From the NCBI GenBank assembly GCA_903909605.1, contig CAIVWH010000001.1:1-64000 (forward strand): a stretch of DNA of 64,000 nt. Reading direction: 5' to 3'. This DNA is from an uncultured Micrococcales bacterium (GTDB lineage: Bacteria; Actinomycetota; Actinomycetes; Actinomycetales; Microbacteriaceae). Positions 1-64,000 of this stretch are shown here, in pieces. The position numbers were made by a program, and so were the translations under genes. The notes beneath the pieces are model-generated. The model was given only the letters and a program-made list of their open reading frames with translations. It had not been told where the DNA came from and did not search any database. Every line of letters begins with the position of its first letter. The stretch's first letter is position 1.

Positions 1-130
1 ACTTCAAGATGAGAATTCCATGACTTATGTCGAGAGGCTCGCAGCTAGATTACTGCGTTGATAGGCCGGATGTGGAAGTGGGGACTAAAGACCCATGGAG
101 CTGACCGGTACTAATAAGCCAATTACTTGA
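1..130 (+). rRNA. rrl: 23S ribosomal RNA, 3' end (partial)
   Basis: The sequence enters inside the 23S gene. The stretch ending in the GCTGACCGGTACTAATAAGC block is the highly conserved 3' terminal part of bacterial 23S rRNA. The 3' boundary is placed near position 130 by memory of actinobacterial ends and may be off by a few bases. The 5S gene follows about 100 bases downstream in the same orientation, as in a normal rRNA operon. Confidence 0.93.
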
Positions 131-231
131 TAACTTTTTGCTTGCGTCCACTATGTGGTTCCCGAGGTATGGGAACCAAGACTTATCCAGATTTCGATCT
201 TGGTATTGTCGAAGACACATAACTCAATAGT
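131..231 (+). other. 23S–5S internal spacer with hairpin
   Basis: The spacer between 23S and 5S holds no tRNA. It contains a 7-bp perfect stem, GGTTCCC (157–163) with GGGAACC (171–177), and an overlapping alternative pairing of CCAAGA (176–181) with TCTTGG (198–203). These probably take part in folding or processing of the precursor rRNA, which is inference. Confidence 0.55.
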
Positions 232-350
232 GTTTCGGCGGCCATAGCGGAGGGGAAACGCCCGGTTACATTCCGAACCCGGAAGCTAAGACCTCCAGCG
301 CCGATGGTACTGCAATGGTGACGTTGTGGGAGAGTAGGACACCGCCGGAC
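232..350 (+). rRNA. rrf: 5S ribosomal RNA
   Basis: The 119-base stretch starts with GTTTCGGCGG and ends with CCGCCGGAC, which pair to form the 5S terminal helix. Inside are the conserved CCCGGTTACATTCCGAACCCGGAAG-type loop region around 260–290 and the GGGAGAGTAGG block near 328–338. It is the last gene of the rRNA operon and is followed at once by a terminator. Confidence 0.95.
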
Positions 351-360
351 TTAAATTGCG

Positions 361-393
361 AAAATGGCCACCTCATATGAGGTGGCCATTTTT
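361..393 (+). terminator. rRNA operon terminator
   Basis: A perfect 32-base palindrome (361–392) has arms built around ATGGCCACCTCAT and its complement and is followed by T-rich sequence. It lies 10 bases after the 5S gene. This is a textbook intrinsic terminator for the rRNA operon. Confidence 0.9.
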
Positions 394-427
394 GTTTAAG
401 CCCTTTTAAGATTGACTTGGAGCGATC

Positions 428-1558
428 ATGAGCGAAGAAAAGAAGAGGTTCACGCCTAAGCGTGAGGCCGGAAACCGCTCTACCCGCGACGAAGGAGAAC
501 GCCCTGCTTGGCAGCAGCGCGTCGCCGTACCTAAGGATCCAGAGCGCGCGAAGTCGCCGCTCATCCCAGATGAGATAACAGCCGAAGAGCTGCCCCTGCC
601 TGTTCGAGTACAGCTGAAGACCCTAACCGAGGAGAATGCCGAGCGAGTAGCACGCCACCTCGCGATGGTCGGGCTTCTAATTGATCAAGACCCAGAGCTA
701 GCTCACCTGCATGCGATGGCCGCCGTGGCTAGAGCCAGCCGAATTGGCATGGTGCACGAATTTGCAGGCGCTACAGCATACGCGATTGGTGATTTCGCTC
801 TTTCTCTTCGCGAACTTTTGACCCATCGTCGTATTTCCGGATCCAACGAGAACATCGCCGTCATCGTCGACTGTGAGCGCGGACTCGGCCGGCCAGACAA
901 GGCGCTTGCCGAGGGGCGGAAGGTTGATCGAAACAAGGTTTCCGCCGAGGCCCGGGTGAATCTGGCAATTGCTCTTTCGGGGGCGCGCCTGGATTTGAAC
1001 GAACCGGAACTGGCTTTGGTCGAGCTGGAGATCCCTGAGTTGAACCCGGCCAAGGTCTTTGAATACTCCGCCCCACTTTTTAGCGCTTATTCTGAGTGTC
1101 TAGCTGGATTGGGTCGCGCCAAGGACTCAGAAAAGTGGGCCGAGCTTGCGGCTCGAGCTGAAAAAGCATTCGACAAGGTCGGCGATAGCCTCGAGGTTCT
1201 TGAGGAGATTGAGATTCCGGTTCGCCGTGAGCGAGTCGAGGGTGAAGAGTTCGGAGATCGACCTCGACGCTCGTTTGAGCGAACTGCGGGCGCAACAGAT
1301 AGAACGCGGCGGGATGGGGATCGTCCACGGCGGGATAGTGATCGTCCACGCAGCGATGGGGATCGTCCACGCAGCGATGGGGATCGTCCGCGACGGGATG
1401 GGGATCGTCCACGCAACGATGGCGATCGCACGGGTGGAGCTCAAGCTCGCCCACGACCAGGCGGTGATGGTCCTCGCCCTGACAGGGGTGCGGCGCGTAC
1501 TTTTAGAAAGAATGACGGAAATCAAAGGAGGAACGATGACCGACCAGGAAAACGCTAA
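428..1558 (+). CDS. TPR-like protein with Arg/Asp-rich repeat tail
   Basis: The product is 376 residues long. About residues 55–265 are helical and look like degenerate TPR repeats. From about residue 285 to the end the protein is low-complexity and highly charged, with tandem copies of a seven-residue unit (RDGDRPR and variants) encoded by 21-bp DNA repeats. The start ATG follows a GGAG site at 419–422. By order and architecture it corresponds to the M. tuberculosis Rv1691 position, upstream of a NagD-like phosphatase, a small ORF and tlyA. Its function is unknown. The repeat tail is predicted disordered and could bind nucleic acid or ribosomes, but that is inference. The last 23 bases overlap the next small gene. 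Confidence 0.8.
   Translation: MSEEKKRFTPKREAGNRSTRDEGERPAWQQRVAVPKDPERAKSPLIPDEITAEELPLPVRVQLKTLTEENAERVARHLAMVGLLIDQDPELAHLHAMAAVARASRIGMVHEFAGATAYAIGDFALSLRELLTHRRISGSNENIAVIVDCERGLGRPDKALAEGRKVDRNKVSAEARVNLAIALSGARLDLNEPELALVELEIPELNPAKVFEYSAPLFSAYSECLAGLGRAKDSEKWAELAARAEKAFDKVGDSLEVLEEIEIPVRRERVEGEEFGDRPRRSFERTAGATDRTRRDGDRPRRDSDRPRSDGDRPRSDGDRPRRDGDRPRNDGDRTGGAQARPRPGGDGPRPDRGAARTFRKNDGNQRRNDDRPGKR
1310..1435 (+). repeat. 21-bp in-frame tandem repeat
   Basis: Six consecutive 21-base units begin at 1310, 1331, 1352, 1373, 1394 and 1415. The core GATGGGGATCGTCC is nearly invariant in the first five; the sixth is more diverged. Because 21 is a multiple of three, copy number can change without breaking the frame of the host gene. 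Each unit encodes seven residues of the type RDGDRPR. Confidence 0.9.
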
Positions 1559-1727
1559 GGACGAGCCTAAGAAGCGCCCATCGCTTGAGGAGATTCGCAA
1601 GTCTCGCAACACCTACGGTGCCGACGGTAACTTCGGTGGCAAAGCCGGCGGCAAGGGCAACAACAACAGTTCTGCGCAGAACAAAGGCGGCGGCCGGGGT
1701 AAGTTCGGCGGATCGCGTGGTCGTTAG
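1536..1727 (+). CDS. Small Gly/Arg-rich protein, 63 aa, unknown function
   Basis: This small gene starts at ATG 1536 after a strong AAAGGAGG site (1524–1531) located inside the end of the preceding TPR gene, and it overlaps the start of the next gene by 11 bases. The N-terminal half is charged (RPSLEEIRKSRNTYG); the C-terminal half is almost only Gly, Asn, Lys and Arg and ends GGGRGKFGGSRGR, like RGG-type RNA-binding tails. No domain is recognised. The strong ribosome binding site and tight coupling to both neighbours argue it is translated. RNA binding is only a guess from composition. Confidence 0.72.
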   Translation: MTDQENAKDEPKKRPSLEEIRKSRNTYGADGNFGGKAGGKGNNNSSAQNKGGGRGKFGGSRGR

Positions 1728-2700
1728 GCTCTGGGGCAAATACGACACTTTGCTCGCTGACCTAGATGGCGTCATCTACGAGGGCAGCAATTCAATCTCG
1801 AGGGCGGTCGAGTCGGTTAACCAAATCCAGGATGCGGGCATCCCGGTTGGCTATGTGACGAATAACTCGTCGCGAAAGCCAGAGACTATTGTCGAACAAT
1901 TGAATGGTTTCGGGCTGCACGCCAAAGCAAGTGACGTGATTGGTTCTGCGCAAACTGGGGTCGAGTTGCTTTCAACGCTTGTGCCAAAGGGGTCCAAGAT
2001 TCTTGTCGTAGGAGGCGAGGGTTTGCGCGCCAGGGTGCGTGAGGCCGGATTCGAAATCGTGGCCAAAGCGGACGATAAGCCAGCTGGCGTCATCCAAGGG
2101 TTTTCACCCGACGTAGCGTGGGTCGACCTTGCAGAGGCATCTTTCGCCATTCAGCGCGGAGCCCGATGGGTGGCAACCAACTCCGACTGGACGATTCCGC
2201 GCGAAGGGGGAATCGCGCCTGGCAACGGGACTCTTGTTTCTGCTGTGCACACGGCAGTGGGGCAAATGCCTGTGGTTGCTGGCAAGCCCGAGCCTGCCAT
2301 TTTTCACACTGCGCTGAGGCATTTCGAAAGTAAGAATGCGCTTTTTGTTGGCGATCGACTGGATACCGACATCTTGGGCGCTAACCGTGCTGGAATCGAC
2401 TCGGTCCTTGTAATGACGGGGGTTGCGACACGAAAGGACGTGCTTGGTAGCAAGCCCGAAGAGCGCGCAACCTACATCATTGGCGATCTCAGTGAGCTGC
2501 TTTCGGAATATCGCACGCCCAAAGAAACAAAGCGAGGTTTCTCTTGCGGCGATGCGGAGGTGGAATTGCTTGGAAATCGTGTGCTGGTTACCCATGGCGA
2601 CCCAAAGAGCCTAAACGCGCTAAAAGCCGCTGCGGCAACAATCTATGCTGCAGAGCAGCCGATCTATGCTCTCGAGGTTGAGCCGGCGCTCTACGAGTAG
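1717..2700 (+). CDS. HAD-family NagD-like phosphatase (probable glycerol-3-phosphate phosphatase)
   Basis: The 327-residue product belongs to the HAD type IIA (NagD) family. Motif I is LLADLDGVIYEG near the N-terminus with the Asp nucleophile; YVTNNSSR is motif II; VGDRLDTDILGANRAG is motif III/IV. The chosen start is GTG 1717, which overlaps the stop of the upstream small gene, because the reading frame upstream is only a shadow of that gene. After the HAD core there is an extra C-terminal region of about 60 residues. The M. tuberculosis protein at the same locus, Rv1692, is described as a glycerol-3-phosphate phosphatase with a C-terminal extension, so the same substrate is likely here. The exact start is uncertain. 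Confidence 0.85.
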   Translation: MVVRLWGKYDTLLADLDGVIYEGSNSISRAVESVNQIQDAGIPVGYVTNNSSRKPETIVEQLNGFGLHAKASDVIGSAQTGVELLSTLVPKGSKILVVGGEGLRARVREAGFEIVAKADDKPAGVIQGFSPDVAWVDLAEASFAIQRGARWVATNSDWTIPREGGIAPGNGTLVSAVHTAVGQMPVVAGKPEPAIFHTALRHFESKNALFVGDRLDTDILGANRAGIDSVLVMTGVATRKDVLGSKPEERATYIIGDLSELLSEYRTPKETKRGFSCGDAEVELLGNRVLVTHGDPKSLNALKAAAATIYAAEQPIYALEVEPALYE

Positions 2701-2715
2701 GCTTGGTGAATAATC

Positions 2716-2844
2716 ATGGATGAATTAGTCGAACAGCTCAAGCAAGAAATCGAGCGCATAAAGCAACTACCGTTGGCGGAGCAGCCGGCTGCCTTTGGTG
2801 CGCTTCGCGACCAACTCGATTCAATTCTCAACTCTGGCAACTAA
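2716..2844 (+). CDS. Conserved-position small protein, 42 aa
   Basis: A 42-residue frame runs from ATG 2716 to the TAA at 2842–2844, which overlaps the tlyA start codon in a TAATG junction. The protein is acidic and helical, with the core LVEQLKQEIERIKQ typical of a short coiled coil. The upstream GGTGAATA is a weak ribosome binding site. In M. tuberculosis a small ORF (Rv1693) sits at exactly this place between the phosphatase gene and tlyA, which supports it as a real gene. Function is unknown. Confidence 0.65.
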   Translation: MDELVEQLKQEIERIKQLPLAEQPAAFGALRDQLDSILNSGN

Positions 2845-3653
2845 TGCGCGCCGACGTTGCGCTGGTTGAGCGAGGCTTGGCAAGATCAAGAAATCACGCT
2901 TCATCTCTAATTGAGGCCCGCCGAGTTCTGGTCGGTGGCAAAGAAGTAAAGAAGTCATCCCAGCCAATTGAACCCGACGCTCTGCTCGTGGTCTTGGATG
3001 CAGTCGAATACGTATCGAGGGCCGGACACAAACTTGCCAAAGCGCTTGAGCAATTTGCGGAACTTGAAGTTCAAGGCAAATCTTGCATGGATGTGGGCGC
3101 TTCGACTGGCGGATTCACCGATGTCCTGCTTCGTTCCGGGGCCGCTTCGGTGCTGGCCATTGACGTTGGCCACGACCAAATGGTCGAGGAATTGCGAGAC
3201 AACCCGCGAGTAATTTGCCTCGAGGGAGTCAACGCCCGCGAGATTACTCTCGAGTCGCTCAGCATGATGGCTCGCAGCCGTTTCGACGAACATAGCTTTG
3301 AGTTGGTAGTAGCCGACATCTCGTTCATTTCGTTGACGCTGGTTCTGCCAGCGATCACCGCGGTCGCCCCACATGCCGACCTGGTCTTGTTGATTAAGCC
3401 CCAGTTCGAGGTTGGTAAGAACTCGCTCAATGCAAACGGGATCGTTAATGACCACCGCCTTCGGGCTGGCGCCATCAAGCAGGTAGTGGCTTCGGCCTGC
3501 GAACTGGGCTTCGGGGTCAACGGGTTGACCAGGTCTGAGTTGCCTGGCACCCACGGTAACGTGGAATACCTCCTGTGGATTAGTTCCACCACCAGCCCAA
3601 ATGAGTCAAAATGGATTGAGAAAATCGAGGAAATCGCAAGGGAGGCAAAGTGA
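2844..3653 (+). CDS. tlyA: TlyA-type rRNA 2'-O-methyltransferase
   Basis: The 269-residue product has an N-terminal S4 RNA-binding domain (about residues 1–60) and an FtsJ/RrmJ-like SAM methyltransferase domain with the motif DVGASTGGFTDVLL near residue 85. TlyA proteins methylate 2'-hydroxyls of cytidines in 16S and 23S rRNA, and their loss gives capreomycin resistance in mycobacteria. The gene is translationally coupled to the 42-residue ORF upstream and to nadK downstream through a GTGA overlap. Length and architecture are normal for the family. Confidence 0.92.
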   Translation: MRADVALVERGLARSRNHASSLIEARRVLVGGKEVKKSSQPIEPDALLVVLDAVEYVSRAGHKLAKALEQFAELEVQGKSCMDVGASTGGFTDVLLRSGAASVLAIDVGHDQMVEELRDNPRVICLEGVNAREITLESLSMMARSRFDEHSFELVVADISFISLTLVLPAITAVAPHADLVLLIKPQFEVGKNSLNANGIVNDHRLRAGAIKQVVASACELGFGVNGLTRSELPGTHGNVEYLLWISSTTSPNESKWIEKIEEIAREAK

Positions 3654-4573
3654 GTCGAAAGATTCTTGTGGTTGCTCACACTGGGCGCCCCGATGCTGTG
3701 GCCGCGACTCTCGAAACTTGCGAACTACTAGTTTCTGGGGGGATTACCCCGGTTCTGACTGCCGATGAGTTGGCCGACATCCGTGCGCAAGCGACAACAC
3801 CTGGCCATGCTGCAGCAGTTGCAGCCGCCGCAGAGCTTGGCTCTGGGGTTTCTGCCGAGGATCTCGAGCTTGTGATGGTGCTCGGCGGTGACGGCACGAT
3901 TCTCCGCGCTGCAGAAATCGTGCGCGAGCAAGCCACCCCGCTAATGGGAATCAACCTTGGTCACGTCGGCTTTCTAGCCGAATCTGAACGCGAGGGGTTG
4001 CGCGAAGCCGTTCAACGTGCGGCCAGCAAGGACTATCTGGTCAAAGAGCGTCTCGCGATTGACGTCACGGTTCGCGTTGGCGATGAAGTCGTCTATCGAA
4101 CATGGGCCCTAAACGAAGCAACGGTTGAAAAGAGTGCGCGAGAGCGCATGCTCGAAGTGGTTGTGGAAGTCGATTCTCGTCCGCTTTCAAGTTTTGGCTG
4201 TGACGGAGTAGTCATGGCCACTCCCACCGGTTCGACTGCCTATGCCTTCTCGGCTGGTGGGCCGGTCGTGTGGCCATCTGTGCAGGCCTTGCTCATGGTC
4301 CCACTCAGCGCACACGCACTATTTGCCCGTCCACTGGTGATCAATCCAGACTCGCTCTTGGCTGTAGAGGTTCTTCGCCGCAGCGCCGGGGCGGGAGTGC
4401 TTTGGTGCGATGGTCGCAGAAGCTATGAACTTGCACCGGGTTCGCGAGTCGAGGTAAGCCGTTCAGCAACTCCAGTTCGCTTGGCTCGATTGCACCAGGG
4501 CCCATTCACAGATCGTTTGGTCAAGAAGTTCTCACTTCCCGTAGACGGATGGCGCGGTCCAGCGCATTCATGA
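3650..4573 (+). CDS. nadK: NAD kinase
   Basis: The 307-residue enzyme phosphorylates NAD to NADP in the cytosol. The signature LGGDGTILRAAE (about residue 84) and NLGHVGFLAE are the nucleotide-binding motifs of the ATP/polyphosphate NAD kinase family, and GSTAYAFSAGGPV is the third conserved block. The start is GTG 3650, overlapping the tlyA stop by four bases; the gene's own stop overlaps the recN start in an ATGA junction. The tlyA–nadK–recN order is conserved in actinobacteria. Confidence 0.95.
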   Translation: MSRKILVVAHTGRPDAVAATLETCELLVSGGITPVLTADELADIRAQATTPGHAAAVAAAAELGSGVSAEDLELVMVLGGDGTILRAAEIVREQATPLMGINLGHVGFLAESEREGLREAVQRAASKDYLVKERLAIDVTVRVGDEVVYRTWALNEATVEKSARERMLEVVVEVDSRPLSSFGCDGVVMATPTGSTAYAFSAGGPVVWPSVQALLMVPLSAHALFARPLVINPDSLLAVEVLRRSAGAGVLWCDGRRSYELAPGSRVEVSRSATPVRLARLHQGPFTDRLVKKFSLPVDGWRGPAHS

Positions 4574-6255
4574 TTCTCGAGCTATACATCCGAGACCTCG
4601 GGGTAATTCGCGAGGCGCGTTTGCCTTTTCGTGCAGGTTTCAACGTTCTAACCGGTGAAACTGGCGCTGGAAAAACCATGGTGCTCACCGCGCTTGGCCT
4701 GCTGCTAGGGGAGCGCGCCGATTCGGCGCTCATCCGTGCGGGTGCCTCGCAAACTTTGGTTGAAGGGCGAATCGAAACAAAAGACACTGTGGTGCTTGAT
4801 CGGGTTGGCGATGCCGGCGGACTATTGGATGAGGGCGAACTGCTCGTAAGCCGTTCGGTTTCTGCGGACAAGTCTCGAGCCACACTCGGCGGAGTATCTG
4901 TGCCAGCCGGCGTGCTTGGTGAAATTGGAAACCGCCTGGTGGTGGTTCACGGGCAGTCCGATCAGATTCGCCTCAAATCAGCCGGTGCTCAACGCGAGGC
5001 TTTGGATGACTATGCCGGCCTGAAAGCATTGATTGCCGAATACCGTCTTTCGTTTGATGCATGGCGCAATGCCGCGCTGGCTCTCGAGCGACTTGAGCAA
5101 AACCGCTCGGCCTCGGCTGCCGAACTCGAGGCTATTCGAGTTGACTTAGAACTGATTGACGCAGTCGACCCGAAGTCGGGCGAAGATCTTGAAATTGCAG
5201 AGCTGATCAAAAGGCTTGAAAACACCGAGTCGTTGCGACTGGCCGCGGCTACTGCTCACGAGGCGTTATCAAGCGACTCAGATGCCGGTGACGTGCTTGG
5301 CCTGCTCGACCAGGCAAAGCGGGCGATTGAACATCAAGTTCGCAACGATGCCGCGCTTGAGCCAATCCTTGCTCGCCTGCAAGACGCTGCCTTTTCACTT
5401 CGCGATCTTTCCGCAGAGCTTGGCAGCTATCTGGCCACTCTTGATGGCGAAGAAAGCATGAGCATCGAGGTCGCTCACGAACGCAAGGCAAAACTAACCT
5501 CGTTGACGCGAAAGCACGGCCCAACCCTCGAAGAGGTTTTTGAATGGCAGGCAACCGCTTCGCTTAGGATGCTCGAACTCGATGACTCGGCCGAGCGAAT
5601 CGATTCACTTCGCCAGCAAATCTCCACTCACCTCGCCGCCGCCCAGGCACTGGCCACCAGGTTATCCGCCGCGCGATCCGAGGCGGCGCTCTCGCTAGCT
5701 CGAGAGGTGACCGAGGAGCTGGCATCGCTGGCCATGAAAGACTCTTCGCTGGTTGTTGAAGTGACTCCGGCGGCGGAACTGGGTCCGCATGGCGCGGATC
5801 AGGTCAGCATCTTGCTTCGCAGTTATCCCGGAGCCGAACCCCGCCCAATTGGTAAAGGGGCCAGCGGTGGCGAACTTTCGCGAATTATGCTTGCCATTGA
5901 AGTGGTGCTCGCCAAGGATGCGCAGACTCCCACCTTCATATTCGACGAGGTTGATGCTGGCATAGGTGGGGCGGCCGCAATCGAGGTTGGCAAGCGCTTG
6001 GCAGCCCTCGCCACCCAGGCTCAGGTCATTGTGGTCACTCACCTGGCTCAGGTTGCAGCCTTTGGCGACAACCACCTAACCGTCAGTAAATCGACGGACG
6101 CGAATGTCACCGAATCCGATGTAGTGCGCCTCGACGGGCAAGCGCGTCTTGGTGAACTGGCTCGAATGCTCTCGGGTCTATCAGATTCATCGGCCGCCAG
6201 GGATAACGCGGCCGAGCTCATGTCGTTGGCAAAGGCGGCTCGCCAGAGCCAGTAA
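4570..6255 (+). CDS. recN: DNA repair protein RecN
   Basis: The 561-residue SMC-like ATPase acts in double-strand break repair. Walker A is GETGAGKT near residue 31; the middle is coiled coil (about residues 150–370); the C-terminal half has the ABC signature GASGGELSR and the Walker B FIFDEVDAGIGG. The start at ATG 4570 (MILELYIRDLGVI) is preferred over an in-frame ATG seven codons upstream because it gives a four-base overlap with nadK and the family-typical N-terminus. The next gene is pyrG; the two genes that separate them in mycobacteria are missing. Confidence 0.95.
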   Translation: MILELYIRDLGVIREARLPFRAGFNVLTGETGAGKTMVLTALGLLLGERADSALIRAGASQTLVEGRIETKDTVVLDRVGDAGGLLDEGELLVSRSVSADKSRATLGGVSVPAGVLGEIGNRLVVVHGQSDQIRLKSAGAQREALDDYAGLKALIAEYRLSFDAWRNAALALERLEQNRSASAAELEAIRVDLELIDAVDPKSGEDLEIAELIKRLENTESLRLAAATAHEALSSDSDAGDVLGLLDQAKRAIEHQVRNDAALEPILARLQDAAFSLRDLSAELGSYLATLDGEESMSIEVAHERKAKLTSLTRKHGPTLEEVFEWQATASLRMLELDDSAERIDSLRQQISTHLAAAQALATRLSAARSEAALSLAREVTEELASLAMKDSSLVVEVTPAAELGPHGADQVSILLRSYPGAEPRPIGKGASGGELSRIMLAIEVVLAKDAQTPTFIFDEVDAGIGGAAAIEVGKRLAALATQAQVIVVTHLAQVAAFGDNHLTVSKSTDANVTESDVVRLDGQARLGELARMLSGLSDSSAARDNAAELMSLAKAARQSQ

Positions 6256-6266
6256 ACTGAACTTCC

Positions 6267-7943
6267 ATGGCAGTCGCAATGGATACCTCAAAGACCAGAC
6301 ATATCTTTGTCACCGGAGGTGTCGCATCTTCGCTCGGTAAGGGACTTACCGCTTCAAGCCTGGGAAACCTACTTCGAGCACGTGGCCTCAGTGTGGTCAT
6401 GCAGAAACTCGACCCCTACTTGAACGTGGACCCAGGCACGATGAACCCGTTTCAACACGGCGAAGTCTTTGTGACCAATGATGGAGCCGAAACCGACCTC
6501 GACATCGGCCACTACGAGCGTTTTCTAGACATCAACCTGTCGCAGGCGGCCAACGTCACCACAGGACAGATTTACTCGACGGTGATTCAGCGTGAGCGTC
6601 GCGGTGAATATCTGGGGGAGACTGTTCAGGTAATTCCGCACATCACGGATGAAATCAAGCGACGAATGCGCCTTCAGGCCTACGGGTCACCAGCGCCTGA
6701 TGTGATCATCACGGAAATCGGTGGAACGGTTGGAGACATTGAGTCACAGCCCTTCCTTGAAGCTGCTCGCCAAGTTCGTCATGAGGTTGGTCGTGACAAT
6801 GTGTTTTATGTGCACGTTTCACTTGTGCCGTACCTGGGACCCTCGGGTGAACTGAAGACAAAGCCGACCCAGCACTCTGTGGCAACCCTGAGGTCGATTG
6901 GTATCCAGCCGGATGCAGTGGTTTGTCGCTCTGATCGTGAGTTGCCAAGTTCGATCAAGAACAAGATTGCACTGATGTGCGACATTGATGTCAAAGCGGT
7001 TGTAAATGCTGCGGATGCTGCCAGTATCTACGACATTCCAAAAGTCATCAACAACGAAGGTCTCGACAGCTACATCATCGACAAGCTGGGCCTTGAAGCC
7101 GGCGAGGTAGATTGGTCGCGCTGGAATCCGGTTTTGCAGGCCGTCCACGAGCCAAAGCACGATGTGAAAGTTGCACTCGTTGGCAAGTACATCGACCTTC
7201 CTGATGCTTACCTTTCCGTTACCGAAGCCATTCGCGCTGGAGGCTTTGCTCACCAGACAAAGGTGCACATCAAGTGGGTGGCGTCAGACCTCTGCGAGAC
7301 CGAAGCGGGGGCCGACGCTCAGCTATCCGATGTTGATGCAATCTGCATCCCTGGTGGTTTCGGTGTTCGAGGTATCGAAGGAAAGCTCGGCGCACTCAAA
7401 TATGCCCGCGAGCACAAAATTCCAACGCTCGGCCTTTGCCTAGGCCTTCAGTGCATGGTGATTGAATACGCGCGAAACGTATCAGGACTAGCGGGCGCAT
7501 CGTCAACCGAGTTCGACCCCGAGGCCGCGCATCCGGTTATTGCGACCATGGCTGAGCAGGTCGATATTTTGGCTGCCGGAGACATGGGTGGAACCATGCG
7601 ACTGGGTCTCTATGAGGCCAAGCTGCAACCGGGCTCAATTGTTGCCGAGGCATATGGAGCAGAGGTTTCATTCGAGCGCCACCGTCACCGTTACGAGGTG
7701 AACAACAAGTACCGCGATCAGATTGCCGCAAGCGGCTTGGTGTTCTCGGGAACTTCGCCAGATGATCATCTGGTCGAATATGTTGAACTACCTCGTCAGA
7801 CGCACCCTTACTATGTTGCTACGCAGGCTCACCCTGAGTTCTTGTCGCGCCCAACCAAAGCCCACCCGCTGTTCAAGGGCTTGGTGCAGGCGGCCTTGAA
7901 TCGTCAGGCGGAGGCGAAGCTCTTCGAGGCCAAGGATGCCTAA
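6267..7943 (+). CDS. pyrG: CTP synthase
   Basis: The 558-residue enzyme converts UTP to CTP using glutamine and ATP. The N-terminal synthetase domain opens with the [18 protein letters not shown]-loop, and the C-terminal class I glutamine amidotransferase domain has the [10 protein letters not shown] nucleophile Cys block and a distal HPEF motif. An alternative start at codon 5 (6279) is possible. The gene's end overlaps the nudix gene by eight bases. A TAAACT hexamer at 6253–6258 resembles a −10 box but has no clear −35, so a separate promoter is uncertain. Confidence 0.96.
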
Positions 7944-8487
7944 AGACGAGAATTTTCTCGTAAAAAACATCGAAAGTCACTTGGCCTTCGAGGGCAAAAT
8001 CTGGGATGTGATTTCAGAAAGTTTTGACTACGGTGACCAGCGCCTAACTCGCGAATTTGTGGCGCATCCCGGCGCTGTTGCCGTGGTAGCAACAGACGAT
8101 ACCGGCCGCGTTTTGCTAATCAGGCAGTATCGCCATCCGGTTAGGCAAAAGCTGTGGGAATTACCGGCGGGGCTAACCGACGTGCCAGGCGAAAGCGCTG
8201 AGTCGGCCGCGAATAGAGAATTGGTTGAGGAGACCGGTTATCGCGCCGGTTCGTTGGCGCCACTGATTGACTTCTATACAACCCCCGGTGGCAACAGCGA
8301 AATGATTCGAGTGTTTCACGCCAGTGGGCTCGAGCACGTCGGTCGAATCGCCATGGACGGTGAAGAGCGCGACCTCGAAATCGAATGGTTTGACTTTGAC
8401 TCTGTGGTTGCCGACGTTTTGGCTGGCAACGTGAAGAGTCCAAGCACTGTTGTTGGAATCATGGCCCTTGCCTTGCGCCGGCGGTAG
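7936..8487 (+). CDS. ADP-ribose pyrophosphatase (Nudix hydrolase)
   Basis: The 183-residue Nudix protein has the full box, ending RELVEETGY after the PGESAES stretch, with the [12 protein letters not shown] lead-in typical of ADP-ribose pyrophosphatases. It likely hydrolyses ADP-ribose to AMP and ribose 5-phosphate. The order pyrG–nudix–xerD matches Rv1699–Rv1701, where the Nudix enzyme was shown to be an ADP-ribose pyrophosphatase. It overlaps the pyrG end by eight bases and is followed after two bases by xerD, so the three are probably one operon. Confidence 0.9.
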
Positions 8488-8489
8488 CC

Positions 8490-9413
8490 ATGCAGTCTCA
8501 GCGAGCAATTGAGCAGTACCTGCGACACCTCACGATTGAGCGCGGCATGGCCAAGAATACTGTTACCGCCTACCGTCGAGATTTAAAGCGCTACCAAGAT
8601 TTTCTCTCGCAGCAAGGCGTTGATGATTTCAACGAAATATCTGAGTTGCAGGTTGCGGCCTATGCGCAATCTTTGACAACGCAAAAGGCGCTGGCCGCCA
8701 CCAGTGTTGCCAGGCACCTTGCGGCAGTGCGGGGGCTGCATAAATTTCACCTATTGGAAGGCAGCAGCGACCGGGATGTAGCTGCCGGAGTCAAGCCACC
8801 GAAGTCGGCCAGGCGATTGCCAAAGGCGATAACGATTGAGCAGGTTGAGAAACTGCTGGCTGCTTCAGGCCCAGAGCCGGATCAGGTGTTGCCAGGCGAA
8901 TCGATTCGACTGAGGGACCGAGCCTTGCTTGAGCTTCTCTATGCAACTGGTGGCCGAGTCTCAGAAATTATCAATTTGGACCTAGATGACCTGATTGACC
9001 CCACTTTGATCCGGCTGTTTGGCAAGGGGGCCAAGGAGCGGGTAGTGCCGGTTGGTAGTTATGCCGCCAAGGCGCTGGAGGCCTATGCGGTTAGAGTAAG
9101 GCCCGCGCTTGCCGCTCTGGGAAAAGGTACCCCCGCTTTGTTCCTGAACCAACGGGGGAGCCGGCTCAGCAGACAGAGCGCCTGGCAGATCATTGCTCAG
9201 GCGGCCCAGGCCGCTGGTCTGATCGACCACATCTCACCGCACACGCTGAGGCACTCCTTCGCAACACACCTGCTCGAGGGCGGGGCGGATGTGCGAGTGG
9301 TTCAGGAGTTGCTTGGCCACTCATCCGTGGCGACTACCCAGATTTACACTCTGGTGACTATTGACCGGCTCAGGGACGTCTACCAGCAGGCGCATCCGCG
9401 AGCCAGGGCCTGA
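8490..9413 (+). CDS. xerD: Tyrosine recombinase XerD
   Basis: The 307-residue tyrosine recombinase resolves chromosome dimers at dif together with XerC. An N-terminal SAM-like DNA-binding domain (about residues 1–90) precedes the catalytic domain. All six catalytic residues are visible: R156, K182, H251, R254, H277 and the nucleophile Y286. Position next to the segregation genes parA–scpA–scpB is the standard actinobacterial context, so this is the housekeeping XerD rather than a phage integrase. Confidence 0.94.
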   Translation: MQSQRAIEQYLRHLTIERGMAKNTVTAYRRDLKRYQDFLSQQGVDDFNEISELQVAAYAQSLTTQKALAATSVARHLAAVRGLHKFHLLEGSSDRDVAAGVKPPKSARRLPKAITIEQVEKLLAASGPEPDQVLPGESIRLRDRALLELLYATGGRVSEIINLDLDDLIDPTLIRLFGKGAKERVVPVGSYAAKALEAYAVRVRPALAALGKGTPALFLNQRGSRLSRQSAWQIIAQAAQAAGLIDHISPHTLRHSFATHLLEGGADVRVVQELLGHSSVATTQIYTLVTIDRLRDVYQQAHPRARA

Positions 9414-9469
9414 AAATCGTTCCCCGTTTGCTCGGTAGGCTAGGGGTAACTTAATCCGGGAGGAACCAA

Positions 9470-10306
9470 GTGGCCAGCAAAGTCGAAGTCGACACCCGTT
9501 TTCCTACCCCAAAAAAGCTGACTACCCATGGCCCAGCTCGAATCATTGCGATGTCGAATCAAAAGGGTGGGGTCGGCAAAACCACAACCTCAGTTAACGT
9601 TGCAGCCGCGCTCGCGGGGTATGGTCGCAAGGTGCTCGCGGTGGATCTCGACCCGCAGGGAGCGCTCACGGCCCACCTCGGAGTTGACGCCAAGCCCGGA
9701 GACATCCTCACGGTCTATGAGGCCATGAAGGGCAAGGCCGAGCCAAAGGACGTGATCGTTCACACCGAGGTAAAAAACCTTGACCTCATGCCTGCAAACA
9801 TTGAACTTTCGGCAGCAGAGATTGAGTTTGTCACCGAGGTAGCGCGCGAGCACATCCTTGCAAATGTCTTACGCAAGGTTTCTGATGACTATGACGTCAT
9901 AATCATTGATTGCCAGCCATCGCTTGGAATTCTTACAGTCAACGCACTCACCGCCGCGCACGGGGTGCTAATTCCGATGGCAACCGATTTCTTTGCTCTT
10001 AGAGGCGTTGCGCTTTTGCTGGCAAACCTGGTCAACAAGGTGAAAGAGCGACTCAACCCGGCTTTGAAACTCGATGGCATCATCATCACGATGCACGAAC
10101 GCACCAGCCACTCGCGTGAGGTGCTAGCCAGTCTCTACGACCACTTTGGCGACGAGGTTTTCAAATCTCAGGTGAACAGAACCGTGAAATTGAAATACGC
10201 GACTGCCGCCCAAAAGCCAATCACCGAATATGAACCGAATTCCGAGGCGGCAGAGTCATACCGTTCGGTCGCTCGAGAGTTGATCTTCCGTGGCTGCGCA
10301 CCATAA
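9470..10306 (+). CDS. ParA-like ATPase upstream of scpAB (PldP/Rv1708 type)
   Basis: The 278-residue ATPase has the deviant Walker A SNQKGGVGKTTT near residue 27, then DLDPQGALTAHLG and IIDCQPSLG. The start GTG 9470 has a GGGAGGAACC site just upstream. It is not paired with parB but with scpA, matching Rv1708 and the Corynebacterium PldP locus. PldP is described as a ParA-like protein affecting division and segregation, so a role in nucleoid or division-site positioning is likely. The last 17 bases overlap scpA. Confidence 0.87.
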   Translation: MASKVEVDTRFPTPKKLTTHGPARIIAMSNQKGGVGKTTTSVNVAAALAGYGRKVLAVDLDPQGALTAHLGVDAKPGDILTVYEAMKGKAEPKDVIVHTEVKNLDLMPANIELSAAEIEFVTEVAREHILANVLRKVSDDYDVIIIDCQPSLGILTVNALTAAHGVLIPMATDFFALRGVALLLANLVNKVKERLNPALKLDGIIITMHERTSHSREVLASLYDHFGDEVFKSQVNRTVKLKYATAAQKPITEYEPNSEAAESYRSVARELIFRGCAP

Positions 10307-11117
10307 GAATCAGGCCGCAGAGCACGAGGTTAAAGGCACCGGGTTTTCGCTGGCCATTGGCAACTTTGATGGGCCATTCGACCTGCTTCTGTCGCTGATC
10401 AACAAACATGAACTCGATATCACCGAGGTTTCCCTAAGCAGGGTCACAGGTGAATTCATCGCCTACGTTGCCACCCTGGATGGGCCAGATGAACTCGACC
10501 AGGCAAGCGAATTTTTGGTGGTTGCCGCAACGTTGCTTGACCTAAAGGTTGCAGGGCTTCTGCCCAAGGGGGAGTTGGTCGACCCGGAAGATGTGGCGCT
10601 ACTCGAGGCTCGAGACCTCTTGTTCGCAAAACTTTTGCAATATCGAGCCTTCAAGCAAGTTTCCTCATGGTTCGCCTCACGCTTCGAACTTGAAGCTGGG
10701 CGAGTAGCCCGAGAGGTGCGCGTTGAAGAGCGATTCAAGGAGCAGCGCTCGGAGCTGATCTGGACAATGGCCCTCGGCGACTTCGCGAAGCTAGCCGAAG
10801 AAGTGCTCACGCCAAAGGTCATCCCAGGAATTGGAATGACTCACCTGCATGCTCCTCGCGTGAGCATCCGTGAGCAGGCTGCTGAAATCATCGGCATGCT
10901 GCGCTCTAGCGGTCGGCTGACCTTTCGGCAGATTATCTCGGCGGTTTCGGAGCGAGCCGTTGTGGTTGCTAGATTCCTTGCCGTCCTTGAGCTTTACCGC
11001 TACTCGGCAATCAACTTCGAGCAGGATTCCCCATTGGGTGAGCTGAACATCAACTGGGTTGGCGGCAAATTTGACGATGAAGAATTAGCAGAACTAGGAG
11101 CGGACTATGAGTCTTGA
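10290..11117 (+). CDS. scpA: Segregation and condensation protein A
   Basis: The 275-residue kleisin subunit links Smc heads and binds ScpB dimers. The N-terminal FDGPFDLLLSLINKHELDI block is the ScpA hallmark, and the C-terminal winged helix (about residues 195–265) is present. The start is GTG 10290 inside the end of the upstream ParA gene; no better start closer to the conserved block was seen. It overlaps scpB by 11 bases, so the pair is translationally coupled. Confidence 0.93.
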   Translation: MAAHHKNQAAEHEVKGTGFSLAIGNFDGPFDLLLSLINKHELDITEVSLSRVTGEFIAYVATLDGPDELDQASEFLVVAATLLDLKVAGLLPKGELVDPEDVALLEARDLLFAKLLQYRAFKQVSSWFASRFELEAGRVAREVRVEERFKEQRSELIWTMALGDFAKLAEEVLTPKVIPGIGMTHLHAPRVSIREQAAEIIGMLRSSGRLTFRQIISAVSERAVVVARFLAVLELYRYSAINFEQDSPLGELNINWVGGKFDDEELAELGADYES

Positions 11118-11793
11118 CGAGGACTTTGAGGCAGAGGCGACCGGGCAACACTTGCCCGTGGATGGCCTGATTAGCGAAGGCGAAATCGAGCAGCTCACTT
11201 CGGCTGTAGAGGTCGAGGCGGAAACCGCTGTCATCAAATTGACCGAAGATGACCTTAGAGGCGCCGTCGAGGCAATTTTGATGGTCACTGACTCGCCAAT
11301 CTCGGTTGTTGCTCTAGCGGCGGCTCTTGAGCATCCGGTCGGAGAAGTTAGAAACGCAGTCGAAAGCCTTCGACGTGACTACAACGGCGAACTCGGTGGA
11401 TCGGTTCGAGGATTCGAGCTACGTGAGGTTGCAGGTGGCTGGAGAATCTATGTGCGCCATGACTTCGATTGGGCAGTGCGCCTGTTTCTAGCAAATGAGA
11501 ACCCAACCAAGCTTTCACAGGCAGCCCTTGAGACACTTGCCGTAATTGCCTATCGACAGCCAATTTCGAGAGGGCAAATCGCCTCGATTCGTGCGGTAAA
11601 CGTTGACTCGGTCGTAAAGACTCTGCACAGCAGAGGACTAATCACCGAGCTCTACACCGATAGCGAGACTGGCGCCATCAACTACGGCACGACTGAGCTG
11701 ACTCTCGAATTGCTCGGCATAAACTCGCTCGAAGAGTTGCCACTTATCAGCCCATACCTTCCAGACAACAGCAGCAACTTCGATGGCGAGTGA
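11107..11793 (+). CDS. scpB: Segregation and condensation protein B
   Basis: The 228-residue protein has about 45 acidic N-terminal residues not found in short ScpBs, followed by two winged-helix domains, seen in LRGAVEAILMVTDSPIS and the LSQAALETLAVIAYRQPI block. ScpB dimers join ScpA and Smc in the condensin complex. The gene overlaps scpA by 11 bases and the downstream pseudouridine synthase by 11 bases. The acidic extension is common in actinobacterial ScpB. Confidence 0.93.
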   Translation: MSLDEDFEAEATGQHLPVDGLISEGEIEQLTSAVEVEAETAVIKLTEDDLRGAVEAILMVTDSPISVVALAAALEHPVGEVRNAVESLRRDYNGELGGSVRGFELREVAGGWRIYVRHDFDWAVRLFLANENPTKLSQAALETLAVIAYRQPISRGQIASIRAVNVDSVVKTLHSRGLITELYTDSETGAINYGTTELTLELLGINSLEELPLISPYLPDNSSNFDGE

Positions 11794-12568
11794 AGCGGAA
11801 GAAGGCGTTCGCCTTCAAAAAGTATTAGCGGCGGCTGGTGTCGCATCACGTCGAGTGTGCGAGCAACTGATTGTCGACGGCAAAGTTGTGGTCAACGGAA
11901 AGCGCGTGACGGAACTTGGCACCCGAATCAATCCAGAGGTCGACAGGGTGAGCGTCAGCGGCACGCCAATTCAACTGGATGTGTCGCGCGTCTATTTGTT
12001 GCTGAACAAGCCGGTTGGCGTAGTCAGTTCGATGGCCGATGAAAATGGCCGCCCAGACCTAAGCCAATTTGTGGTTGGTTACGATCGGGTGTTCAACGTG
12101 GGTCGATTGGATGCTGAAACCAGTGGCCTGATCATCATGACCAACGACGGGGAGTTGGCTCATAAGCTTGCCCACCCAAAGTTTGGCGTAACTAAGACCT
12201 ATGTGGCAAAGGTCGAGGGCTCAGTTGATGCAAACATCATTCACAAGTTGCTAAGCGGTTTCGAGTTGGAGGACGGCTTTATCAAGGCCGACAAGGCTAA
12301 CTTGATTCAAGTTGGACAATTTGAGTCGCTGATCGAAATCGTTTTGCACTCGGGGCGTAACCGTATCGTGCGCCGCATGTTCGAGCATTTGGGACACCCG
12401 GTGTTGGGGCTGGTTCGCAAGCAGTTTGGCCCGATTCACCTTGGACCGTTGCCCTTGGGGCGGGTGCGGGAACTCAGTAAAATAGAGGTCGGCTCGCTGC
12501 TCAAAGCGGCCGAAGGCAAGGCGAGTGCTCCTCGCAGGCCCCAAACCAGCAAATCGAGAGGGCGGTAG
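11783..12568 (+). CDS. rluB: RsuA/RluB-family 23S rRNA pseudouridine synthase
   Basis: The 261-residue enzyme has an N-terminal S4 domain (about residues 8–55) and the RsuA/RluB catalytic domain with the motif VGRLDAETSGLIIMTNDG, whose Asp is the catalytic residue. It likely makes pseudouridine in the peptidyl transferase region of 23S rRNA (2605 in E. coli numbering). The C-terminal tail is basic and low-complexity (KASAPRRPQTSKSRGR). The scpB–rluB order is universal in actinobacteria. Confidence 0.91.
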   Translation: MASEAEEGVRLQKVLAAAGVASRRVCEQLIVDGKVVVNGKRVTELGTRINPEVDRVSVSGTPIQLDVSRVYLLLNKPVGVVSSMADENGRPDLSQFVVGYDRVFNVGRLDAETSGLIIMTNDGELAHKLAHPKFGVTKTYVAKVEGSVDANIIHKLLSGFELEDGFIKADKANLIQVGQFESLIEIVLHSGRNRIVRRMFEHLGHPVLGLVRKQFGPIHLGPLPLGRVRELSKIEVGSLLKAAEGKASAPRRPQTSKSRGR

Positions 12569-12570
12569 CC

Positions 12571-12933
12571 ATGGCACTCAGGGCTATTCGCGGCGCCATT
12601 CAGCTCGATAGCGATGAGCGCCAGCACCTGCTGAAATCTACTGCCGAGTTGATTTCGAAGATTTTGCACGTAAATAACCTCGACACAGCAGACCTCGTTT
12701 CGATCCTTTTTACCGCCACCCCTGACATCACCAGCGAGTTTCCGGCCCTTGCCGCTCGTGAGCTCGGCCTGGGCGATGTACCGCTCATGTGCTTCGTCGA
12801 AATGAACGTTAAAACAGCGATGCCGCTCGTGATTCGCGTGATGGTGAATGCTAATACCGACATCCCTCGGGCTGAGATTCAGCACGTTTACCTTCGCGGC
12901 GCCGCAGCGCTCCGATTGGACCTGGCCCAGTGA
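12571..12933 (+). CDS. aroH: Chorismate mutase, AroH type
   Basis: The 120-residue protein matches the trimeric AroH class, which converts chorismate to prephenate. Visible features are the N-terminal AIRGAIQ stretch with the early conserved Arg, the ATPDITSEFPALAAR block and the C-terminal HVYLRGAAALR with the substrate-binding Arg. The length is typical. It sits two bases after rluB and overlaps tyrA by four bases, so two consecutive steps towards tyrosine are made from one transcript. Confidence 0.9.
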   Translation: MALRAIRGAIQLDSDERQHLLKSTAELISKILHVNNLDTADLVSILFTATPDITSEFPALAARELGLGDVPLMCFVEMNVKTAMPLVIRVMVNANTDIPRAEIQHVYLRGAAALRLDLAQ

Positions 12934-14009
12934 CGTCAAGGATTGCCGGCAGCGTGCGCGTAGTTGGCGCGGGTCTGCTCGGAACGAGTATTGGTCTTGC
13001 CCTTACCAAACAAGGCGTCGATGTGGCTATCACAGACGCCTCGCCGGCTTCGAGCGCATTAGCGATTGACTATGGCGCCGGGCGCGCGCCTCACCCTCAA
13101 GATGAACCAACGATCGTTGTTGTATGTGTTCCTCCAGACATAACGGCACAGATTGTTTCCGCTGAGTTAGCGGCGTTCCCGAAGGCAGTTGTCACAGACG
13201 TAGCAAGCGTAAAGTCTTCAATTCTCGAATCTTTGATCAGCGCGAATGCTGACCTGACCAGGTATGTGGGGTCGCATCCAATGGCCGGACGCGAGAGAGG
13301 TGGCGCAATATCGGGTAGGGCCGACCTCTTCATCGGTCGCACCTGGGTAATTTCACCGAATCCTGACAGCACCGATGCTGCCGTTGTTGCCGTTGAGAAT
13401 CTCGCCCACGCGGTAGGCGCGGCAACCGCGACCGTACCTGCGGTTGAGCATGACCGTGCCGTTGCTCTCGTCTCACACCTGCCTCAGATCGTGGCAAGCC
13501 TCACAGCCGGCCAACTGGTCGACGCCGATGCCGCAGATGTTCTGCTTGCTGGGCAGGGCATCCGAGACACCATTCGAATTGCGGCAAGCGACCCGGCACT
13601 CTGGGTGCAGATTCTGTCGGCGAACGCCGGAGACGTGGTTCAGCTGCTGAAGTCTCTCTCGCGAGATCTCGATTCGGTCATCGCAGCGCTCGAAAATGTG
13701 CAGGCGCCAGGAGCCCTTGCAACCCTTTCTAAGGCGCTGGACCGGGGGAACCAAGGAGCGTCGCGCCTGCCAGGAAAGCACGGGGCGCAGGCAACCGACT
13801 ATTCAACTCTTACTGTGATGATCGACGACAAGCCGGGCGAGCTGGCGCGATTGCTCACCGAGGTTGGCGAAGTTGGGGTCAACCTGGAAGAAATCAAGCT
13901 GGAACACTCGCCTTCAAGCGCAATTGGTCTAGTAGAACTTTTCGTTGTGCCATCCATCGAGCCGCATTTGTCTGCCGAGCTAAGCAAACGCGGATGGCGG
14001 TTGGTCTGA
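12930..14009 (+). CDS. tyrA: Prephenate dehydrogenase
   Basis: The 359-residue enzyme oxidatively decarboxylates prephenate to 4-hydroxyphenylpyruvate for tyrosine synthesis. The N-terminal Rossmann motif is VVGAGLLGTSIGLAL; GSHPMAGRERGG is the substrate-binding block; a C-terminal ACT domain (about residues 285–355, TVMIDDKPGELARLL) suggests feedback control by an aromatic amino acid. The start GTG 12930 overlaps the aroH stop, and its stop forms a TGATG junction with cmk. Confidence 0.93.
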   Translation: MTSRIAGSVRVVGAGLLGTSIGLALTKQGVDVAITDASPASSALAIDYGAGRAPHPQDEPTIVVVCVPPDITAQIVSAELAAFPKAVVTDVASVKSSILESLISANADLTRYVGSHPMAGRERGGAISGRADLFIGRTWVISPNPDSTDAAVVAVENLAHAVGAATATVPAVEHDRAVALVSHLPQIVASLTAGQLVDADAADVLLAGQGIRDTIRIAASDPALWVQILSANAGDVVQLLKSLSRDLDSVIAALENVQAPGALATLSKALDRGNQGASRLPGKHGAQATDYSTLTVMIDDKPGELARLLTEVGEVGVNLEEIKLEHSPSSAIGLVELFVVPSIEPHLSAELSKRGWRLV

Positions 14010-14674
14010 TGTCTCGCATAGTCATTGCCATTGACGGTCCGGCTGGTTCGGGCAAATCAAGTGTTGCTAAGGAGTTGGCCCGAGAATTCGGGTTTGCCTA
14101 CCTGGACACAGGCGCCGCCTACCGCGCGCTTGCCTGGGTGGTTCTCAATGGGCCTGGCGATACCTTGCTAGACAGCCCGGACCTTGCTCATGAATTTAGG
14201 TACGACATTTCAACTGACCCAGACGATTTCTGGGTGAGAGTTGGCGAAGTCGATGTCACCGAATCCATTAGGACCAATTTGATCTCTGAGGCCGTATCCA
14301 GTGTTGCAAGAAATCAAAATGTGCGCCGGTTCATGAAGGAATTGACCCACCAGATTGCTGAAGATTGTAACGCCCCCGGCATTGTCATCGAGGGACGCGA
14401 CATCACCACGGTCGTTTTCCCAAATGCTGATTCGCGCCTACTGCTCACCGCAGACGAGCAGGTGCGCATCGCAAGGCGAGCAAAGCAGCTCGACGCAGGT
14501 GAGGGGCACGACCTGAGTCGTTCGGTTACCAAGCGGGATGAGGCAGACTCTAAAGTGGTCGATTTTTTGACAGCCGCCGAGGGTGTTACCTTGATTGATT
14601 CAACAAACCTTGATTTCGATGCCACCGTAGAGGCTATGGAATTGCAGATTCGCAAAGACCTGGAGGAACGATGA
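14009..14674 (+). CDS. cmk: Cytidylate kinase
   Basis: The 221-residue kinase phosphorylates CMP and dCMP. It starts [18 protein letters not shown], with the P-loop at the N-terminus, and contains [14 protein letters not shown] and the R-rich lid region RIARRAKQ. The start at ATG 14009 (TGATG overlap with tyrA) is preferred over an in-frame ATG at 13994. It overlaps der by four bases. The cmk–der pair is conserved widely in bacteria. Confidence 0.94.
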
Positions 14675-16185
14675 GCAACGAATTCGACGACTTTGAATTC
14701 GAGGACGCCGATCCCGGCTTCATCGAGAAAATCAAGTCTGTAAGCGACGAAGAGGCTGCCATCCGCATGGCGGCTCTGCGCGAGGGGCTCGAGGAGTATG
14801 AACTCGCTCAGGAAGACCTCGACGCACTTGCCCTGGAGCTCGGTTTTGACAGCGAGCCGGCCTACCTGCCGGCGCTGCCCGTTCTAGCAATCGTGGGCCG
14901 TCCGAATGTGGGCAAGTCAGCGCTGGTAAATCGCATTCTCGGCCGTCGTGAGGCCGTTGTCGAAGATAAGCCTGGTGTGACCCGCGACCGAGTTTCATAC
15001 AAAGCCGAATGGAATGGCCGCAAATTCACCCTTGTGGACACTGGCGGTTGGGAACCGGACGCCAAAGGGATAGACAAGGCCGTTGCGATTCAAGCCGAGA
15101 TCGCCATCGAGCTTGCCGATGCCGTGCTCTTTGTAGTTGATGCCATGGTTGGCGCTACCTCGAGCGATGAGCGCGTTGTGCCATTGCTGCGCAAGAGCGG
15201 AAAGCCAGTTGTACTGGCCGCTAACAAGATTGACGATCTGAAGCAGGAGCCGGAAGCTGCCGGGCTATGGTCGCTTGGTCTCGGCGAGCCCATGCCAGTA
15301 TCCGCCGTGCACGGCCGCGGCGTCGCTGACCTTCTGGATGCGGCTATGGCCGTTCTTCCAGAGGAGTCTGCCGTTGCTAAACAAGAGTTTGGTGGGCCAC
15401 GTCGCGTGGCACTCATCGGTCGCCCGAATGTTGGAAAGTCTTCGCTGCTAAACAAAGCCATCGGGTCTGAGCGTGTTGTCGTCAACGAGCTAGCTGGAAC
15501 CACACGCGATCCAATCGATGAGCAGGTTGAGCTTGGCGGTCGACCATGGCGCTTTATCGACACCGCGGGTATTCGCCGTCGAGTACACCTGACTGAAGGC
15601 GCCGATTTCTATGCCAGTTTGCGCACGGCTGCTGCAGTTGAGCGGGCTGAAGTTGCGGTAGTGCTTCTCGATGTCACAGTACCGATCAGTGAAGCCGATA
15701 TTCGCATTGTTGACATGGCACTCGAAGCAGGTCGTGCGCTGGTGCTTGCTTTCAATAAGTGGGATGAACTTGATGATGAACGTCGCCGCTACCTTGAGCG
15801 CGAAATCGAGCAAGACCTCGATCACGTCAATTGGGCTCCGCGGGTAAACATTTCGGCGAAAACCGGGCGTCATCTAGAAAAGCTGGTTCCTGCCCTGGAA
15901 GTGGCGCTCGATGGCTGGGACACCCGTATTCCAACCGGCAAGCTGAATGCTTTTGTGCAGGAACTCACTATGGAAAACCCGCACCCGGTTCGCGGAGGCA
16001 AGCAACCTCGAATTCTTTTTGCCACCCAGGTCTCAACCAGGCCGCCAAAGTTTGTTCTTTTCACCACTGGGTTCCTTGATCCCGGGTATCGTCGTTTCAT
16101 TCAGCGTCGCTTGCGCGAGACCTATGGTTTCGAAGGGTCGCCGATTGAAATTTCGATGCGAATTCGTGAAAAGCGCAAGCGATAG
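14671..16185 (+). CDS. der: Ribosome-associated GTPase Der (EngA)
   Basis: The 504-residue protein has two tandem GTPase domains and a C-terminal KH-like domain, and assists 50S subunit assembly. The first G1 motif is [14 protein letters not shown] (about residue 76) and the second [14 protein letters not shown] (about 250); NKID and NKWD are the two G4 motifs. The N-terminus has an acidic extension of about 65 residues, usual in actinobacterial Der. The gene is followed after 11 bases by a tRNA, so the tRNA may be co-transcribed. Confidence 0.95.
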
Positions 16186-16196
16186 CATTTAGTTTT

Positions 16197-16270
16197 CGGG
16201 CTATAGCGCAGTTTGGTAGCGCACTTGTCTGGGGGACAAGGGGTCGTCGGTTCAAATCCGGCTAGCCCGA
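16197..16270 (+). tRNA. tRNA-Pro (anticodon GGG)
   Basis: A 74-base cloverleaf folds fully by hand: acceptor CGGGCTA (16197–16203) pairs with TAGCCCG (16263–16269), discriminator A 16270; D stem GCGC/GCGC; anticodon stem CTTGT/ACAAG with loop CTGGGGG and anticodon GGG at 16231–16233; T stem GTCGG/CCGGC around TTCAAAT. CCA is not encoded. It lies 11 bases after der and 14 bases before pgsA. Confidence 0.96.
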
Positions 16271-16284
16271 CGAAAGGAACCGCA

Positions 16285-16872
16285 ATGACTCTTTGGCAAG
16301 AATGGCGCACCTTGCCAAACCTGCTCAGCACGCTGCGGCTGCTGCTGGTTCCGGTTTTCTTCGCACTCATCATCGGTCATCAAGATTCGTTCGCGGTTCT
16401 GGTGATGGCGGTGGCAAGTGTCACCGACTACCTGGATGGCTATCTCGCTCGGAAGCTTAACCAAGTGACTAGGCTCGGGCAGTTGCTCGATCCGGCGGCC
16501 GACCGCCTGTACATCCTGGCTGCGCTCATCGGCTTGGTGATCGTTGGCTATGTGCCGCTTTGGTTCGCGCTGGTCTTGATTGCTCGTGACCTGCTGCTGG
16601 CTGCGACTTACCCGATGCTATCTTCGCGCGGGTTCGGCCCGCTGCCAGTTCACAGACTAGGCAAGGCTGGCACCTTTGCACTTCTCTATGCACTTCCGCT
16701 ACTGCTGATTGCCCGAGCCCTCGTTTCGGTTGAATACTTCATTATTCCCCTGGCCTGGGCATTCGCCGGATGGGGAGCATTTTTGTATTGGTGGGCGGGC
16801 GCTGTCTACCTTCAGCAGCTAGCCTCTGTGGTGAAATCGCACCCTCGCAATTCCACTAGGCTTGGCATCTGA
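16285..16872 (+). CDS. pgsA: CDP-alcohol phosphatidyltransferase (PgsA type)
   Basis: The 195-residue integral membrane enzyme carries the CDP-alcohol phosphatidyltransferase motif, seen as DYLDGYLARK followed by LGQLLDPAADR. It likely makes phosphatidylglycerol phosphate from CDP-diacylglycerol and glycerol 3-phosphate, although other CDP-alcohol transferases share the motif. Four or five membrane segments are apparent. The start ATG 16285, after an AAAGGAA site (16274–16280), is chosen because the longer open frame runs back into the tRNA. It neighbours a GarA-type gene, as pgsA2 does in M. tuberculosis. Confidence 0.87.
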   Translation: MTLWQEWRTLPNLLSTLRLLLVPVFFALIIGHQDSFAVLVMAVASVTDYLDGYLARKLNQVTRLGQLLDPAADRLYILAALIGLVIVGYVPLWFALVLIARDLLLAATYPMLSSRGFGPLPVHRLGKAGTFALLYALPLLLIARALVSVEYFIIPLAWAFAGWGAFLYWWAGAVYLQQLASVVKSHPRNSTRLGI

Positions 16873-16885
16873 GGTTTTGGGAAAA

Positions 16886-17329
16886 ATGCACGAAGAATTC
16901 ATCGACGACGAGCAAATGGGCGATATTGGATCGACCCAGCGCTTCAACGACGACTTCCTCGCGCCTGACGAACCCGGTCTAAGCCCTGAGGGGAAGAGCG
17001 CCATCGATGCTCTTCCGTCTGGCAGCGCACTGCTTATCGTTCAGCGCGGACCAAACGAAGGATCACGGTTCCTTCTTGACCAGGATGTGACCACCGTGGG
17101 TCGTCACCCAAACGCAGACATATTCTTGGATGACGTCACCGTGTCTAGACGTCACGCTGAGTTCCGCCGCATCGGCACGAAGTTCACCATTAACGACCTT
17201 GCCTCTCTCAACGGAACCTATTTTGATGGGGTTCGAATTGACAGCGCATTGCTCGACGAAGGTGCCGAAGTGCAAATCGGCAAATACAAATTCACATTCT
17301 TCGCGTCGCGCTCGGATCTGGAGAACTAA
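16886..17329 (+). CDS. garA: GarA/OdhI-type FHA domain protein
   Basis: The 147-residue protein has a short acidic N-terminus and a single FHA domain (about residues 50–140; GRHPNADIFLDDVTVSRRHAEF and NGTYFDGVRIDS). Homologues GarA and OdhI bind and inhibit 2-oxoglutarate dehydrogenase when unphosphorylated and are controlled by Ser/Thr kinases at an N-terminal ETTS motif. Here the corresponding stretch reads IGSTQRFNDDFL, so only one Thr is kept. The start ATG 16886 is chosen over an upstream TTG (16862) that overlaps pgsA. The stop overlaps the next gene in a TAATG junction. Confidence 0.88.
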   Translation: MHEEFIDDEQMGDIGSTQRFNDDFLAPDEPGLSPEGKSAIDALPSGSALLIVQRGPNEGSRFLLDQDVTTVGRHPNADIFLDDVTVSRRHAEFRRIGTKFTINDLASLNGTYFDGVRIDSALLDEGAEVQIGKYKFTFFASRSDLEN

Positions 17330-18030
17330 TGTCGAATCCGACTCCAATTCACAAGGCGCGCAGCGCCAAGATGCTGACCATCGGTCAGGTCATCGAAGTA
17401 CTCACTCAGGATTTTCCTGATTTAACTCAGTCGAAGCTGCGCTTTCTCGAAGAGAACGGCCTAATCACGCCTCAGCGCACCGATGCTGGATATCGCATCT
17501 TCGAGGAGGGTGATGTCGATCGTCTTCGTTTGATTCTCGATTGGCAGAGCGCCAGGTTCCTACCTCTAAAAGTGATTCGCCAGTTGCTTGCAGACATCGA
17601 TGCAGGAAAGTCACCGGTTTTGCCGGGAGAGCCGGCCCACGGGGCTAAGGCTGCTCGAGTCGCAAAGACTAAAAAGATCAGCCGAATTGAGCTGGTTTCG
17701 GAAACCGGCATCAGTGACGCCCTCATTGCGGAAGCCCAAGAGGTGGGTCTGCTCGGAGCAGAGCCTTTTGCGATCGGTTCCCTCGAAATTGCTCGCTCGG
17801 TTGTTCGCTTGAAAGATGGTTTTGGGCTTACTCCTCGCCACCTTCGCGGGCTTAAGACTTCGGCTGACCGCTCGATTGGCATCATTGAGGGCGTTGTCGC
17901 GCCAGTCATGGCAAAGAAGGACAGCACAAGTCGCTCGCGCGCGGCTCATTTTGCTGCCGAGATGCAGGATCACTTCTCGGTGATTCACGATGTTCTTGTG
18001 CGCCTTGCTCTAACCGCCCTCGACGAGTAG
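17329..18030 (+). CDS. ftsR: MerR-family regulator, FtsR/Rv1828 type
   Basis: The 233-residue protein has an N-terminal MerR winged-helix domain (about residues 15–85; SKLRFLEENGLITPQRTDAG) and a C-terminal domain that differs from metal-binding MerR proteins. Its position directly after the GarA-type gene matches Rv1828 and Corynebacterium FtsR, which is reported to activate ftsZ. The gene overlaps garA by one base. Assignment to FtsR rests on synteny and architecture. A candidate operator upstream of ftsZ in this window is listed separately. Confidence 0.83.
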   Translation: MSNPTPIHKARSAKMLTIGQVIEVLTQDFPDLTQSKLRFLEENGLITPQRTDAGYRIFEEGDVDRLRLILDWQSARFLPLKVIRQLLADIDAGKSPVLPGEPAHGAKAARVAKTKKISRIELVSETGISDALIAEAQEVGLLGAEPFAIGSLEIARSVVRLKDGFGLTPRHLRGLKTSADRSIGIIEGVVAPVMAKKDSTSRSRAAHFAAEMQDHFSVIHDVLVRLALTALDE

Positions 18031-18198
18031 CTGTTTTCGACAGGGCCACCCGAGAATTTGGCTCGATTAGGGCGACTTATTGGCCCAAATCTTTACTTTG
18101 CGACACGCCGAAGGTAAAAATTAACAGCGGATAAACCCCCGCAGCAGACACAATTGCTCTATCAAGTTAAACCTATAGTTGAACGTTAAGGAGGTCGC
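18031..18198. other. Intergenic region between two MerR genes, with hairpins
   Basis: No gene was seen in this gap. It holds an outer pairing GGGCCA (18043–18048) with TGGCCC (18081–18086) around an inner CGAG/CTCG stem, and a second hairpin TTTACTTT (18092–18099) with AAGGTAAA (18111–18118). These could act as a weak terminator or attenuator. In mycobacteria a bifunctional nuclease gene (Rv1829) lies here; no remnant of it was recognised. Confidence 0.5.
18165..18184 (+). promoter_or_regulatory. Candidate MerR operator and −10 box before second MerR gene
   Basis: AGTTAAAC (18165–18172) and AGTTGAAC (18177–18184) form a direct repeat at 12-base spacing; read differently, TTAAAC and GTTGAA form an inverted repeat with a five-base spacer. 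A TATAGT hexamer (18174–18179) lies in the middle and looks like a −10 box, only about 20 bases before the start codon. No good −35 was seen. Autoregulation or control by the upstream FtsR-type protein is inference. Confidence 0.45.
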
Positions 18199-18753
18199 GT
18201 GTACACCAGTGATGACGCAACCAACCCGGACGACAACTTCGAGGCAGACACCCTTTTCAAAGACCCAAACGCCGTGGTTGATCCGCGGGTTGGCTTTAGG
18301 GGCACCGCAGCAGCTAAGGCTGCAGACATTTCTTATCGCCAGCTCGACTATTGGGACCGCACCGGCCTAGTTCAGCCAAGCGTTCGAGGGGCAACCGGTT
18401 CGGGTTCTCAACGACTTTATGCTTTCCGCGATATCCTGGTTTTGAAACTGGTCAAAAGGCTTCTCGAGGCTGGTATTTCACTTCAGCAAATTCGTGTCGC
18501 TGTCGAGCAGCTGCGTCGTGAGGGAATCAACGACCTGGCGCGCATTACCTTGATGTCGGACGGCGCGCGCGTCTACATGTGCACCACCGAAGATGAGGTC
18601 ATCGACCTTCTTGGCCGTGGGCAGGGCGTGTTTGGCATAGCCGTTGGGCGAGTGCTGCGCGAAGTTGAAGCCGAGCTCGTGCACCTGCAGGCAACTCGCA
18701 TTGATGAGATTGATGAACTTTCGGCTCGACGAGCTAAGCGCACGGCGGTCTAG
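18199..18753 (+). CDS. MerR-family regulator, Rv1830 type
   Basis: The 184-residue protein has a MerR domain near residues 35–105 (SYRQLDYWDRTGLVQPSVR, then YAFRDILVLKLVKRLLEAG) and a C-terminal region ending in a charged helix. The start GTG 18199 follows a perfect AAGGAGG site (18188–18194). Synteny with garA and the first MerR gene matches Rv1830. Effector and target genes are not evident from the sequence. A terminator for this gene lies inside the end of the convergent gene. Confidence 0.83.
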   Translation: MYTSDDATNPDDNFEADTLFKDPNAVVDPRVGFRGTAAAKAADISYRQLDYWDRTGLVQPSVRGATGSGSQRLYAFRDILVLKLVKRLLEAGISLQQIRVAVEQLRREGINDLARITLMSDGARVYMCTTEDEVIDLLGRGQGVFGIAVGRVLREVEAELVHLQATRIDEIDELSARRAKRTAV

Positions 18754-18773
18754 AGCTGCGCTATTTTTAGCGG

Positions 18774-19889
18774 CTAGTTTTCGCGTGGTCCAGGAGTTTG
18801 ATCTCCTGGATTTTCTATTTCGAGCTTAAAGCTCCAGCCACCGGTGTCAGCTCTCGGCTCGTCGATTTGCGGTTCATCAAGAATCGGCTGCTCTTCGATA
18901 ACCACCTCGTGGGCGACTTCTTGTTCGACGGACTGGCTGTCGGAAAGAAGGGGCTGCTGGAGTGACGCGGTTTCCAAAACTGGTTCGCCAAGAATCTCGA
19001 AGGCGGTTTCAATCGTCACCTTTTCGGGGCCTTTCTTTCCGCGGCGAAGGCGTTTGAACATCGAACGCTTCTCAGGTTTTGCATCGGTGCGGGTCTCGGC
19101 AGGGCTCTGCTTGAAGGATTCCTGAACCCGCTGCAGCAAGCCGGTGAAAAAGCTTGCGACTTCTGCTGCGCCTTCGCCAGGCCAGGTGTGGATCGGGCGG
19201 GCTGCTCCCTGAGTTTGCTGCAGGTGCGAACGCTCCTCAAGGTATTGCGGTAACACCAGCTCGCCAAACATGGTCTTGAGCTCATCGATTCGGAAGTCTT
19301 GCTCTTTTGAGGCTGGGCGATACCGGTTGACGACGAAGCCCAACAACTGGACTCGCTTTGTGATTGCCACCCTGATTTCCTCAAGAGCCCGTTGTGCGCG
19401 CTCGGCAGCGACCACCGAAAAGATGCCCGGCTCTGTGACCAGGAGAACGCGATCGCTGGCTACCCAGGCTGTGCGAGTCAGGGCATTGATTGACGGAGGG
19501 GTGTCGATGATGACCAGGTCGTAGTCCTTTTCGACGCGGTGCAGGGCCTCTTCGAGCATCCAAGTTTGGCGGACGGTTGGGTGCGGGGTGTCGTAGTGAA
19601 CCGACTTAGGGCTGCCAGGCAGCACGTCGACGAAACCACCTGTGGATTTACCCCAGGCAGAAGATACGATTGCTTTTGACACAACGGAGTGTTTCGGGTC
19701 TTTCAAGACAGAAGCAACGTTGATATCGAATGGCCCGACGGCGCCTAAACCTGTGGTTGCGTCGCATTGCGGGTCGAGGTCAATCACCAAAGTTCTAAGT
19801 CCTGCGGCGAACGCAGCTGACGCCAATCCCAGGGCAATCGTGGTCTTGCCAACGCCTCCCTTTAGGGAGCTGACGCTTAGAACATGCAC
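18774..19889 (-). CDS. Orphan ParA/MinD-like ATPase with acidic C-terminal tail
   Basis: The 371-residue protein is an ATPase of the ParA/MinD superfamily over residues 1–255: SSLKGGVGKTTIALGLA at the N-terminus with the signature Lys, DLDPQCDATTGLG, and DYDLVIIDTPPS. A basic patch (KRSMFKRLRRGKKGPEK, about 275–292) is followed by a strongly acidic tail of about 80 residues. There is no ParB gene nearby. It is the only minus-strand gene between two plus-strand blocks and diverges from pyc. ParA proteins position chromosomes, plasmids or large complexes; what this one moves is unknown. The basic patch may bind membrane or DNA, which is inference. Confidence 0.82.
   Translation of the reverse strand: MHVLSVSSLKGGVGKTTIALGLASAAFAAGLRTLVIDLDPQCDATTGLGAVGPFDINVASVLKDPKHSVVSKAIVSSAWGKSTGGFVDVLPGSPKSVHYDTPHPTVRQTWMLEEALHRVEKDYDLVIIDTPPSINALTRTAWVASDRVLLVTEPGIFSVVAAERAQRALEEIRVAITKRVQLLGFVVNRYRPASKEQDFRIDELKTMFGELVLPQYLEERSHLQQTQGAARPIHTWPGEGAAEVASFFTGLLQRVQESFKQSPAETRTDAKPEKRSMFKRLRRGKKGPEKVTIETAFEILGEPVLETASLQQPLLSDSQSVEQEVAHEVVIEEQPILDEPQIDEPRADTGGWSFKLEIENPGDQTPGPREN
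18789..18820 (+). terminator. Terminator inside convergent gene end
   Basis: An 8-bp perfect stem TCCAGGAG (18789–18796) and CTCCTGGA (18803–18810) with loop TTTGAT is followed by TTTTCTATTT. It would end plus-strand transcripts of the second MerR gene, although it is located within the last codons of the opposite-strand ParA-like gene. Confidence 0.7.
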
Positions 19890-19967
19890 GTGAATAGGCT
19901 ACCTTTTTATCTCAAGGGTCACTAACCCGCCGTGGCCCGGTGTTCGCTTTACCGACCGAGGATACCG

Positions 19968-22900
19968 ATGTTCAAGAAGATTCTGGTGGCAAACCGAGGC
20001 GAAATCGCCGTTCGCGCCTTCCGCGCTGCCTATGAACTCGGGGCAAAGACCGTAGCGGTTTTCCCATACGAAGACCGTAATTCCACCCACCGACTAAAAG
20101 CCGATGAGGCCTATCAAATTGGGCAGGTTGGGCACCCGGTTAGGGCCTACCTGGATGTTGCTGAAATTATTCGAGTGGCAAAAGAAGCCGGCGCAGACGC
20201 GATTTACCCCGGCTATGGCTTTCTTAGTGAAAACCCAGATCTAGCCAGCGCCGCTCGAGAAGCGGGTATCGCCTTCATCGGGCCAAGCGCAGACGTGCTT
20301 GAAATGGCCGGCAATAAGGTAACCGCCAAGGATGCGGCCATCCGAGCCGGCGTGCCAGTTCTAGCCTCGACCCCATCCTCGGCGAATGTCGACGAACTGT
20401 TGGACCAGGCAGATGCGATCGGTTTCCCAATCTTTGTGAAGGCGGTTGCCGGTGGCGGCGGTCGAGGCATGCGCAGGGTTGCCGCCAAGGAAGATCTTCG
20501 CGCTGCGCTGGTTGAGGCATCCCGCGAAGCCGAGAGCGCATTTGGCGATGCACGCGTTTTTCTTGAACAGGCCGTGATTCGACCTCGGCACATTGAGGTT
20601 CAGATCCTCGCCGACAACTCGGGTAATGTCGTGCACCTTTTTGAGCGTGACTGCTCCATTCAGCGCCGAAACCAGAAGGTTGTCGAGATCGCTCCGGCAC
20701 CGCTGATTGACGAAGAACTGCGGCAGGCGCTGTACCGGGATGCCATCGCCTTCGCGTCTGCCATTGGCTACCAGAATGCTGGAACCGTCGAGTTCCTCAT
20801 CGACACTGTCGGCGCCAATGCGGGCAAGCACGTCTTCATTGAAATGAACCCCCGCATCCAGGTAGAGCACACCGTCACCGAGGAAATTACCGACATCGAC
20901 CTGGTGCAGAGCCAGATACGCATTGCGGCAGGCGAGACCCTCGCGGAGCTTGGCCTGAACCAGCAAGACATTCAGCGCCACGGCTTCGCGATCCAGTGCC
21001 GGATCACTACAGAGGACCCGGCAGCCGGTTTCAGGCCAGACACCGGCAAGATCACCACCTACCGTTCACCTGGCGGTGCCGGTATCCGTCTCGATGGCGG
21101 AACCGTATCCACCGGCGCCGAGGTAAGCCCACACTTCGATTCGATGCTCGTGAAGCTCGTTGCCCGCGGTCGTGACTTCAAGTCGGCAGTGACCAGGGCT
21201 CAGCGCGCGCTCGCGGAGTTCCGCATCCGCGGGGTTTCGACCAACATTTCTTTTTTGCAGGCGGTGCTTGCAGACCCAATCTTCCAATCCGGAGATCTGA
21301 GCACCTCGTTCATCGACGAGCGGCCGCAGCTTTTCACCTCGGCGCCTAGCCTCGACCGCGGCACCAAGATTCTCACCTGGTTGGCCGACGTCACGGTGAA
21401 CCAGCCGAATGGTCCGCGGGGGCACCACGTCTCGCCAAAGGAGCTGCTGCCAAAGCTTGACCTGAGTACTCCGGTGGCTGCGGGTTCTCGGCAGAAATTG
21501 CTAGAACTTGGCCCCGCGGGCTTTGCTCAGGCGCTGCGCAATCAAACAGCAGTCGGAGTCACCGACACCACCTTCCGCGATGCGCACCAGTCGCTGCTTG
21601 CAACGCGCATCCGTGGTCGCGACCTGGTAGAGATTGCGCCATACGTTTCTCGCCTGACTCCGCAGTTGTTCTCGGTCGAAGCCTGGGGCGGCGCAACCTA
21701 CGACGTTGCACTGCGGTTCTTGGGTGAAGATCCTTGGGAGCGACTTGAGGCACTGCGCACTGCCATGCCAAACGTCGCGATTCAGATGTTGCTGCGCGGT
21801 CGCAACACCGTTGGTTACACGCCGTATCCGACTGAGGTAACCGAAGCGTTTGTGAAAGAGGCTGCTGCAACCGGTGTCGATATTTTTCGAATCTTTGATG
21901 CGCTGAATGATGTAGATCAAATGCGCCCCGCCATCGATGCCGTGCTCGCAACGGGTACGGCGGTGGCAGAGGTGGCCCTTTGCTACACAGCAGACCTGCT
22001 CGACCCAAATGAAAAGCTCTACACGCTCGACTACTACCTCGGGCTTGCAGAGGAGATTGTCTCCTCGGGGGCGCACATCATCGGCATCAAGGACATGGCC
22101 GGCCTTCTTCGTCCAGCAGCCGCTGCAAAGCTGGTGAGTGCGCTCAGGCAGCGCTTTGACGTTCCGGTTCACCTGCACACCCATGACACCGCCGGCGGTC
22201 AGCTGGCAACGCTGATGGCCGCAATTGAGGCCGGAGTGGACGTCGTAGACGTAGCAGCAGCACCGATGGCTGGCACCACATCACAGCCATCGGCATCGGC
22301 GCTGGTTGCGGCACTCGCACACACCCCGCGTGACAGCGGCATCAGCCTCGACGATGTCTGCGCTCTTGAGCCATACTGGGCTGCCGTTCGCAGCGTCTAC
22401 TCGCCATTCGAATCGGGGCTTCCAGGCCCAACCGGTCGCGTCTATAAGCATGAAATTCCAGGTGGTCAGCTTTCCAACCTGCGTCAGCAGGCAATTGCTC
22501 TGGGCCTTGGCGATCACTTTGAAAAAGTGGAAGACATGTATGCGGCGGCCAACGAGATCTTGGGTCGACCAACAAAGGTCACGCCTTCATCCAAGGTGGT
22601 TGGCGACCTTGCATTGCACCTGGTTGCAGTGGGAGCGGACCCAAAGGACTTCGCCGAGAACCCGCAGAACTACGACGTGCCTGACTCGGTGGTCGGCTTC
22701 ATGGCTGGTGAATTGGGTGATTTGCCTGGTGGCTGGCCCGAGCCGTTCCGCACCAAGGTGTTGCAGGGTAAGCACCCCAAGTTCGGCATCACTGAAATCA
22801 CAGAGCTCGACTCGAAGGCGCTGGTTGCGGCGGATGCCAAGACTCGTCGCTCAACCCTAAATCGTCTGCTGTTTGCCGGGCCGACCAAGGACTTCGAAAA

Positions 22901-23375
22901 TTTCCGCGAGCAGTATGGCCGCCTCGACCAGATTGACACGGTTGATTATCTCTATGGCCTCGAGCCTGGCAAAGAGCACGTGGTCGAAATAGCTCGAGGG
23001 GTTCAGCTCTATGTCGGGTTTGAGGCAATCGGGTCGCCAGATGCCAAGGGATTTAGAACCGTGATGGCAACGCTCAATGGTCAACTGCGTCCGATCAACA
23101 TCCGTGATCGAAAGATTGCCTCGGATGTGGTGAGTGCCGAAAAGGCGGATGCCGCAAACCTCGGTCAAGTTGCTGCACCTTTCGCGGGTGTGGTGACGCT
23201 TCAAATTGTTGAGGGCACACACGTCGAAGTCGGTCAGCCGGTTGCCACTATTGAGGCCATGAAGATGGAAGCAACGATTACGGCGAGTATTGCCGGGGTA
23301 GTGCGGCGCTTGGCAATCGGCAAGACCCAGTCGGTCGACGCTGGTGACCTAATCCTTGTCGTAGAGCCTGAGTAG
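19968..23375 (+). CDS. pyc: Pyruvate carboxylase
   Basis: The 1135-residue single-chain enzyme carboxylates pyruvate to oxaloacetate and refills the TCA cycle. Order of domains: biotin carboxylase (about 1–450, MFKKILVANRGEIAVR at the start, GGGGRGMR ATP loop), carboxyltransferase (about 525–800, TFRDAHQS at 535–542), allosteric linker, and a C-terminal biotinyl domain with EAMKMEA and the biotinylated Lys at 1099. The start ATG 19968 with GAGGA upstream is chosen over an earlier in-frame start because it gives the family N-terminus. Full length is normal. Confidence 0.97.
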   Translation: MFKKILVANRGEIAVRAFRAAYELGAKTVAVFPYEDRNSTHRLKADEAYQIGQVGHPVRAYLDVAEIIRVAKEAGADAIYPGYGFLSENPDLASAAREAGIAFIGPSADVLEMAGNKVTAKDAAIRAGVPVLASTPSSANVDELLDQADAIGFPIFVKAVAGGGGRGMRRVAAKEDLRAALVEASREAESAFGDARVFLEQAVIRPRHIEVQILADNSGNVVHLFERDCSIQRRNQKVVEIAPAPLIDEELRQALYRDAIAFASAIGYQNAGTVEFLIDTVGANAGKHVFIEMNPRIQVEHTVTEEITDIDLVQSQIRIAAGETLAELGLNQQDIQRHGFAIQCRITTEDPAAGFRPDTGKITTYRSPGGAGIRLDGGTVSTGAEVSPHFDSMLVKLVARGRDFKSAVTRAQRALAEFRIRGVSTNISFLQAVLADPIFQSGDLSTSFIDERPQLFTSAPSLDRGTKILTWLADVTVNQPNGPRGHHVSPKELLPKLDLSTPVAAGSRQKLLELGPAGFAQALRNQTAVGVTDTTFRDAHQSLLATRIRGRDLVEIAPYVSRLTPQLFSVEAWGGATYDVALRFLGEDPWERLEALRTAMPNVAIQMLLRGRNTVGYTPYPTEVTEAFVKEAAATGVDIFRIFDALNDVDQMRPAIDAVLATGTAVAEVALCYTADLLDPNEKLYTLDYYLGLAEEIVSSGAHIIGIKDMAGLLRPAAAAKLVSALRQRFDVPVHLHTHDTAGGQLATLMAAIEAGVDVVDVAAAPMAGTTSQPSASALVAALAHTPRDSGISLDDVCALEPYWAAVRSVYSPFESGLPGPTGRVYKHEIPGGQLSNLRQQAIALGLGDHFEKVEDMYAAANEILGRPTKVTPSSKVVGDLALHLVAVGADPKDFAENPQNYDVPDSVVGFMAGELGDLPGGWPEPFRTKVLQGKHPKFGITEITELDSKALVAADAKTRRSTLNRLLFAGPTKDFENFREQYGRLDQIDTVDYLYGLEPGKEHVVEIARGVQLYVGFEAIGSPDAKGFRTVMATLNGQLRPINIRDRKIASDVVSAEKADAANLGQVAAPFAGVVTLQIVEGTHVEVGQPVATIEAMKMEATITASIAGVVRRLAIGKTQSVDAGDLILVVEPE

Positions 23376-23451
23376 CCTGACACCGTATAGCCCTTCTGGG
23401 GCTAAACTTGGCTAGTTCGCTTTAGCGAATGCATTTACTAGGAGTTAATCA
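23376..23451. promoter_or_regulatory. pyc–MinD-like gap: hairpins and possible promoter
   Basis: Hairpin TAGCCC (23388–23393) with GGGCTA (23399–23404) is followed by a second small one, TTCGC (23416–23420) with GCGAA (23425–23429). CTGACA (23377–23382) and TAAACT (23403–23408) resemble −35 and −10 boxes, but the 20-base spacer is long. Neither hairpin has a T-run, so a terminator after pyc is doubtful. Confidence 0.35.
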
Positions 23452-24666
23452 GTGGCGATTTGGGACAAAGATCCAGAGGGCGAAGACATTTTCGCTCCAC
23501 GTCCGGCGCAACCAGATGCTGACGTTCAGAATCAATCGCTTGCCGAACTTGCTGTCGACTCGGGCATCATCGACATTTCTCCAAGCACTCAGTCAATCGA
23601 AATTGTGACTGATACCGTGACCAACAAAATTGTCTCGCCGACCACCGAGGTGGCCGACCAGAACCAAACCCGCCGCTCGAACTATTCGCGACGCGACTCG
23701 CTGCGCGGTGAGTCTTTCGATCAGCCTGAACCGGCAGCGATGTTGACCGCAGATCGACTGATCGATACTTCATCCCGTTTCAGGCCTGCGCCTGAGGGCG
23801 GGCTGCGCAAATTTGTCTACTACCTAAGTCTCAAATCGATCAACCTTGGCGACTCGCTGAAGGTTCGTGAGCGCAAGGCGCTTGACCTACGAATCTCTTC
23901 ATCAATCGGAGCCGGCTCACGCTTCGTGCCTGTGCTCACTCGCAAAGGCGGGGTTGGTAAAACCACCGTCACCACGCTGCTCGGCATGGCCCTAGCCCTC
24001 ACTCGCGAAGACCGCGTCATCGCGATTGACGCCAACCCTGACCGCGGGACCCTCGCCGAGCGCATCTCTAAGTCCACTCGCTTTACCGTGCGCGATGTGG
24101 TCAATCGCGCAGCGGCCATTGACGGTTTCAGCGATTTTTCGACCATGGTTTCGCGAGATGTCACACGCCTGGACGTTCTTGCCTCCGACTCCGATCCAAT
24201 GCTCTCTGAAGCGTTCAACGAGGGCGATTACAACGTGGTTGCCGACATGGCAGCTCGCTATTACTCGATTGTCTTGACCGACTGCGGAACGGGCATCGTT
24301 CACTCTGTGATGCGCCCGACCCTGCAGCGCGCAAATACTTTGGTGATTGTTTCCGGTGGTTCGGTTGATGAGGCTCGTTTGGCTTCGGAGACGCTGACTT
24401 GGCTCGAGGCGAACGGCTATGGCGACTTGGTTCGCAATGCGGTTGTCGCACTCAACACTGCAACCCAGGCAACCGAACTGGTGAAACTCGATGAGATTGA
24501 GCAACACTTCAAGACTCGCGTTCGCGCAGTAGTTCGAATTCCTTATGACCGCGCCTTGGCTGCCGGTTCGGTAATCAAGTTCAACGAGCTGAAGCCAGGC
24601 ACTCGCCAGGCTGCTCGAGAACTGGCCGCACTGGTTGTTGACGGACTGGCGAACCCGCGCAGTTAA
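23452..24666 (+). CDS. Orphan MinD/ParA-like ATPase with disordered N-terminus
   Basis: The 404-residue protein has about 110 acidic, low-complexity N-terminal residues, then a linker (GGLRKFVYYLSLKSINLGDS, 116–135) and a MinD/ParA ATPase domain with Walker A RKGGVGKTTVTTLLG (from residue 164) and AIDANPDRGTLAERI. From memory the linker resembles that preceding the ATPase in EspI-like actinobacterial MinD proteins, but no type VII secretion genes are nearby. The start is GTG 23452 with GGAGTTAATCA upstream. It lies directly before def. Its cargo or partner is unknown. Confidence 0.8.
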   Translation: MAIWDKDPEGEDIFAPRPAQPDADVQNQSLAELAVDSGIIDISPSTQSIEIVTDTVTNKIVSPTTEVADQNQTRRSNYSRRDSLRGESFDQPEPAAMLTADRLIDTSSRFRPAPEGGLRKFVYYLSLKSINLGDSLKVRERKALDLRISSSIGAGSRFVPVLTRKGGVGKTTVTTLLGMALALTREDRVIAIDANPDRGTLAERISKSTRFTVRDVVNRAAAIDGFSDFSTMVSRDVTRLDVLASDSDPMLSEAFNEGDYNVVADMAARYYSIVLTDCGTGIVHSVMRPTLQRANTLVIVSGGSVDEARLASETLTWLEANGYGDLVRNAVVALNTATQATELVKLDEIEQHFKTRVRAVVRIPYDRALAAGSVIKFNELKPGTRQAARELAALVVDGLANPRS

Positions 24667-25167
24667 ATGGCGGTGCGCGACATTCGCCGGTTCGGCGATC
24701 CTGTGCTCAAAACAATCTGCACGAGCATCCGTGCTTTTGATTCGGCAACCGCTGCGCTGGTCACCGACCTGATTGACACCACGAAGCTGCCCGGGCGAGC
24801 TGGGGTTGCCGCACCACAAATTGGCGTAGACCTTCGAGCTTTCAGCTACAACGTGGATGGGGTAGTCGGCTATGTGTTGAATCCAACCCTGGTTGAAACC
24901 TCAGGCGAGCGACTATTGCTAGACGAGGGCTGCCTTTCGGTTCCGGGTTTGTGGCACAAAACCCCGCGCTATGACTTTGCCAGAGTTACCGGTTTCGACA
25001 AAGAAGGGAAGCCCATTGAAATCGCCGGTCGCGGACTGCTAGCCCAGGCACTGCAGCACGAATGCGATCACTTGGATGGCCTGCTTTATTTGGACAGGCT
25101 AGAACCCGACGAGCGACGCGAGGCTATGAAGCAACTGCGTGCTCAGGATTGGTTTCTAAACCACTAG
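24667..25167 (+). CDS. def: Peptide deformylase
   Basis: The 166-residue metalloenzyme removes the formyl group from nascent proteins. Its three motifs are visible: GVAAPQIG (motif 1, with R-A-G in place of the usual G-x-G just before), EGCLS with the metal-binding Cys, and QHECDHLDG with the two metal His and catalytic Glu. The start ATG follows the upstream stop directly. Its stop codon shares a CTAG with the convergent acyl-CoA ligase gene. Confidence 0.92.
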
Positions 25168-26969
25168 TCGGTTGGCTTAGGGCCGCTGTAAAGCTTTTCG
25201 ATTTGGCTCGCGAAATCTTTCATCACGACATTTCGCTTTATTTTCAAACTTGGTGTCAAATGACCGCTGGCTTCGCTGAGTTCACTGTCGATAATCTCGA
25301 AAGAGCGAATTGACTCTGCTCGAGAAACCAGTTGATTCACCTCGTCGATGGCATTTTGCACCGCCGTTTTTACAAGGTCGGTCTTCGCCGCTTCGGCTAC
25401 GCTCAGGCTCGCATCGCCACCGTGGTTAGCCAGCCAGATGGGCAGCATCTCGGCATCAAGCGAGATCAACGCAGCAACAAATGGTTTCTGATCACCAATC
25501 ACCACGGCTTGCCCAATCAGGGGATGCGCGCGTAGCGGGTCTTCCATGACTGCTGGCGCAACATTTTTGCCGGCCGCGGTAATTATCAGTTCCTTCTTGC
25601 GACCCGTGATGCTCAGGAAGCCTTCCGAGTCGAGAGAGCCGATGTCGCCGGTAGAGAACCAGCCATCGTGAAGTACTTCGGCAGATGCGGCGTCGTTGCG
25701 CCAGTAGCCGCGCAGGATGTGGTGCCCCTTGGCCAGAATTTCGCCATCGTCTGCGATGCGAATTGAGGTGCCTGGTAGGGGAAGCCCTACTTTTCCAATT
25801 CGCGCGCTCTGCGGCCGCGAGATAGTTGCCGGGGCGGTGGTTTCGGTGAGGCCGTAGCCCTCGAGAACAATCACGCCAACGGCCCTAAAGAAGTGCCCCA
25901 AGCGAGGGCCCAGTGGTGCGCCACCCGAGATGGCGTACTGCAGACGACCTCCCATGGCCTTGCGAATCTTGGAGTAGACGAGTTTGTCGAAGACGAAGTG
26001 TTTGAGCGACAGGCCAAATGGGATGTGGCCCTTCTCTTTGGCCTCGGACCAGGCAATTGCGCTCTTGGCTGCTGCCCTGAAGATCTCGCCCTTGCCTCCG
26101 CTTTCGGCCTTTTGCTCCGCGGAGTTGTAGACCTTCTCGAAGACGCGCGGCACGGCAAGCAAAAACTCTGGCTTCGCCGACTCTAGGGTTGCACCTACAA
26201 GTCGGGCGTCTGGTTCGTGTGTGACTCGAATGCCGCCGTGGACACACAGCACTTCGACGAATCGCGCGAAGACGTGAGCAAGCGGCAGGAACAGAACAGT
26301 GCCGCGACCCTCGACAATCACGTCGCTCAGGTCGAGAGTGGCATTTTTCGAGAGCTCGACAAAGCCGCGGTGGGTAAGTTCGCAACCCTTTGGCTTACCG
26401 GTTGTGCCAGATGTGTAGATGATGGTTGCGAGGTCTGCGAGTGAGGCCAGGGTTCGGCGCTTCTCGAGTTGGGCATCCGTGATTTCTTTGCCGCGAATCT
26501 TTAGGTCTTTTAGGGTCAACTCGTCTAGACGCAGCACCTGAGTGGTCAGCGGCACGCTGTGCTTGATCTCTTCGAATCGCTGCAGATGTTCATCCGCCTC
26601 GTAGAACAATGCGACCGAGTCGCTGTTCGAGAGGATCCACTCGAGCTGAGACGCGGATGACGTTTCGTATACCGGAACCGAGACTCCGCCTGCAAACCAG
26701 ATGGCAAAGTCGAGCAAACTCCACTCGTATCTGGTGTGGCTCATGATTGCCACGGCCTGGCTGCTTTGAATGCCGATCGAGATTAGGCCCTTAGCGACCG
26801 CGCGCACTTCGGCGAGGAACTCCTCGGCCGTGATGGTCTTGAAGCCCGAGCCATCCTTGCTGGCAAAAAGCGGCAGGGTTGGAGTTTTAGCTGCTCGGGC
26901 AAGCAGCAGGTCTGTGATGTTGGACTGCTCGTCGGAAACGACAAGGGGAGGCAGCGAAATCTCTTGCAC
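25164..26969 (-). CDS. fadD: Long-chain acyl-CoA synthetase (AMP-forming)
   Basis: The 601-residue ligase activates fatty acids to acyl-CoA via acyl-AMP. The AMP-binding motif [18 protein letters not shown] is near the middle, YGLTETTA and [16 protein letters not shown] follow, and the C-terminal adenylation subdomain has [17 protein letters not shown]. The start GTG 26969 is chosen for the AAGGAGG site six bases upstream; a longer frame would overlap the divergent glucokinase gene. Which chain length is used cannot be told. It has no operon partner. Confidence 0.9.
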
Positions 26970-27046
26970 CGGGGCCTCCTTGCTGGCTTTCGACAACTCT
27001 ACTGGGTGGGGCGCTGGGCTAAACTTGCCGGAGCGAAAGGTCGGAT

Positions 27047-27997
27047 ATGCACGCAATCGGTATCGACATCGGTGGCACCAAGATCGCTGGGGCGCTGGTT
27101 GACGAAGAAGGCAACATCGTCCGTGAGTCGCGCGTTCCTACCCCCGCGGGCAGTGCCGACGCCGTGGTTGATGCCGTAGTCAGTCTTATTCAAGAGCTGA
27201 GCAGCGAGCACAAGGTTCTTGGGGCTGGGGTGGCAATCGCCGGATTCATCGACTCGCTGCAGTCTGAGGTGCTTTATGCACCAAACCTAAGTTTCAGAAA
27301 CGAGCCCTTCAAGGCAAAACTTGAAGCAAAACTCGACATTCCGGTGCTGCTCGAAAACGATGCAAATGCGGCTGGCTGGGCCGAATATCGCTACGGCGCC
27401 GGCCGTGGCTTCAAGCACATGGTGATGTTGACCATCGGCACGGGTGTCGGCGGTGCGGTAATTACCAATTCACGGATGCTGCGCGGCGGTTTCGGTATTG
27501 CTGGCGAGCTGGGACACATCCGAGTTGTGCCTGAGGGGCGACTCTGCGGTTGTGGCGCTCGAGGCTGCATCGAGCAGTATGGATCGGGTACGGCCCTGCT
27601 TCGCTCGGCAATTGAGTTGGCCGACTCGAGTGATGCTGGGGGCGAGCGGTTGCGGGAACTTCGCAAGCAAGCCGGTGAGCTCAAGGGCGAGCAGGTCTAT
27701 CAGGCAATCACCGAAGGCGATCACGGGGCGCTTGGGCTGCTTCGTGAGCTGGGTTCTTGGCTTGGTCAGACGATTGCGACCCTATCCGCAGTGCTTGACC
27801 CTGAAGTGGTTGTGATTGGCGGTGGGGTCAGCGCGGCCGGAGCGCTCTTGATTGACCCAATTCGCGAGGCTTTCCAGGCCAACATGCCGGCTCACGGTTT
27901 TCGCCCTGAATTACAGGTGCGAGTTGCTGAGTTCGTGAACGATGCCGGGGTTGTGGGGGCCGCAGACCTAGTGCGCTTGGCATGGTCGCAAAGATAA
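27047..27997 (+). CDS. glk: ROK-family glucokinase
   Basis: The 316-residue kinase has the ROK phosphate loop IGIDIGGTKIAGALVD, the ENDANAAGWAEYRYG block with the catalytic Asp, the ELGHIRV substrate motif and the zinc-binding CGCGARGCIEQYGSG typical of bacterial ROK glucokinases. It likely phosphorylates glucose with ATP, feeding glycolysis. It diverges from the acyl-CoA ligase over about 77 bases. A TAAACT hexamer (27020–27025) could be its −10 box; no −35 is clear. plsC and aroG follow. Confidence 0.9.
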   Translation: MHAIGIDIGGTKIAGALVDEEGNIVRESRVPTPAGSADAVVDAVVSLIQELSSEHKVLGAGVAIAGFIDSLQSEVLYAPNLSFRNEPFKAKLEAKLDIPVLLENDANAAGWAEYRYGAGRGFKHMVMLTIGTGVGGAVITNSRMLRGGFGIAGELGHIRVVPEGRLCGCGARGCIEQYGSGTALLRSAIELADSSDAGGERLRELRKQAGELKGEQVYQAITEGDHGALGLLRELGSWLGQTIATLSAVLDPEVVVIGGGVSAAGALLIDPIREAFQANMPAHGFRPELQVRVAEFVNDAGVVGAADLVRLAWSQR

Positions 27998-28032
27998 ACT
28001 AGACCTTCAGGCATTTTCGGCTCGGAGGCTTT

Positions 28033-28725
28033 GTGGCTTACTTCATTCTGAAGAACCTCATTCTCGGGCCATTACTGCGCCTAATTTTCCGCCCGTGGGT
28101 TCGCGGCATGGAGAACATCCCGTCGTCTGGTGCCGTGATTCTGGCCTCGAACCACTTGTCGTTCTCAGACTCAATCTTCTTGCCGCTTCAGTCGCGTCGT
28201 CCGGTGGTTTTTCTCGCTAAGAGCGAATACTTCACCGGCAAGGGCCTCAAAGGTGCGCTGGTTCGTTGGTTCTTCAAGTCAACGGGGCAGCTGCCAATCG
28301 ACCGCTCTGGCGGTAAGGCATCCGAGGCTTCTTTGAACACCGGGCTCGGGGTTCTCAGTCAGGGCCTAGTGCTCGGCATCTACCCGGAGGGCACCCGCTC
28401 ACCAGACGGAAAGCTTTACCGGGGCCGCACCGGAATCGCGCGAATGGCTCTCGAGTCAAAGGTTCCTGTTGTGCCCGTTGCCATGATCGACACCGAAAAG
28501 GTTCAGCCAATCGGCAAGCGCCTGCCGCGCATCCGGCGCATTGGAATCGTGGTTGGGAAGCCACTGGACTTTTCGCGTTTCGATGGCATGGAGGGTGACC
28601 GAATTGTGCTTCGCGCAGTTACAGACGAAATCATGTATGAACTTCGCAAACTAAGCGGACAGGAATACGTCGATGCGTATGCCTCTTCGGTCAAGGAAAA
28701 ACGCGCAGCTGCTGCTCGCGGTTAG
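28033..28725 (+). CDS. plsC: 1-acyl-glycerol-3-phosphate acyltransferase
   Basis: The 230-residue membrane-bound acyltransferase makes phosphatidic acid. Motif I is SNHLSFSDSIF (NHxxxxD), motif III is YPEGTRSPDG and motif IV VPVVPVAMI. The N-terminus is hydrophobic and may anchor it. The start is GTG 28033 with GGAGGCTT upstream. The order plsC–aroG–pknL parallels Rv2182c–Rv2178c–Rv2176. Confidence 0.9.
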   Translation: MAYFILKNLILGPLLRLIFRPWVRGMENIPSSGAVILASNHLSFSDSIFLPLQSRRPVVFLAKSEYFTGKGLKGALVRWFFKSTGQLPIDRSGGKASEASLNTGLGVLSQGLVLGIYPEGTRSPDGKLYRGRTGIARMALESKVPVVPVAMIDTEKVQPIGKRLPRIRRIGIVVGKPLDFSRFDGMEGDRIVLRAVTDEIMYELRKLSGQEYVDAYASSVKEKRAAAARG

Positions 28726-28733
28726 GAAAACAA

Positions 28734-30095
28734 ATGGTTGAAAAAGTTGTTGCAGTGGATCCGGCTGTTCTTGCTGGACTCGACAACTATGTCAACCTGC
28801 CAAAGGTGCAGCAGCCAGCGTGGTCGAACGAAACCGCGGTTGCCGAGGTTCGCGATGAGTTGGCAAAGCTTCCTCCTTTGGTGTTTGCCGGTGAGGTCGA
28901 CATTCTGCGCTCGCGATTGGCCGCGGCCGCATCCGGTAAGGCTTTCTTGCTGCAGGGAGGCGACTGTGCTGAGACCTTCGCCGACGCAACGGCTGACCGA
29001 ATTCGCAATCGCGTAAAAACCATTCTTCAGATGGCCTTGGTGCTTACCTATGGAGCCTCAATGCCGATCATCAAGATGGGGCGCATGGCGGGTCAGTTTG
29101 CCAAGCCTCGATCGAGCGACACCGAGACTCGCGATGGCGTTACGCTTCCGGCCTACCGCGGCGACATCATCAATGGCTATGACTTCACCGCTGAGTCGCG
29201 CAACCCCGACCCGCGCCGAATCTTGCAGGCCTACCACACCTCGGCCTCGACCTTGAATTTGATTCGCGCATTCACCACCGGCGGATTCGCCGATTTGCGT
29301 TCGGTGCACGAGTGGAACAAGGGATTCGCTGACAACCCAGCAAACGAGCGCTATTTGGCTATGGCCTCCGAAATTGACCGAGCCATCAAGTTCATGGCCG
29401 CCTGTGGCGCGGACTTCGAGCAGCTTCGCACGACAGAGTTCTACACGTCTCACGAGGGTTTGCTATTTGACTACGAGCGTCCACTGACTCGAATCGATTC
29501 GCGAACCGGCACTCCTTATGTGACCAGCGGTCACTTCATCTGGATTGGCGAGCGTACCCGTCAGCTCGACCACGCTCACGTCGATTATCTGTCTCGGGTT
29601 CGCAACCCAATCGGCGTCAAGCTCGGCCCAACCACGCAGGTCGAAGACGTTCTCAACCTCATCGAGAAGCTAGACCCTAATCGCGAGCCAGGCCGTCTTA
29701 CCTTCATCACCCGCATGGGTGCTGGCAAGATTCGTGAAGAGTTGCCAAAGCTTGTCGAGGCCGTTCGTGACTCGGATGCCAATCCACTTTGGATCACCGA
29801 CCCAATGCACGGAAATGGAATCACTACCAAGAACGGTTACAAGTCTCGCCGCTTCGACGACGTCATGGATGAGGTGCGTGGCTTCTTTGAGGTGCATCGA
29901 GCGCTTGGAACCTTCCCGGGCGGAATCCACATCGAACTAACCGGCGACGACGTTGCCGAGTGTCTTGGCGGTTCAGAAATGATCGACGAGGCTTCTCTGG
30001 AAGATCGTTACGAGTCTCTATGCGACCCTCGCCTGAACCACATGCAGTCGCTCGAGCTGGCCTTTCTGGTTGCTGAGTCGCTGCGCAATCGCTAA
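28734..30095 (+). CDS. aroG: Class II DAHP synthase
   Basis: The 453-residue enzyme condenses phosphoenolpyruvate and erythrose 4-phosphate, the first step of the shikimate pathway. Length and motifs (LQGGDCAETFAD near residue 72, KMGRMAGQFAKPRS, and WITDPMHGNG with metal ligands) fit the plant-like class II family. In M. tuberculosis the class II enzyme is regulated by complex formation with a chorismate mutase; the AroH-type mutase in this window is of a different family, so that control cannot be assumed. A clear terminator follows. Confidence 0.95.
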   Translation: MVEKVVAVDPAVLAGLDNYVNLPKVQQPAWSNETAVAEVRDELAKLPPLVFAGEVDILRSRLAAAASGKAFLLQGGDCAETFADATADRIRNRVKTILQMALVLTYGASMPIIKMGRMAGQFAKPRSSDTETRDGVTLPAYRGDIINGYDFTAESRNPDPRRILQAYHTSASTLNLIRAFTTGGFADLRSVHEWNKGFADNPANERYLAMASEIDRAIKFMAACGADFEQLRTTEFYTSHEGLLFDYERPLTRIDSRTGTPYVTSGHFIWIGERTRQLDHAHVDYLSRVRNPIGVKLGPTTQVEDVLNLIEKLDPNREPGRLTFITRMGAGKIREELPKLVEAVRDSDANPLWITDPMHGNGITTKNGYKSRRFDDVMDEVRGFFEVHRALGTFPGGIHIELTGDDVAECLGGSEMIDEASLEDRYESLCDPRLNHMQSLELAFLVAESLRNR

Positions 30096-30113
30096 GCGCT
30101 GCTTAGCGGTTTT
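30090..30113 (+). terminator. aroG terminator
   Basis: An 8-bp perfect stem CGCTAAGC (30090–30097) with GCTTAGCG (30101–30108), loop GCT, is followed by GTTTT. It starts within the last codons of aroG and stands between convergent genes, acting on plus-strand transcripts. Confidence 0.75.
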
Positions 30114-30131
30114 ACCTCGCGGGCGCTCGAG

Positions 30132-32075
30132 TTAACGGGAGATGATTGTGACGCTGTCGCCGATTCGCAGTTTGGTTCCGATTGGCCTTGAGGTCTTTTT
30201 GACTTTTGCGATGCCCCAGTTGCTGGTGAGTTGGTTTGTGTCGACTACGACACTCAGGCCAAGCGATTTCAAGTAACTCTGCGCCGCCGCGATAGTTTGC
30301 CCAATCACGTTAGGCATGATCACAACGTCCGTGCCCTTTGAGATGAGCAGCTGCACCTGGCCGGATTTGCCAATCGGGTCACTCAGCGGAACCAGTGAAA
30401 TCACGTTGCCCTTGGCAACGGTGTCGCTGTATTGCTCGGTGGTCGACTTAACCCTCAGCCCAGCGACCTGCAAAACAGAAGTTGCAGTGGCCTGAGTCAT
30501 GCCGCCAACCACCGGGATGGGGCCGAGCGAAATCTCGAGGTCAATCTTTGACCCGTCGGCAATTGGGCTTCCGTCGCTTCCGTTGTATGCATAAACAGAG
30601 CCAATTGGTGCGCTGTTGAACCAAGAGTTCAACTGACCCACGCTAAAACCCTGCTGCAAAATGATTGCCGTGGCTTCAACAAGGGATTTGCCGTCGAGGT
30701 TAGGTGCGCTGACCAGTTTTGGACCGGTGGAAACGTGTACGGTCACCTTGCCGCCAAAGACCAGAGTGCCACCCGGCGGGTCGGTTGAAATCACCGAATC
30801 GGCAGGCACCGACTTTGATGACTCGTGTACCTCGACCACTTTCACCCCCGCCGAGTTGAGGATGGTCAGTGCCGAGTTGATGCTCTGGCCGGTCACATTT
30901 GGCAAGAAGGCAAAGGTGCCTGGCCCGACACTGAAGTACCAGCCTGCGGCCAGCCCGAGTAGCACGGTGACAACCGAAGCAATCAAAATCTTTAGCGCTC
31001 GGTATCTGCCGCCCACAGTTATCTCGCTGTCGACTTCATAGTTGATCGACTTTTGGTCAAGCACCACGGTGGCGTTCGCTCCGGAGGCAGCAAAGTTCAA
31101 CTGTTCGGTTGAGTTGGAGTCTGCAAGGCGAACCGTCGAGCTTGCATCCGTGCCCGTCGATGGCAGGCGAGTGGTGGCATTGCTCCGTGCGGCCGCACTC
31201 CGCAAGTTGATTGTGTTTCGCAAAATCTCGGTGAGTTCGCCAGTGTTGCCGCGCTGAAGATCCTTTCGGGCCCGAGATACGACCGCGTGGAATTCGACTG
31301 CATCGCTTGGACGGTCATCCGGATGTTTTGCCGTTGCCCACAGCACCAGTTCATCGAGCAGCTCTGGGATGCTCGGCAGCAGAGTAGAAGGTGCCGGGAC
31401 ATTGCTGTTTGCGTGCTGCATCGCTACCTGCACTGCCTGCTCCCCGGTAAAAGGCTGACTGCCGGTTAGCAGCTCAAACAGCATGATTCCGCTTGCGTAG
31501 ATGTCGCTTCGCGCATCGGCAATACCGCGTGAAACAAGTTCGGGAGACAGGTAGGCAACGGTTCCGACCACGCCGCCGGTCTGTGTCTGCGCGGCGATTG
31601 GCCTAGCCAAACCAAAATCGCTGAGTTTGATTTTGCCGTCGTTGGCAAGCAAGACGTTTTCCGGCTTAATGTCGCGATGCAGGATGCCAGCTCCGTGCGC
31701 CGCAGCGAGTCCAGCCATCACAGGTTCGAAGATCTCGAGGGCGCGTTCGGCGCTCAACTGTTTGAAATCATTGAGCGCCTGACGAAGTGTGATTCCCGAC
31801 ACAAATTCCATCACCAGATAAACAATCTCGCCGTCGACCGCCTGGTCGAAAACATTGACCAGATTCGGGTGCGAGAGTTTTGCGGCCATCTTGGCTTCTT
31901 GCACAAACTTGTTTCTGAATGTTGAGTCGGCCGCTAGGTGAGGATGAATCACCTTCAAGGCGACTCGACGTTCAAGTCGAGTGTCCATGGCCGCATAAAC
32001 GGTTGCCATGCCGCCTCGAGCAATTAGCCGCTCGACGCGGTAACGCCCGCTAATCAGTCTGCCTGCGAGGTCCAT
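30132..32075 (-). CDS. pknL: Ser/Thr protein kinase with four PASTA repeats (PknL type)
   Basis: The 647-residue transmembrane kinase has an N-terminal Hanks-type domain (about 11–270): ARGGMATV nucleotide loop, K41, HRDIKPEN (133–140), DFG (153–155) and activation-loop Thr residues near 164–172. A Ser/Thr-rich juxtamembrane linker precedes one membrane segment (about 360–383), then four extracellular PASTA repeats (391–647), which bind peptidoglycan fragments. Synteny with aroG, an Rv2175c-like gene and a prenyl synthase points to PknL rather than PknB. The start overlaps the stop of the upstream LysM gene (ATGA), so sensing and wall remodelling are translated together. Confidence 0.9.
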   Translation of the reverse strand: MDLAGRLISGRYRVERLIARGGMATVYAAMDTRLERRVALKVIHPHLAADSTFRNKFVQEAKMAAKLSHPNLVNVFDQAVDGEIVYLVMEFVSGITLRQALNDFKQLSAERALEIFEPVMAGLAAAHGAGILHRDIKPENVLLANDGKIKLSDFGLARPIAAQTQTGGVVGTVAYLSPELVSRGIADARSDIYASGIMLFELLTGSQPFTGEQAVQVAMQHANSNVPAPSTLLPSIPELLDELVLWATAKHPDDRPSDAVEFHAVVSRARKDLQRGNTGELTEILRNTINLRSAAARSNATTRLPSTGTDASSTVRLADSNSTEQLNFAASGANATVVLDQKSINYEVDSEITVGGRYRALKILIASVVTVLLGLAAGWYFSVGPGTFAFLPNVTGQSINSALTILNSAGVKVVEVHESSKSVPADSVISTDPPGGTLVFGGKVTVHVSTGPKLVSAPNLDGKSLVEATAIILQQGFSVGQLNSWFNSAPIGSVYAYNGSDGSPIADGSKIDLEISLGPIPVVGGMTQATATSVLQVAGLRVKSTTEQYSDTVAKGNVISLVPLSDPIGKSGQVQLLISKGTDVVIMPNVIGQTIAAAQSYLKSLGLSVVVDTNQLTSNWGIAKVKKTSRPIGTKLRIGDSVTIISR

Positions 32076-33460
32076 CAGGAATCCTCGAGCCCGTCAAGCT
32101 CGGCAAGCCACTTCCAGGCGCTTGGCTCCCATTTGGCATACGCGGTGGGGTGATCGGAGATCTGAACCGCCTGGGCCGCTTCGGTTAGCGGAAGTCGCTG
32201 CCAACCGGAGATGTCGAGCAGGCCTCGTGCCGCACCGCGGGTTGGGCTGCCGGAGCCACCAAAGAAAGCACGGGTCGCATACTCAACGTCGAGAATCTTG
32301 TCTCTTGAACCCCAGTGCGCCGATGGCCGCTGCTGAAAGAGCCCTACCGAATCCCGGTCGCCGAAGGCTACGTTGCGAAGGCTCGACTCCTGCATCGCCG
32401 TTGCAAGGGCAATGACGATGCCGTAGTCGGAAACTCCAAGGTCGCGACCAATCTGAATAATCTGCGCGGCGTTTTGCTTCATCTCATCGCTCAGGATGGT
32501 CAGCTCGGGGCAGTCGAGAGCAGCATGGCCTCCCGGGATGATCAGTTTTTGACCGATGTAAATAGTTGAGGTCCAGGTCAGGCGATTGGCTGTAAGCAGC
32601 GCTTGCTGTGAGATGCCGTATTTAGCAGCCAACTTTGAAACCGTCTCACCGGTTTTGATTTTGTGGAATCCGTGAAAAAGGCAAATGCTGGTTGGTCGGC
32701 CAAAACTGTTGCCAAATTCACTGCTGGAAGGTGCGGCAACTTTTTTTGCGCTCGGAATGTCGAGAATCTGGCCGACAAAAATCAATGATGTCTTGGTAAG
32801 CGAATTCACTTTTAGCAGCGAAGTCAGCGACACGCTGTTCTGTTTAGCAATTGAAGTGAGCGTCTCGCCCTCGGTAACCTCGTGTTCGCCTAATCGAGGG
32901 GTCGAGCCCGCCACAGAAAAATGCGGAGTGACTTCGCGAAGTTTGAGGATCTGTCCCGGAAAAAGCAGAGAGCTGGGCTGAAGTTCATTCAGCGCAATCA
33001 GGCTCGAGAGTTTCAGGTCGTACCGCTCTGCGATCGTGTGCAGAGTTTCACCCGAGGTGACCATGTGCTGAGTCGGCCCGACCATCTTGGTAACGACACT
33101 TGGTTCGACGGCATCGCCAACCAGTCGAAGTATCTGGCCCGGAAACAGCAGGGCACTCTCGGGCAGCAGGTTGATGCGAAGCAGTTCACGCACCGAGAGC
33201 GAGTGTTCGGTCGCGATTGAGGCAGCTGTCTCGCCCTGTTGAACCGTGTGCAGGCTTTGGGGTGGGGATGCGATGCCGAGTGACGCACCGGATTCGCTAA
33301 GGCTTGGCAGTGCGGACGCTTGCTCAGCTGGGCTTTCGGTTGCCGCAATTGCAGGCTGGGCGACTCCGGCAACGCCGACTATGGCGATCGGCGCGGTCAG
33401 CAGCGCACCCGCAACCGTTACCGGTTTTGGGCCCGTTTTCTTGTCGCCAGATTCGCTCAT
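32075..33460 (-). CDS. Secreted LysM protein with lysozyme-like C-terminal domain
   Basis: The 461-residue protein has a signal peptide (hydrophobic stretch ending PAIAA, about residues 14–41), four LysM repeats (each with GETxxxIAxxxxxSxxxLLxxNxL and GQILxI-type ends, about 70–320) and a C-terminal domain with ALATAMQESSLRN and DSVGLFQQRPSAHWG. The Glu in MQES resembles the catalytic Glu of lysozyme-like transglycosylases, so cleavage of glycan strands is plausible but not shown. The start ATG 33460 is chosen over an earlier in-frame codon because it directly precedes the signal peptide region. It is translationally coupled to the PASTA kinase. Confidence 0.82.
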   Translation of the reverse strand: MSESGDKKTGPKPVTVAGALLTAPIAIVGVAGVAQPAIAATESPAEQASALPSLSESGASLGIASPPQSLHTVQQGETAASIATEHSLSVRELLRINLLPESALLFPGQILRLVGDAVEPSVVTKMVGPTQHMVTSGETLHTIAERYDLKLSSLIALNELQPSSLLFPGQILKLREVTPHFSVAGSTPRLGEHEVTEGETLTSIAKQNSVSLTSLLKVNSLTKTSLIFVGQILDIPSAKKVAAPSSSEFGNSFGRPTSICLFHGFHKIKTGETVSKLAAKYGISQQALLTANRLTWTSTIYIGQKLIIPGGHAALDCPELTILSDEMKQNAAQIIQIGRDLGVSDYGIVIALATAMQESSLRNVAFGDRDSVGLFQQRPSAHWGSRDKILDVEYATRAFFGGSGSPTRGAARGLLDISGWQRLPLTEAAQAVQISDHPTAYAKWEPSAWKWLAELDGLEDS

Positions 33461-33522
33461 AATTCCTAGGGGTCGCCTGATATCGTCGCACCGCATCCTT
33501 GCTATTACGCGGAAGTGGGTCG

Positions 33523-33888
33523 GTGTGGCAGTCTTTACCTGTGGTTGAAGCTTTTTCTGCAGATCAGGTCTGGTTGACCGTTCCCGATGTCGCGCAGCGA
33601 CTGGGTGTTCCTATCGGTCGAGTTCATCGACTCATCGAGGATCACCACCTCATCGAAGTCAAACGCGATGGCGTTCGAAAGATTCCCGTCGAGGCAATCT
33701 CCGGTGATGAGCCACTGCCTAGCTTGCGAGGCACGATCCTGGTTCTCTTGGATGCGGGTTTCAGCATCGATGGGGCAGTCGAGTGGCTGTTTACTCAAAA
33801 CGAAATTCTAGGAACAACGCCGATGCTCGCGCTGGCAGCTGGCAAGAAGGCCGAGATTCGCCGATTAGCTCAGGCGCTCGCGCTCTAG
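33523..33888 (+). CDS. Rv2175c-like DNA-binding protein
   Basis: The 121-residue protein has an N-terminal winged-helix (WLTVPDVAQRLGVPIGRVHRLI, about residues 20–41) and a C-terminal helical region. In M. tuberculosis Rv2175c is a DNA-binding substrate of PknL encoded beside it; the same pairing here supports the assignment. GTG 33523 is preferred because of GGAAG seven bases upstream; GTG 33541 is also possible. The 62-base gap to the divergent LysM–kinase operon must hold both promoters. The stop shares CTAG with the convergent prenyl synthase gene. Confidence 0.82.
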   Translation: MWQSLPVVEAFSADQVWLTVPDVAQRLGVPIGRVHRLIEDHHLIEVKRDGVRKIPVEAISGDEPLPSLRGTILVLLDAGFSIDGAVEWLFTQNEILGTTPMLALAAGKKAEIRRLAQALAL

Positions 33889-34988
33889 CTCTCCCGATTC
33901 ATCACCATGTTGGCAAGTTGCTTCAGCATGGATTTCGCCTCGTGCTCAATTTCCAGATCTTCCAGCGCGAACAGCGATTCATTGCCGAGCTCGATAATCA
34001 TCGTCTCGGTTTTCTTGAGCGCTCCGGTGCCAATGATGGTTTGCTGCATAACTGCAATTTGATCTGGACCGATGTCGGTTGCCGTGAGCATCTGGTCGAA
34101 CATTTCACCGACCTTGCCCTCGAGTACCTCTCGAGTGAGCCCGACCAATACGGTTCTTTTTCCTTCACGCAGGTCGTCGCCCGCAGGCTTGCCTGTAACA
34201 CTCGGGTCTCCGTAGACACCGAGTACGTCGTCGCGAAGTTGAAACGCGAGTCCAAGCGGAATCGCAAAACTGCTTAGTGCGTGGCGTCTGCCAGTCTCGG
34301 CACCGGCGAAGGCCGCGCCAATGAGCAGCGGTGCCTCGATTGAATACTTTGCGGTTTTGTAGAGCATGACTCGGTTGGCGCGGGCGACGGCCTCTGACAC
34401 CGGGCGCCCTGGAGCGGCGTTTTCCTCGAGCACATCCAGGTACTGACCCGCCATTACTTCAACGCGCATGCGGCCAAACTCATCGCGACAGGCGGCCTCA
34501 ATCTCGCGAGATGGGGCATCTAAGAGGGCCGAACCGAAAAGCTCGGAGCTCCAGGAAAGCATGAGATCGCCAACGAGGATGGCGCCTGCCGCACCGAAGC
34601 GCTCGGCAGCGCCTGCCCAATTGGACTGGCTGTGAAGCGACTCAAACTTTTTATGAATCGCTGGCTTGCCTCGGCGGGTGTCGGACTGATCAATCAGATC
34701 GTCGTGAACCAAGGCTGCCGCGTGAAACATTTCGAGAGCCGCACAGATTTTGACGATTGAACCTAGCGCCTGGTCTGATTGGGCGATGCTGCGGTCATCC
34801 AGGTAACCAAGCCAAGCCCAGTAGCAAAACAGCGCGCGAAAACGCTTGCCACCGCGAAGCATATCCTTGGTGTAGTCGACGATAGGGGCGAGGTCGCTAG
34901 AGATTGACTCGAATTCGAGGCGGCGGTCATCCATGAACCGATCCAATTCATCTTGGATGGCCTGAAGCAAGATTGCCGTTTCGTCCAT
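33885..34988 (-). CDS. Polyprenyl (geranylgeranyl-type) diphosphate synthase
   Basis: The 367-residue enzyme condenses isopentenyl diphosphate units. The first Asp-rich motif is LVHDDLID and the second is FQLRDDVLGVYGD; GGKRFRALFC is the substrate-binding block. The open frame continues upstream to 35435, but that part is antisense to the DUF3040 gene and lacks similarity, so ATG 34988 is the start. Product chain length cannot be told; geranylgeranyl diphosphate for carotenoids or menaquinone is common in this group. It diverges from the DUF3040 gene over 73 bases. Confidence 0.88.
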   Translation of the reverse strand: MDETAILLQAIQDELDRFMDDRRLEFESISSDLAPIVDYTKDMLRGGKRFRALFCYWAWLGYLDDRSIAQSDQALGSIVKICAALEMFHAAALVHDDLIDQSDTRRGKPAIHKKFESLHSQSNWAGAAERFGAAGAILVGDLMLSWSSELFGSALLDAPSREIEAACRDEFGRMRVEVMAGQYLDVLEENAAPGRPVSEAVARANRVMLYKTAKYSIEAPLLIGAAFAGAETGRRHALSSFAIPLGLAFQLRDDVLGVYGDPSVTGKPAGDDLREGKRTVLVGLTREVLEGKVGEMFDQMLTATDIGPDQIAVMQQTIIGTGALKKTETMIIELGNESLFALEDLEIEHEAKSMLKQLANMVMNRES

Positions 34989-35061
34989 GGCGACAAGCCT
35001 AAACGCGTTTACAAAGTCGGTGGCTGAACCTATGCTCGAATCACTTAGCAGTGGAGGAATC

Positions 35062-35418
35062 ATGGGTCTTTCAGAGCGCGAAAAGCGAGTCTTGGCCGAA
35101 ATGGAGCGCGAACTTTTCGGCGCATCCACGCTCGACCCCAAGTTGAAGCCAGCCAACAGCGTGCGCAAGCTGGTCGCGGGCATCCTAATTGCCGTCATCG
35201 GTCTATCGGTTTTGCTATTTGCGGCCATCAGCGGGCTGGTCTGGATCGGCGTTGCCGGCTTCTGTATTGCTCTGTTTGGCGTTTTGGCCGCAAGTGCCAA
35301 CCCGGCCTCCAACGCAAAGCCGGGCTCTGGCAACCCATCTGGTCGCAAGAGCGGCGGCCCAAAGCCCGAGGGTGGCAGTTTCTTCGCAGATCGATGGGAT
35401 CGCCGCCAGGGCGAATAG
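35062..35418 (+). CDS. DUF3040 membrane protein
   Basis: The 118-residue protein begins MGLSEREKRVLAEMERELF, the typical DUF3040 N-terminus, has two closely spaced membrane segments (about residues 34–76) and a Gly/Ser/Pro-rich tail. The start ATG 35062 follows GGAGGA (35053–35058). This family is actinobacterial, small and found near the mra cluster (Rv2169c in M. tuberculosis). Function is unknown. A strong terminator follows and isolates it from mraZ. Confidence 0.85.
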   Translation: MGLSEREKRVLAEMERELFGASTLDPKLKPANSVRKLVAGILIAVIGLSVLLFAAISGLVWIGVAGFCIALFGVLAASANPASNAKPGSGNPSGRKSGGPKPEGGSFFADRWDRRQGE

Positions 35419-35433
35419 TCCAACTCCGACCCC

Positions 35434-35476
35434 AAAGCAGAAAAGGCATCCGAAATCGGGTGCCTTTTCTGCTTTT
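35434..35476 (+). terminator. Strong terminator between DUF3040 gene and mraZ
   Basis: AAAGCAGAAAAGGCA (35434–35448) pairs perfectly with TGCCTTTTCTGCTTT (35461–35475), and the inner TCCGA/TCGGG adds more pairs. The A-rich left arm and T-rich right arm make it work in both directions. Confidence 0.88.
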
Positions 35477-35535
35477 AAGCCCAGATTTGCATCTTTTCGT
35501 GGGATTTTCCTCCACCACTGAAAACCGCATTTTTA

Positions 35536-35564
35536 TTGGCAAAACTATGCCAAATCGTTATATT
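35536..35564 (+). promoter_or_regulatory. Promoter of the mraZ–division cluster
   Basis: TTGGCA (35536–35541) and TATATT (35559–35564) are separated by 17 bases, a near-consensus sigma-70 type promoter. Transcription would begin near 35571, about 80 bases before mraZ. This is the best promoter match in the window. Confidence 0.7.
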
Positions 35565-35586
35565 TAACTTCCCAAATGAGCGCTTT

Positions 35587-35610
35587 GTGGATGAAAGTGG
35601 TGTAAAGTGG
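35587..35610 (+). promoter_or_regulatory. MraZ operator: three GTGG boxes at 10-base spacing
   Basis: GTGG occurs at 35587–35590, 35597–35600 and 35607–35610, the last two as AAAGTGG. Evenly spaced G-rich direct repeats just before mraZ are the known binding pattern of MraZ, which represses its own operon. Lying downstream of the predicted transcription start, binding would block early elongation. Confidence 0.72.
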
Positions 35611-35653
35611 AGTTTACGGACCAAAACACCGAACGAGAGAAGGGGGAGTTCAG

Positions 35654-36085
35654 ATGCTGCTAGGCACTCACACCCCGAAGCTCGACGAGAAGGGCCGCAT
35701 CATCCTGCCGGCCAAGTTCCGCGACCAGTTCGCTTCGGGACTTGTGATCACCCGTGGTCAGGACAAGGCGCTTCTGGTTTATAGCGCAGCCGATTTCCAC
35801 CAGCGCGCAGAGAAATTGAGCCAGGCTCCAATCACCGATGCTGGAGCACGCAACTACGTCCGTGTCTTTATGTCTGGTGCCCATGCGGAGACCCCGGACA
35901 AGCAGGGGCGCGTGACCATCCCAGCCGTGCTGCGCCAGTACGCAGGCCTCGACCGCGAACTCGTGGTCATTGGAGCAGGCAGCTATGCCGAGATTTGGGA
36001 CGCAAAGTCCTGGAACGAATTCCTTGCTAAGCAGGAGAACCCTTACTCAGATCTGAGTCAGGAGGTGATTCCGGGAATCATCTAG
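35654..36085 (+). CDS. mraZ: Transcriptional regulator MraZ
   Basis: The 143-residue protein has two tandem AbrB/SpoVT-like MraZ domains, with [16 protein letters not shown] in the first and [16 protein letters not shown] in the second, each holding the conserved D-x-x-G-R motif. It forms ring-like oligomers that bind repeats upstream of the division cluster. The start ATG follows AAGGGGGAG. It is first in the division and wall operon; its stop lies just before a structured RNA. Confidence 0.95.
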
Positions 36086-36086
36086 C

Positions 36087-36184
36087 CTGCGGCTAGAACT
36101 CCACCCATTCAACCCGGCACTCTTCCCCGATGTCGGAACGTGTGAAAACCAAGCTCACGCGAATGGATGGGGCTCTAATCGCAG
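36087..36184 (+). ncRNA. Candidate mraW RNA motif (cis-regulatory)
   Basis: Between mraZ and rsmH, 36087–36110 pairs with 36161–36184 (21 of 24 positions paired including two G–U wobbles). Inside are two hairpins: TTCC/GGAA (36123–36138) and GTGTGA/TCACGC (36140–36160), giving a three-way junction. The outer stem ends eight bases before the rsmH ribosome binding site GGAGG (36193–36197). A conserved RNA upstream of mraW (rsmH) in actinobacteria has been described as the mraW motif; this fits by location and fold, but no covariance search was run. Confidence 0.65.
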
Positions 36185-36199
36185 GCTCCACCGGAGGCT

Positions 36200-37162
36200 A
36201 TGAACACCAAGTCAGTCGAAGAGATCCACATCCCAGTGATGCTGGAGCGCACCATCGAAATCTTGGGTGAGGCGCTAACTGGCTCGGCCATCCTGGTTGA
36301 CTGCACTCTCGGAATGGGCGGGCACACCGAGGCTTTCCTCGAGCGTTTTCCAAACCTGCGGGTAATCGGAATTGACCGCGACCTAAGTGCCATCGCTATT
36401 GCAACGCAGCGCCTTGCCCGATTTGGTAGCCGCTTCGAGGCGGCGCACGCGACCTACGACGAAATTCTTGAGGTCTTGGATGAACGCGGCATTGGCGAGG
36501 TGCAGGGCGTGCTGCTTGACCTCGGCGTCTCGTCGCTTCAGCTGGATGAGGCAGAGCGTGGCTTTGCCTATTCTTACTCGGCTCCTCTGGACATGCGCAT
36601 GGACGGTACCGAGTCGCTCACCGCTGCCGATGTCTTGAACGACTATTCCGAAAAAGACCTGGTTCGCATTTTCAGCGAATTCGGGGAAGAGCGCTACTCG
36701 CGCCAAATCGCTTCAGCAGTGGTGGCCCGACGCGCAGTCAAGCAGTGGGAAACCAGCGACGAGTTGGCCGCATTGATTGTTGGCATTGTTCCGTTCATCC
36801 CAGGCAAGAGCAAGGGGCACCCAGCAAAGCGAGTGTTTCAAGCCCTTCGCATCGAGGTCAATCGTGAACTCGAAGTTCTTCGCGAGACCATGCCGAACGT
36901 CATCGAGGCCTTGGCCTTGGGCGGGCGAGTGCTCGTGCTGTCTTACCACTCGCTTGAAGATCGAATCGTCAAGCAGGCGCTAGTGGCAGCAAGCACCTCT
37001 TCGGCGCCACTGGATCTGCCAATCGAACTTCCAGAGCACGCACCGGTTCTTCGCCTTGTAGTCAAAGGCGCTGAGCAGGCCAGTGACGAAGAAATTAGCC
37101 GCAATTCGCGTGCCGCATCGGTGCGACTACGCGCAGCAGAAAAGATCAGGAAAGCAGCATGA
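36200..37162 (+). CDS. rsmH: 16S rRNA (cytosine-1402 N4)-methyltransferase
   Basis: The 320-residue SAM-dependent enzyme, formerly MraW, methylates C1402 in the decoding centre of 16S rRNA. The start has HIPVMLERTIEIL; DCTLGMGGHTEAFLERF is the SAM-binding motif; LLDLGVSSLQLDEAERGF follows, and LSYHSLEDRIVKQ is near the C-terminus. It overlaps the next gene by four bases. Its leader holds the candidate mraW RNA. Confidence 0.95.
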   Translation: MNTKSVEEIHIPVMLERTIEILGEALTGSAILVDCTLGMGGHTEAFLERFPNLRVIGIDRDLSAIAIATQRLARFGSRFEAAHATYDEILEVLDERGIGEVQGVLLDLGVSSLQLDEAERGFAYSYSAPLDMRMDGTESLTAADVLNDYSEKDLVRIFSEFGEERYSRQIASAVVARRAVKQWETSDELAALIVGIVPFIPGKSKGHPAKRVFQALRIEVNRELEVLRETMPNVIEALALGGRVLVLSYHSLEDRIVKQALVAASTSSAPLDLPIELPEHAPVLRLVVKGAEQASDEEISRNSRAASVRLRAAEKIRKAA

Positions 37163-37764
37163 GCATCGCAAGAACCGCACCAGCAACTATTCGCGCACCA
37201 CGTCCACGTTTGAGCTCGGTTGCCGCTCCTGCCAGATCGAGCCACGCAATTCCGAGCCAGCGTCGCCGAGTCTTGAAGGTGGTTGGCCTTGGCGTGCTTG
37301 TCATCAACGCGATTCAATTGCTTCTGCACATCGGGCTTTCGCAGAGCGTCTATCAGCTCTCGCACCTTCAGCACGAGCGCGATGCGCTCAGCGTGCAGAG
37401 CCAGTTGCTCTCAGAGCAGGTCGACTCGCTTTCTTCTCAGCAGAACCTAGCAAATGCGGCAGCCTCGCTTGGCATGATCGCCAATGCAAACCCAGTTTTC
37501 CTGCGCATCGCGGATGCCAAGGTCTTCGGAACCCCTACCGCGGCACTGGACACCACCGGCCGCGTGGCCAAGAACAACTTGGCTAACGCTTCGATGACCG
37601 AGAACTCTGTTTTGAACATCCAGTCGGGGGCCAGTACGAGCTCAAGCTCGAGCATTCAGCAGCCTGCGCCAGCGGCTGCCGGCTCGTATGTCGCTGCGCC
37701 AATTGCCACAGGCACGCAGGTAGCGTTGCCAAGTGGAGTCATCCCGGCTTCTCCAACTCACTAG
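37159..37764 (+). CDS. ftsL: FtsL-like division protein
   Basis: The 201-residue protein has a basic N-terminal cytosolic part (about 1–40), one membrane segment (about 41–62, LGVLVINAIQLLLHIGL) and a following coiled-coil stretch (HLQHERDALSVQSQLLSEQV), with a Ser/Ala-rich tail. Position between rsmH and ftsI and this topology are diagnostic for FtsL, a divisome linker with FtsQ and FtsB, although sequence similarity is low in this family. The tail of about 110 residues after the coiled coil is long for FtsL. Confidence 0.78.
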   Translation: MSIARTAPATIRAPRPRLSSVAAPARSSHAIPSQRRRVLKVVGLGVLVINAIQLLLHIGLSQSVYQLSHLQHERDALSVQSQLLSEQVDSLSSQQNLANAAASLGMIANANPVFLRIADAKVFGTPTAALDTTGRVAKNNLANASMTENSVLNIQSGASTSSSSSIQQPAPAAAGSYVAAPIATGTQVALPSGVIPASPTH

Positions 37765-37782
37765 TCATTCGAGGCAGGCAGC

Positions 37783-39555
37783 GTGCGAAACAGAACGCCT
37801 GACCCGATGGACCTGAGAAGCCGCAGGGTGCGGCTGATTGTGATTGCGGTGGCGGCGCTTTTCATGATCCGCCTGTTTGATGTGCAGGTGATTGAGGCCC
37901 CGGCAATCAACAAAATCTCAGTGGCCGCTCGCGAGGTCAATCAGACCATTCAGGCAATTCGCGGCACCATCTATGACTCGAGCGGGAAAGTGCTGGCTAA
38001 GACCGTCATGAAATATGACGTCAATGCTGCTCCTAATCGTGTTGCCCCGGTCAAGCACACCACAGGTGGAGTTGCAACCGAGATTCCCGTCGACCAGGTC
38101 GCCGCGCAGCTGGCTGGCATCCTTGGGGTGACCCAGGCAGATGTGCTAGCAAAAATTTCAGGCACTGGCGCATACGTGAATCTGCAAAAAGGCGTTTCAA
38201 TCGATGCCTACGAGCAAATCAAAGCACTCGATATTCCTTGGATCTGGGGCGACCCTGTTCCATCGCGCGTTTATCCGAGCGGGGCTGTTGCTGGCAGCCT
38301 GCTTGGCTTTCTTACCTCCGATGGCACTGCAATGGGCGGCATCGAGAGCATGATGAATAGCTGCCTTGCCGGTGTCAATGGAAGCGATACCTACGCCAGT
38401 GGTCGAGACGGAATCAAAATTCCTTCCAGCGTGGTTACTCGAGTAAAGGCAGTCAACGGCAAAGACGTTTATTTGACCATCAATGCCGACCTGCAGTATT
38501 TTGCTCAGCAAGTGCTGACCCAGTACTGGGCATCGCTGCAGGCGGACTGGGCGACTGCGGTTGTGATTGAGGTGAAGACCGGAAAGGTGCTAGTTGCGGC
38601 GGATGCGCCAACTATGGATCCGAATAACCCGAGCGCAACCGCAGTAGCAGACAGAAACGAGCGAGTGTTCGACTCACAATTCGAACCTGGCTCGGTAATC
38701 AAGGCTCTTACGGCTGCATCCTTGATTGATACCGGGATTGGTAATCCGGAGATGCGCGTTATCGCTCCATTCGGTTGGGTGGTGCCGGGCACAAACGGCT
38801 ATCGCGTCACCGACTCGCATGTGCACGGCAACGACAAACTCACGCTTACCGGCGTGCTTCGCGACTCATCGAACACCGGAATCATGCAGCTTGGCCAGAA
38901 GGTTCCATTCCAGACTCGCTACAACTACTTGACCGCATTCGGCGCTGGCAAGAAGACCGCGGTTTCATTCCCAGGCGAGTCGTCCGGTCTGGTGTTGCCG
39001 GCCGAACAATGGGATCAGGTAAAGAAGTATGTGTCGATGTTCGGCCAAGGTTTCTCGGTCACTCCGATTCAGTCGGCGATGATGTATCAGACCATCGCGA
39101 ACATGGGCGTTCGGCTGCAACCAAAGCTGATCGATGGTTGTGCCGATGTTGGTTCTAAGCCCCAGGATGCACCGATAGCTGCGGGCACTCGGGTGATTGC
39201 GGCAACCAGCGCACGCACCACAATCGACATGCTCGAAAAGGTCGTTGAGCAAGGCGGAATCGGAAGGCACGCAGCAGTTCCCGGCTACCGCGTCGGTGGC
39301 AAAACCGGAACGGCCCAAATCATCGACCCAGCAACCGGCCGCTACGGATACCTGCACGCTATTTCGTTTATCGGCATGGCCCCGGCGGAAGACCCGCAGT
39401 ATGTGGTTGCCGTAACCGCCTTCAAGTCACGCACCCAGAGCACTTCTTTGGGCGTGACACCGATTTTCAAGTCGATCATGCAGCAGGTGCTGCGCACATT
39501 CCGTGTGCCACCATCGACTACAAAGTCTGCAAATATCGCAACGGAGTGGAAGTGA
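37783..39555 (+). CDS. ftsI: Division-specific penicillin-binding protein (FtsI/PBP3)
   Basis: The 590-residue class B transpeptidase cross-links septal peptidoglycan. A membrane anchor is near residues 15–33. The catalytic motifs are SVIK (S304–K307, in EPGSVIKALT), SSN (in DSSNTGIM) and KTGTAQ (in GGKTGTAQII). No C-terminal PASTA domains are present. The start GTG 37783 follows GAGGCAGGC. The stop forms a TGATG junction with murE. Confidence 0.94.
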   Translation: MRNRTPDPMDLRSRRVRLIVIAVAALFMIRLFDVQVIEAPAINKISVAAREVNQTIQAIRGTIYDSSGKVLAKTVMKYDVNAAPNRVAPVKHTTGGVATEIPVDQVAAQLAGILGVTQADVLAKISGTGAYVNLQKGVSIDAYEQIKALDIPWIWGDPVPSRVYPSGAVAGSLLGFLTSDGTAMGGIESMMNSCLAGVNGSDTYASGRDGIKIPSSVVTRVKAVNGKDVYLTINADLQYFAQQVLTQYWASLQADWATAVVIEVKTGKVLVAADAPTMDPNNPSATAVADRNERVFDSQFEPGSVIKALTAASLIDTGIGNPEMRVIAPFGWVVPGTNGYRVTDSHVHGNDKLTLTGVLRDSSNTGIMQLGQKVPFQTRYNYLTAFGAGKKTAVSFPGESSGLVLPAEQWDQVKKYVSMFGQGFSVTPIQSAMMYQTIANMGVRLQPKLIDGCADVGSKPQDAPIAAGTRVIAATSARTTIDMLEKVVEQGGIGRHAAVPGYRVGGKTGTAQIIDPATGRYGYLHAISFIGMAPAEDPQYVVAVTAFKSRTQSTSLGVTPIFKSIMQQVLRTFRVPPSTTKSANIATEWK

Positions 39556-41090
39556 TGAAAGAGTCAATCCCGCCAATTCTTCGACCGGACCACGTGACCC
39601 CGGTGCACTTCTCGAACCTGGTTCGCCACTTTACCCTTGAGCAGTATCGGGCAGGCGAGGCTGCACTCACCGGCATCAGCATGAACACGGCCGATCTGCG
39701 CGCCGGCGACCTATTCGTTGCGATGCCGGGGCTAAAGACACACGGCGCGAATTTCGCCGCCAAGGCAATCGAGCTTGGGGCGGCTGCGATCATCACGGAT
39801 GCCGCTGGCGCTGAGCTCATCGATGCTGACCTGCCGATCGCAATTCTTGAAAATCCAAGGCAACACCTGGGCGAGCTGGCCGCTTTTGTCTATGGCAACA
39901 GCGAGGGCAACCTGCCTTTGCTGTTTGGAACTACGGGCACAAACGGCAAGACCTCAACCACCTATCTGCTCGAGGCAATGCTTCGTCAATTGGGTCGAGT
40001 CACCGGGCTAACTTCCACGGCCGAACGCCACATTGCCGGTGAGGTTATTGTCAGTCGACTAACCACACCTGAGTCGACAGAGATGCACGCGCTGATTGCT
40101 CGGATGCGCGAAAAGCAAGTCAGCGCGATTGCGGTTGAGGTATCCGCCCAGGCGATGACACAACAGCGTGTCGACGGACTGCATTTTGATGTGGTTGGGT
40201 TTACCAATCTGAGTCACGATCATCTTGACGACTATGGCAACATGGAAAACTACTTTGGCGCCAAGGCTCTGCTGTTCAGGCCCGAGCACGCTTCTCGCGG
40301 CGTGGTTTGCCTCGACACTAGCTACGGGGCTCGGTTGGTTGAACAAAGCGAAATTCCGGTTGTCACAATTACCCACCTGGATGACGTCGCCGCAGACTAC
40401 ATCGTCGAGGTATTGCAGCAGACCCCAGAGTTCACTGAATTCAAGCTCTACTCGCAAACGGGTGAAACGCTTGTCTCTCGAATTCCAATAATCGGCGCTC
40501 ACATGGCTTACAACGCGGGTCTCGCTATCGCGATGTTGGTTGAGGCAGGGTTTGCATTCGATGAAATTGCCGATGCAATCGCAGACGGAATTAATGTCTA
40601 CATGCCCGGTCGAACCGAATTGGTTTCTGGAAAGCGCGGACCAAATGTGTTCGTAGATTTCGGACACTCACCGGACGCCTTTTTGAACACTCTTGCCGCT
40701 GTGCGCAGCGTGACCACCGGCAAGGTCATCATGGTCTTTGGTGCCGACGGAGATCGCGACGCAACCAAGCGACCCGACATGGCTAGGGTTTCGGCTGAGG
40801 GGTGCGACCTACTCGTGATTACCGATCACCATCCGCGCTTCGAAGACCCGGCTTCGATTCGCGCCACCCTGGTGGCCTCGGCTAGACAGGCTCGACCCGA
40901 ACTCGAAATTCACGAGGTGAGCCCGCCGGAAGCCGCTATCCGGCTGGCGGTTAGCCTTGCCGCCGAGGGAGATTCGATCCTCTGGGCTGGCCCGGGACAC
41001 CAGGACTACCGGGACATCCGTGGCGTTCGTACGGTTTATTCCGCTCGCCAAGAAGCCAGGGATGCCTTGCGAGAGGCTGGTTGGACGTGA
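39555..41090 (+). CDS. murE: UDP-MurNAc-dipeptide ligase MurE
   Basis: The 511-residue ligase adds the third residue of the peptidoglycan stem peptide. GTTGTNGKTSTTYLL is the ATP loop, and VEVSAQAM and FGADGDRDATKRP are Mur ligase blocks. The substrate motif, DNPR in meso-diaminopimelate enzymes, reads DHHPR (D424–R428), which suggests a different diamino acid such as lysine, ornithine or diaminobutyrate. This fits Microbacteriaceae, known for B-type peptidoglycan, but the actual substrate is unproven. Start ATG 39555 is preferred over GTG 39546 because of the TGATG junction with ftsI. Confidence 0.92.
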   Translation: MKESIPPILRPDHVTPVHFSNLVRHFTLEQYRAGEAALTGISMNTADLRAGDLFVAMPGLKTHGANFAAKAIELGAAAIITDAAGAELIDADLPIAILENPRQHLGELAAFVYGNSEGNLPLLFGTTGTNGKTSTTYLLEAMLRQLGRVTGLTSTAERHIAGEVIVSRLTTPESTEMHALIARMREKQVSAIAVEVSAQAMTQQRVDGLHFDVVGFTNLSHDHLDDYGNMENYFGAKALLFRPEHASRGVVCLDTSYGARLVEQSEIPVVTITHLDDVAADYIVEVLQQTPEFTEFKLYSQTGETLVSRIPIIGAHMAYNAGLAIAMLVEAGFAFDEIADAIADGINVYMPGRTELVSGKRGPNVFVDFGHSPDAFLNTLAAVRSVTTGKVIMVFGADGDRDATKRPDMARVSAEGCDLLVITDHHPRFEDPASIRATLVASARQARPELEIHEVSPPEAAIRLAVSLAAEGDSILWAGPGHQDYRDIRGVRTVYSARQEARDALREAGWT

Positions 41091-42478
41091 TCCGGTTATC
41101 GCTAGCAGAGATTGCGGCAATTGTTGAAGGAGAGCTGCTGGGGGATGACGCCTGGGTCAGTGCAACCGTGGAAAGTGATTCACGTCTGGTCAAACCCGGT
41201 TCGTTATTCATCGCTAAGCCGGGTGAGGTTACCGATGGCCACGAGTTTCTAAGCTCGGCAAAAGCCTCGGGGGCCGCGGGTGCAATTGTGCAGCGGCGAA
41301 TTGACTGCCCGCTGCCTCAGATTTTAGTTTCCGATTCGGTAGTTGCCTTGGGCAAGTTAGCCGAAGCGGTTATTGCCAGGCTGCACGAAGCAGGTCGACT
41401 CAAGGTCGTCGGCATCACGGGTTCGAACGGCAAGACCTCGACCAAAAACATGTTGCGCGCAGTGCTTTCGAAATCTGGCAACACCGTGGCGCCGATTGAG
41501 TCGTACAACAACGAAGTTGGCGCTCCAATCTCGATGCTGCTTGCCGACGAAGGCACAGAATTTTTGGTTGTCGAACTTGGCGCTGGTGGGCCAGGCAGCA
41601 TCGAATACCTAACCAGGATGTGCCAACCGGATATCGCGGTTGAACTGAAGGTTGGCCTTGCCCACGTGGGTGAATTCGGTGGAATCGAAAAGACTTTCGA
41701 AATCAAGTCTGAGTTGGTTCGTCACTCGAGCGGCGCTCACTTCGTTTTCAATGCAGACGACGAATACGTTCGCGCTATGGCTGATTTTGCGAACGGTGAG
41801 ATTACCTGGTTCGGGCTCGCTGACTCCGCGCGAGTCCGGGCGGAGAGCATCAGGATCTCACTCGAGGGAACGAGCTTCGATTTGTTGATTGATGGACAGA
41901 AGCTCCAATCGGTCACTCTCAAAATCCTGGGAGAGCACCAGGTGATGAATGCGCTGGCGACGATTGCGGTTGCCGAGTTGCTCGGGCTGGACATCCCGGT
42001 TGCGGTTTCTGCTCTCGAGGCGATGCCGCTTGCCGAACGCTGGCGCATGCAGCTGCTCGACGGGCCAAACGGTTCAATGATCATCAACGACGCATACAAC
42101 GCCAGCCCAGACTCAATGCGTGCGGCGCTGCAAACCCTTGCGACCATTGGTCGTCAGGGGCATCGAACCGTGGCCGTGCTCGGGGAGATGGCTGAGCTCG
42201 GTGAATTTTCCGCAGAGCAACACGACTACATCGGTCGAACCGCTGTGCGGCTGAATATCGACCAGGTGATCGTTGTGGGTCGAGGCGCCAAACTCATCCA
42301 CATGGGGGCAAGTCAAGAAGGTTCCTGGGACGGGGAGAGCAAATACTTCGACTCGATTTCCGAGGCAGTTGACCATCTTCGTGGTTTGCTTGGTTCTGGC
42401 GACGTGGTCCTGGTCAAGTCGTCTAAGTCTGCAGAGCTGAGATTCCTCGGCGATGCCCTTGCGGAGGTTGAGTCATGA
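41087..42478 (+). CDS. murF: UDP-MurNAc-tripeptide D-Ala-D-Ala ligase MurF
   Basis: The 463-residue enzyme adds D-Ala-D-Ala to the stem peptide. [15 protein letters not shown] is the ATP loop and [16 protein letters not shown] is the MurF signature. The start GTG 41087 overlaps the murE stop by four bases; a TTG two codons earlier is less likely. Its stop overlaps mraY by four bases. A D-Ala-D-Ala ligase gene is not in this window. Confidence 0.94.
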
Positions 42479-43578
42479 GAGCGGTGCTGCTTGCCGGAGG
42501 TATCTCCATGGCCATCACGTTGTTTGTCACTCCGGCATTCATCTGGTTGTTCCGTCGCCTGCAGTGGGGGCAGTACATCCGTGAAGATGGGCCGCAATCG
42601 CACCAGGTGAAACACGGCACGCCAACCATGGGTGGAGTTGTGATCATCACAGCAACCCTGATTGGTTATTTCTTCGGCAAACTTGCCAACTTCGAGACAC
42701 CTTCTGTTTCTGCCCTGCTGGCGCTTTTCATGATGGTTGGCCTTGGCCTAGTTGGCTTTGCAGATGACTACATCAAAACTCACAAGCACCGCAGCCTTGG
42801 TCTTACCGGTTGGCAAAAGATTCTTGGTCAGGGATTGGTGGCAGTGGTATTCTCACTGTTCTCTCTGCAATTTGCCGGCGGCGGCCTATCGAGCCCAGCG
42901 TCGACAAAGATTTCATTTTTCCGCGACACCAACATCGACCTCTATGCCTTTGGGCCAACCATCGGCATCGTGCTTTTCGTCATCTGGATCTACTTCTTGG
43001 TGGCCGCAACCTCCAACGCCGTGAACATCACCGATGGCCTGGATGGACTTGCCACCGGCGCAAGCATCATGTCGATTGGCGCGTTTGCAATCATCGGCTT
43101 TTGGCAGTTCCACCAAACCTGCGGAACGTTGCTGACTCAGGTGTCGTCTTGCTATACAACTCGCGATCCGCTCGATCTGATGGTTGTCGCCTCATCGGTG
43201 GTCGGCGCTCTCGGTGGATTCCTCTGGTGGAACACCTCGCCAGCAAAGATCATCATGGGGGACACCGGTTCGCTTGCGCTCGGTGGCGTGTTCGCGGCCC
43301 TGGGTATCTTGACCCACACAGAGCTGCTCATGGTCATCCTGGGTGGTCTCTATGTAATTCTGACCGGCTCGGTAATCATTCAGCGAATCTTCTTCAAGAT
43401 CACCAAGTGGCGAACCGGCACCGGTCGTCGAGTGTTCTTGATGAGTCCGCTGCACCATCACTTTGAGCTCAAGGGCTGGCAGGAAATCACAATCGTGGTT
43501 CGCTTCTGGGTGGTTGCAGGATTGTGCGTGCTTACCGGCATCGGTTTGTTCTACATCGAGTGGACCTACGGCTCGTAA
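42475..43578 (+). CDS. mraY: Phospho-MurNAc-pentapeptide transferase MraY
   Basis: The 367-residue membrane enzyme moves phospho-MurNAc-pentapeptide to undecaprenyl phosphate, making lipid I. About ten membrane segments are visible. Conserved blocks are FADDYIK (Asp pair), [36 protein letters not shown] and [13 protein letters not shown]. It overlaps murF by four bases and is followed directly by murD. Confidence 0.95.
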
Positions 43579-45024
43579 ATGCGAGACCTAAGTCAACTGA
43601 ACAGCTGGCACTCTAACTGGCAAGGCCTCCGAGTGTTGGTCTATGGGGTAGGGGTCTCCGGCTTCGCCGTGGCAGATACCCTCTGCGAACTCGGCTGCAC
43701 TCTGCTGGTGCTTGGCGATTCAATTGACCCCCAGCACGCCGACCTGCTGAGCGTTCTCGGCATCGAGTCTCGGGTCGGACTCAGCGAAGCTGACCAGCAG
43801 CAGGCGGCAGAGGAGTTTGGCCCCGACCTGGTCATCGTTTCGCCGGGAGTGAAACCCTCAAGCCCTTTCGTGCGGTTCTTGGACGAGGCTGCGATTGCGT
43901 ACTGGGGAGACATTGAATTGGCCTGGCGCCTGCGCGACAAGGCGGGGTCGGCCGAGTGGTTGATGATCACCGGAACCAATGGAAAGACCACGACCACGCA
44001 ACTGGTGGAGGCAATTCTGATCAAAGCGGGCAAGCGGGCGATTGCCTGCGGCAACATTGGCCTGCCTGTGCTCGATGCAATTCGTAGCCCGGATGGATTC
44101 GATTTTTTGGTCGTGGAAATCTCGAGCTTCCAGTTGCACTACCTAAATCGCATCGAGCCAAAGGTCGCTGCAATTTTGAACATCGCCGAAGATCATCTCG
44201 ACTGGCACGGCGATTTTGAGTCTTACATAGCCGCAAAGGGCAAAGTCTTCGAGGGTGCAACTCGAGCCATTATTTACAACGCCGAGGATGATCGAACCGC
44301 CGTTCTTGCTCAGAATGCAGATGTCGCATCGGAGGATGTGCTCGCGGTTGGATTCACTCGCCAAGTGCCCATGGATTTGAAGGTGGGCTATATCGAGGGT
44401 TCCCTGATTGACAGAGGTTTCGCGCCTTACCGGGCTAAAGAGATTCCCGAGCTTGCGCATATCGAAGACATCGCACAGATCGGCGTGGTCACTCCGCATC
44501 TGCTCGCTAACGTTGCCGCCGCCGTGGCAATCGCGCGAGCATGCGACATTGAACCGGATGCCATTCGCGCGGCCATCCGTGAATTCAAACTTGATAAGCA
44601 CCGAATTGAGTTTGTGGCTCGTCTTGATGACGTCCTCTACTTCGATGATTCAAAGGCTACGAATGCACACGCGGCCTCGGCCTCGCTTGAGGCTTTCGAA
44701 AACATCATCTGGATTGTCGGCGGATTGCTAAAGGGGGTCGACATTGCTCCACTGGTTGTCGAACATGCCTCGAGGCTCAAGGCGGCCATCATCATCGGCA
44801 AGGAGCGCCAGCTCGTGGCAGATGCCCTAACCGCGCATGCCCCTGATGTCGCGGCTTTTGAAATCGAGGATGGCCCCGAGGTAATGGCAAGAGCCGTTGC
44901 GAAGGCCAAGGCGATTGCGGAACCAGGCGACATCGTTTTGCTAGCGCCCGCTGCGGCATCGATGGATCAGTTCAAGGACTATGCCGATCGCGGCAATCAG
45001 TTTGCGAAGGCGGTGCTCGGCTGA
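43579..45024 (+). CDS. murD: UDP-MurNAc-L-Ala D-Glu ligase MurD
   Basis: The 481-residue ligase adds D-glutamate. The N-terminus has a Rossmann-like GVGVSGFAVADTL; the ATP loop is MITGTNGKTTTTQLV; VEISSFQLH and HLDWHG follow; DDSKATNAHA is in the C-terminal domain. The stop overlaps ftsW by one base. Confidence 0.95.
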   Translation: MRDLSQLNSWHSNWQGLRVLVYGVGVSGFAVADTLCELGCTLLVLGDSIDPQHADLLSVLGIESRVGLSEADQQQAAEEFGPDLVIVSPGVKPSSPFVRFLDEAAIAYWGDIELAWRLRDKAGSAEWLMITGTNGKTTTTQLVEAILIKAGKRAIACGNIGLPVLDAIRSPDGFDFLVVEISSFQLHYLNRIEPKVAAILNIAEDHLDWHGDFESYIAAKGKVFEGATRAIIYNAEDDRTAVLAQNADVASEDVLAVGFTRQVPMDLKVGYIEGSLIDRGFAPYRAKEIPELAHIEDIAQIGVVTPHLLANVAAAVAIARACDIEPDAIRAAIREFKLDKHRIEFVARLDDVLYFDDSKATNAHAASASLEAFENIIWIVGGLLKGVDIAPLVVEHASRLKAAIIIGKERQLVADALTAHAPDVAAFEIEDGPEVMARAVAKAKAIAEPGDIVLLAPAAASMDQFKDYADRGNQFAKAVLG

Positions 45025-46301
45025 TGGCAAGCAGAAATCAGGTTCGCCAGGCGAGGCCAAAGGTGCGCGGTGCTGCGAGGGTTGGCACGCGACAGCGCGG
45101 GCTGAAGCAGGATCTCGGCAGGTTGCGCTCGGGGGCCGATGGCTTCATCGGCTCAACATTCCGTGGTCAGAGCTTTGAATTCCGACTACTACTTGCCATC
45201 ACCTTGGCTTTGGTCGGAATCGGCCTGGTCATGGTTCTCGATGCGTCATATGTCACCGATCTCAGTTCCGGTGGAAACCCATTTGCCACCTTCAGTCGCC
45301 AGTTGGAAATCGCCATAGGTGGGCTTTTAGCGATGGCACTTATTTCGCGCGCTTCCCATGATTTCTTCGAAAGGGTGGCAACGCCGTTCACTCTAGGGGC
45401 TGTAATCGTTCAGGGGCTGACCTACTTCATCGGTGTCAACGTCAACGGAAACAAAAGCTGGATCAGGATTCCTGTGCTTGGTCAGATTCAACCGAGTGAG
45501 TTTTTGAAAATCGCACTGATTCTCAATTTGGCGCTGCTTCTTGAGAAGCAGGCCCCGGTTCTTCAGGAATGGGGCTGGAAGCACAATTGGTTGCCGGCTG
45601 TCCGAATGACCCTGATCGGCATGTTCTTTGTCGGCATTGGTAAGGACATGGGAACCCTGATCATCATGGCCATCATCCTTGTTGTGGTGATTTCGATGGC
45701 CGGACTGAATTGGCACTACCTAAAGTGGGTGATTCTCGCCGCAATTCTGGGTGGCATGCTTGGAATTGTGAGTGGGCCGTCGCGTCTGGCTCGAACTATC
45801 GCTTGGTTGAATCCAAATGCCCCCGATCCACAAGACATCAATTGGCAAGCAAAGCACGGAATTTGGGCGTTGGCGGCTGGCGGATTCACCGGGGTTGGTT
45901 TCGGTAAGTCGACACTCAAGTGGTCTTGGATTCCTGAAGTCGATAACGATTACATCTTTGCGGTCATCGGTGAGGAGTTTGGGCTGATCGGAGCCGCGGT
46001 TGTGATTGGGCTTTTTGTGGCTCTCGCCTTGACGATGTTCCGTATCTTGGGTCGAACCAGAGAGCTCTGGGCTCGACTGGCAATTGGCGGAGTCATGGCC
46101 TGGATTACTTTCCAGGCGATTGTGAATATCTCCGTTGTGCTCAGCATGCTTCCGGTTTTGGGTGTGCCACTGCCGATGATCTCATCGGGTGGTTCCTCGC
46201 TACTGGCCAATCTGATGGCAATCGGCGTGGTGCTCTCGATCGAGCGGCACAATTCTGGGATGGCCCTGCCGCCTCGCCGAAGCAAGGGGCGCCGCAGGTG
46301 A
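45024..46301 (+). CDS. ftsW: Septal glycosyltransferase FtsW (SEDS family)
   Basis: The 425-residue SEDS protein polymerises lipid II at the septum with FtsI. The N-terminus is a basic cytosolic tail of about 50 residues, followed by about ten membrane segments. Typical blocks are GNKSWIRIPVLGQIQPSEF and, near the end, GVPLPMISSGGSSLLANL. The C-terminus is basic. It overlaps murG by four bases. Confidence 0.94.
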   Translation: MASRNQVRQARPKVRGAARVGTRQRGLKQDLGRLRSGADGFIGSTFRGQSFEFRLLLAITLALVGIGLVMVLDASYVTDLSSGGNPFATFSRQLEIAIGGLLAMALISRASHDFFERVATPFTLGAVIVQGLTYFIGVNVNGNKSWIRIPVLGQIQPSEFLKIALILNLALLLEKQAPVLQEWGWKHNWLPAVRMTLIGMFFVGIGKDMGTLIIMAIILVVVISMAGLNWHYLKWVILAAILGGMLGIVSGPSRLARTIAWLNPNAPDPQDINWQAKHGIWALAAGGFTGVGFGKSTLKWSWIPEVDNDYIFAVIGEEFGLIGAAVVIGLFVALALTMFRILGRTRELWARLAIGGVMAWITFQAIVNISVVLSMLPVLGVPLPMISSGGSSLLANLMAIGVVLSIERHNSGMALPPRRSKGRRR

Positions 46302-47383
46302 CCAACTTTTTACTAACCGGTGGAGGCACGGCAGGGCACGTGAATCCGCTGCTTTCGCTCGCCGACGCCATCACAGCTCAGGACGCTAGGGCAACGGTAA
46401 TTGCGCTCGGCACGGCCGAAGGGCTGGAATCTGGGCTGGTTCCGGCACGCGGTTATCGCCTCGAGACCATCGAGCGCCTACCATTTCCGCGCAAGCTCTC
46501 GGGCTACGCGCTGGGTTTTCCACTGAGGTTTCTTCGCGCGGTTGCGCAGGTTCGTCGCCTGATCCGCAAGGAGAGAATCGATATAGTCGTAGGTTTTGGC
46601 GGCTATGCAAGTGCTCCGGCATACATTGCGGCTCGCCTCGAAAAGATTCCGCTGGTGATTCACGAGGCAAACGCACTTCCTGGAATTGCCAACAAGCTTG
46701 GGGCGAGGTTTGCCGACCTTGTGGCAGTGGCCTTTGCCGGCACAGGTTTGCCGCGCGAGCAACTTACTGGCATGCCGCTGCGCCACGAGATCGAAGCCAT
46801 CACAATCAGCCGCAACCAGGCACAGGCGCGCAAGCACTTCGGCCTCGATGAGAACACGCTCACCCTGCTGGTTACCGGTGGCTCGCTCGGGGCTAAGAAG
46901 TTAAACGATGTGATCGAGCGCTCCCGCACCAAGTTGGCGGCAGCGGGCATCCAAGTTCTGCACATTGTTGGGGGCAAGAGCGACCTGGCGCCCGTGGCAG
47001 AGCGCGGCTACGTGCGATTGACCTATTGCGACCGGATGGACCTGGCGATTGCCAGCGCCGACTTCGCTGTTTCTCGCGCTGGTGCGTCAACGGTTTCAGA
47101 ATTTGCGGCAGTTGGACTGCCGGCTCTTTACGTACCCTATGCGGTTGGCAATGGCGAGCAACGTTTCAATTTGCAAGGCCTGCTCAACGCTGGTGGCGGG
47201 CTCATGGTGGCTGACTCGGATTTCGATGATGATTACGTGGCAAGTCAATTGATTCCGCTGCTCTCGAGTGCCAAGCAATTGAAGGAAATGGCGAAAGCCG
47301 CTGCAACGGTCGGCATAAAAGATGGCGCTCAGCGGCTTCTGCAGCTGGTGCTAGGCGTGTTGGGGCCGAGCCATAAGGGCTGA
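46298..47383 (+). CDS. murG: Lipid II synthase MurG
   Basis: The 361-residue peripheral membrane GT-B glycosyltransferase adds GlcNAc to lipid I. The glycine-rich TGGGTAGHVNPLLSLAD is at the N-terminus, GFGGYASAPAYIAA and IHEANALPGIANK are central, and RAGASTVSEFAAVGLPALYVPY is the donor-binding region. The start GTG 46298 overlaps the ftsW stop. Confidence 0.95.
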   Translation: MTNFLLTGGGTAGHVNPLLSLADAITAQDARATVIALGTAEGLESGLVPARGYRLETIERLPFPRKLSGYALGFPLRFLRAVAQVRRLIRKERIDIVVGFGGYASAPAYIAARLEKIPLVIHEANALPGIANKLGARFADLVAVAFAGTGLPREQLTGMPLRHEIEAITISRNQAQARKHFGLDENTLTLLVTGGSLGAKKLNDVIERSRTKLAAAGIQVLHIVGGKSDLAPVAERGYVRLTYCDRMDLAIASADFAVSRAGASTVSEFAAVGLPALYVPYAVGNGEQRFNLQGLLNAGGGLMVADSDFDDDYVASQLIPLLSSAKQLKEMAKAAATVGIKDGAQRLLQLVLGVLGPSHKG

Positions 47384-47402
47384 CCCCTAGTCTTCTAAAA
47401 GC

Positions 47403-48791
47403 ATGATTAAGCCCGATTACTCCCAGCCAGTGCCAAGCGACCTTGGTGTCATTCACTTCGTTGGCATCGGTGGCTCTGGCATGAGCGGAATCGCTCGAAT
47501 GCTCATGGGTATGGGGCACAAAGTCACGGGCAGCGATCTTCGCGACACCGACAACGTCAAGGAACTTCGCCGACTCGGTGCCGAAATTCACATCGGGCAC
47601 GATGCCGCAAACCTTGGAAACCCAGACACGGTGGTGGTCACATCGGCACTTTGGCCAACCAATCCCGAGTATTTACTGGCGAAGGAGCGTGGCATCCCGG
47701 TTATTCACCGTTCTCAGGCGCTCGAATACCTAACCCGACACCATCGAGTTGTAGCGGTTGCAGGCGCACACGGTAAGACCACATCCACCGGAATGATTGT
47801 CACGGCGCTGCAGAAGCTCGGGGTAGATCCGAATTTTGTGAACGGTGGAGTTATCGCTTCGCTCGGGGTTTCTTCGGCAGCCGGCAAAGACGACCTTTTC
47901 ATTATTGAGGCCGATGAGTCTGACGGCTCTTTCTTGCACTACAACACCGCGGTTGCGCTAATCACCAACGTGGATGCAGATCACCTTGACCACTACGGAA
48001 CCGAGGCAGCGTTCGAGGCTGAGTTTGCGCGCTTCGCACAGCAGGCAACTGAGTTCGTTGTGATCAGCTCGGATGACCCAGGGGCCATGCGTGTGCATCG
48101 GTTGCTTCACGAGAAGCGGGTAATCTGCTTCGGCAAGAGTGTCGACGCCGATGTGCAGCTGGTTGAAGTTGACGCAAGTGGCGCAACGGTCTCATTCACA
48201 ATCGAGTATCGGGCTCAGCGATACTCGAGCGAGTTGCTAATTGCCGGCGAGCACAATGCAATTAATGCCGCCGGCGCGTTCGCGGTGCTTGTTGGTCTCG
48301 GTCACGACCCGGAGCAATCGCTGCGAGCAATTTCGGGCTTCGAGGGAACTGGGCGTCGTTTCGAGCTGCACGGCGCGGTTCGCGGAGTTAGCGTCTATGA
48401 CGATTTCGCCCACCATCCCACCGAGGTCGCCGCCGCTCTGAAGGCTGCTCGGGCCGTTGTCGGTGCTGGCAAGTTAATCACCGTCTTTCAGCCGCACCTT
48501 TACTCGCGCACCCGAATGATGCATCGTGAATTTGCCGAGGCGCTAAACCTGAGCGATCAGGTGGTAGTTCTCGACATCTATGCCGCCCGCGAAGATCCAG
48601 AGCCCGGTGTCACCGGCGAGTTGGTCAGCAACTCTTTCGCCGACAAGCAGCGTGTGCACTACGTTCCAAACTGGGATGATGCTCCGGCGGTCGCTGCTGG
48701 GCTGGCTAACGCAGGCGACTTCATCGTGACCATGGGGTGCGGAGATGTCTACCGTATGGTGCCTCAATTGCTCGAGGCACTGGGGAAGTAG
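47403..48791 (+). CDS. murC: UDP-MurNAc L-Ala ligase MurC
   Basis: The 462-residue ligase adds the first L-Ala. The N-terminal [17 protein letters not shown] is the UDP-binding block, the ATP loop is [15 protein letters not shown], and [12 protein letters not shown] with [12 protein letters not shown] lie in the C-terminal domain. It follows murG after 19 bases and its stop TAG shares a base with the ftsQ start GTG. Confidence 0.95.
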
Positions 48792-49684
48792 TGCGCAAAC
48801 CACCGCAGCGCTCGGGCTCGCAGGGCAAGAAGCCAGCGCCAAATAAAGTAATTTCGCTGCCGGAGCGTCGAGCTCAGAAGCAGAGCAGTCTCACCAAGAA
48901 AAAGAGTTCCGGGCGACCTGCACGTCGAACCCCAAAGATGTCACGTGAGCAAGTGCGCGAGGCCAGGGGTAGCATCAAGCGATTTACTTCGGCGACCCGA
49001 GGTCGAAAGGCCGTGGCAATCACACTGCTGAGTTCTTTTGGGGCGCTCATCCTTTTGGTGATAGCAACACTAACCACGCCGTTGCTCGCGGTTCAGAAGT
49101 TGCGGGTAACGGGACTGAATTCAATCACAGAAAATCAGATTGATAAGGCGCTGAAGGATCAAATTGGCATTCCGCTTGCCCTGATCAACCAGCAGCACAT
49201 CGTCGATGAACTCTCGGGATTCACTCGAATCGAGAGTGTCTCGCTGGTCGCTGAATTGCCACATACGTTGCATGTTGCGATCACCGAACGCTCACCAATC
49301 GCCATCGTCGTTGTCAGTGGGGTTGCCTACCTGTATGACCCAGCCGGCATTCGCCTAGACGTTGCTCATTCGAGCGACATGTATCCGGTAATCAGCAGTT
49401 CCGGAGAGCCCAGCGCGAGTGCAAGTTACAAGGAAGCTATCGCGGTGTTACTTGCCTTGCCGCAATCGCTACTTTCTAAGGTGGCAAGCGTGAACGCCAC
49501 CAGCACTGACAACGTGACCTTGCAGCTACGCGGTTATTCTGGCCAGCAGATCATCTGGGGAGATGCATCCCAGGGGATTTTGAAATCGCGGGTGCTGAGT
49601 GCCTTGATGGCAAACCAGAAGCCGACCGACAGAGTCACCTTTGACGTTTCAAGTCCGCTGGCTCCCGTCGTTCGTCACCGCTAA
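48791..49684 (+). CDS. ftsQ: Division protein FtsQ
   Basis: The 297-residue protein has a very basic N-terminal cytosolic region of about 75 residues, a membrane segment (about 77–98, AITLLSSFGALILLVIATL) and an extracellular POTRA domain (LRVTGLNSITENQIDKAL onwards) followed by the FtsQ beta domain. The start GTG 48791 overlaps the murC stop; a longer frame into murC is a shadow. It is the standard actinobacterial link between murC and ftsZ. Confidence 0.9.
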   Translation: MRKPPQRSGSQGKKPAPNKVISLPERRAQKQSSLTKKKSSGRPARRTPKMSREQVREARGSIKRFTSATRGRKAVAITLLSSFGALILLVIATLTTPLLAVQKLRVTGLNSITENQIDKALKDQIGIPLALINQQHIVDELSGFTRIESVSLVAELPHTLHVAITERSPIAIVVVSGVAYLYDPAGIRLDVAHSSDMYPVISSSGEPSASASYKEAIAVLLALPQSLLSKVASVNATSTDNVTLQLRGYSGQQIIWGDASQGILKSRVLSALMANQKPTDRVTFDVSSPLAPVVRHR

Positions 49685-49751
49685 CCAAGACACGCCCGAG
49701 CAAATCCAAGGCAAATGTGCCCACTACGCCTACTTTTTAGGCGCAACGTTC

Positions 49752-49788
49752 TATAAACCTGCGAGTTTAAGCCTCATGTAGAGGTTTA
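49752..49788 (+). promoter_or_regulatory. ftsZ upstream region: operator-like repeats and −10 box
   Basis: TATAAA (49752–49757) could be a −10 box but has no recognisable −35. It overlaps an inverted repeat TAAAC (49754–49758) and GTTTA (49765–49769). A second hairpin-type repeat follows, TAAGCCTC (49768–49775) with GAGGTTTA (49781–49788). The first element reads TAAACCT then AGTTTAA and resembles the sequence before the second MerR gene. An activator of the MerR type would fit a promoter without −35. Confidence 0.45.
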
Positions 49789-49824
49789 GGGTTTGTCGCA
49801 TTGCATGAGATTTCGGAGGAATTT

Positions 49825-51003
49825 GTGGCCAGTTTGAACCAGAACTACTTGGCGGTCATCAAGGTCGTTGGCGTCGGTGGACACGGTGTGAACGCAATCA
49901 ATCGCATGATCGATCGCGGTCAGCGCGGCGTTGAATTCATTGCCATCAACACGGATGCACAGCAGCTCGTTCTGAGCGAGGCCGATGTGAAGATCGACAT
50001 TGGTCGCGAGGTTACTCGAGGCCTAGGTGCCGGTGCAGACCCAGCCGTTGGTCGTCGCGCAGCTGAAGACCACCAGGACGAAATCGAAATGGCGCTTCGC
50101 GGTGCTGACATGGTTTTCGTTACCGCAGGTGAAGGCGGTGGAACCGGAACCGGCGCTTCGCCGGTGGTTGCCCGTATCGCCAAGCAGCTGGGTGCACTGA
50201 CTGTTGGAGTGGTTACTACTCCTTGGGCCTATGAGGGCAAGCGCCGCTCAGACAAGGCCGAGCAGGGCATCGAAGAGTTGCGCGCCGAGGTCGACACTCT
50301 CATCATCATCCCGAACGAATTGCTCATCAAAAACACGAACTCGTCGGTCACGGTTCTCGAGGCCCTGCGCCTAGCGGACGACCCGCTAGTTGCCGGTGTT
50401 CAGGGCATCACCGACCTCATCGTGAATTGGCACCTGATCAACGTCGACTTCGCCGACGTTCGTTCGGTGCTCACGGGGGCTGGCTCAGCTCTCATGGGTA
50501 TCGGAGCAGCCAAGGGTGAAGACCGTGCCATTCGCGCGGCAGAGGCTGCAATCAGCAGCCCGATGACCGACACCACAATTGACGGCGCACTTGGCGTGCT
50601 CGTGCTCGTCGAAGGTTCGGCAACCATTGGTATGCACGAACTGAACCAGGCATTTATGTTGATCAAGGAGTCGGTTGACGAAGAGGCGAACATCATCGCC
50701 GGTCTTTCGGTCGATGAAACTCTTGGCGATGAAGTACGAGTCACAGTTGTTGCCGCTGGTTTCAAAACCGGAGCGGTACGCAGAAAGCCAAGTGATTCTC
50801 GCCCGATGTTCGCAGAGCCAGAGGTCAGCAAGCCAGGTGAAACCGCCGGTGAGGTTTTCTCATTCTCGTCAAACCCGGTAACTGCTGCAAATCCTGCAAC
50901 CGAGCCGGTTGAAACTATCGAGGAAGAGCCATACGTTGCGCCGGCGCGCCCTGTGCAGACTAACTTTGGCGACGACCTCGACATCCCAGACTTCCTCAAG
51001 TAA
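49825..51003 (+). CDS. ftsZ: Cell division GTPase FtsZ
   Basis: The 392-residue tubulin homologue builds the Z-ring. The GTP-binding motif [15 protein letters not shown] is near residue 96, and the T7 loop region is present ([11 protein letters not shown]). A variable linker from about 310 ends in the conserved C-terminal peptide [10 protein letters not shown], which binds SepF in actinobacteria. GTG 49825 follows CGGAGGAA and gives the normal N-terminus. sepF lies two genes downstream. Confidence 0.97.
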
Positions 51004-51005
51004 CC

Positions 51006-51686
51006 ATGTCGGCACTTGCCGAGCGATACGCCGAGGTTCAGCAGCGAATCGATTCGAAGCTGCGAACCGTCGGTCGCTCGCGCAGCGAAGTCACGCTCGT
51101 CGTTATTTCCAAGAATCATCCAAGCGACTTGGTTCGAGACCTCTACGCCCTTGGCCAAACCGATTTCGGTGAGAATCGCGACCAGGAGGCGGCCCCTAAG
51201 GCCGCCAGCGTCGCGGATCTGACCAGGGCCCGCTGGCACTTCGTGGGGCAACTTCAGACCAACAAGGTCAAGTCAGTGCTCAACTACGCCGATGTCTTGC
51301 ACTCGCTCGACCGCGATTCACTCCTGGATGAGGTTTCCAAGCAGACCCAGCGGCTCGAACGAAAACTAGACGTCTTCATCCAGTTGAACCTGACCGATGA
51401 CCCCGGACGCGGTGGCATCAGACCTAGCGACCTCGAGATCTTTGCCCAGAACGTGCTCGAGCAGCGAAACTTGATTTTGCGCGGGGTAATGGGGGTCGCA
51501 GCTCTCGATCGAGACCCAAAATGGGACTTTGAGACCATCCTTGAGGCCAGCATGCGCCTGCGCGAACTGGATTCGGGGGCTACCGCCATCTCAGCGGGGA
51601 TGAGCCATGACTTTGAGGTGGCTCTGGAATTTGGCGCGACACACCTGCGAATTGGAACGGCAATCACGGGCAACAGAAACCTTTAG
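51006..51686 (+). CDS. YggS-family pyridoxal phosphate homeostasis protein
   Basis: The 226-residue protein belongs to the PLPBP/YggS family, a single-domain alanine-racemase-like barrel without catalytic activity that binds pyridoxal phosphate. Motifs: VVISKNHP with the PLP Lys, FGENRDQEA, WHFVGQLQTNK and the GMSHDFEVALEFGATHLRIG phosphate-binding block. It sits between ftsZ and sepF, as in many Gram-positives. Confidence 0.92.
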   Translation: MSALAERYAEVQQRIDSKLRTVGRSRSEVTLVVISKNHPSDLVRDLYALGQTDFGENRDQEAAPKAASVADLTRARWHFVGQLQTNKVKSVLNYADVLHSLDRDSLLDEVSKQTQRLERKLDVFIQLNLTDDPGRGGIRPSDLEIFAQNVLEQRNLILRGVMGVAALDRDPKWDFETILEASMRLRELDSGATAISAGMSHDFEVALEFGATHLRIGTAITGNRNL

Positions 51687-51724
51687 CCATATCCTGAAGG
51701 TGAAGGTTCAACAGGAGGACTCTA

Positions 51725-52153
51725 ATGTCAATTTTTTCAAGTGCACTCGACTACGTAGGCCTAGGTGGACGCGACAAGGGCCAGGCCCGTCCAGCAGTCA
51801 CCTCGACCCCAAGCTTCAAGAGCGTAACCCCGCTTCGCTCCTCAAACCGACGAATGGTTGACGGCGCTGTCATCGTTACCGTCAACCTGCGCAGCTACTC
51901 GCAGGCAAAAGAGGTTTCAACCGCTTTCCGCGAAGGAAACAACATCATCATCGAGATGTCGCAGTGCCCAACCCCAGACCAGGCCAAGATGGTCAACTTC
52001 ATGTGTGGCCTCAAGGAGGGCCTTGAGGGCACTCTCGTTCGCGTAACTCAGGGCGTTTTCCTGCTTGCTCACTACGGCACGACCGAAGACAACGACTTCG
52101 ACGACTCGCACCCGACCAGCGGCGACGACCTGATCATCAGCCCGGCCTTCTAG
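51725..52153 (+). CDS. sepF: Z-ring membrane anchor SepF
   Basis: The 142-residue protein starts with a short amphipathic helix (MSIFSSALDYVGL) for membrane binding, has a Pro/Ser linker and a C-terminal SepF core (about residues 55–130) with NLRSYSQAKEV and the glycine-containing dimer region. It tethers FtsZ in bacteria without FtsA, which fits the absence of ftsA here. A strong ACAGGAGGACT ribosome binding site precedes the start. Confidence 0.93.
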   Translation: MSIFSSALDYVGLGGRDKGQARPAVTSTPSFKSVTPLRSSNRRMVDGAVIVTVNLRSYSQAKEVSTAFREGNNIIIEMSQCPTPDQAKMVNFMCGLKEGLEGTLVRVTQGVFLLAHYGTTEDNDFDDSHPTSGDDLIISPAF

Positions 52154-52156
52154 TAA

Positions 52157-52444
52157 ATGCCCGTTGTAGCGTTCGCGCTCGACGCCGCGCTGCAGGTATA
52201 CCTGTGGTTGTTCATCGCTCGCTTCTTCATTGATTTGGTGCGATCGTTCAACCCGAGTTTTCGACCAAGGGGCCTCGTTCTCGTCCTCCTCGAGATCGTG
52301 CTGACCCTCACTGATCCGCCTCTAAAGGTGGTGCGTAGATTCGTCAAGCCCATTCGTGTGGGCTCGGTGGCGCTCGACTTCGGTTGGACAGTTGTCGTGC
52401 TTGCAATCACGCTGCTGCAGGGCCTGGTCATCCGGTTTCTCTAG
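52157..52444 (+). CDS. YggT-family membrane protein
   Basis: The 95-residue protein has two hydrophobic segments (about 5–22 and 70–92) separated by RSFNPSFRPRGL and the typical LTDPPLKVVRRFVKP block of the YggT family. It is found between sepF and divIVA in most actinobacteria; function is unclear, with suggested roles in ion balance or division. Confidence 0.88.
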   Translation: MPVVAFALDAALQVYLWLFIARFFIDLVRSFNPSFRPRGLVLVLLEIVLTLTDPPLKVVRRFVKPIRVGSVALDFGWTVVVLAITLLQGLVIRFL

Positions 52445-52515
52445 GCTGTAGACAACTCGGCCCTCGTTGATGGCTAGGGTAACCTTGGATTCGTTCAAGT
52501 TTGAAAGAGGAACCG

Positions 52516-53187
52516 ATGCCGCTAACTCCCGAAGACGTCGTAAACAAGCGCTTTCAGCCAACTAAGTTTCGCGAAGGCTACGACCAGGATGAGGTCGACG
52601 ACTTCTTAGACGACCTCGTTGTCGAGCTTCGTCGACTTGGAAGCGAAAACGAAGACCTTCGTCAGCGACTGCTGGCCTCCGAGGCTCGCGTGGCCGAGCT
52701 TCAGCGCAGCGGGGCAGGGCTTGCCAACCAGCTCGAGTCTCCAGCACCGGTGGTTCCAAGCTTCGCGCCAACTTCAACGGCAGATGCCATGGCCGCATTC
52801 CCAACTGCTACCGATCCAGAAAACCTCAGCAGCAACAGCACCAACAACCTGCTGCAACTGGCACGAAAGCTGCACGACGACCACGTTCGCGAAGGCATCA
52901 GCAAGCGCGATGCGCTGATCGCAGAGGGGCACGCCACAGCCGCACGTGTAATTCGTGAGGCCGAGGCGCAGCAGCGTGTTGAGCTCTCTAAGTTCGAGCA
53001 AGAAAAGGCAGTTCTTGAACACACCATTCTCGAACTCAAGAGTTTCGAGCGCGAGTACCGCATCAAGCTCAAGAACTACATTCAGTCGCAGCTGAGCGAA
53101 CTGGAGCAGCAGGGTGAACCGGCTCCGCAGAGCGCGCTCGACTCGAACCAGTTCACTAATCCGACGAATAACTTCTTCAACAACTAA
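52516..53187 (+). CDS. divIVA: Polar growth organiser DivIVA (Wag31)
   Basis: The 223-residue protein begins with the DivIVA domain MPLTPEDVVNKRF and FREGYDQDEVDDFLDDLV, then has a first coiled coil (about 30–65), a Pro/Ser/Thr linker, and a second coiled coil (about 115–195). It marks negatively curved membrane at poles and septa. ATG 52516 after GAAAGAGG is chosen over a TTG five codons upstream. lspA follows without a gap. Confidence 0.93.
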   Translation: MPLTPEDVVNKRFQPTKFREGYDQDEVDDFLDDLVVELRRLGSENEDLRQRLLASEARVAELQRSGAGLANQLESPAPVVPSFAPTSTADAMAAFPTATDPENLSSNSTNNLLQLARKLHDDHVREGISKRDALIAEGHATAARVIREAEAQQRVELSKFEQEKAVLEHTILELKSFEREYRIKLKNYIQSQLSELEQQGEPAPQSALDSNQFTNPTNNFFNN

Positions 53188-53697
53188 ATGGTGTCATCCA
53201 AGCGCACCGTAATTGCCACAGCACTTTCTGTTGCCGTGGTTCTGGTCGGTGTCGACTTTTCAATAAAAAGTTGGATCATCGAGAGCATCAAGCCGTTTTC
53301 CGTGCATCCGCTGATCTCGGGCATCCTGGACATCACGTACGTGACAAACGATTCAGCTGCCTTCTCTATCGGCTTCGGCATCACCTGGATATTTACCGTG
53401 CTCTCTTCGCTTGCGGCACTAGGCCTGATTTGGTACCTGCGCAAAATCGAAACTCTCGGTTGGGCGGTGATGGCAGGCATTGCTCTTGCCGGAATCACCG
53501 GCAATTTGGTCGACCGGTTTATTCGCCCACCATTTGCAGGTTCAGGCCACGTCATCGACTATCTCAAGATTCCTTTTAACTTCCCGATTTTCAATCTGGC
53601 CGACTCGCTGATCGTGAGCATGGCGATTCTTACCGTGTTGCGAATCCTGGCTGGCCATCAAATTGGCAAGTCCGGCAAGCAAGCGAAGCATGACTGA
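53188..53697 (+). CDS. lspA: Lipoprotein signal peptidase (signal peptidase II)
   Basis: The 169-residue membrane aspartic protease cleaves lipoprotein signal peptides. The catalytic pair is in TNDSAAFSIGF and GITGNLVDRFIRPP, and four membrane segments are visible. It starts directly after divIVA and overlaps rluD by eight bases. Confidence 0.92.
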   Translation: MVSSKRTVIATALSVAVVLVGVDFSIKSWIIESIKPFSVHPLISGILDITYVTNDSAAFSIGFGITWIFTVLSSLAALGLIWYLRKIETLGWAVMAGIALAGITGNLVDRFIRPPFAGSGHVIDYLKIPFNFPIFNLADSLIVSMAILTVLRILAGHQIGKSGKQAKHD

Positions 53698-54616
53698 GGC
53701 CAGACAACTGCCGGTTCCGGATGGGCTAGCCGGGCAGCGACTCGATGCAGCTCTTGCGAAAATGCTTGGACTTTCGCGCTCGGCTGCCGCCGAACTTTGC
53801 GAGCAGGGCCTGGTTGTGGTCGATGGAACAATCGGCAACAAGTCGCAGCGCGTGCTTGCCGACCAGTGGGTCGAAGCCGCACTTCCGCCGGTGGTGAACC
53901 GCCTCGAGGTGATTGCCTCAGACGTTGCCGAGCTAACCGTGATTTACCAGGATGATGACCTAGTCGTCATCGACAAGCCGGCCGGTGTAGCGGCGCACCC
54001 TTCGGTCGGCTGGGACGGCCCAACGGTGGTTGGCGTTCTGGCGGCAAGGGGCATCCAGGTATCGACTTCAGGTGCTGCAGAGCGCCAGGGCATTGTGCAG
54101 CGCCTAGACGTTGGCACCACAGGCCTAATGATGGTTGCCAAGAGCGAGCTTGCCTATTCGCGCCTGAAGCAGGCGTTCCGAGACCGCACGGTGCACAAGG
54201 TCTATCACGCGCTGGTTCAGGGCTTGCCCGACCCAGTCGAGGGCACCATCGATGCCCCACTCGGGCGCCATCCAAAAGCCGAGTTCAAATTTGCGGTGTC
54301 CAATGACGGCAAGCCTTCGATTACCCACTACAAATTGCTCGAGGCCTTCGGTGTTGCCAGTTTGCTCGAGATCATTCTTGAGACCGGCCGAACCCACCAG
54401 ATTCGGGTTCACATGAGTGCATTTAAGCACCCGCTGGTCGGCGACACCATGTACGGAGCCGACCCGAAGCTTGCCGCCAGGCTCGGCATGGAGCACCAGT
54501 GGCTTCACGCGACGGCCCTGAGTTTTGAGCACCCAATCACTGGCAAGCAGCTCGAGCTGCACAGCCCGCATCCAAAACACCTCGAAGCCGTGTTGGAGCA
54601 ATTGAGGTCGGTTTAA
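53690..54616 (+). CDS. rluD: RluA/RluD-family pseudouridine synthase
   Basis: The 308-residue enzyme has an N-terminal S4 domain (about 15–65) and the RluA/RluD catalytic domain, with the motif VQRLDVGTTGLMMVAKS containing the catalytic Asp. It likely modifies helix 69 of 23S rRNA, though the exact uridines cannot be told from sequence. ATG 53690 is preferred; an earlier in-frame TTG would overlap lspA much more. lspA–rluD is a common pair. Confidence 0.9.
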   Translation: MTEARQLPVPDGLAGQRLDAALAKMLGLSRSAAAELCEQGLVVVDGTIGNKSQRVLADQWVEAALPPVVNRLEVIASDVAELTVIYQDDDLVVIDKPAGVAAHPSVGWDGPTVVGVLAARGIQVSTSGAAERQGIVQRLDVGTTGLMMVAKSELAYSRLKQAFRDRTVHKVYHALVQGLPDPVEGTIDAPLGRHPKAEFKFAVSNDGKPSITHYKLLEAFGVASLLEIILETGRTHQIRVHMSAFKHPLVGDTMYGADPKLAARLGMEHQWLHATALSFEHPITGKQLELHSPHPKHLEAVLEQLRSV

Positions 54617-54669
54617 CCGATTATTCTTCATTGGCATCCCCTTATTTTTTGGGTGCTTCAGGAGTCAAA

Positions 54670-57600
54670 GTGAGCAAAAGCGATAGTTTCGTGCACCTTC
54701 ACGTGCACAGCGACTATTCCATGCTCGATGGTGCAGCCCACATAAAAGAGTTGGTCAAAGAGGTCGCTCGGCTTGAAATGCCTGCCGTGGCCGTTACCGA
54801 CCATGGCAACATGCATGCTGCCTTCGAATTTTTCAACGCCGCAACCGCCGCTGGAATCAAGCCCATCGTTGGCCTTGAAGCATACGTGTCGCCGGGGTCG
54901 CGCACCCTCAAAGAGCCGGTTCGCTGGCCGAGTGCCACCCTGGCCTCGAGCATTGACAAAGAAGACAATATCTCGGGTAACGGCGCTTACACTCACATGA
55001 CTCTGCTGAGTGAAAACACAGCCGGCATGCACAACCTCTTCAAGATGTCATCGCAGTCCTGGTTCGATGGCTTTTATCGCAAGCCACGCATCGACCTTGA
55101 GCTGATGCAGAGCTATGCCAAGGGCGTGATTGCAACCTCTGGCTGCGTGTCCGGCGAGATTCAGACTCGGCTGCGGCGCGGTGAATACGACGAAGCAAAG
55201 CAGCTCGCTGGCGCGCTGCGCGAGATCTTCGGCCAAGACAATTTCTTCATCGAGATTCAAAGGCACGGCATCTCTATCGAAGAGCGGGCCTTCGTCGAGT
55301 TGATTCGCCTAGCACGTGAGTTGAACATACCGTTGGTTGCCACCAATGACCTGCACTACAGCCATGCAACTCAGGCCGAGGCACATGAGGCGCTGCTGTG
55401 CGTTCAGACCAATACCAACATTTACAACCCAGATCGTTTCAAGCTCGATGTTCCAGAGTTCTACATCAAATCGCCTCAGCAGATGCGCGAATTGTTCAGC
55501 GACTTTCCAGAGGCCTGCGACAACACGCTGCTAATTGCCGAGCGAGTCTCCCTCGAATTCAAGAAGCGCGACCTTATGCCACGCTTCGATGTTCCGGCCG
55601 GCGAGACCGAATCCACCTGGTTCGCCAAGGAAGTGCACCGCGGATTGCGCGAGCGGTTCAACGGAAATGTTCCTGAGACGCACATCAGACAGGCCGATTA
55701 CGAAATCGACGTAATCAACAAGATGAATTTCCCCGGCTACTTCCTTGTGGTTGCAGACTTCATCGCCTGGGCTCGTCGCAACGGTGTGCGCGTCGGCCCC
55801 GGTCGCGGTTCTGCGGCCGGCGCAATCGTTGCCTGGGCATTGGGTATTACCGAGCTCGACCCAATCGAACACGGTCTAATCTTCGAGCGTTTCCTCAACC
55901 CTGAGCGAAAGTCGATGCCCGACATCGACATCGACTTTGACGACCGCGGCCGCGGCGAGGTCATTCGGTATGTCACCGAGAAATACGGCGATGACCGCGT
56001 TGCCCAGATCGTCACCTACAGCACCATCAAGGCAAAGCAGGCCCTGAAGGATGCTTCCCGAGTGCTCGATCTGCCATATTCCTCAGGCGAGAAGCTCACC
56101 AAGTTGCTGCCAAAGGCAATTATGGGTCGCGAAATCTCGCTAACCGAAGCCGTTGAGAAGCAGGTGGATGGCAAGGCGAACGAGCGCTTCAAAGAGGCTG
56201 CCGAGTTCCGCGCGGCGATCGAGGCCGAGGCTGATTCCCAGCGCATCTTCAATCTTGCTCGAGGCCTAGAGGGCCTCAAGCGTGGCTGGTCGGTGCACGC
56301 CGCTGGCGTGATCATGTCATCTGAACCCCTCGTTGAGGTCATGCCGATGATGAAGCGCGAGGAGGATGGCGCGATCATCACCCAGTTCGACCAACCGTCA
56401 AGCGAAAAGCTTGGCCTCTTGAAGATGGACTTCCTCGGACTTCGCAACCTGACGGTTCTCGAGGATGCACTGCAGAATATACGCACCAACCGCGGTGAGG
56501 AGGTGGTGCTCGAAAAGCTCGACCTCAACGGCGACGAGAAGACCTTCGAGCTACTCTCGCGTGGCGACACTCAGGGCGTGTTCCAGCTCGACGGCGCGCA
56601 GATGCGCACACTTCTTCGCCTTATGAAGCCATCCAAGTTTGAGCACATCTCTGCGGCTATCGCGCTATATCGCCCGGGGCCAATGGGCATGAACTCGCAC
56701 ACCAACTACGCACTGCGCAAAAACGGCCTGCAAGAGATAGAGCCGATTCACCAGGAGTTGGATCAGTCGCTCTCAGAAATTCTTGGCGAAACCTACGGCC
56801 TAATCGTTTATCAGGAGCAGGTTATGGCTGCAGCGCAAAAGGCTGCAGGGTTCACCCTGGGTCAGGCAGACCTGCTTCGTCGCGCCATGGGCAAGAAAGA
56901 CAAGGAGGAGCTGGACAAACAGTATGGCGACTTCTCTGCCGGCATGAAACAAAACGGTTACTCCGAAGGTGCAATCAAGAAACTTTGGGACACACTCGAG
57001 CCGTTTGCCGACTACGCATTCAACCGTGCGCACAGTGCCGCCTACGGAGTGATCAGTTATTGGACTGCCTATCTGAAGGCAAACTACACAGCCGAATATA
57101 TGGCAGCACTGCTGACCAGTGTCGGCGACAGTAAAGACAAACTCGGCATCTATCTGGCGGAGTGCCGCAAGCTGAATATCCAGGTGCTGCCACCAGATGT
57201 AAACGAGTCGGTCGGTAACTTCAGCGCAATTGGTAAAGACATTCGCTTCGGTCTTGGGGCAATTCGAAATGTCGGGCACAACGTGGTTTCGGCAATTGTT
57301 GAGACCCGCGCAGCCAAGGGGCGATTCACCGATTTCAACGACTTTCTCACCAAGGTTCCCCAGGTGGTTTGCACCAAGCGCACGGTTGCATCCCTTGCGC
57401 AAGCTGGCGCCTTCGACTCATTTGGTCACACTCGACGCGCACTGATTGAGATCCACGAGACCGCTGTCGACTCGCTGAGCGCCACTAAGCGCCAAGAGGC
57501 CCTTGGTCAAGACGACCTTTTCGGCGGCTTATTCGCCGACCACAGCGGTTTCGGGGTAGTGGTGCCTGATCGCGCCGAGTGGGGCAAAAAGGAAAAGTTG

Positions 57601-58338
57601 GCCAAAGAGCGAGAAATGCTTGGGCTCTACGTCAGCGATCACCCACTTGCCGGTCTTGAAGCTCAGGTGGCACGATTCAGCGAAATCTCAATAGCCGAGC
57701 TGCAAGACAATGAACGGCTCGAAGATGGCCAGGTCGTGACTGTTGCAGGATTGATCACCGCAATCGAGCGCAAGACGGCTCGAAGCGGAAATGCCTATGC
57801 AATCGTCACGCTCGAAGACCTCGACAGCGAGATGACCGTAATGCTGATGGGAAAGACCTATCTCGAATATGGTCCGAAGTTGGCAGCGGATCAATTCGTG
57901 GCCATCCGGGGTCGAATCTCAGTTCGCGATGACTCAAAGAACATCAACGCCCAACGCATCGACCTTATCGATGCGTCAATCGACGACAGTTCACCGGTTC
58001 AACTAAATGTGCTCGACTTCACGGCAACCAGGGACGCACTTCAAGACCTGGATCGAACACTGCGAAACTATCCCGGCAACGCCGATGTCTTTGTAAACAT
58101 GATTGATGGCAGTCGCAACGCCACTCGGTTCAGACTGCAGCACCGAGTTGCGCTGAGCGTGCCGATGATTTCAGAAATCAAGTCGATTTTTGGTTCGAAG
58201 GTGTTCATCGGAGGCGACGAACTAAACGATGTCAGCGGTGGTCTTGTAACTTCGCTGGTGATAGATCAGGGGATTGGCCTCGGTTCCGACGAGACCTTCT
58301 ATCACTTCGACAATAATGACGGCGTTGGATTCAACTGA
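54670..58338 (+). CDS. dnaE: DNA polymerase III alpha subunit DnaE
   Basis: The 1222-residue replicative polymerase has an N-terminal PHP domain (HLHVHSDYS, 9–17), the polymerase core with catalytic Asp residues in PDIDIDFDD (417–425), helix-hairpin-helix region and a C-terminal OB fold. GTG 54670 after AGGAG is chosen. The last 38 residues (58222–58335) lie antisense to the flavin reductase gene and look like an extension past the usual C-terminus, whose end would fall near SIFGSKVF (about 1175–1181). The extension may result from loss of the original stop codon. Confidence 0.96.
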   Translation: MSKSDSFVHLHVHSDYSMLDGAAHIKELVKEVARLEMPAVAVTDHGNMHAAFEFFNAATAAGIKPIVGLEAYVSPGSRTLKEPVRWPSATLASSIDKEDNISGNGAYTHMTLLSENTAGMHNLFKMSSQSWFDGFYRKPRIDLELMQSYAKGVIATSGCVSGEIQTRLRRGEYDEAKQLAGALREIFGQDNFFIEIQRHGISIEERAFVELIRLARELNIPLVATNDLHYSHATQAEAHEALLCVQTNTNIYNPDRFKLDVPEFYIKSPQQMRELFSDFPEACDNTLLIAERVSLEFKKRDLMPRFDVPAGETESTWFAKEVHRGLRERFNGNVPETHIRQADYEIDVINKMNFPGYFLVVADFIAWARRNGVRVGPGRGSAAGAIVAWALGITELDPIEHGLIFERFLNPERKSMPDIDIDFDDRGRGEVIRYVTEKYGDDRVAQIVTYSTIKAKQALKDASRVLDLPYSSGEKLTKLLPKAIMGREISLTEAVEKQVDGKANERFKEAAEFRAAIEAEADSQRIFNLARGLEGLKRGWSVHAAGVIMSSEPLVEVMPMMKREEDGAIITQFDQPSSEKLGLLKMDFLGLRNLTVLEDALQNIRTNRGEEVVLEKLDLNGDEKTFELLSRGDTQGVFQLDGAQMRTLLRLMKPSKFEHISAAIALYRPGPMGMNSHTNYALRKNGLQEIEPIHQELDQSLSEILGETYGLIVYQEQVMAAAQKAAGFTLGQADLLRRAMGKKDKEELDKQYGDFSAGMKQNGYSEGAIKKLWDTLEPFADYAFNRAHSAAYGVISYWTAYLKANYTAEYMAALLTSVGDSKDKLGIYLAECRKLNIQVLPPDVNESVGNFSAIGKDIRFGLGAIRNVGHNVVSAIVETRAAKGRFTDFNDFLTKVPQVVCTKRTVASLAQAGAFDSFGHTRRALIEIHETAVDSLSATKRQEALGQDDLFGGLFADHSGFGVVVPDRAEWGKKEKLAKEREMLGLYVSDHPLAGLEAQVARFSEISIAELQDNERLEDGQVVTVAGLITAIERKTARSGNAYAIVTLEDLDSEMTVMLMGKTYLEYGPKLAADQFVAIRGRISVRDDSKNINAQRIDLIDASIDDSSPVQLNVLDFTATRDALQDLDRTLRNYPGNADVFVNMIDGSRNATRFRLQHRVALSVPMISEIKSIFGSKVFIGGDELNDVSGGLVTSLVIDQGIGLGSDETFYHFDNNDGVGFN

Positions 58339-58722
58339 ATGAATCTCGCGGATTCGGCAAATCAGTACAGAGCTGACTCCCTCAAAGATGGGCAAGTTGT
58401 GAGGCCCGCGCATCCAATCTGAATCGCTAAATCGTTTGGTGTGATCCGCTGCCAGTTTTTGTGCCAGCGGGATGTTCGATTCGGTGAGCGTATGAATAGC
58501 GACGTACTTGGCCTTGCAAAGGTGTGCCCAGGTGCTAGCACCGCTTGCAACGTTGAAGCTCGCCAGCGGGGGAGTTGCGCCCAATGAAGTCATTGAGGTT
58601 GCGGTAAAACCGACTGGGTCACCGTTTTCGGCGTTGAGTGTGATGATGGCCACGCCGGAAGCGTGCCGGCGAAAGACCGCTTTGAGAGCATCAACTGGAT
58701 TTGTTTCGGCTGCGAAGGCCAT
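58222..58722 (-). CDS. Flavin reductase domain protein
   Basis: The 166-residue protein belongs to the FMN-binding flavin reductase-like family: HASGVAIITL, GFTATSMTSLGATPPLASF and the C-terminal NPLIYHQRSYKTT are typical of two-component oxygenase reductases or related FMN proteins. It has no oxygenase partner nearby. Its last 38 codons plus stop overlap dnaE in the opposite direction, yet the end keeps the family-typical LIYH block, so the overlap is real on this side. It diverges from hisD over 64 bases. Confidence 0.85.
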   Translation of the reverse strand: MAFAAETNPVDALKAVFRRHASGVAIITLNAENGDPVGFTATSMTSLGATPPLASFNVASGASTWAHLCKAKYVAIHTLTESNIPLAQKLAADHTKRFSDSDWMRGPHNLPIFEGVSSVLICRIREIHSVESNAVIIVEVIEGLVGTEANPLIYHQRSYKTTADIV

Positions 58723-58786
58723 TGAACCTACCTAAATATCCCTTACAGACTAAGTGAAAACTAGAATTGAGGGAATTGGAGGCCAA

Positions 58787-60094
58787 ATGTCGATTCGCAT
58801 TGAAGATCTGCGCGGCCAGGGCCTCACTTCGAACTTAGTTCGCGACTCGGTACCAAGGGCTGCGCTCGACATTACAGAGGCAGCAGTTGCTGCGGCCGAG
58901 ATCATCGAGGCGGTTCGAACCCGCGGAGTCGCGGCCATCTCCGAACTCAGCACTCGCTTCGACGGTTTTGTAGCCGAGCCGCTCTGGGCCAGCCAGGACG
59001 AACTCGAAACTGCCCTTGCCGAGCTAAGCCCGCAACTTCGCCAGGCCATCGAAGAATCGATTTCCAGGGTGCGCAAAGCCAGCAGGGATGCGCTGCCAAG
59101 CACTGTGACCACTCGGCACGAGGCCGGTGGCACAGTCACAACCCGCTACGTGCCAATCAAGTCGGTCGGGCTTTACGTGCCAGGGGGCAAGGCCGTCTAC
59201 CCATCGAGCGTCGTGATGAACGTTGTACCCGCTCAGGTTGCGGGGTCGACCCGACTCGTCATCGCAACTCCCGGGCAAAAGGCCTTCGGAGGTCGCGCGC
59301 ATCCCACGGTGTTGGCCACCGCGAAACTTCTCGGCGTCACAGATGTGCTCGTCATCGGTGGGGCGGCGGCAATTGCCGCGCTTGCATATGGTGTTGAGCA
59401 AATCGGCTTGGCGCCGGTTGACCTGATAACCGGCCCAGGTAACATTCATGTGGCTGCGGCCAAGCGCCTGGTGCGCGGCACAGTTGGCATTGACTCAGAA
59501 GCTGGAACCACCGAGATTCTCGTGCTTGCCGACCATTCCGCGAACGCGAGGTTCATTGCGCTCGATCTAATCAGTCAAGCCGAACACGACGAGGCAGCTG
59601 CTTGCGTTCTGGTGACCGACAGTGAGGCCCTAGCGCAGGCTGTGATTAGTCACATCGATGATTTGATTCCTCAGGCAACCCACAGCGAACGAATCGCGGT
59701 TGCCCTGTCGGGGCAGCAGAGCGCAGTTGTGCTCGTCGACTCGATCGAGGCTGCCATCGTCTTTGCCAATGAGTACGCAACCGAGCATCTCGAAATAGTC
59801 ACCGATGACGACACGAGTGTCTTGACCCAGATCACAAACGCCGGAGCGATTTTCGTTGGCAGCTATTCGCCGGTAGCACTCGGGGACTACATGGCTGGGT
59901 CGAATCACGTTTTGCCAACCGGCGGCACGGCTCGATTCAACGCCGGCCTTGGAGTGCACACTTTTCTTCGTGCTCAGCAGGTAGTCGACTATTCACAGAG
60001 CGACCTGGCTGAGATAGCTCAAAAGATTGAAACGTTCGCCAGGGCAGAGGGCCTGGATGCTCATGGTCAGGCCGTTTCAGAACGACTCAGGTAG
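58787..60094 (+). CDS. hisD: Histidinol dehydrogenase
   Basis: The 435-residue zinc enzyme catalyses the last two steps of histidine synthesis. Blocks: SVGLYVPGGKAVYPSSVVMN, TGPGNIHVAAAKR, AGTTEILVLADHSAN, LISQAEHDE and NHVLPTGGTARF. ATG 58787 after TTGGAGG is preferred over GTG 58754. Other his genes are not next to it here; they may lie elsewhere. nrdR follows. Confidence 0.95.
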   Translation: MSIRIEDLRGQGLTSNLVRDSVPRAALDITEAAVAAAEIIEAVRTRGVAAISELSTRFDGFVAEPLWASQDELETALAELSPQLRQAIEESISRVRKASRDALPSTVTTRHEAGGTVTTRYVPIKSVGLYVPGGKAVYPSSVVMNVVPAQVAGSTRLVIATPGQKAFGGRAHPTVLATAKLLGVTDVLVIGGAAAIAALAYGVEQIGLAPVDLITGPGNIHVAAAKRLVRGTVGIDSEAGTTEILVLADHSANARFIALDLISQAEHDEAAACVLVTDSEALAQAVISHIDDLIPQATHSERIAVALSGQQSAVVLVDSIEAAIVFANEYATEHLEIVTDDDTSVLTQITNAGAIFVGSYSPVALGDYMAGSNHVLPTGGTARFNAGLGVHTFLRAQQVVDYSQSDLAEIAQKIETFARAEGLDAHGQAVSERLR

Positions 60095-60119
60095 TCTGAA
60101 CTTAAGCAAAGGAGCCTGA

Positions 60120-60605
60120 ATGCACTGTCCGTTCTGTCGCTACCCAGATTCACGAGTTATCGACTCGCGCACCTCTGATGATGGCTCTTCGATTCGCCGT
60201 CGTCGCGAGTGTCCACAGTGCAACCAGCGCTTCAGCACCACCGAAACCGCCTCACTGGTAATCGTAAAACGCAGTGGCGTTGCCGAACCATTCAGCCGCG
60301 ACAAGATCGTGGGAGGGTTGCGGAAGGCGTGTCAGGGCCGCCCGGTTACCGAGGCTGATTTGGCTCTCCTGGCTCAGAAAGTGGAAGAGACCATCCGCGC
60401 CACCGGAGCCGCCCAGGTTGAGGCACATGACGTAGGCCTGGCCATCCTTGGCCCGCTTCGCGAACTGGATGAGGTTGCCTACATGCGTTTCGCCAGTGTC
60501 TATCAGGGATGGGAATCTCTAGATGACTTCGAGCAGGCCATCAAGCTAATGAGGCTGGAACACGCCATCGACAATTCCGATGAAGTGTCAAGCAGCGACG
60601 AATAA
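60120..60605 (+). CDS. nrdR: Ribonucleotide reductase regulator NrdR
   Basis: The 161-residue repressor senses ATP/dATP and controls ribonucleotide reductase genes. It starts with the zinc ribbon MHCPFC and CPQCNQRF and has an ATP-cone domain (about 48–138, [21 protein letters not shown]). AAAGGAGCC precedes the start. No NrdR box was seen in this window, and no nrd genes are present. Confidence 0.95.
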
Positions 60606-60627
60606 TTCATTTACTATTTATCTCGGA

Positions 60628-60655
60628 ACGGGATCGGCGATTACGCGGGTCCCGT
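60628..60655 (+). terminator. Weak hairpin after nrdR
   Basis: ACGGGA (60628–60633) pairs with TCCCGT (60650–60655), followed by ACTGCTTTAAG rather than a T-run. It may terminate the hisD–nrdR transcript weakly or be part of the pyrD leader. Confidence 0.35.
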
Positions 60656-60681
60656 ACTGCTTTAAGCATTAACCTTGAGGC

Positions 60682-61713
60682 GTGCTCTACCGCCTAATTT
60701 TCAAACTTTTCTTTGCCAATCTGGATGCCGAATTTGCGCACCACATTGGCATGGCGGCCATCAGGTTTCTCGGTGCCACCGGCCTGTCTAGCCTGCTGAG
60801 AGTTCGCGCGACACATTCGGTTGACGCCTTCGGCCTGCACTTCGATTCGCCATTTGGTTTGGCTGCTGGTTTCGATAAAAACGCAGTGGCAATCAAGGCG
60901 CTCGGTGACTTGGGTTTCTCCCACGTTGAAGTTGGAACCGTAACCGCCATTGCGCAGAGCGGCAACGACAAGCCAAGACTGTTTCGCCTGATCAAGGATC
61001 GCGCCTTGATTAACCGCATGGGCTTCAACAACGATGGGGCGGCGGTCATTGCAGAGCGAATCGCCAGTACCCGAGCTCGCTATCCAAAGAGTCTTCCGGT
61101 CGTTGGCGTAAACATCGGCAAGTCGCGCGTGGTTGAGGTCGAAGATGCGGTTTCCGATTACCGTGCCAGCGCTAAGTTGCTCGCGCCGGTTGCCGACTAC
61201 ATCGCTGTCAATGTTTCGTCGCCGAACACACCTGGGCTGCGTTCGCTGCAGTCGGTCGATGCGCTGCGTCCCATCCTGGATGCCGTCATCGCCGAGTCAC
61301 TCGGCAAGCCGGTGCTGGTCAAGATCGCGCCAGATCTAGCCGACGACGACATCATCGACGTTGCCAAACTCGCCAAGAAGTTGAAGCTCGCCGGCGTAAT
61401 TGCAACCAACACCACAATCTCGCGCGCCGGTCTCAAGACCGAGGGCAAGATAGTTGAGAGCAGGGGAGCAGGTGGGCTCTCTGGCGCACCGCTCAAGGCT
61501 CGCTCGCTAGAAGTGTTGCGACTGCTGCGTCAGTACCTGCCTGATGAGCTGGCAATCATCTCAGTCGGTGGCGTTGAAACCGCTTCAGAGGTGCGCGAGC
61601 GGTTGGCTGCAGGTGCGACCCTGGTGCAGGGCTACAGCGGTTTCGTTTTTGAAGGCCCGCTATGGGCCCGAAAGATCAAAAAACAGGTACGTGCGGCTGC
61701 TCCAACTAGTTAG
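60682..61713 (+). CDS. pyrD: Dihydroorotate dehydrogenase (quinone), class 2
   Basis: The 343-residue membrane-associated flavoenzyme oxidises dihydroorotate with quinone. The N-terminal helical part (about 1–40) is the class 2 membrane-binding region; [36 protein letters not shown] and the [16 protein letters not shown] phosphate site follow. The start is GTG 60682. The end overlaps the convergent aldo/keto reductase gene by four bases. Confidence 0.94.
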
Positions 61714-62711
61714 CAGAGGCGAGTTTCTGGTGCCTTGGTTTCTCGAGGGTCATACTCGGCAACTGGCTTCAAGATTTCTGAAACCTTATCCATGATCTCG
61801 GTTGGAATCTCTACGCCAACTGCACCGAGGTTCGAGGTGATCTGTTCAGGTGAGGTTGCTCCAACGATTGCCGATGAAACGTTGTCGTTCTGCAGAACCC
61901 AGGCCAGAGCAAACTGGGCCATGGTCAGGCCGAGCTCGTCTGCCAGTGGGCGAAGCAACTGAACCTGGGTGAGCACATCTTCGGCCAGATACTTCTGCAT
62001 CGGTCCGCCGACCTTCTCGTGCGCACCGCGAGAACCCTCTGGCAGTGGCTGACCTGGCTGGTACTTGCCGGTGAGCACGCCCTGGGCCATTGGCGACCAA
62101 ACGATTTGCGAGACGCCGAGTTCCTTCGAGGTCGGAATTACTTCTGCCTCGATGACTCGCCAGAGTGCCGAGTACTGCGGCTGGTTCGAAATCAGCTGGA
62201 AGCCGAGCTGCTTTGAAAGTTCGTGTCCGGCGCGAATCTGCTCTGCGCTCCACTCCGAAACGCCGATGTAGAGTGCCTTGCCGGCGCGCACGATGTCGGC
62301 GAATGCCTGCATGGTCTCCTCGAGAGGTGTCTCAACGTCGTATCGGTGTGCCTGGTAGAGATCGACGTAGTCGGTCTGCAGGCGCTTTAGCGAACCGTTG
62401 ATCGACTCCATGATGTGTTTGCGCGAAAGGCCTGTGTCGTTTGGACCCTTCTCGGAAACTGGCCAGTAGACCTTGGTGAAAATCTCGATGCCCTCGCGGC
62501 GCTGGCCCTTCAAAGCCTCGCCAAGCACCGACTCGGCAGCCTGGTTTGCATAGACATCGGCGGTGTCGAACGAGGTGATGCCACCTTCGAGGGCTGCGTG
62601 CACGGTGGCGTGCGCTGCCTTGTCATCGATCTGGCTAACGTGAGTCAGCCAGTTGCCATAAGTCAGTTCTGAAACCTTGAAACCTGAATTGCCTAGATAG
62701 CGGTGCTTCAT
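61710..62711 (-). CDS. Aldo/keto reductase
   Basis: The 333-residue protein belongs to the aldo/keto reductase group resembling potassium-channel beta subunits (AKR6-like). Catalytic tetrad residues are visible in [11 protein letters not shown] (Asp, Tyr), IFTKVYW (Lys) and LYQAHRYD (His). NADPH is expected as cofactor; the physiological substrate is unknown. AAGGAGAAAAA precedes the start. It lies 42 bases after the DUF3043 gene on the same strand and may share its transcript. Confidence 0.9.
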
Positions 62712-62753
62712 TTTTTCTCCTTGAATTGAAACTTCGTTATTGCGACCAGGAAA

Positions 62754-63296
62754 CTAAGCGACTTTGTCGCCGCGCTTCACCTGTGGCTTAGGGATGCGCA
62801 TTGGGCGCAATTGAATCGAACGCATTGCTGCGTACCAGCCGATGCCACGTTCGAGATTTGTCGAACCGAATTTGGCCGCTACAGCTTTTGAGGTGCGGCG
62901 CGCAATGAGAATTGCGTCAATTGCCACGATCAGGAAAAGCGCCCACATCAGTGACAGCGCAGCGAACTGTAACCAGATCAGAGATTTTCCCGCGACGCCC
63001 GTAACCAAGAGGAAAGCAAACATGGTTGGCAAGATTAATTCTCCGGTGGTGAATCTCGAGTCGACCAAGTCTCGGGCCAGGCGCTTCTGAGGTCCACGGT
63101 CTTTCACGGGCAGGTACTTCTCTTCGCCTCGCATCATTCCGAAGCGAGCCTTTCGACGTGCCTCGGCCTGCTGCTCCTTGCTCAGTTTGCGACCCTCGGG
63201 GGTCTTGTCGCCAACCAGAGGACGACGGTTTGCCGCCTCTTGAGCCTTGCGAGCTGGGGTAGGGCCTTTTTTGCCTTCTGGCTTGTTATCTGACAT
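62754..63296 (-). CDS. DUF3043 membrane protein
   Basis: The 180-residue protein has a basic, Lys/Arg-rich N-terminus (about 1–75), two membrane segments (about 86–103 and 107–127) and a short basic end. This matches the actinobacterial DUF3043 family, whose function is unknown. The start has GAGGA upstream. It diverges from the M20 peptidase gene over 37 bases. Confidence 0.85.
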   Translation of the reverse strand: MSDNKPEGKKGPTPARKAQEAANRRPLVGDKTPEGRKLSKEQQAEARRKARFGMMRGEEKYLPVKDRGPQKRLARDLVDSRFTTGELILPTMFAFLLVTGVAGKSLIWLQFAALSLMWALFLIVAIDAILIARRTSKAVAAKFGSTNLERGIGWYAAMRSIQLRPMRIPKPQVKRGDKVA

Positions 63297-63333
63297 CGAA
63301 TCCTCGTCTGGTTATCGACTTAAGATTACAAGC

Positions 63334-64000
63334 ATGAATCTTTCGCCAGAATCGTCGAAGTTCGACTCCATCACCGTCACCCTCGCCAAAGAAAAAGTCG
63401 CCGCGCGCTTTCCCGAGGCCATCGCTCGCTTGGGTTCGCTGGTGCGCATCCCTGGAATCGCCTGGGATGCCTTTCCCGCAGAAGACCTGGAACGTAGCGC
63501 CACCGCCGTTGCCGAGCTCTTGACCAGCACGGGAGTTTTTGAAACCGTTGAAGTTCGCCGTGCCACTTACGGAAATGACAAGGTCGGCGCACCCGCCGTG
63601 GTGGCCCGTCGAGCCGCTCGCAACGGTCGCCCGCAAATCTTGCTGTACGCCCACCACGATGTTCAGCCGCCTGGCGATAAGTCTGAATGGAAGACTCCCG
63701 AATTTGAGCCGACCCTGATGGACGGCCGTATTTTTGCTCGCGGAGCCGCAGACGACAAGGCCGGCATCATCGCCCACGTGACGGCCATTCAGTCGCTGGT
63801 TGACCTGGCCGGCCCCGATTTTGAAATCGGTCTGAGTGTTTTTGTCGAGGGTGAAGAGGAGGCCGGTTCGCCATCATTCCGCGCATTCCTGGATCAGAAC
63901 CGCGACATCCTGGAGGCCGACGTCATCGTGGTTGCCGACTCGGCTAACTGGACGACGACCATCCCTGCGCTCACCACCACGCTTCGAGGCCTGGTCTCTC
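63334..64000 (+). CDS. M20-family dipeptidase (partial, runs off window)
   Basis: An open frame from ATG 63334 continues past the end of the window; 222 codons are visible. YAHHDVQPPG holds the first metal His and Asp; GRIFARGAADDKAG has the bridging Asp; FVEGEEEAGSPS has the catalytic and metal Glu pair. This is the M20 di-/carboxypeptidase family (PepV or CNDP-like), which hydrolyses dipeptides. The substrate-binding and C-terminal parts lie outside. Confidence 0.92.
   Translation, partial: MNLSPESSKFDSITVTLAKEKVAARFPEAIARLGSLVRIPGIAWDAFPAEDLERSATAVAELLTSTGVFETVEVRRATYGNDKVGAPAVVARRAARNGRPQILLYAHHDVQPPGDKSEWKTPEFEPTLMDGRIFARGAADDKAGIIAHVTAIQSLVDLAGPDFEIGLSVFVEGEEEAGSPSFRAFLDQNRDILEADVIVVADSANWTTTIPALTTTLRGLVS

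Follow-up and report, generated by a model that had tools for sequence, protein, structure and literature searches.

In the window, by which we mean the whole 64,000-nucleotide stretch of DNA analysed here, the replicative polymerase gene dnaE very probably lost its stop codon and ran antisense into a convergent flavin reductase gene (FR), and a lasting, acidic, flexible tail now appears to constrain FR's synonymous codons. In the proposed history, the ancestor of a large clade within a small-genome actinobacterial genus would have lost the ordinary dnaE stop, probably once, and translation would then have continued antisense through the 3' end of FR. The read-through tail would have become an enduring C-terminus of the polymerase, and FR codons in the overlap would from then on have been held by their meaning in DnaE. 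At the level of sequence, the genomes compared here document the overlap and where it occurs, together with an acidic bias, purifying selection acting on the DnaE frame and a dnaE stop that moves between lineages.

The gene that carries the tail has the PHP, alpha NTPase, finger, HhH and OB domains of a PolIII alpha subunit (DnaE1), and a probe made of its C-terminal 345 residues finds a single match in its own genome. Its start is likely the GTG at 54670, which is preceded by AGGAG at 54660-54664; TTG 54631, the mechanical start of the open reading frame, was set aside for this reason. FR starts with an ATG at 58722 on the minus strand. An initial sequence-only reading had proposed that dnaE runs on for 38 codons over the end of FR, and both frames are indeed open: within the overlap, 38 DnaE sense codons plus the dnaE stop face 38 FR codons plus the FR stop. 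The genes are read codon against codon, with FR position 3 facing dnaE position 1, and in this phase the only FR codons able to stop DnaE are TTA, CTA and TCA. The start of FR adjoins a divergent open reading frame (window 58754-60094) that we take, from its sequence, to be histidinol-dehydrogenase-like.

Table 1. The dnaE and flavin reductase genes and the parts of their overlap (window coordinates).
Feature	Position	Strand	Remarks
dnaE, DNA polymerase III alpha subunit	54670..58338	+	PRK05673.1 match, 1463.8 bits; likely GTG start; ends in the overprinted tail
Flavin reductase gene (FR), PF01613, 166 aa	58222..58722	-	older occupant of the overlap
Tail-to-tail dnaE/FR overlap, 117 bp	58222..58338	both strands	codon-complementary phase
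Antisense-derived DnaE tail NDVSGGLVTSLVIDQGIGLGSDETFYHFDNNDGVGFN	58225..58335	+	37 codons facing FR sense codons
dnaE codon facing the FR stop	58222-58224	+	one codon beyond the 37 that face FR sense codons
dnaE stop TGA	58336-58338	+	faces FR serine codon TCA
FR stop codon TAG	58222-58224	-	from the sequence and the ORF reading

Which of the two genes is the older occupant? The usual end of DnaE had been placed near 58210, and the endings found in other genera would map to about 58206-58218. In ten other-genus genomes DnaE ends 4-8 residues past the ...xLG of its last helix, and in 16 distant actinobacterial loci that served as outgroups (13 of them also used for the structure model below) it ends 4-11 residues past xLG. 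FR was not found in these 16 loci, nor on the fetched stretch in eight of the ten other-genus genomes; of the remaining two, one has it 1.7 kb away and one (G078) has it with a 4-bp overlap. FR, for its part, keeps the C-terminal block typical of its family, as the sequence-only reading had held. The overlapped residues fall largely within the Flavin_Reduct domain (residues 17-162), the alignment to the best solved relative reaches residue 160, and the LLYxxRxY block at the FR end is kept in 20 same-genus genomes with an overlap of at most 18 bp. Since the FR end is conserved in the domain and in relatives without the overlap, and since other DnaE proteins end at the ordinary place, it is DnaE that grew into FR, and dnaE is the newcomer as first suggested. 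The converse, a reductase that arrived later, is ruled out by the domain, by LLYxxRxY in non-overlap relatives and by the solved relative. The observation named beforehand as speaking against overprinting, the same DnaE tail in relatives that lack FR, did not turn up in any genome that we examined.

The sequence-only reading had attributed the tail to loss of a stop. The extension of DnaE into FR stands, and from it we infer the stop-loss event, of which the exact mutation cannot be named. The extension event is old, so that even the nearest relative keeps no ancestral stop near 58210-58225. This relative (G037) has an FR 94% identical to that of the window, and its dnaE stop comes 9 bp sooner, opposite a different FR serine TCA. 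In all 37 species with a long overlap, the dnaE stop lies opposite an FR Leu codon (CTA/TTA) or Ser codon (TCA), so a synonymous change in FR can lengthen or shorten the polymerase.

The distribution also indicates an old event. Our same-genus sample comprised 67 genomes, of which 61 have a readable dnaE/FR junction; the other six are G011, G044, G055 and G066, with neither a dnaE C-terminal match nor FR, G061, with FR and no dnaE match, and G015, where dnaE is cut by a contig end. A 57-123-bp overlap in the phase of the window occurs at 37/61 junctions, a 31-bp overlap in another phase at 4/61, and an overlap of at most 18 bp, gaps included, at 20/61. The 37 long-overlap species form one group (SH-aLRT 88) in a tree of the DnaE core and the FR N-terminus. 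A more careful tree, built with 33 of the 37 overlap rows (without the fragmentary G037, G034, G026 and G049) and without eight of the ten other-genus genomes, places them on one side of a branch with one change, at a modest support of 69/83. These trees make it probable that the long overlap arose once, in an ancestor shared by 37 of the 61 species with readable junctions. A recent, species-specific stop loss is ruled out by the spread over 37 species and by the trees. The 31-bp clade (loci L027, L028, L029 and L048; genomes G064, G024, G003 and G052) is separate from the long-overlap group in the careful tree (100/100) and has a short DnaE tail, e.g. AQSAVSAGVK, an independent, smaller antisense extension of DnaE.

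So, is the tail used, or is it simply open? It might be a harmless by-product, the stop having been lost and the read-through tolerated in an antisense phase that is often open, with DnaE residues under no selection. We regard this as highly improbable. What speaks for it is the ease with which the phase stays open: if FR codons are sampled according to the usage of each genome while the protein is kept unchanged, the probability of an open tail averages 0.42 per species. The tail ends also differ by up to 22 codons among lineages. A single open frame is unremarkable by chance; all 37 being open, together with selection at the codon level, exceeds chance. The product of the probabilities for all 37 is 1.6e-17, a figure that ignores kinship and is computed for species picked by their overlap.

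The synonymous sites of FR weigh heavily against a by-product. In 14 overlap pairs, FR-synonymous differences number 63/320 inside the overlap vs 761/1537 outside (Fisher 6e-24), and they are lower inside in 14/14 pairs, with only a small reduction in G036/G043 (9/18 v 76/122) and G008/G040 (8/20 v 64/130). Just outside the overlap (FR column 115 on) the same pairs show 140/322. At the corresponding FR end, nine non-overlap control pairs show 82/190 vs 411/854 (p 0.23). The 14 and nine pairs, each of two close relatives and all on separate branches, were hand-picked following a wider first look with the same outcome (87/380 v 856/1672 in 17 overlap pairs, 91/222 v 479/1024 in ten control pairs). 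When only columns 146-166 are counted, the pairs without overlap drop a little as well, to 57/150 against 359/740 in columns 20-128. For the pair to which the window belongs, G000/G037, the counts are 2/29 inside vs 70/120 outside (p 2e-7).

The position of the dnaE stop provides a further control. In FR columns 133-143, differences number 5/42 where these columns lie within a 108-117-bp overlap, 44/91 where they lie past the end of a 57-75-bp overlap, and 52/83 where there is no overlap. This comparison took 13 of the 14 overlap pairs, G014/G057 (overlaps of 87 and 93) being left out. The protected FR stretch ends at each lineage's dnaE stop. Furthermore, the number of residue differences in the DnaE frame is 80, about half of the 169.6 ± 8.3 expected if FR alone were constrained.

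Codon choice points the same way. Under the codon null, applied to columns 146-162 in the 37 species, acidic DnaE residues number 117 vs 46.6 expected and basic ones 18 vs 68.6, a departure of this size occurring only in overlap species. The corresponding counts in 21 other species (a set that includes G061, whose dnaE is unseen and which also enters one control pair of the first look) are 10 acidic (12.5 expected), 49 basic (41.1) and 5 stops (11.1). No stop falls in these columns in the 37 (23.9 expected); this is in part a matter of definition, since the first stop was taken as the end of the overlap. At column 153, FR leucine is encoded by CTC in 24/24 overlap species with Leu there vs 5/21 others. 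The synonymous, codon-null and residue tests together largely refute the by-product explanation. As judged from these substitution and codon patterns, the tail is under purifying selection in the DnaE frame, and we infer from this selection that it is translated in the cell. Both strands are open, one frame is ancestral and the other derived, and the derived frame is under purifying selection; the suggestion of an overprinted DnaE tail is thus strongly supported at the sequence level by the synonymous-site tests.

Convergent genes often share terminators. The synonymous constraint could therefore come from an RNA or DNA element, such as a bidirectional terminator or a structure between the two genes, rather than from DnaE coding. 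Minus-strand RNA does fold slightly better than shuffles (z -1.9), although on the plus strand z is about -0.6 (-0.55). A search for terminator-like sites returned none in the overlap and one nearby, at 57963-57943 on the minus strand, a yield no greater than that of shuffles. Change is slowed at FR position 3, the one that serves as DnaE position 1 (0.196 v 0.483 differences per codon), whereas FR position 1 shows no slowing (0.105 v 0.104). The acidic bias tracks the DnaE frame, and pairs with 4-bp-overlap species show no drop (G017/G048, 3/27 v 9/121; G029/G031, 11/24 v 50/104). We consider an element of this kind very improbable as the source of the constraint, and continue with coding in the DnaE frame.

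Many long overlaps between bacterial genes have turned out to be annotation errors (PMC2478687), and most of the tail-bearing genomes are fragmented, which would fit misassembly or an annotation artefact of metagenome genomes. An artefact would, however, have to recur in the genomes of 37 species and produce the same codon-level signal throughout, and the window's own genome (1.34 Mb) is 97.97% complete, which makes the chance of this negligible. Selection in the new frame is what tells real long overlaps from misannotated ones, and the genus supplies natural controls in its non-overlap species, in the 31-bp overlap in another phase and in stops at different places.

Gain of C-terminal sequence by stop loss (PMC4494051) and long convergent overlaps (PMC2478687) are already known from the accounts cited. 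The de novo C-termini described by Andreatta et al. 2015 (PMC4494051) are likewise old proteins extended by stop loss into a formerly non-coding piece. Those cases are reported as recent, polymorphic, from yeast and flies and derived from non-coding sequence, whereas the DnaE tail is old, comes from the antisense of a coding gene, and appears to be selected in both frames. The convergent overlaps of Palleja et al. 2008 (PMC2478687) are similarly tail-to-tail and >60 bp, with 54 cases that might be true; they were judged by gene length vs orthologues, while here codon-level selection in the new frame was tested and the gene is a replicative polymerase. In E. coli O157:H7, an antisense frame also gains coding function (laoB, ano, pop), and the cases described are separate small genes, whereas the tail discussed here was added to an essential protein and persists through much of a genus. 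We found no earlier report of an antisense dnaE tail in the literature searched. What sets the present case apart is its age, the essential protein concerned, evidence, backed by natural controls, that the antisense frame is selected, and a function that may lie in the replisome. Silent FR codons in the overlap are no longer silent. With the dnaE/FR pair, the birth of protein tails from antisense can be put to a direct test, and the pair may also show the origin of a replisome contact.

What might the tail do? Its net charge, counted with the five residues before the overlap, is -3 to -10 in 37/37 species. It is predicted to be disordered: in an AlphaFold model of 545 residues, pLDDT is about 25-36 after residue 500. 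The model is weak (mean pLDDT 58.9, from 14 sequences, the other 13 of which lack the tail) and tells us little beyond a tail without confident structure. An L-F pair occurs in 27/37 tails, as in VVEQTGELFGQ (subclade A), LEVNQRTLFDS and VEQRGLFGADE; LL occurs in 4/37, and neither in 6/37, which are the window and its five nearest relatives. The window's tail peptide GSDETFYHFDNNDGVGFN comes from this clade without LF; the window has GLGSDETFYHF here, and three sisters have DQAFFNF or DQAFLNF.

The sliding-clamp motif, QxxLF, is described as C-terminal in PolC and as xxxLF in DnaE3 (PMC12309361). The E. coli alpha subunit is reported to have a second, C-terminal clamp motif, 1154-QVELEF-1159, at an end that also binds tau (PMC2705854), and actinobacterial NucS to end in the clamp motif [E/K]-[L/Y]-[T/R]-L-F (PMC8228993). 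The DnaE tail resembles the ends of E. coli alpha, PolC and NucS, as described there, in being a flexible C-terminal peptide with a hydrophobic pair; it differs in that its putative motif is loose, and absent in the window's clade, and in its origin by antisense overprinting. By analogy, the tail may be a flexible replisome contact, likeliest a second, weak clamp-binding peptide in which LF is preceded by acidic, Q or E residues. We advance this tentatively, at rather less than an even chance. In 26/37 tails, two or three residues separate LF from a preceding Q, E or K.

Some support comes from the internal clamp motif of DnaE, GQxDLF. Its Q is kept in 4/4 species of the 31-bp clade and in 19/21 other species without the long overlap (G015, with its junction cut off, among the 19), and is lost in 14/33 readable tail species. 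These include 12/12 readable loci of subclade A (L059 and L065-L075, L070 included), where GE or GD replaces GQ and the tails carry ELFG, QLFG or QLFA beside the Q-less internal motif. Within the genus, Q losses are thus found only in species with a C-terminal DnaE extension, a pattern that fits a new clamp contact taking over. Clamp binding nevertheless stays a suggestion. The window and its five nearest relatives do without LF, and four further species have LL. At the motif position, Q or E is found as often in the antisense that species without the overlap leave unread (19/21, G061 again counted among the 21) as in the tails (33/37), and four subclade-A species have K there. Outside the genus, moreover, the internal Q is absent from G077, G072, G071 and G080, which have no extension at all.

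Alternatively, selection may maintain the tail as an acidic, disordered extension with no part in clamp binding, which for instance contacts the clamp loader tau, mimics the acidic SSB tail or aids solubility; we give this an even chance. Negative charge is the best-supported property of the tail, and the window's clade does without LF, while the binding of tau by the E. coli alpha C-terminus offers a precedent for such a contact. The frequency of the L-F pair and the restriction of within-genus Q losses to species with extensions argue the other way. Returning to the clamp, strings of the form Q-x-x-hydrophobic-F, such as KQSLIF, occur in the FR antisense of some non-overlap species. It is conceivable, if doubtful, that overprinting gave the polymerase a new clamp peptide from a latent antisense string of this kind, later tuned to acidic-LF, which replaced the internal motif in one subclade.

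A NucS match is present in 50/67 genus genomes, and the protein ends in LF in 29 of the 30 loci read among these 50, which counts in favour of the clamp reading. The four genomes of the 31-bp clade yielded no NucS match; G003 and G052 are 93% and 98% complete, and a loss of the pathway of this mismatch-repair endonuclease in that clade is possible. The two species that lack the internal Q without a long overlap, G063 and G012, both have an intergenic C-terminal extension. Together with G001 (loci L030, L049 and L050), they carry Ala/Ser/acidic DnaE extensions that derive from the intergenic gap and not from antisense, and that end in GHLV, SHLV or GHIFG.
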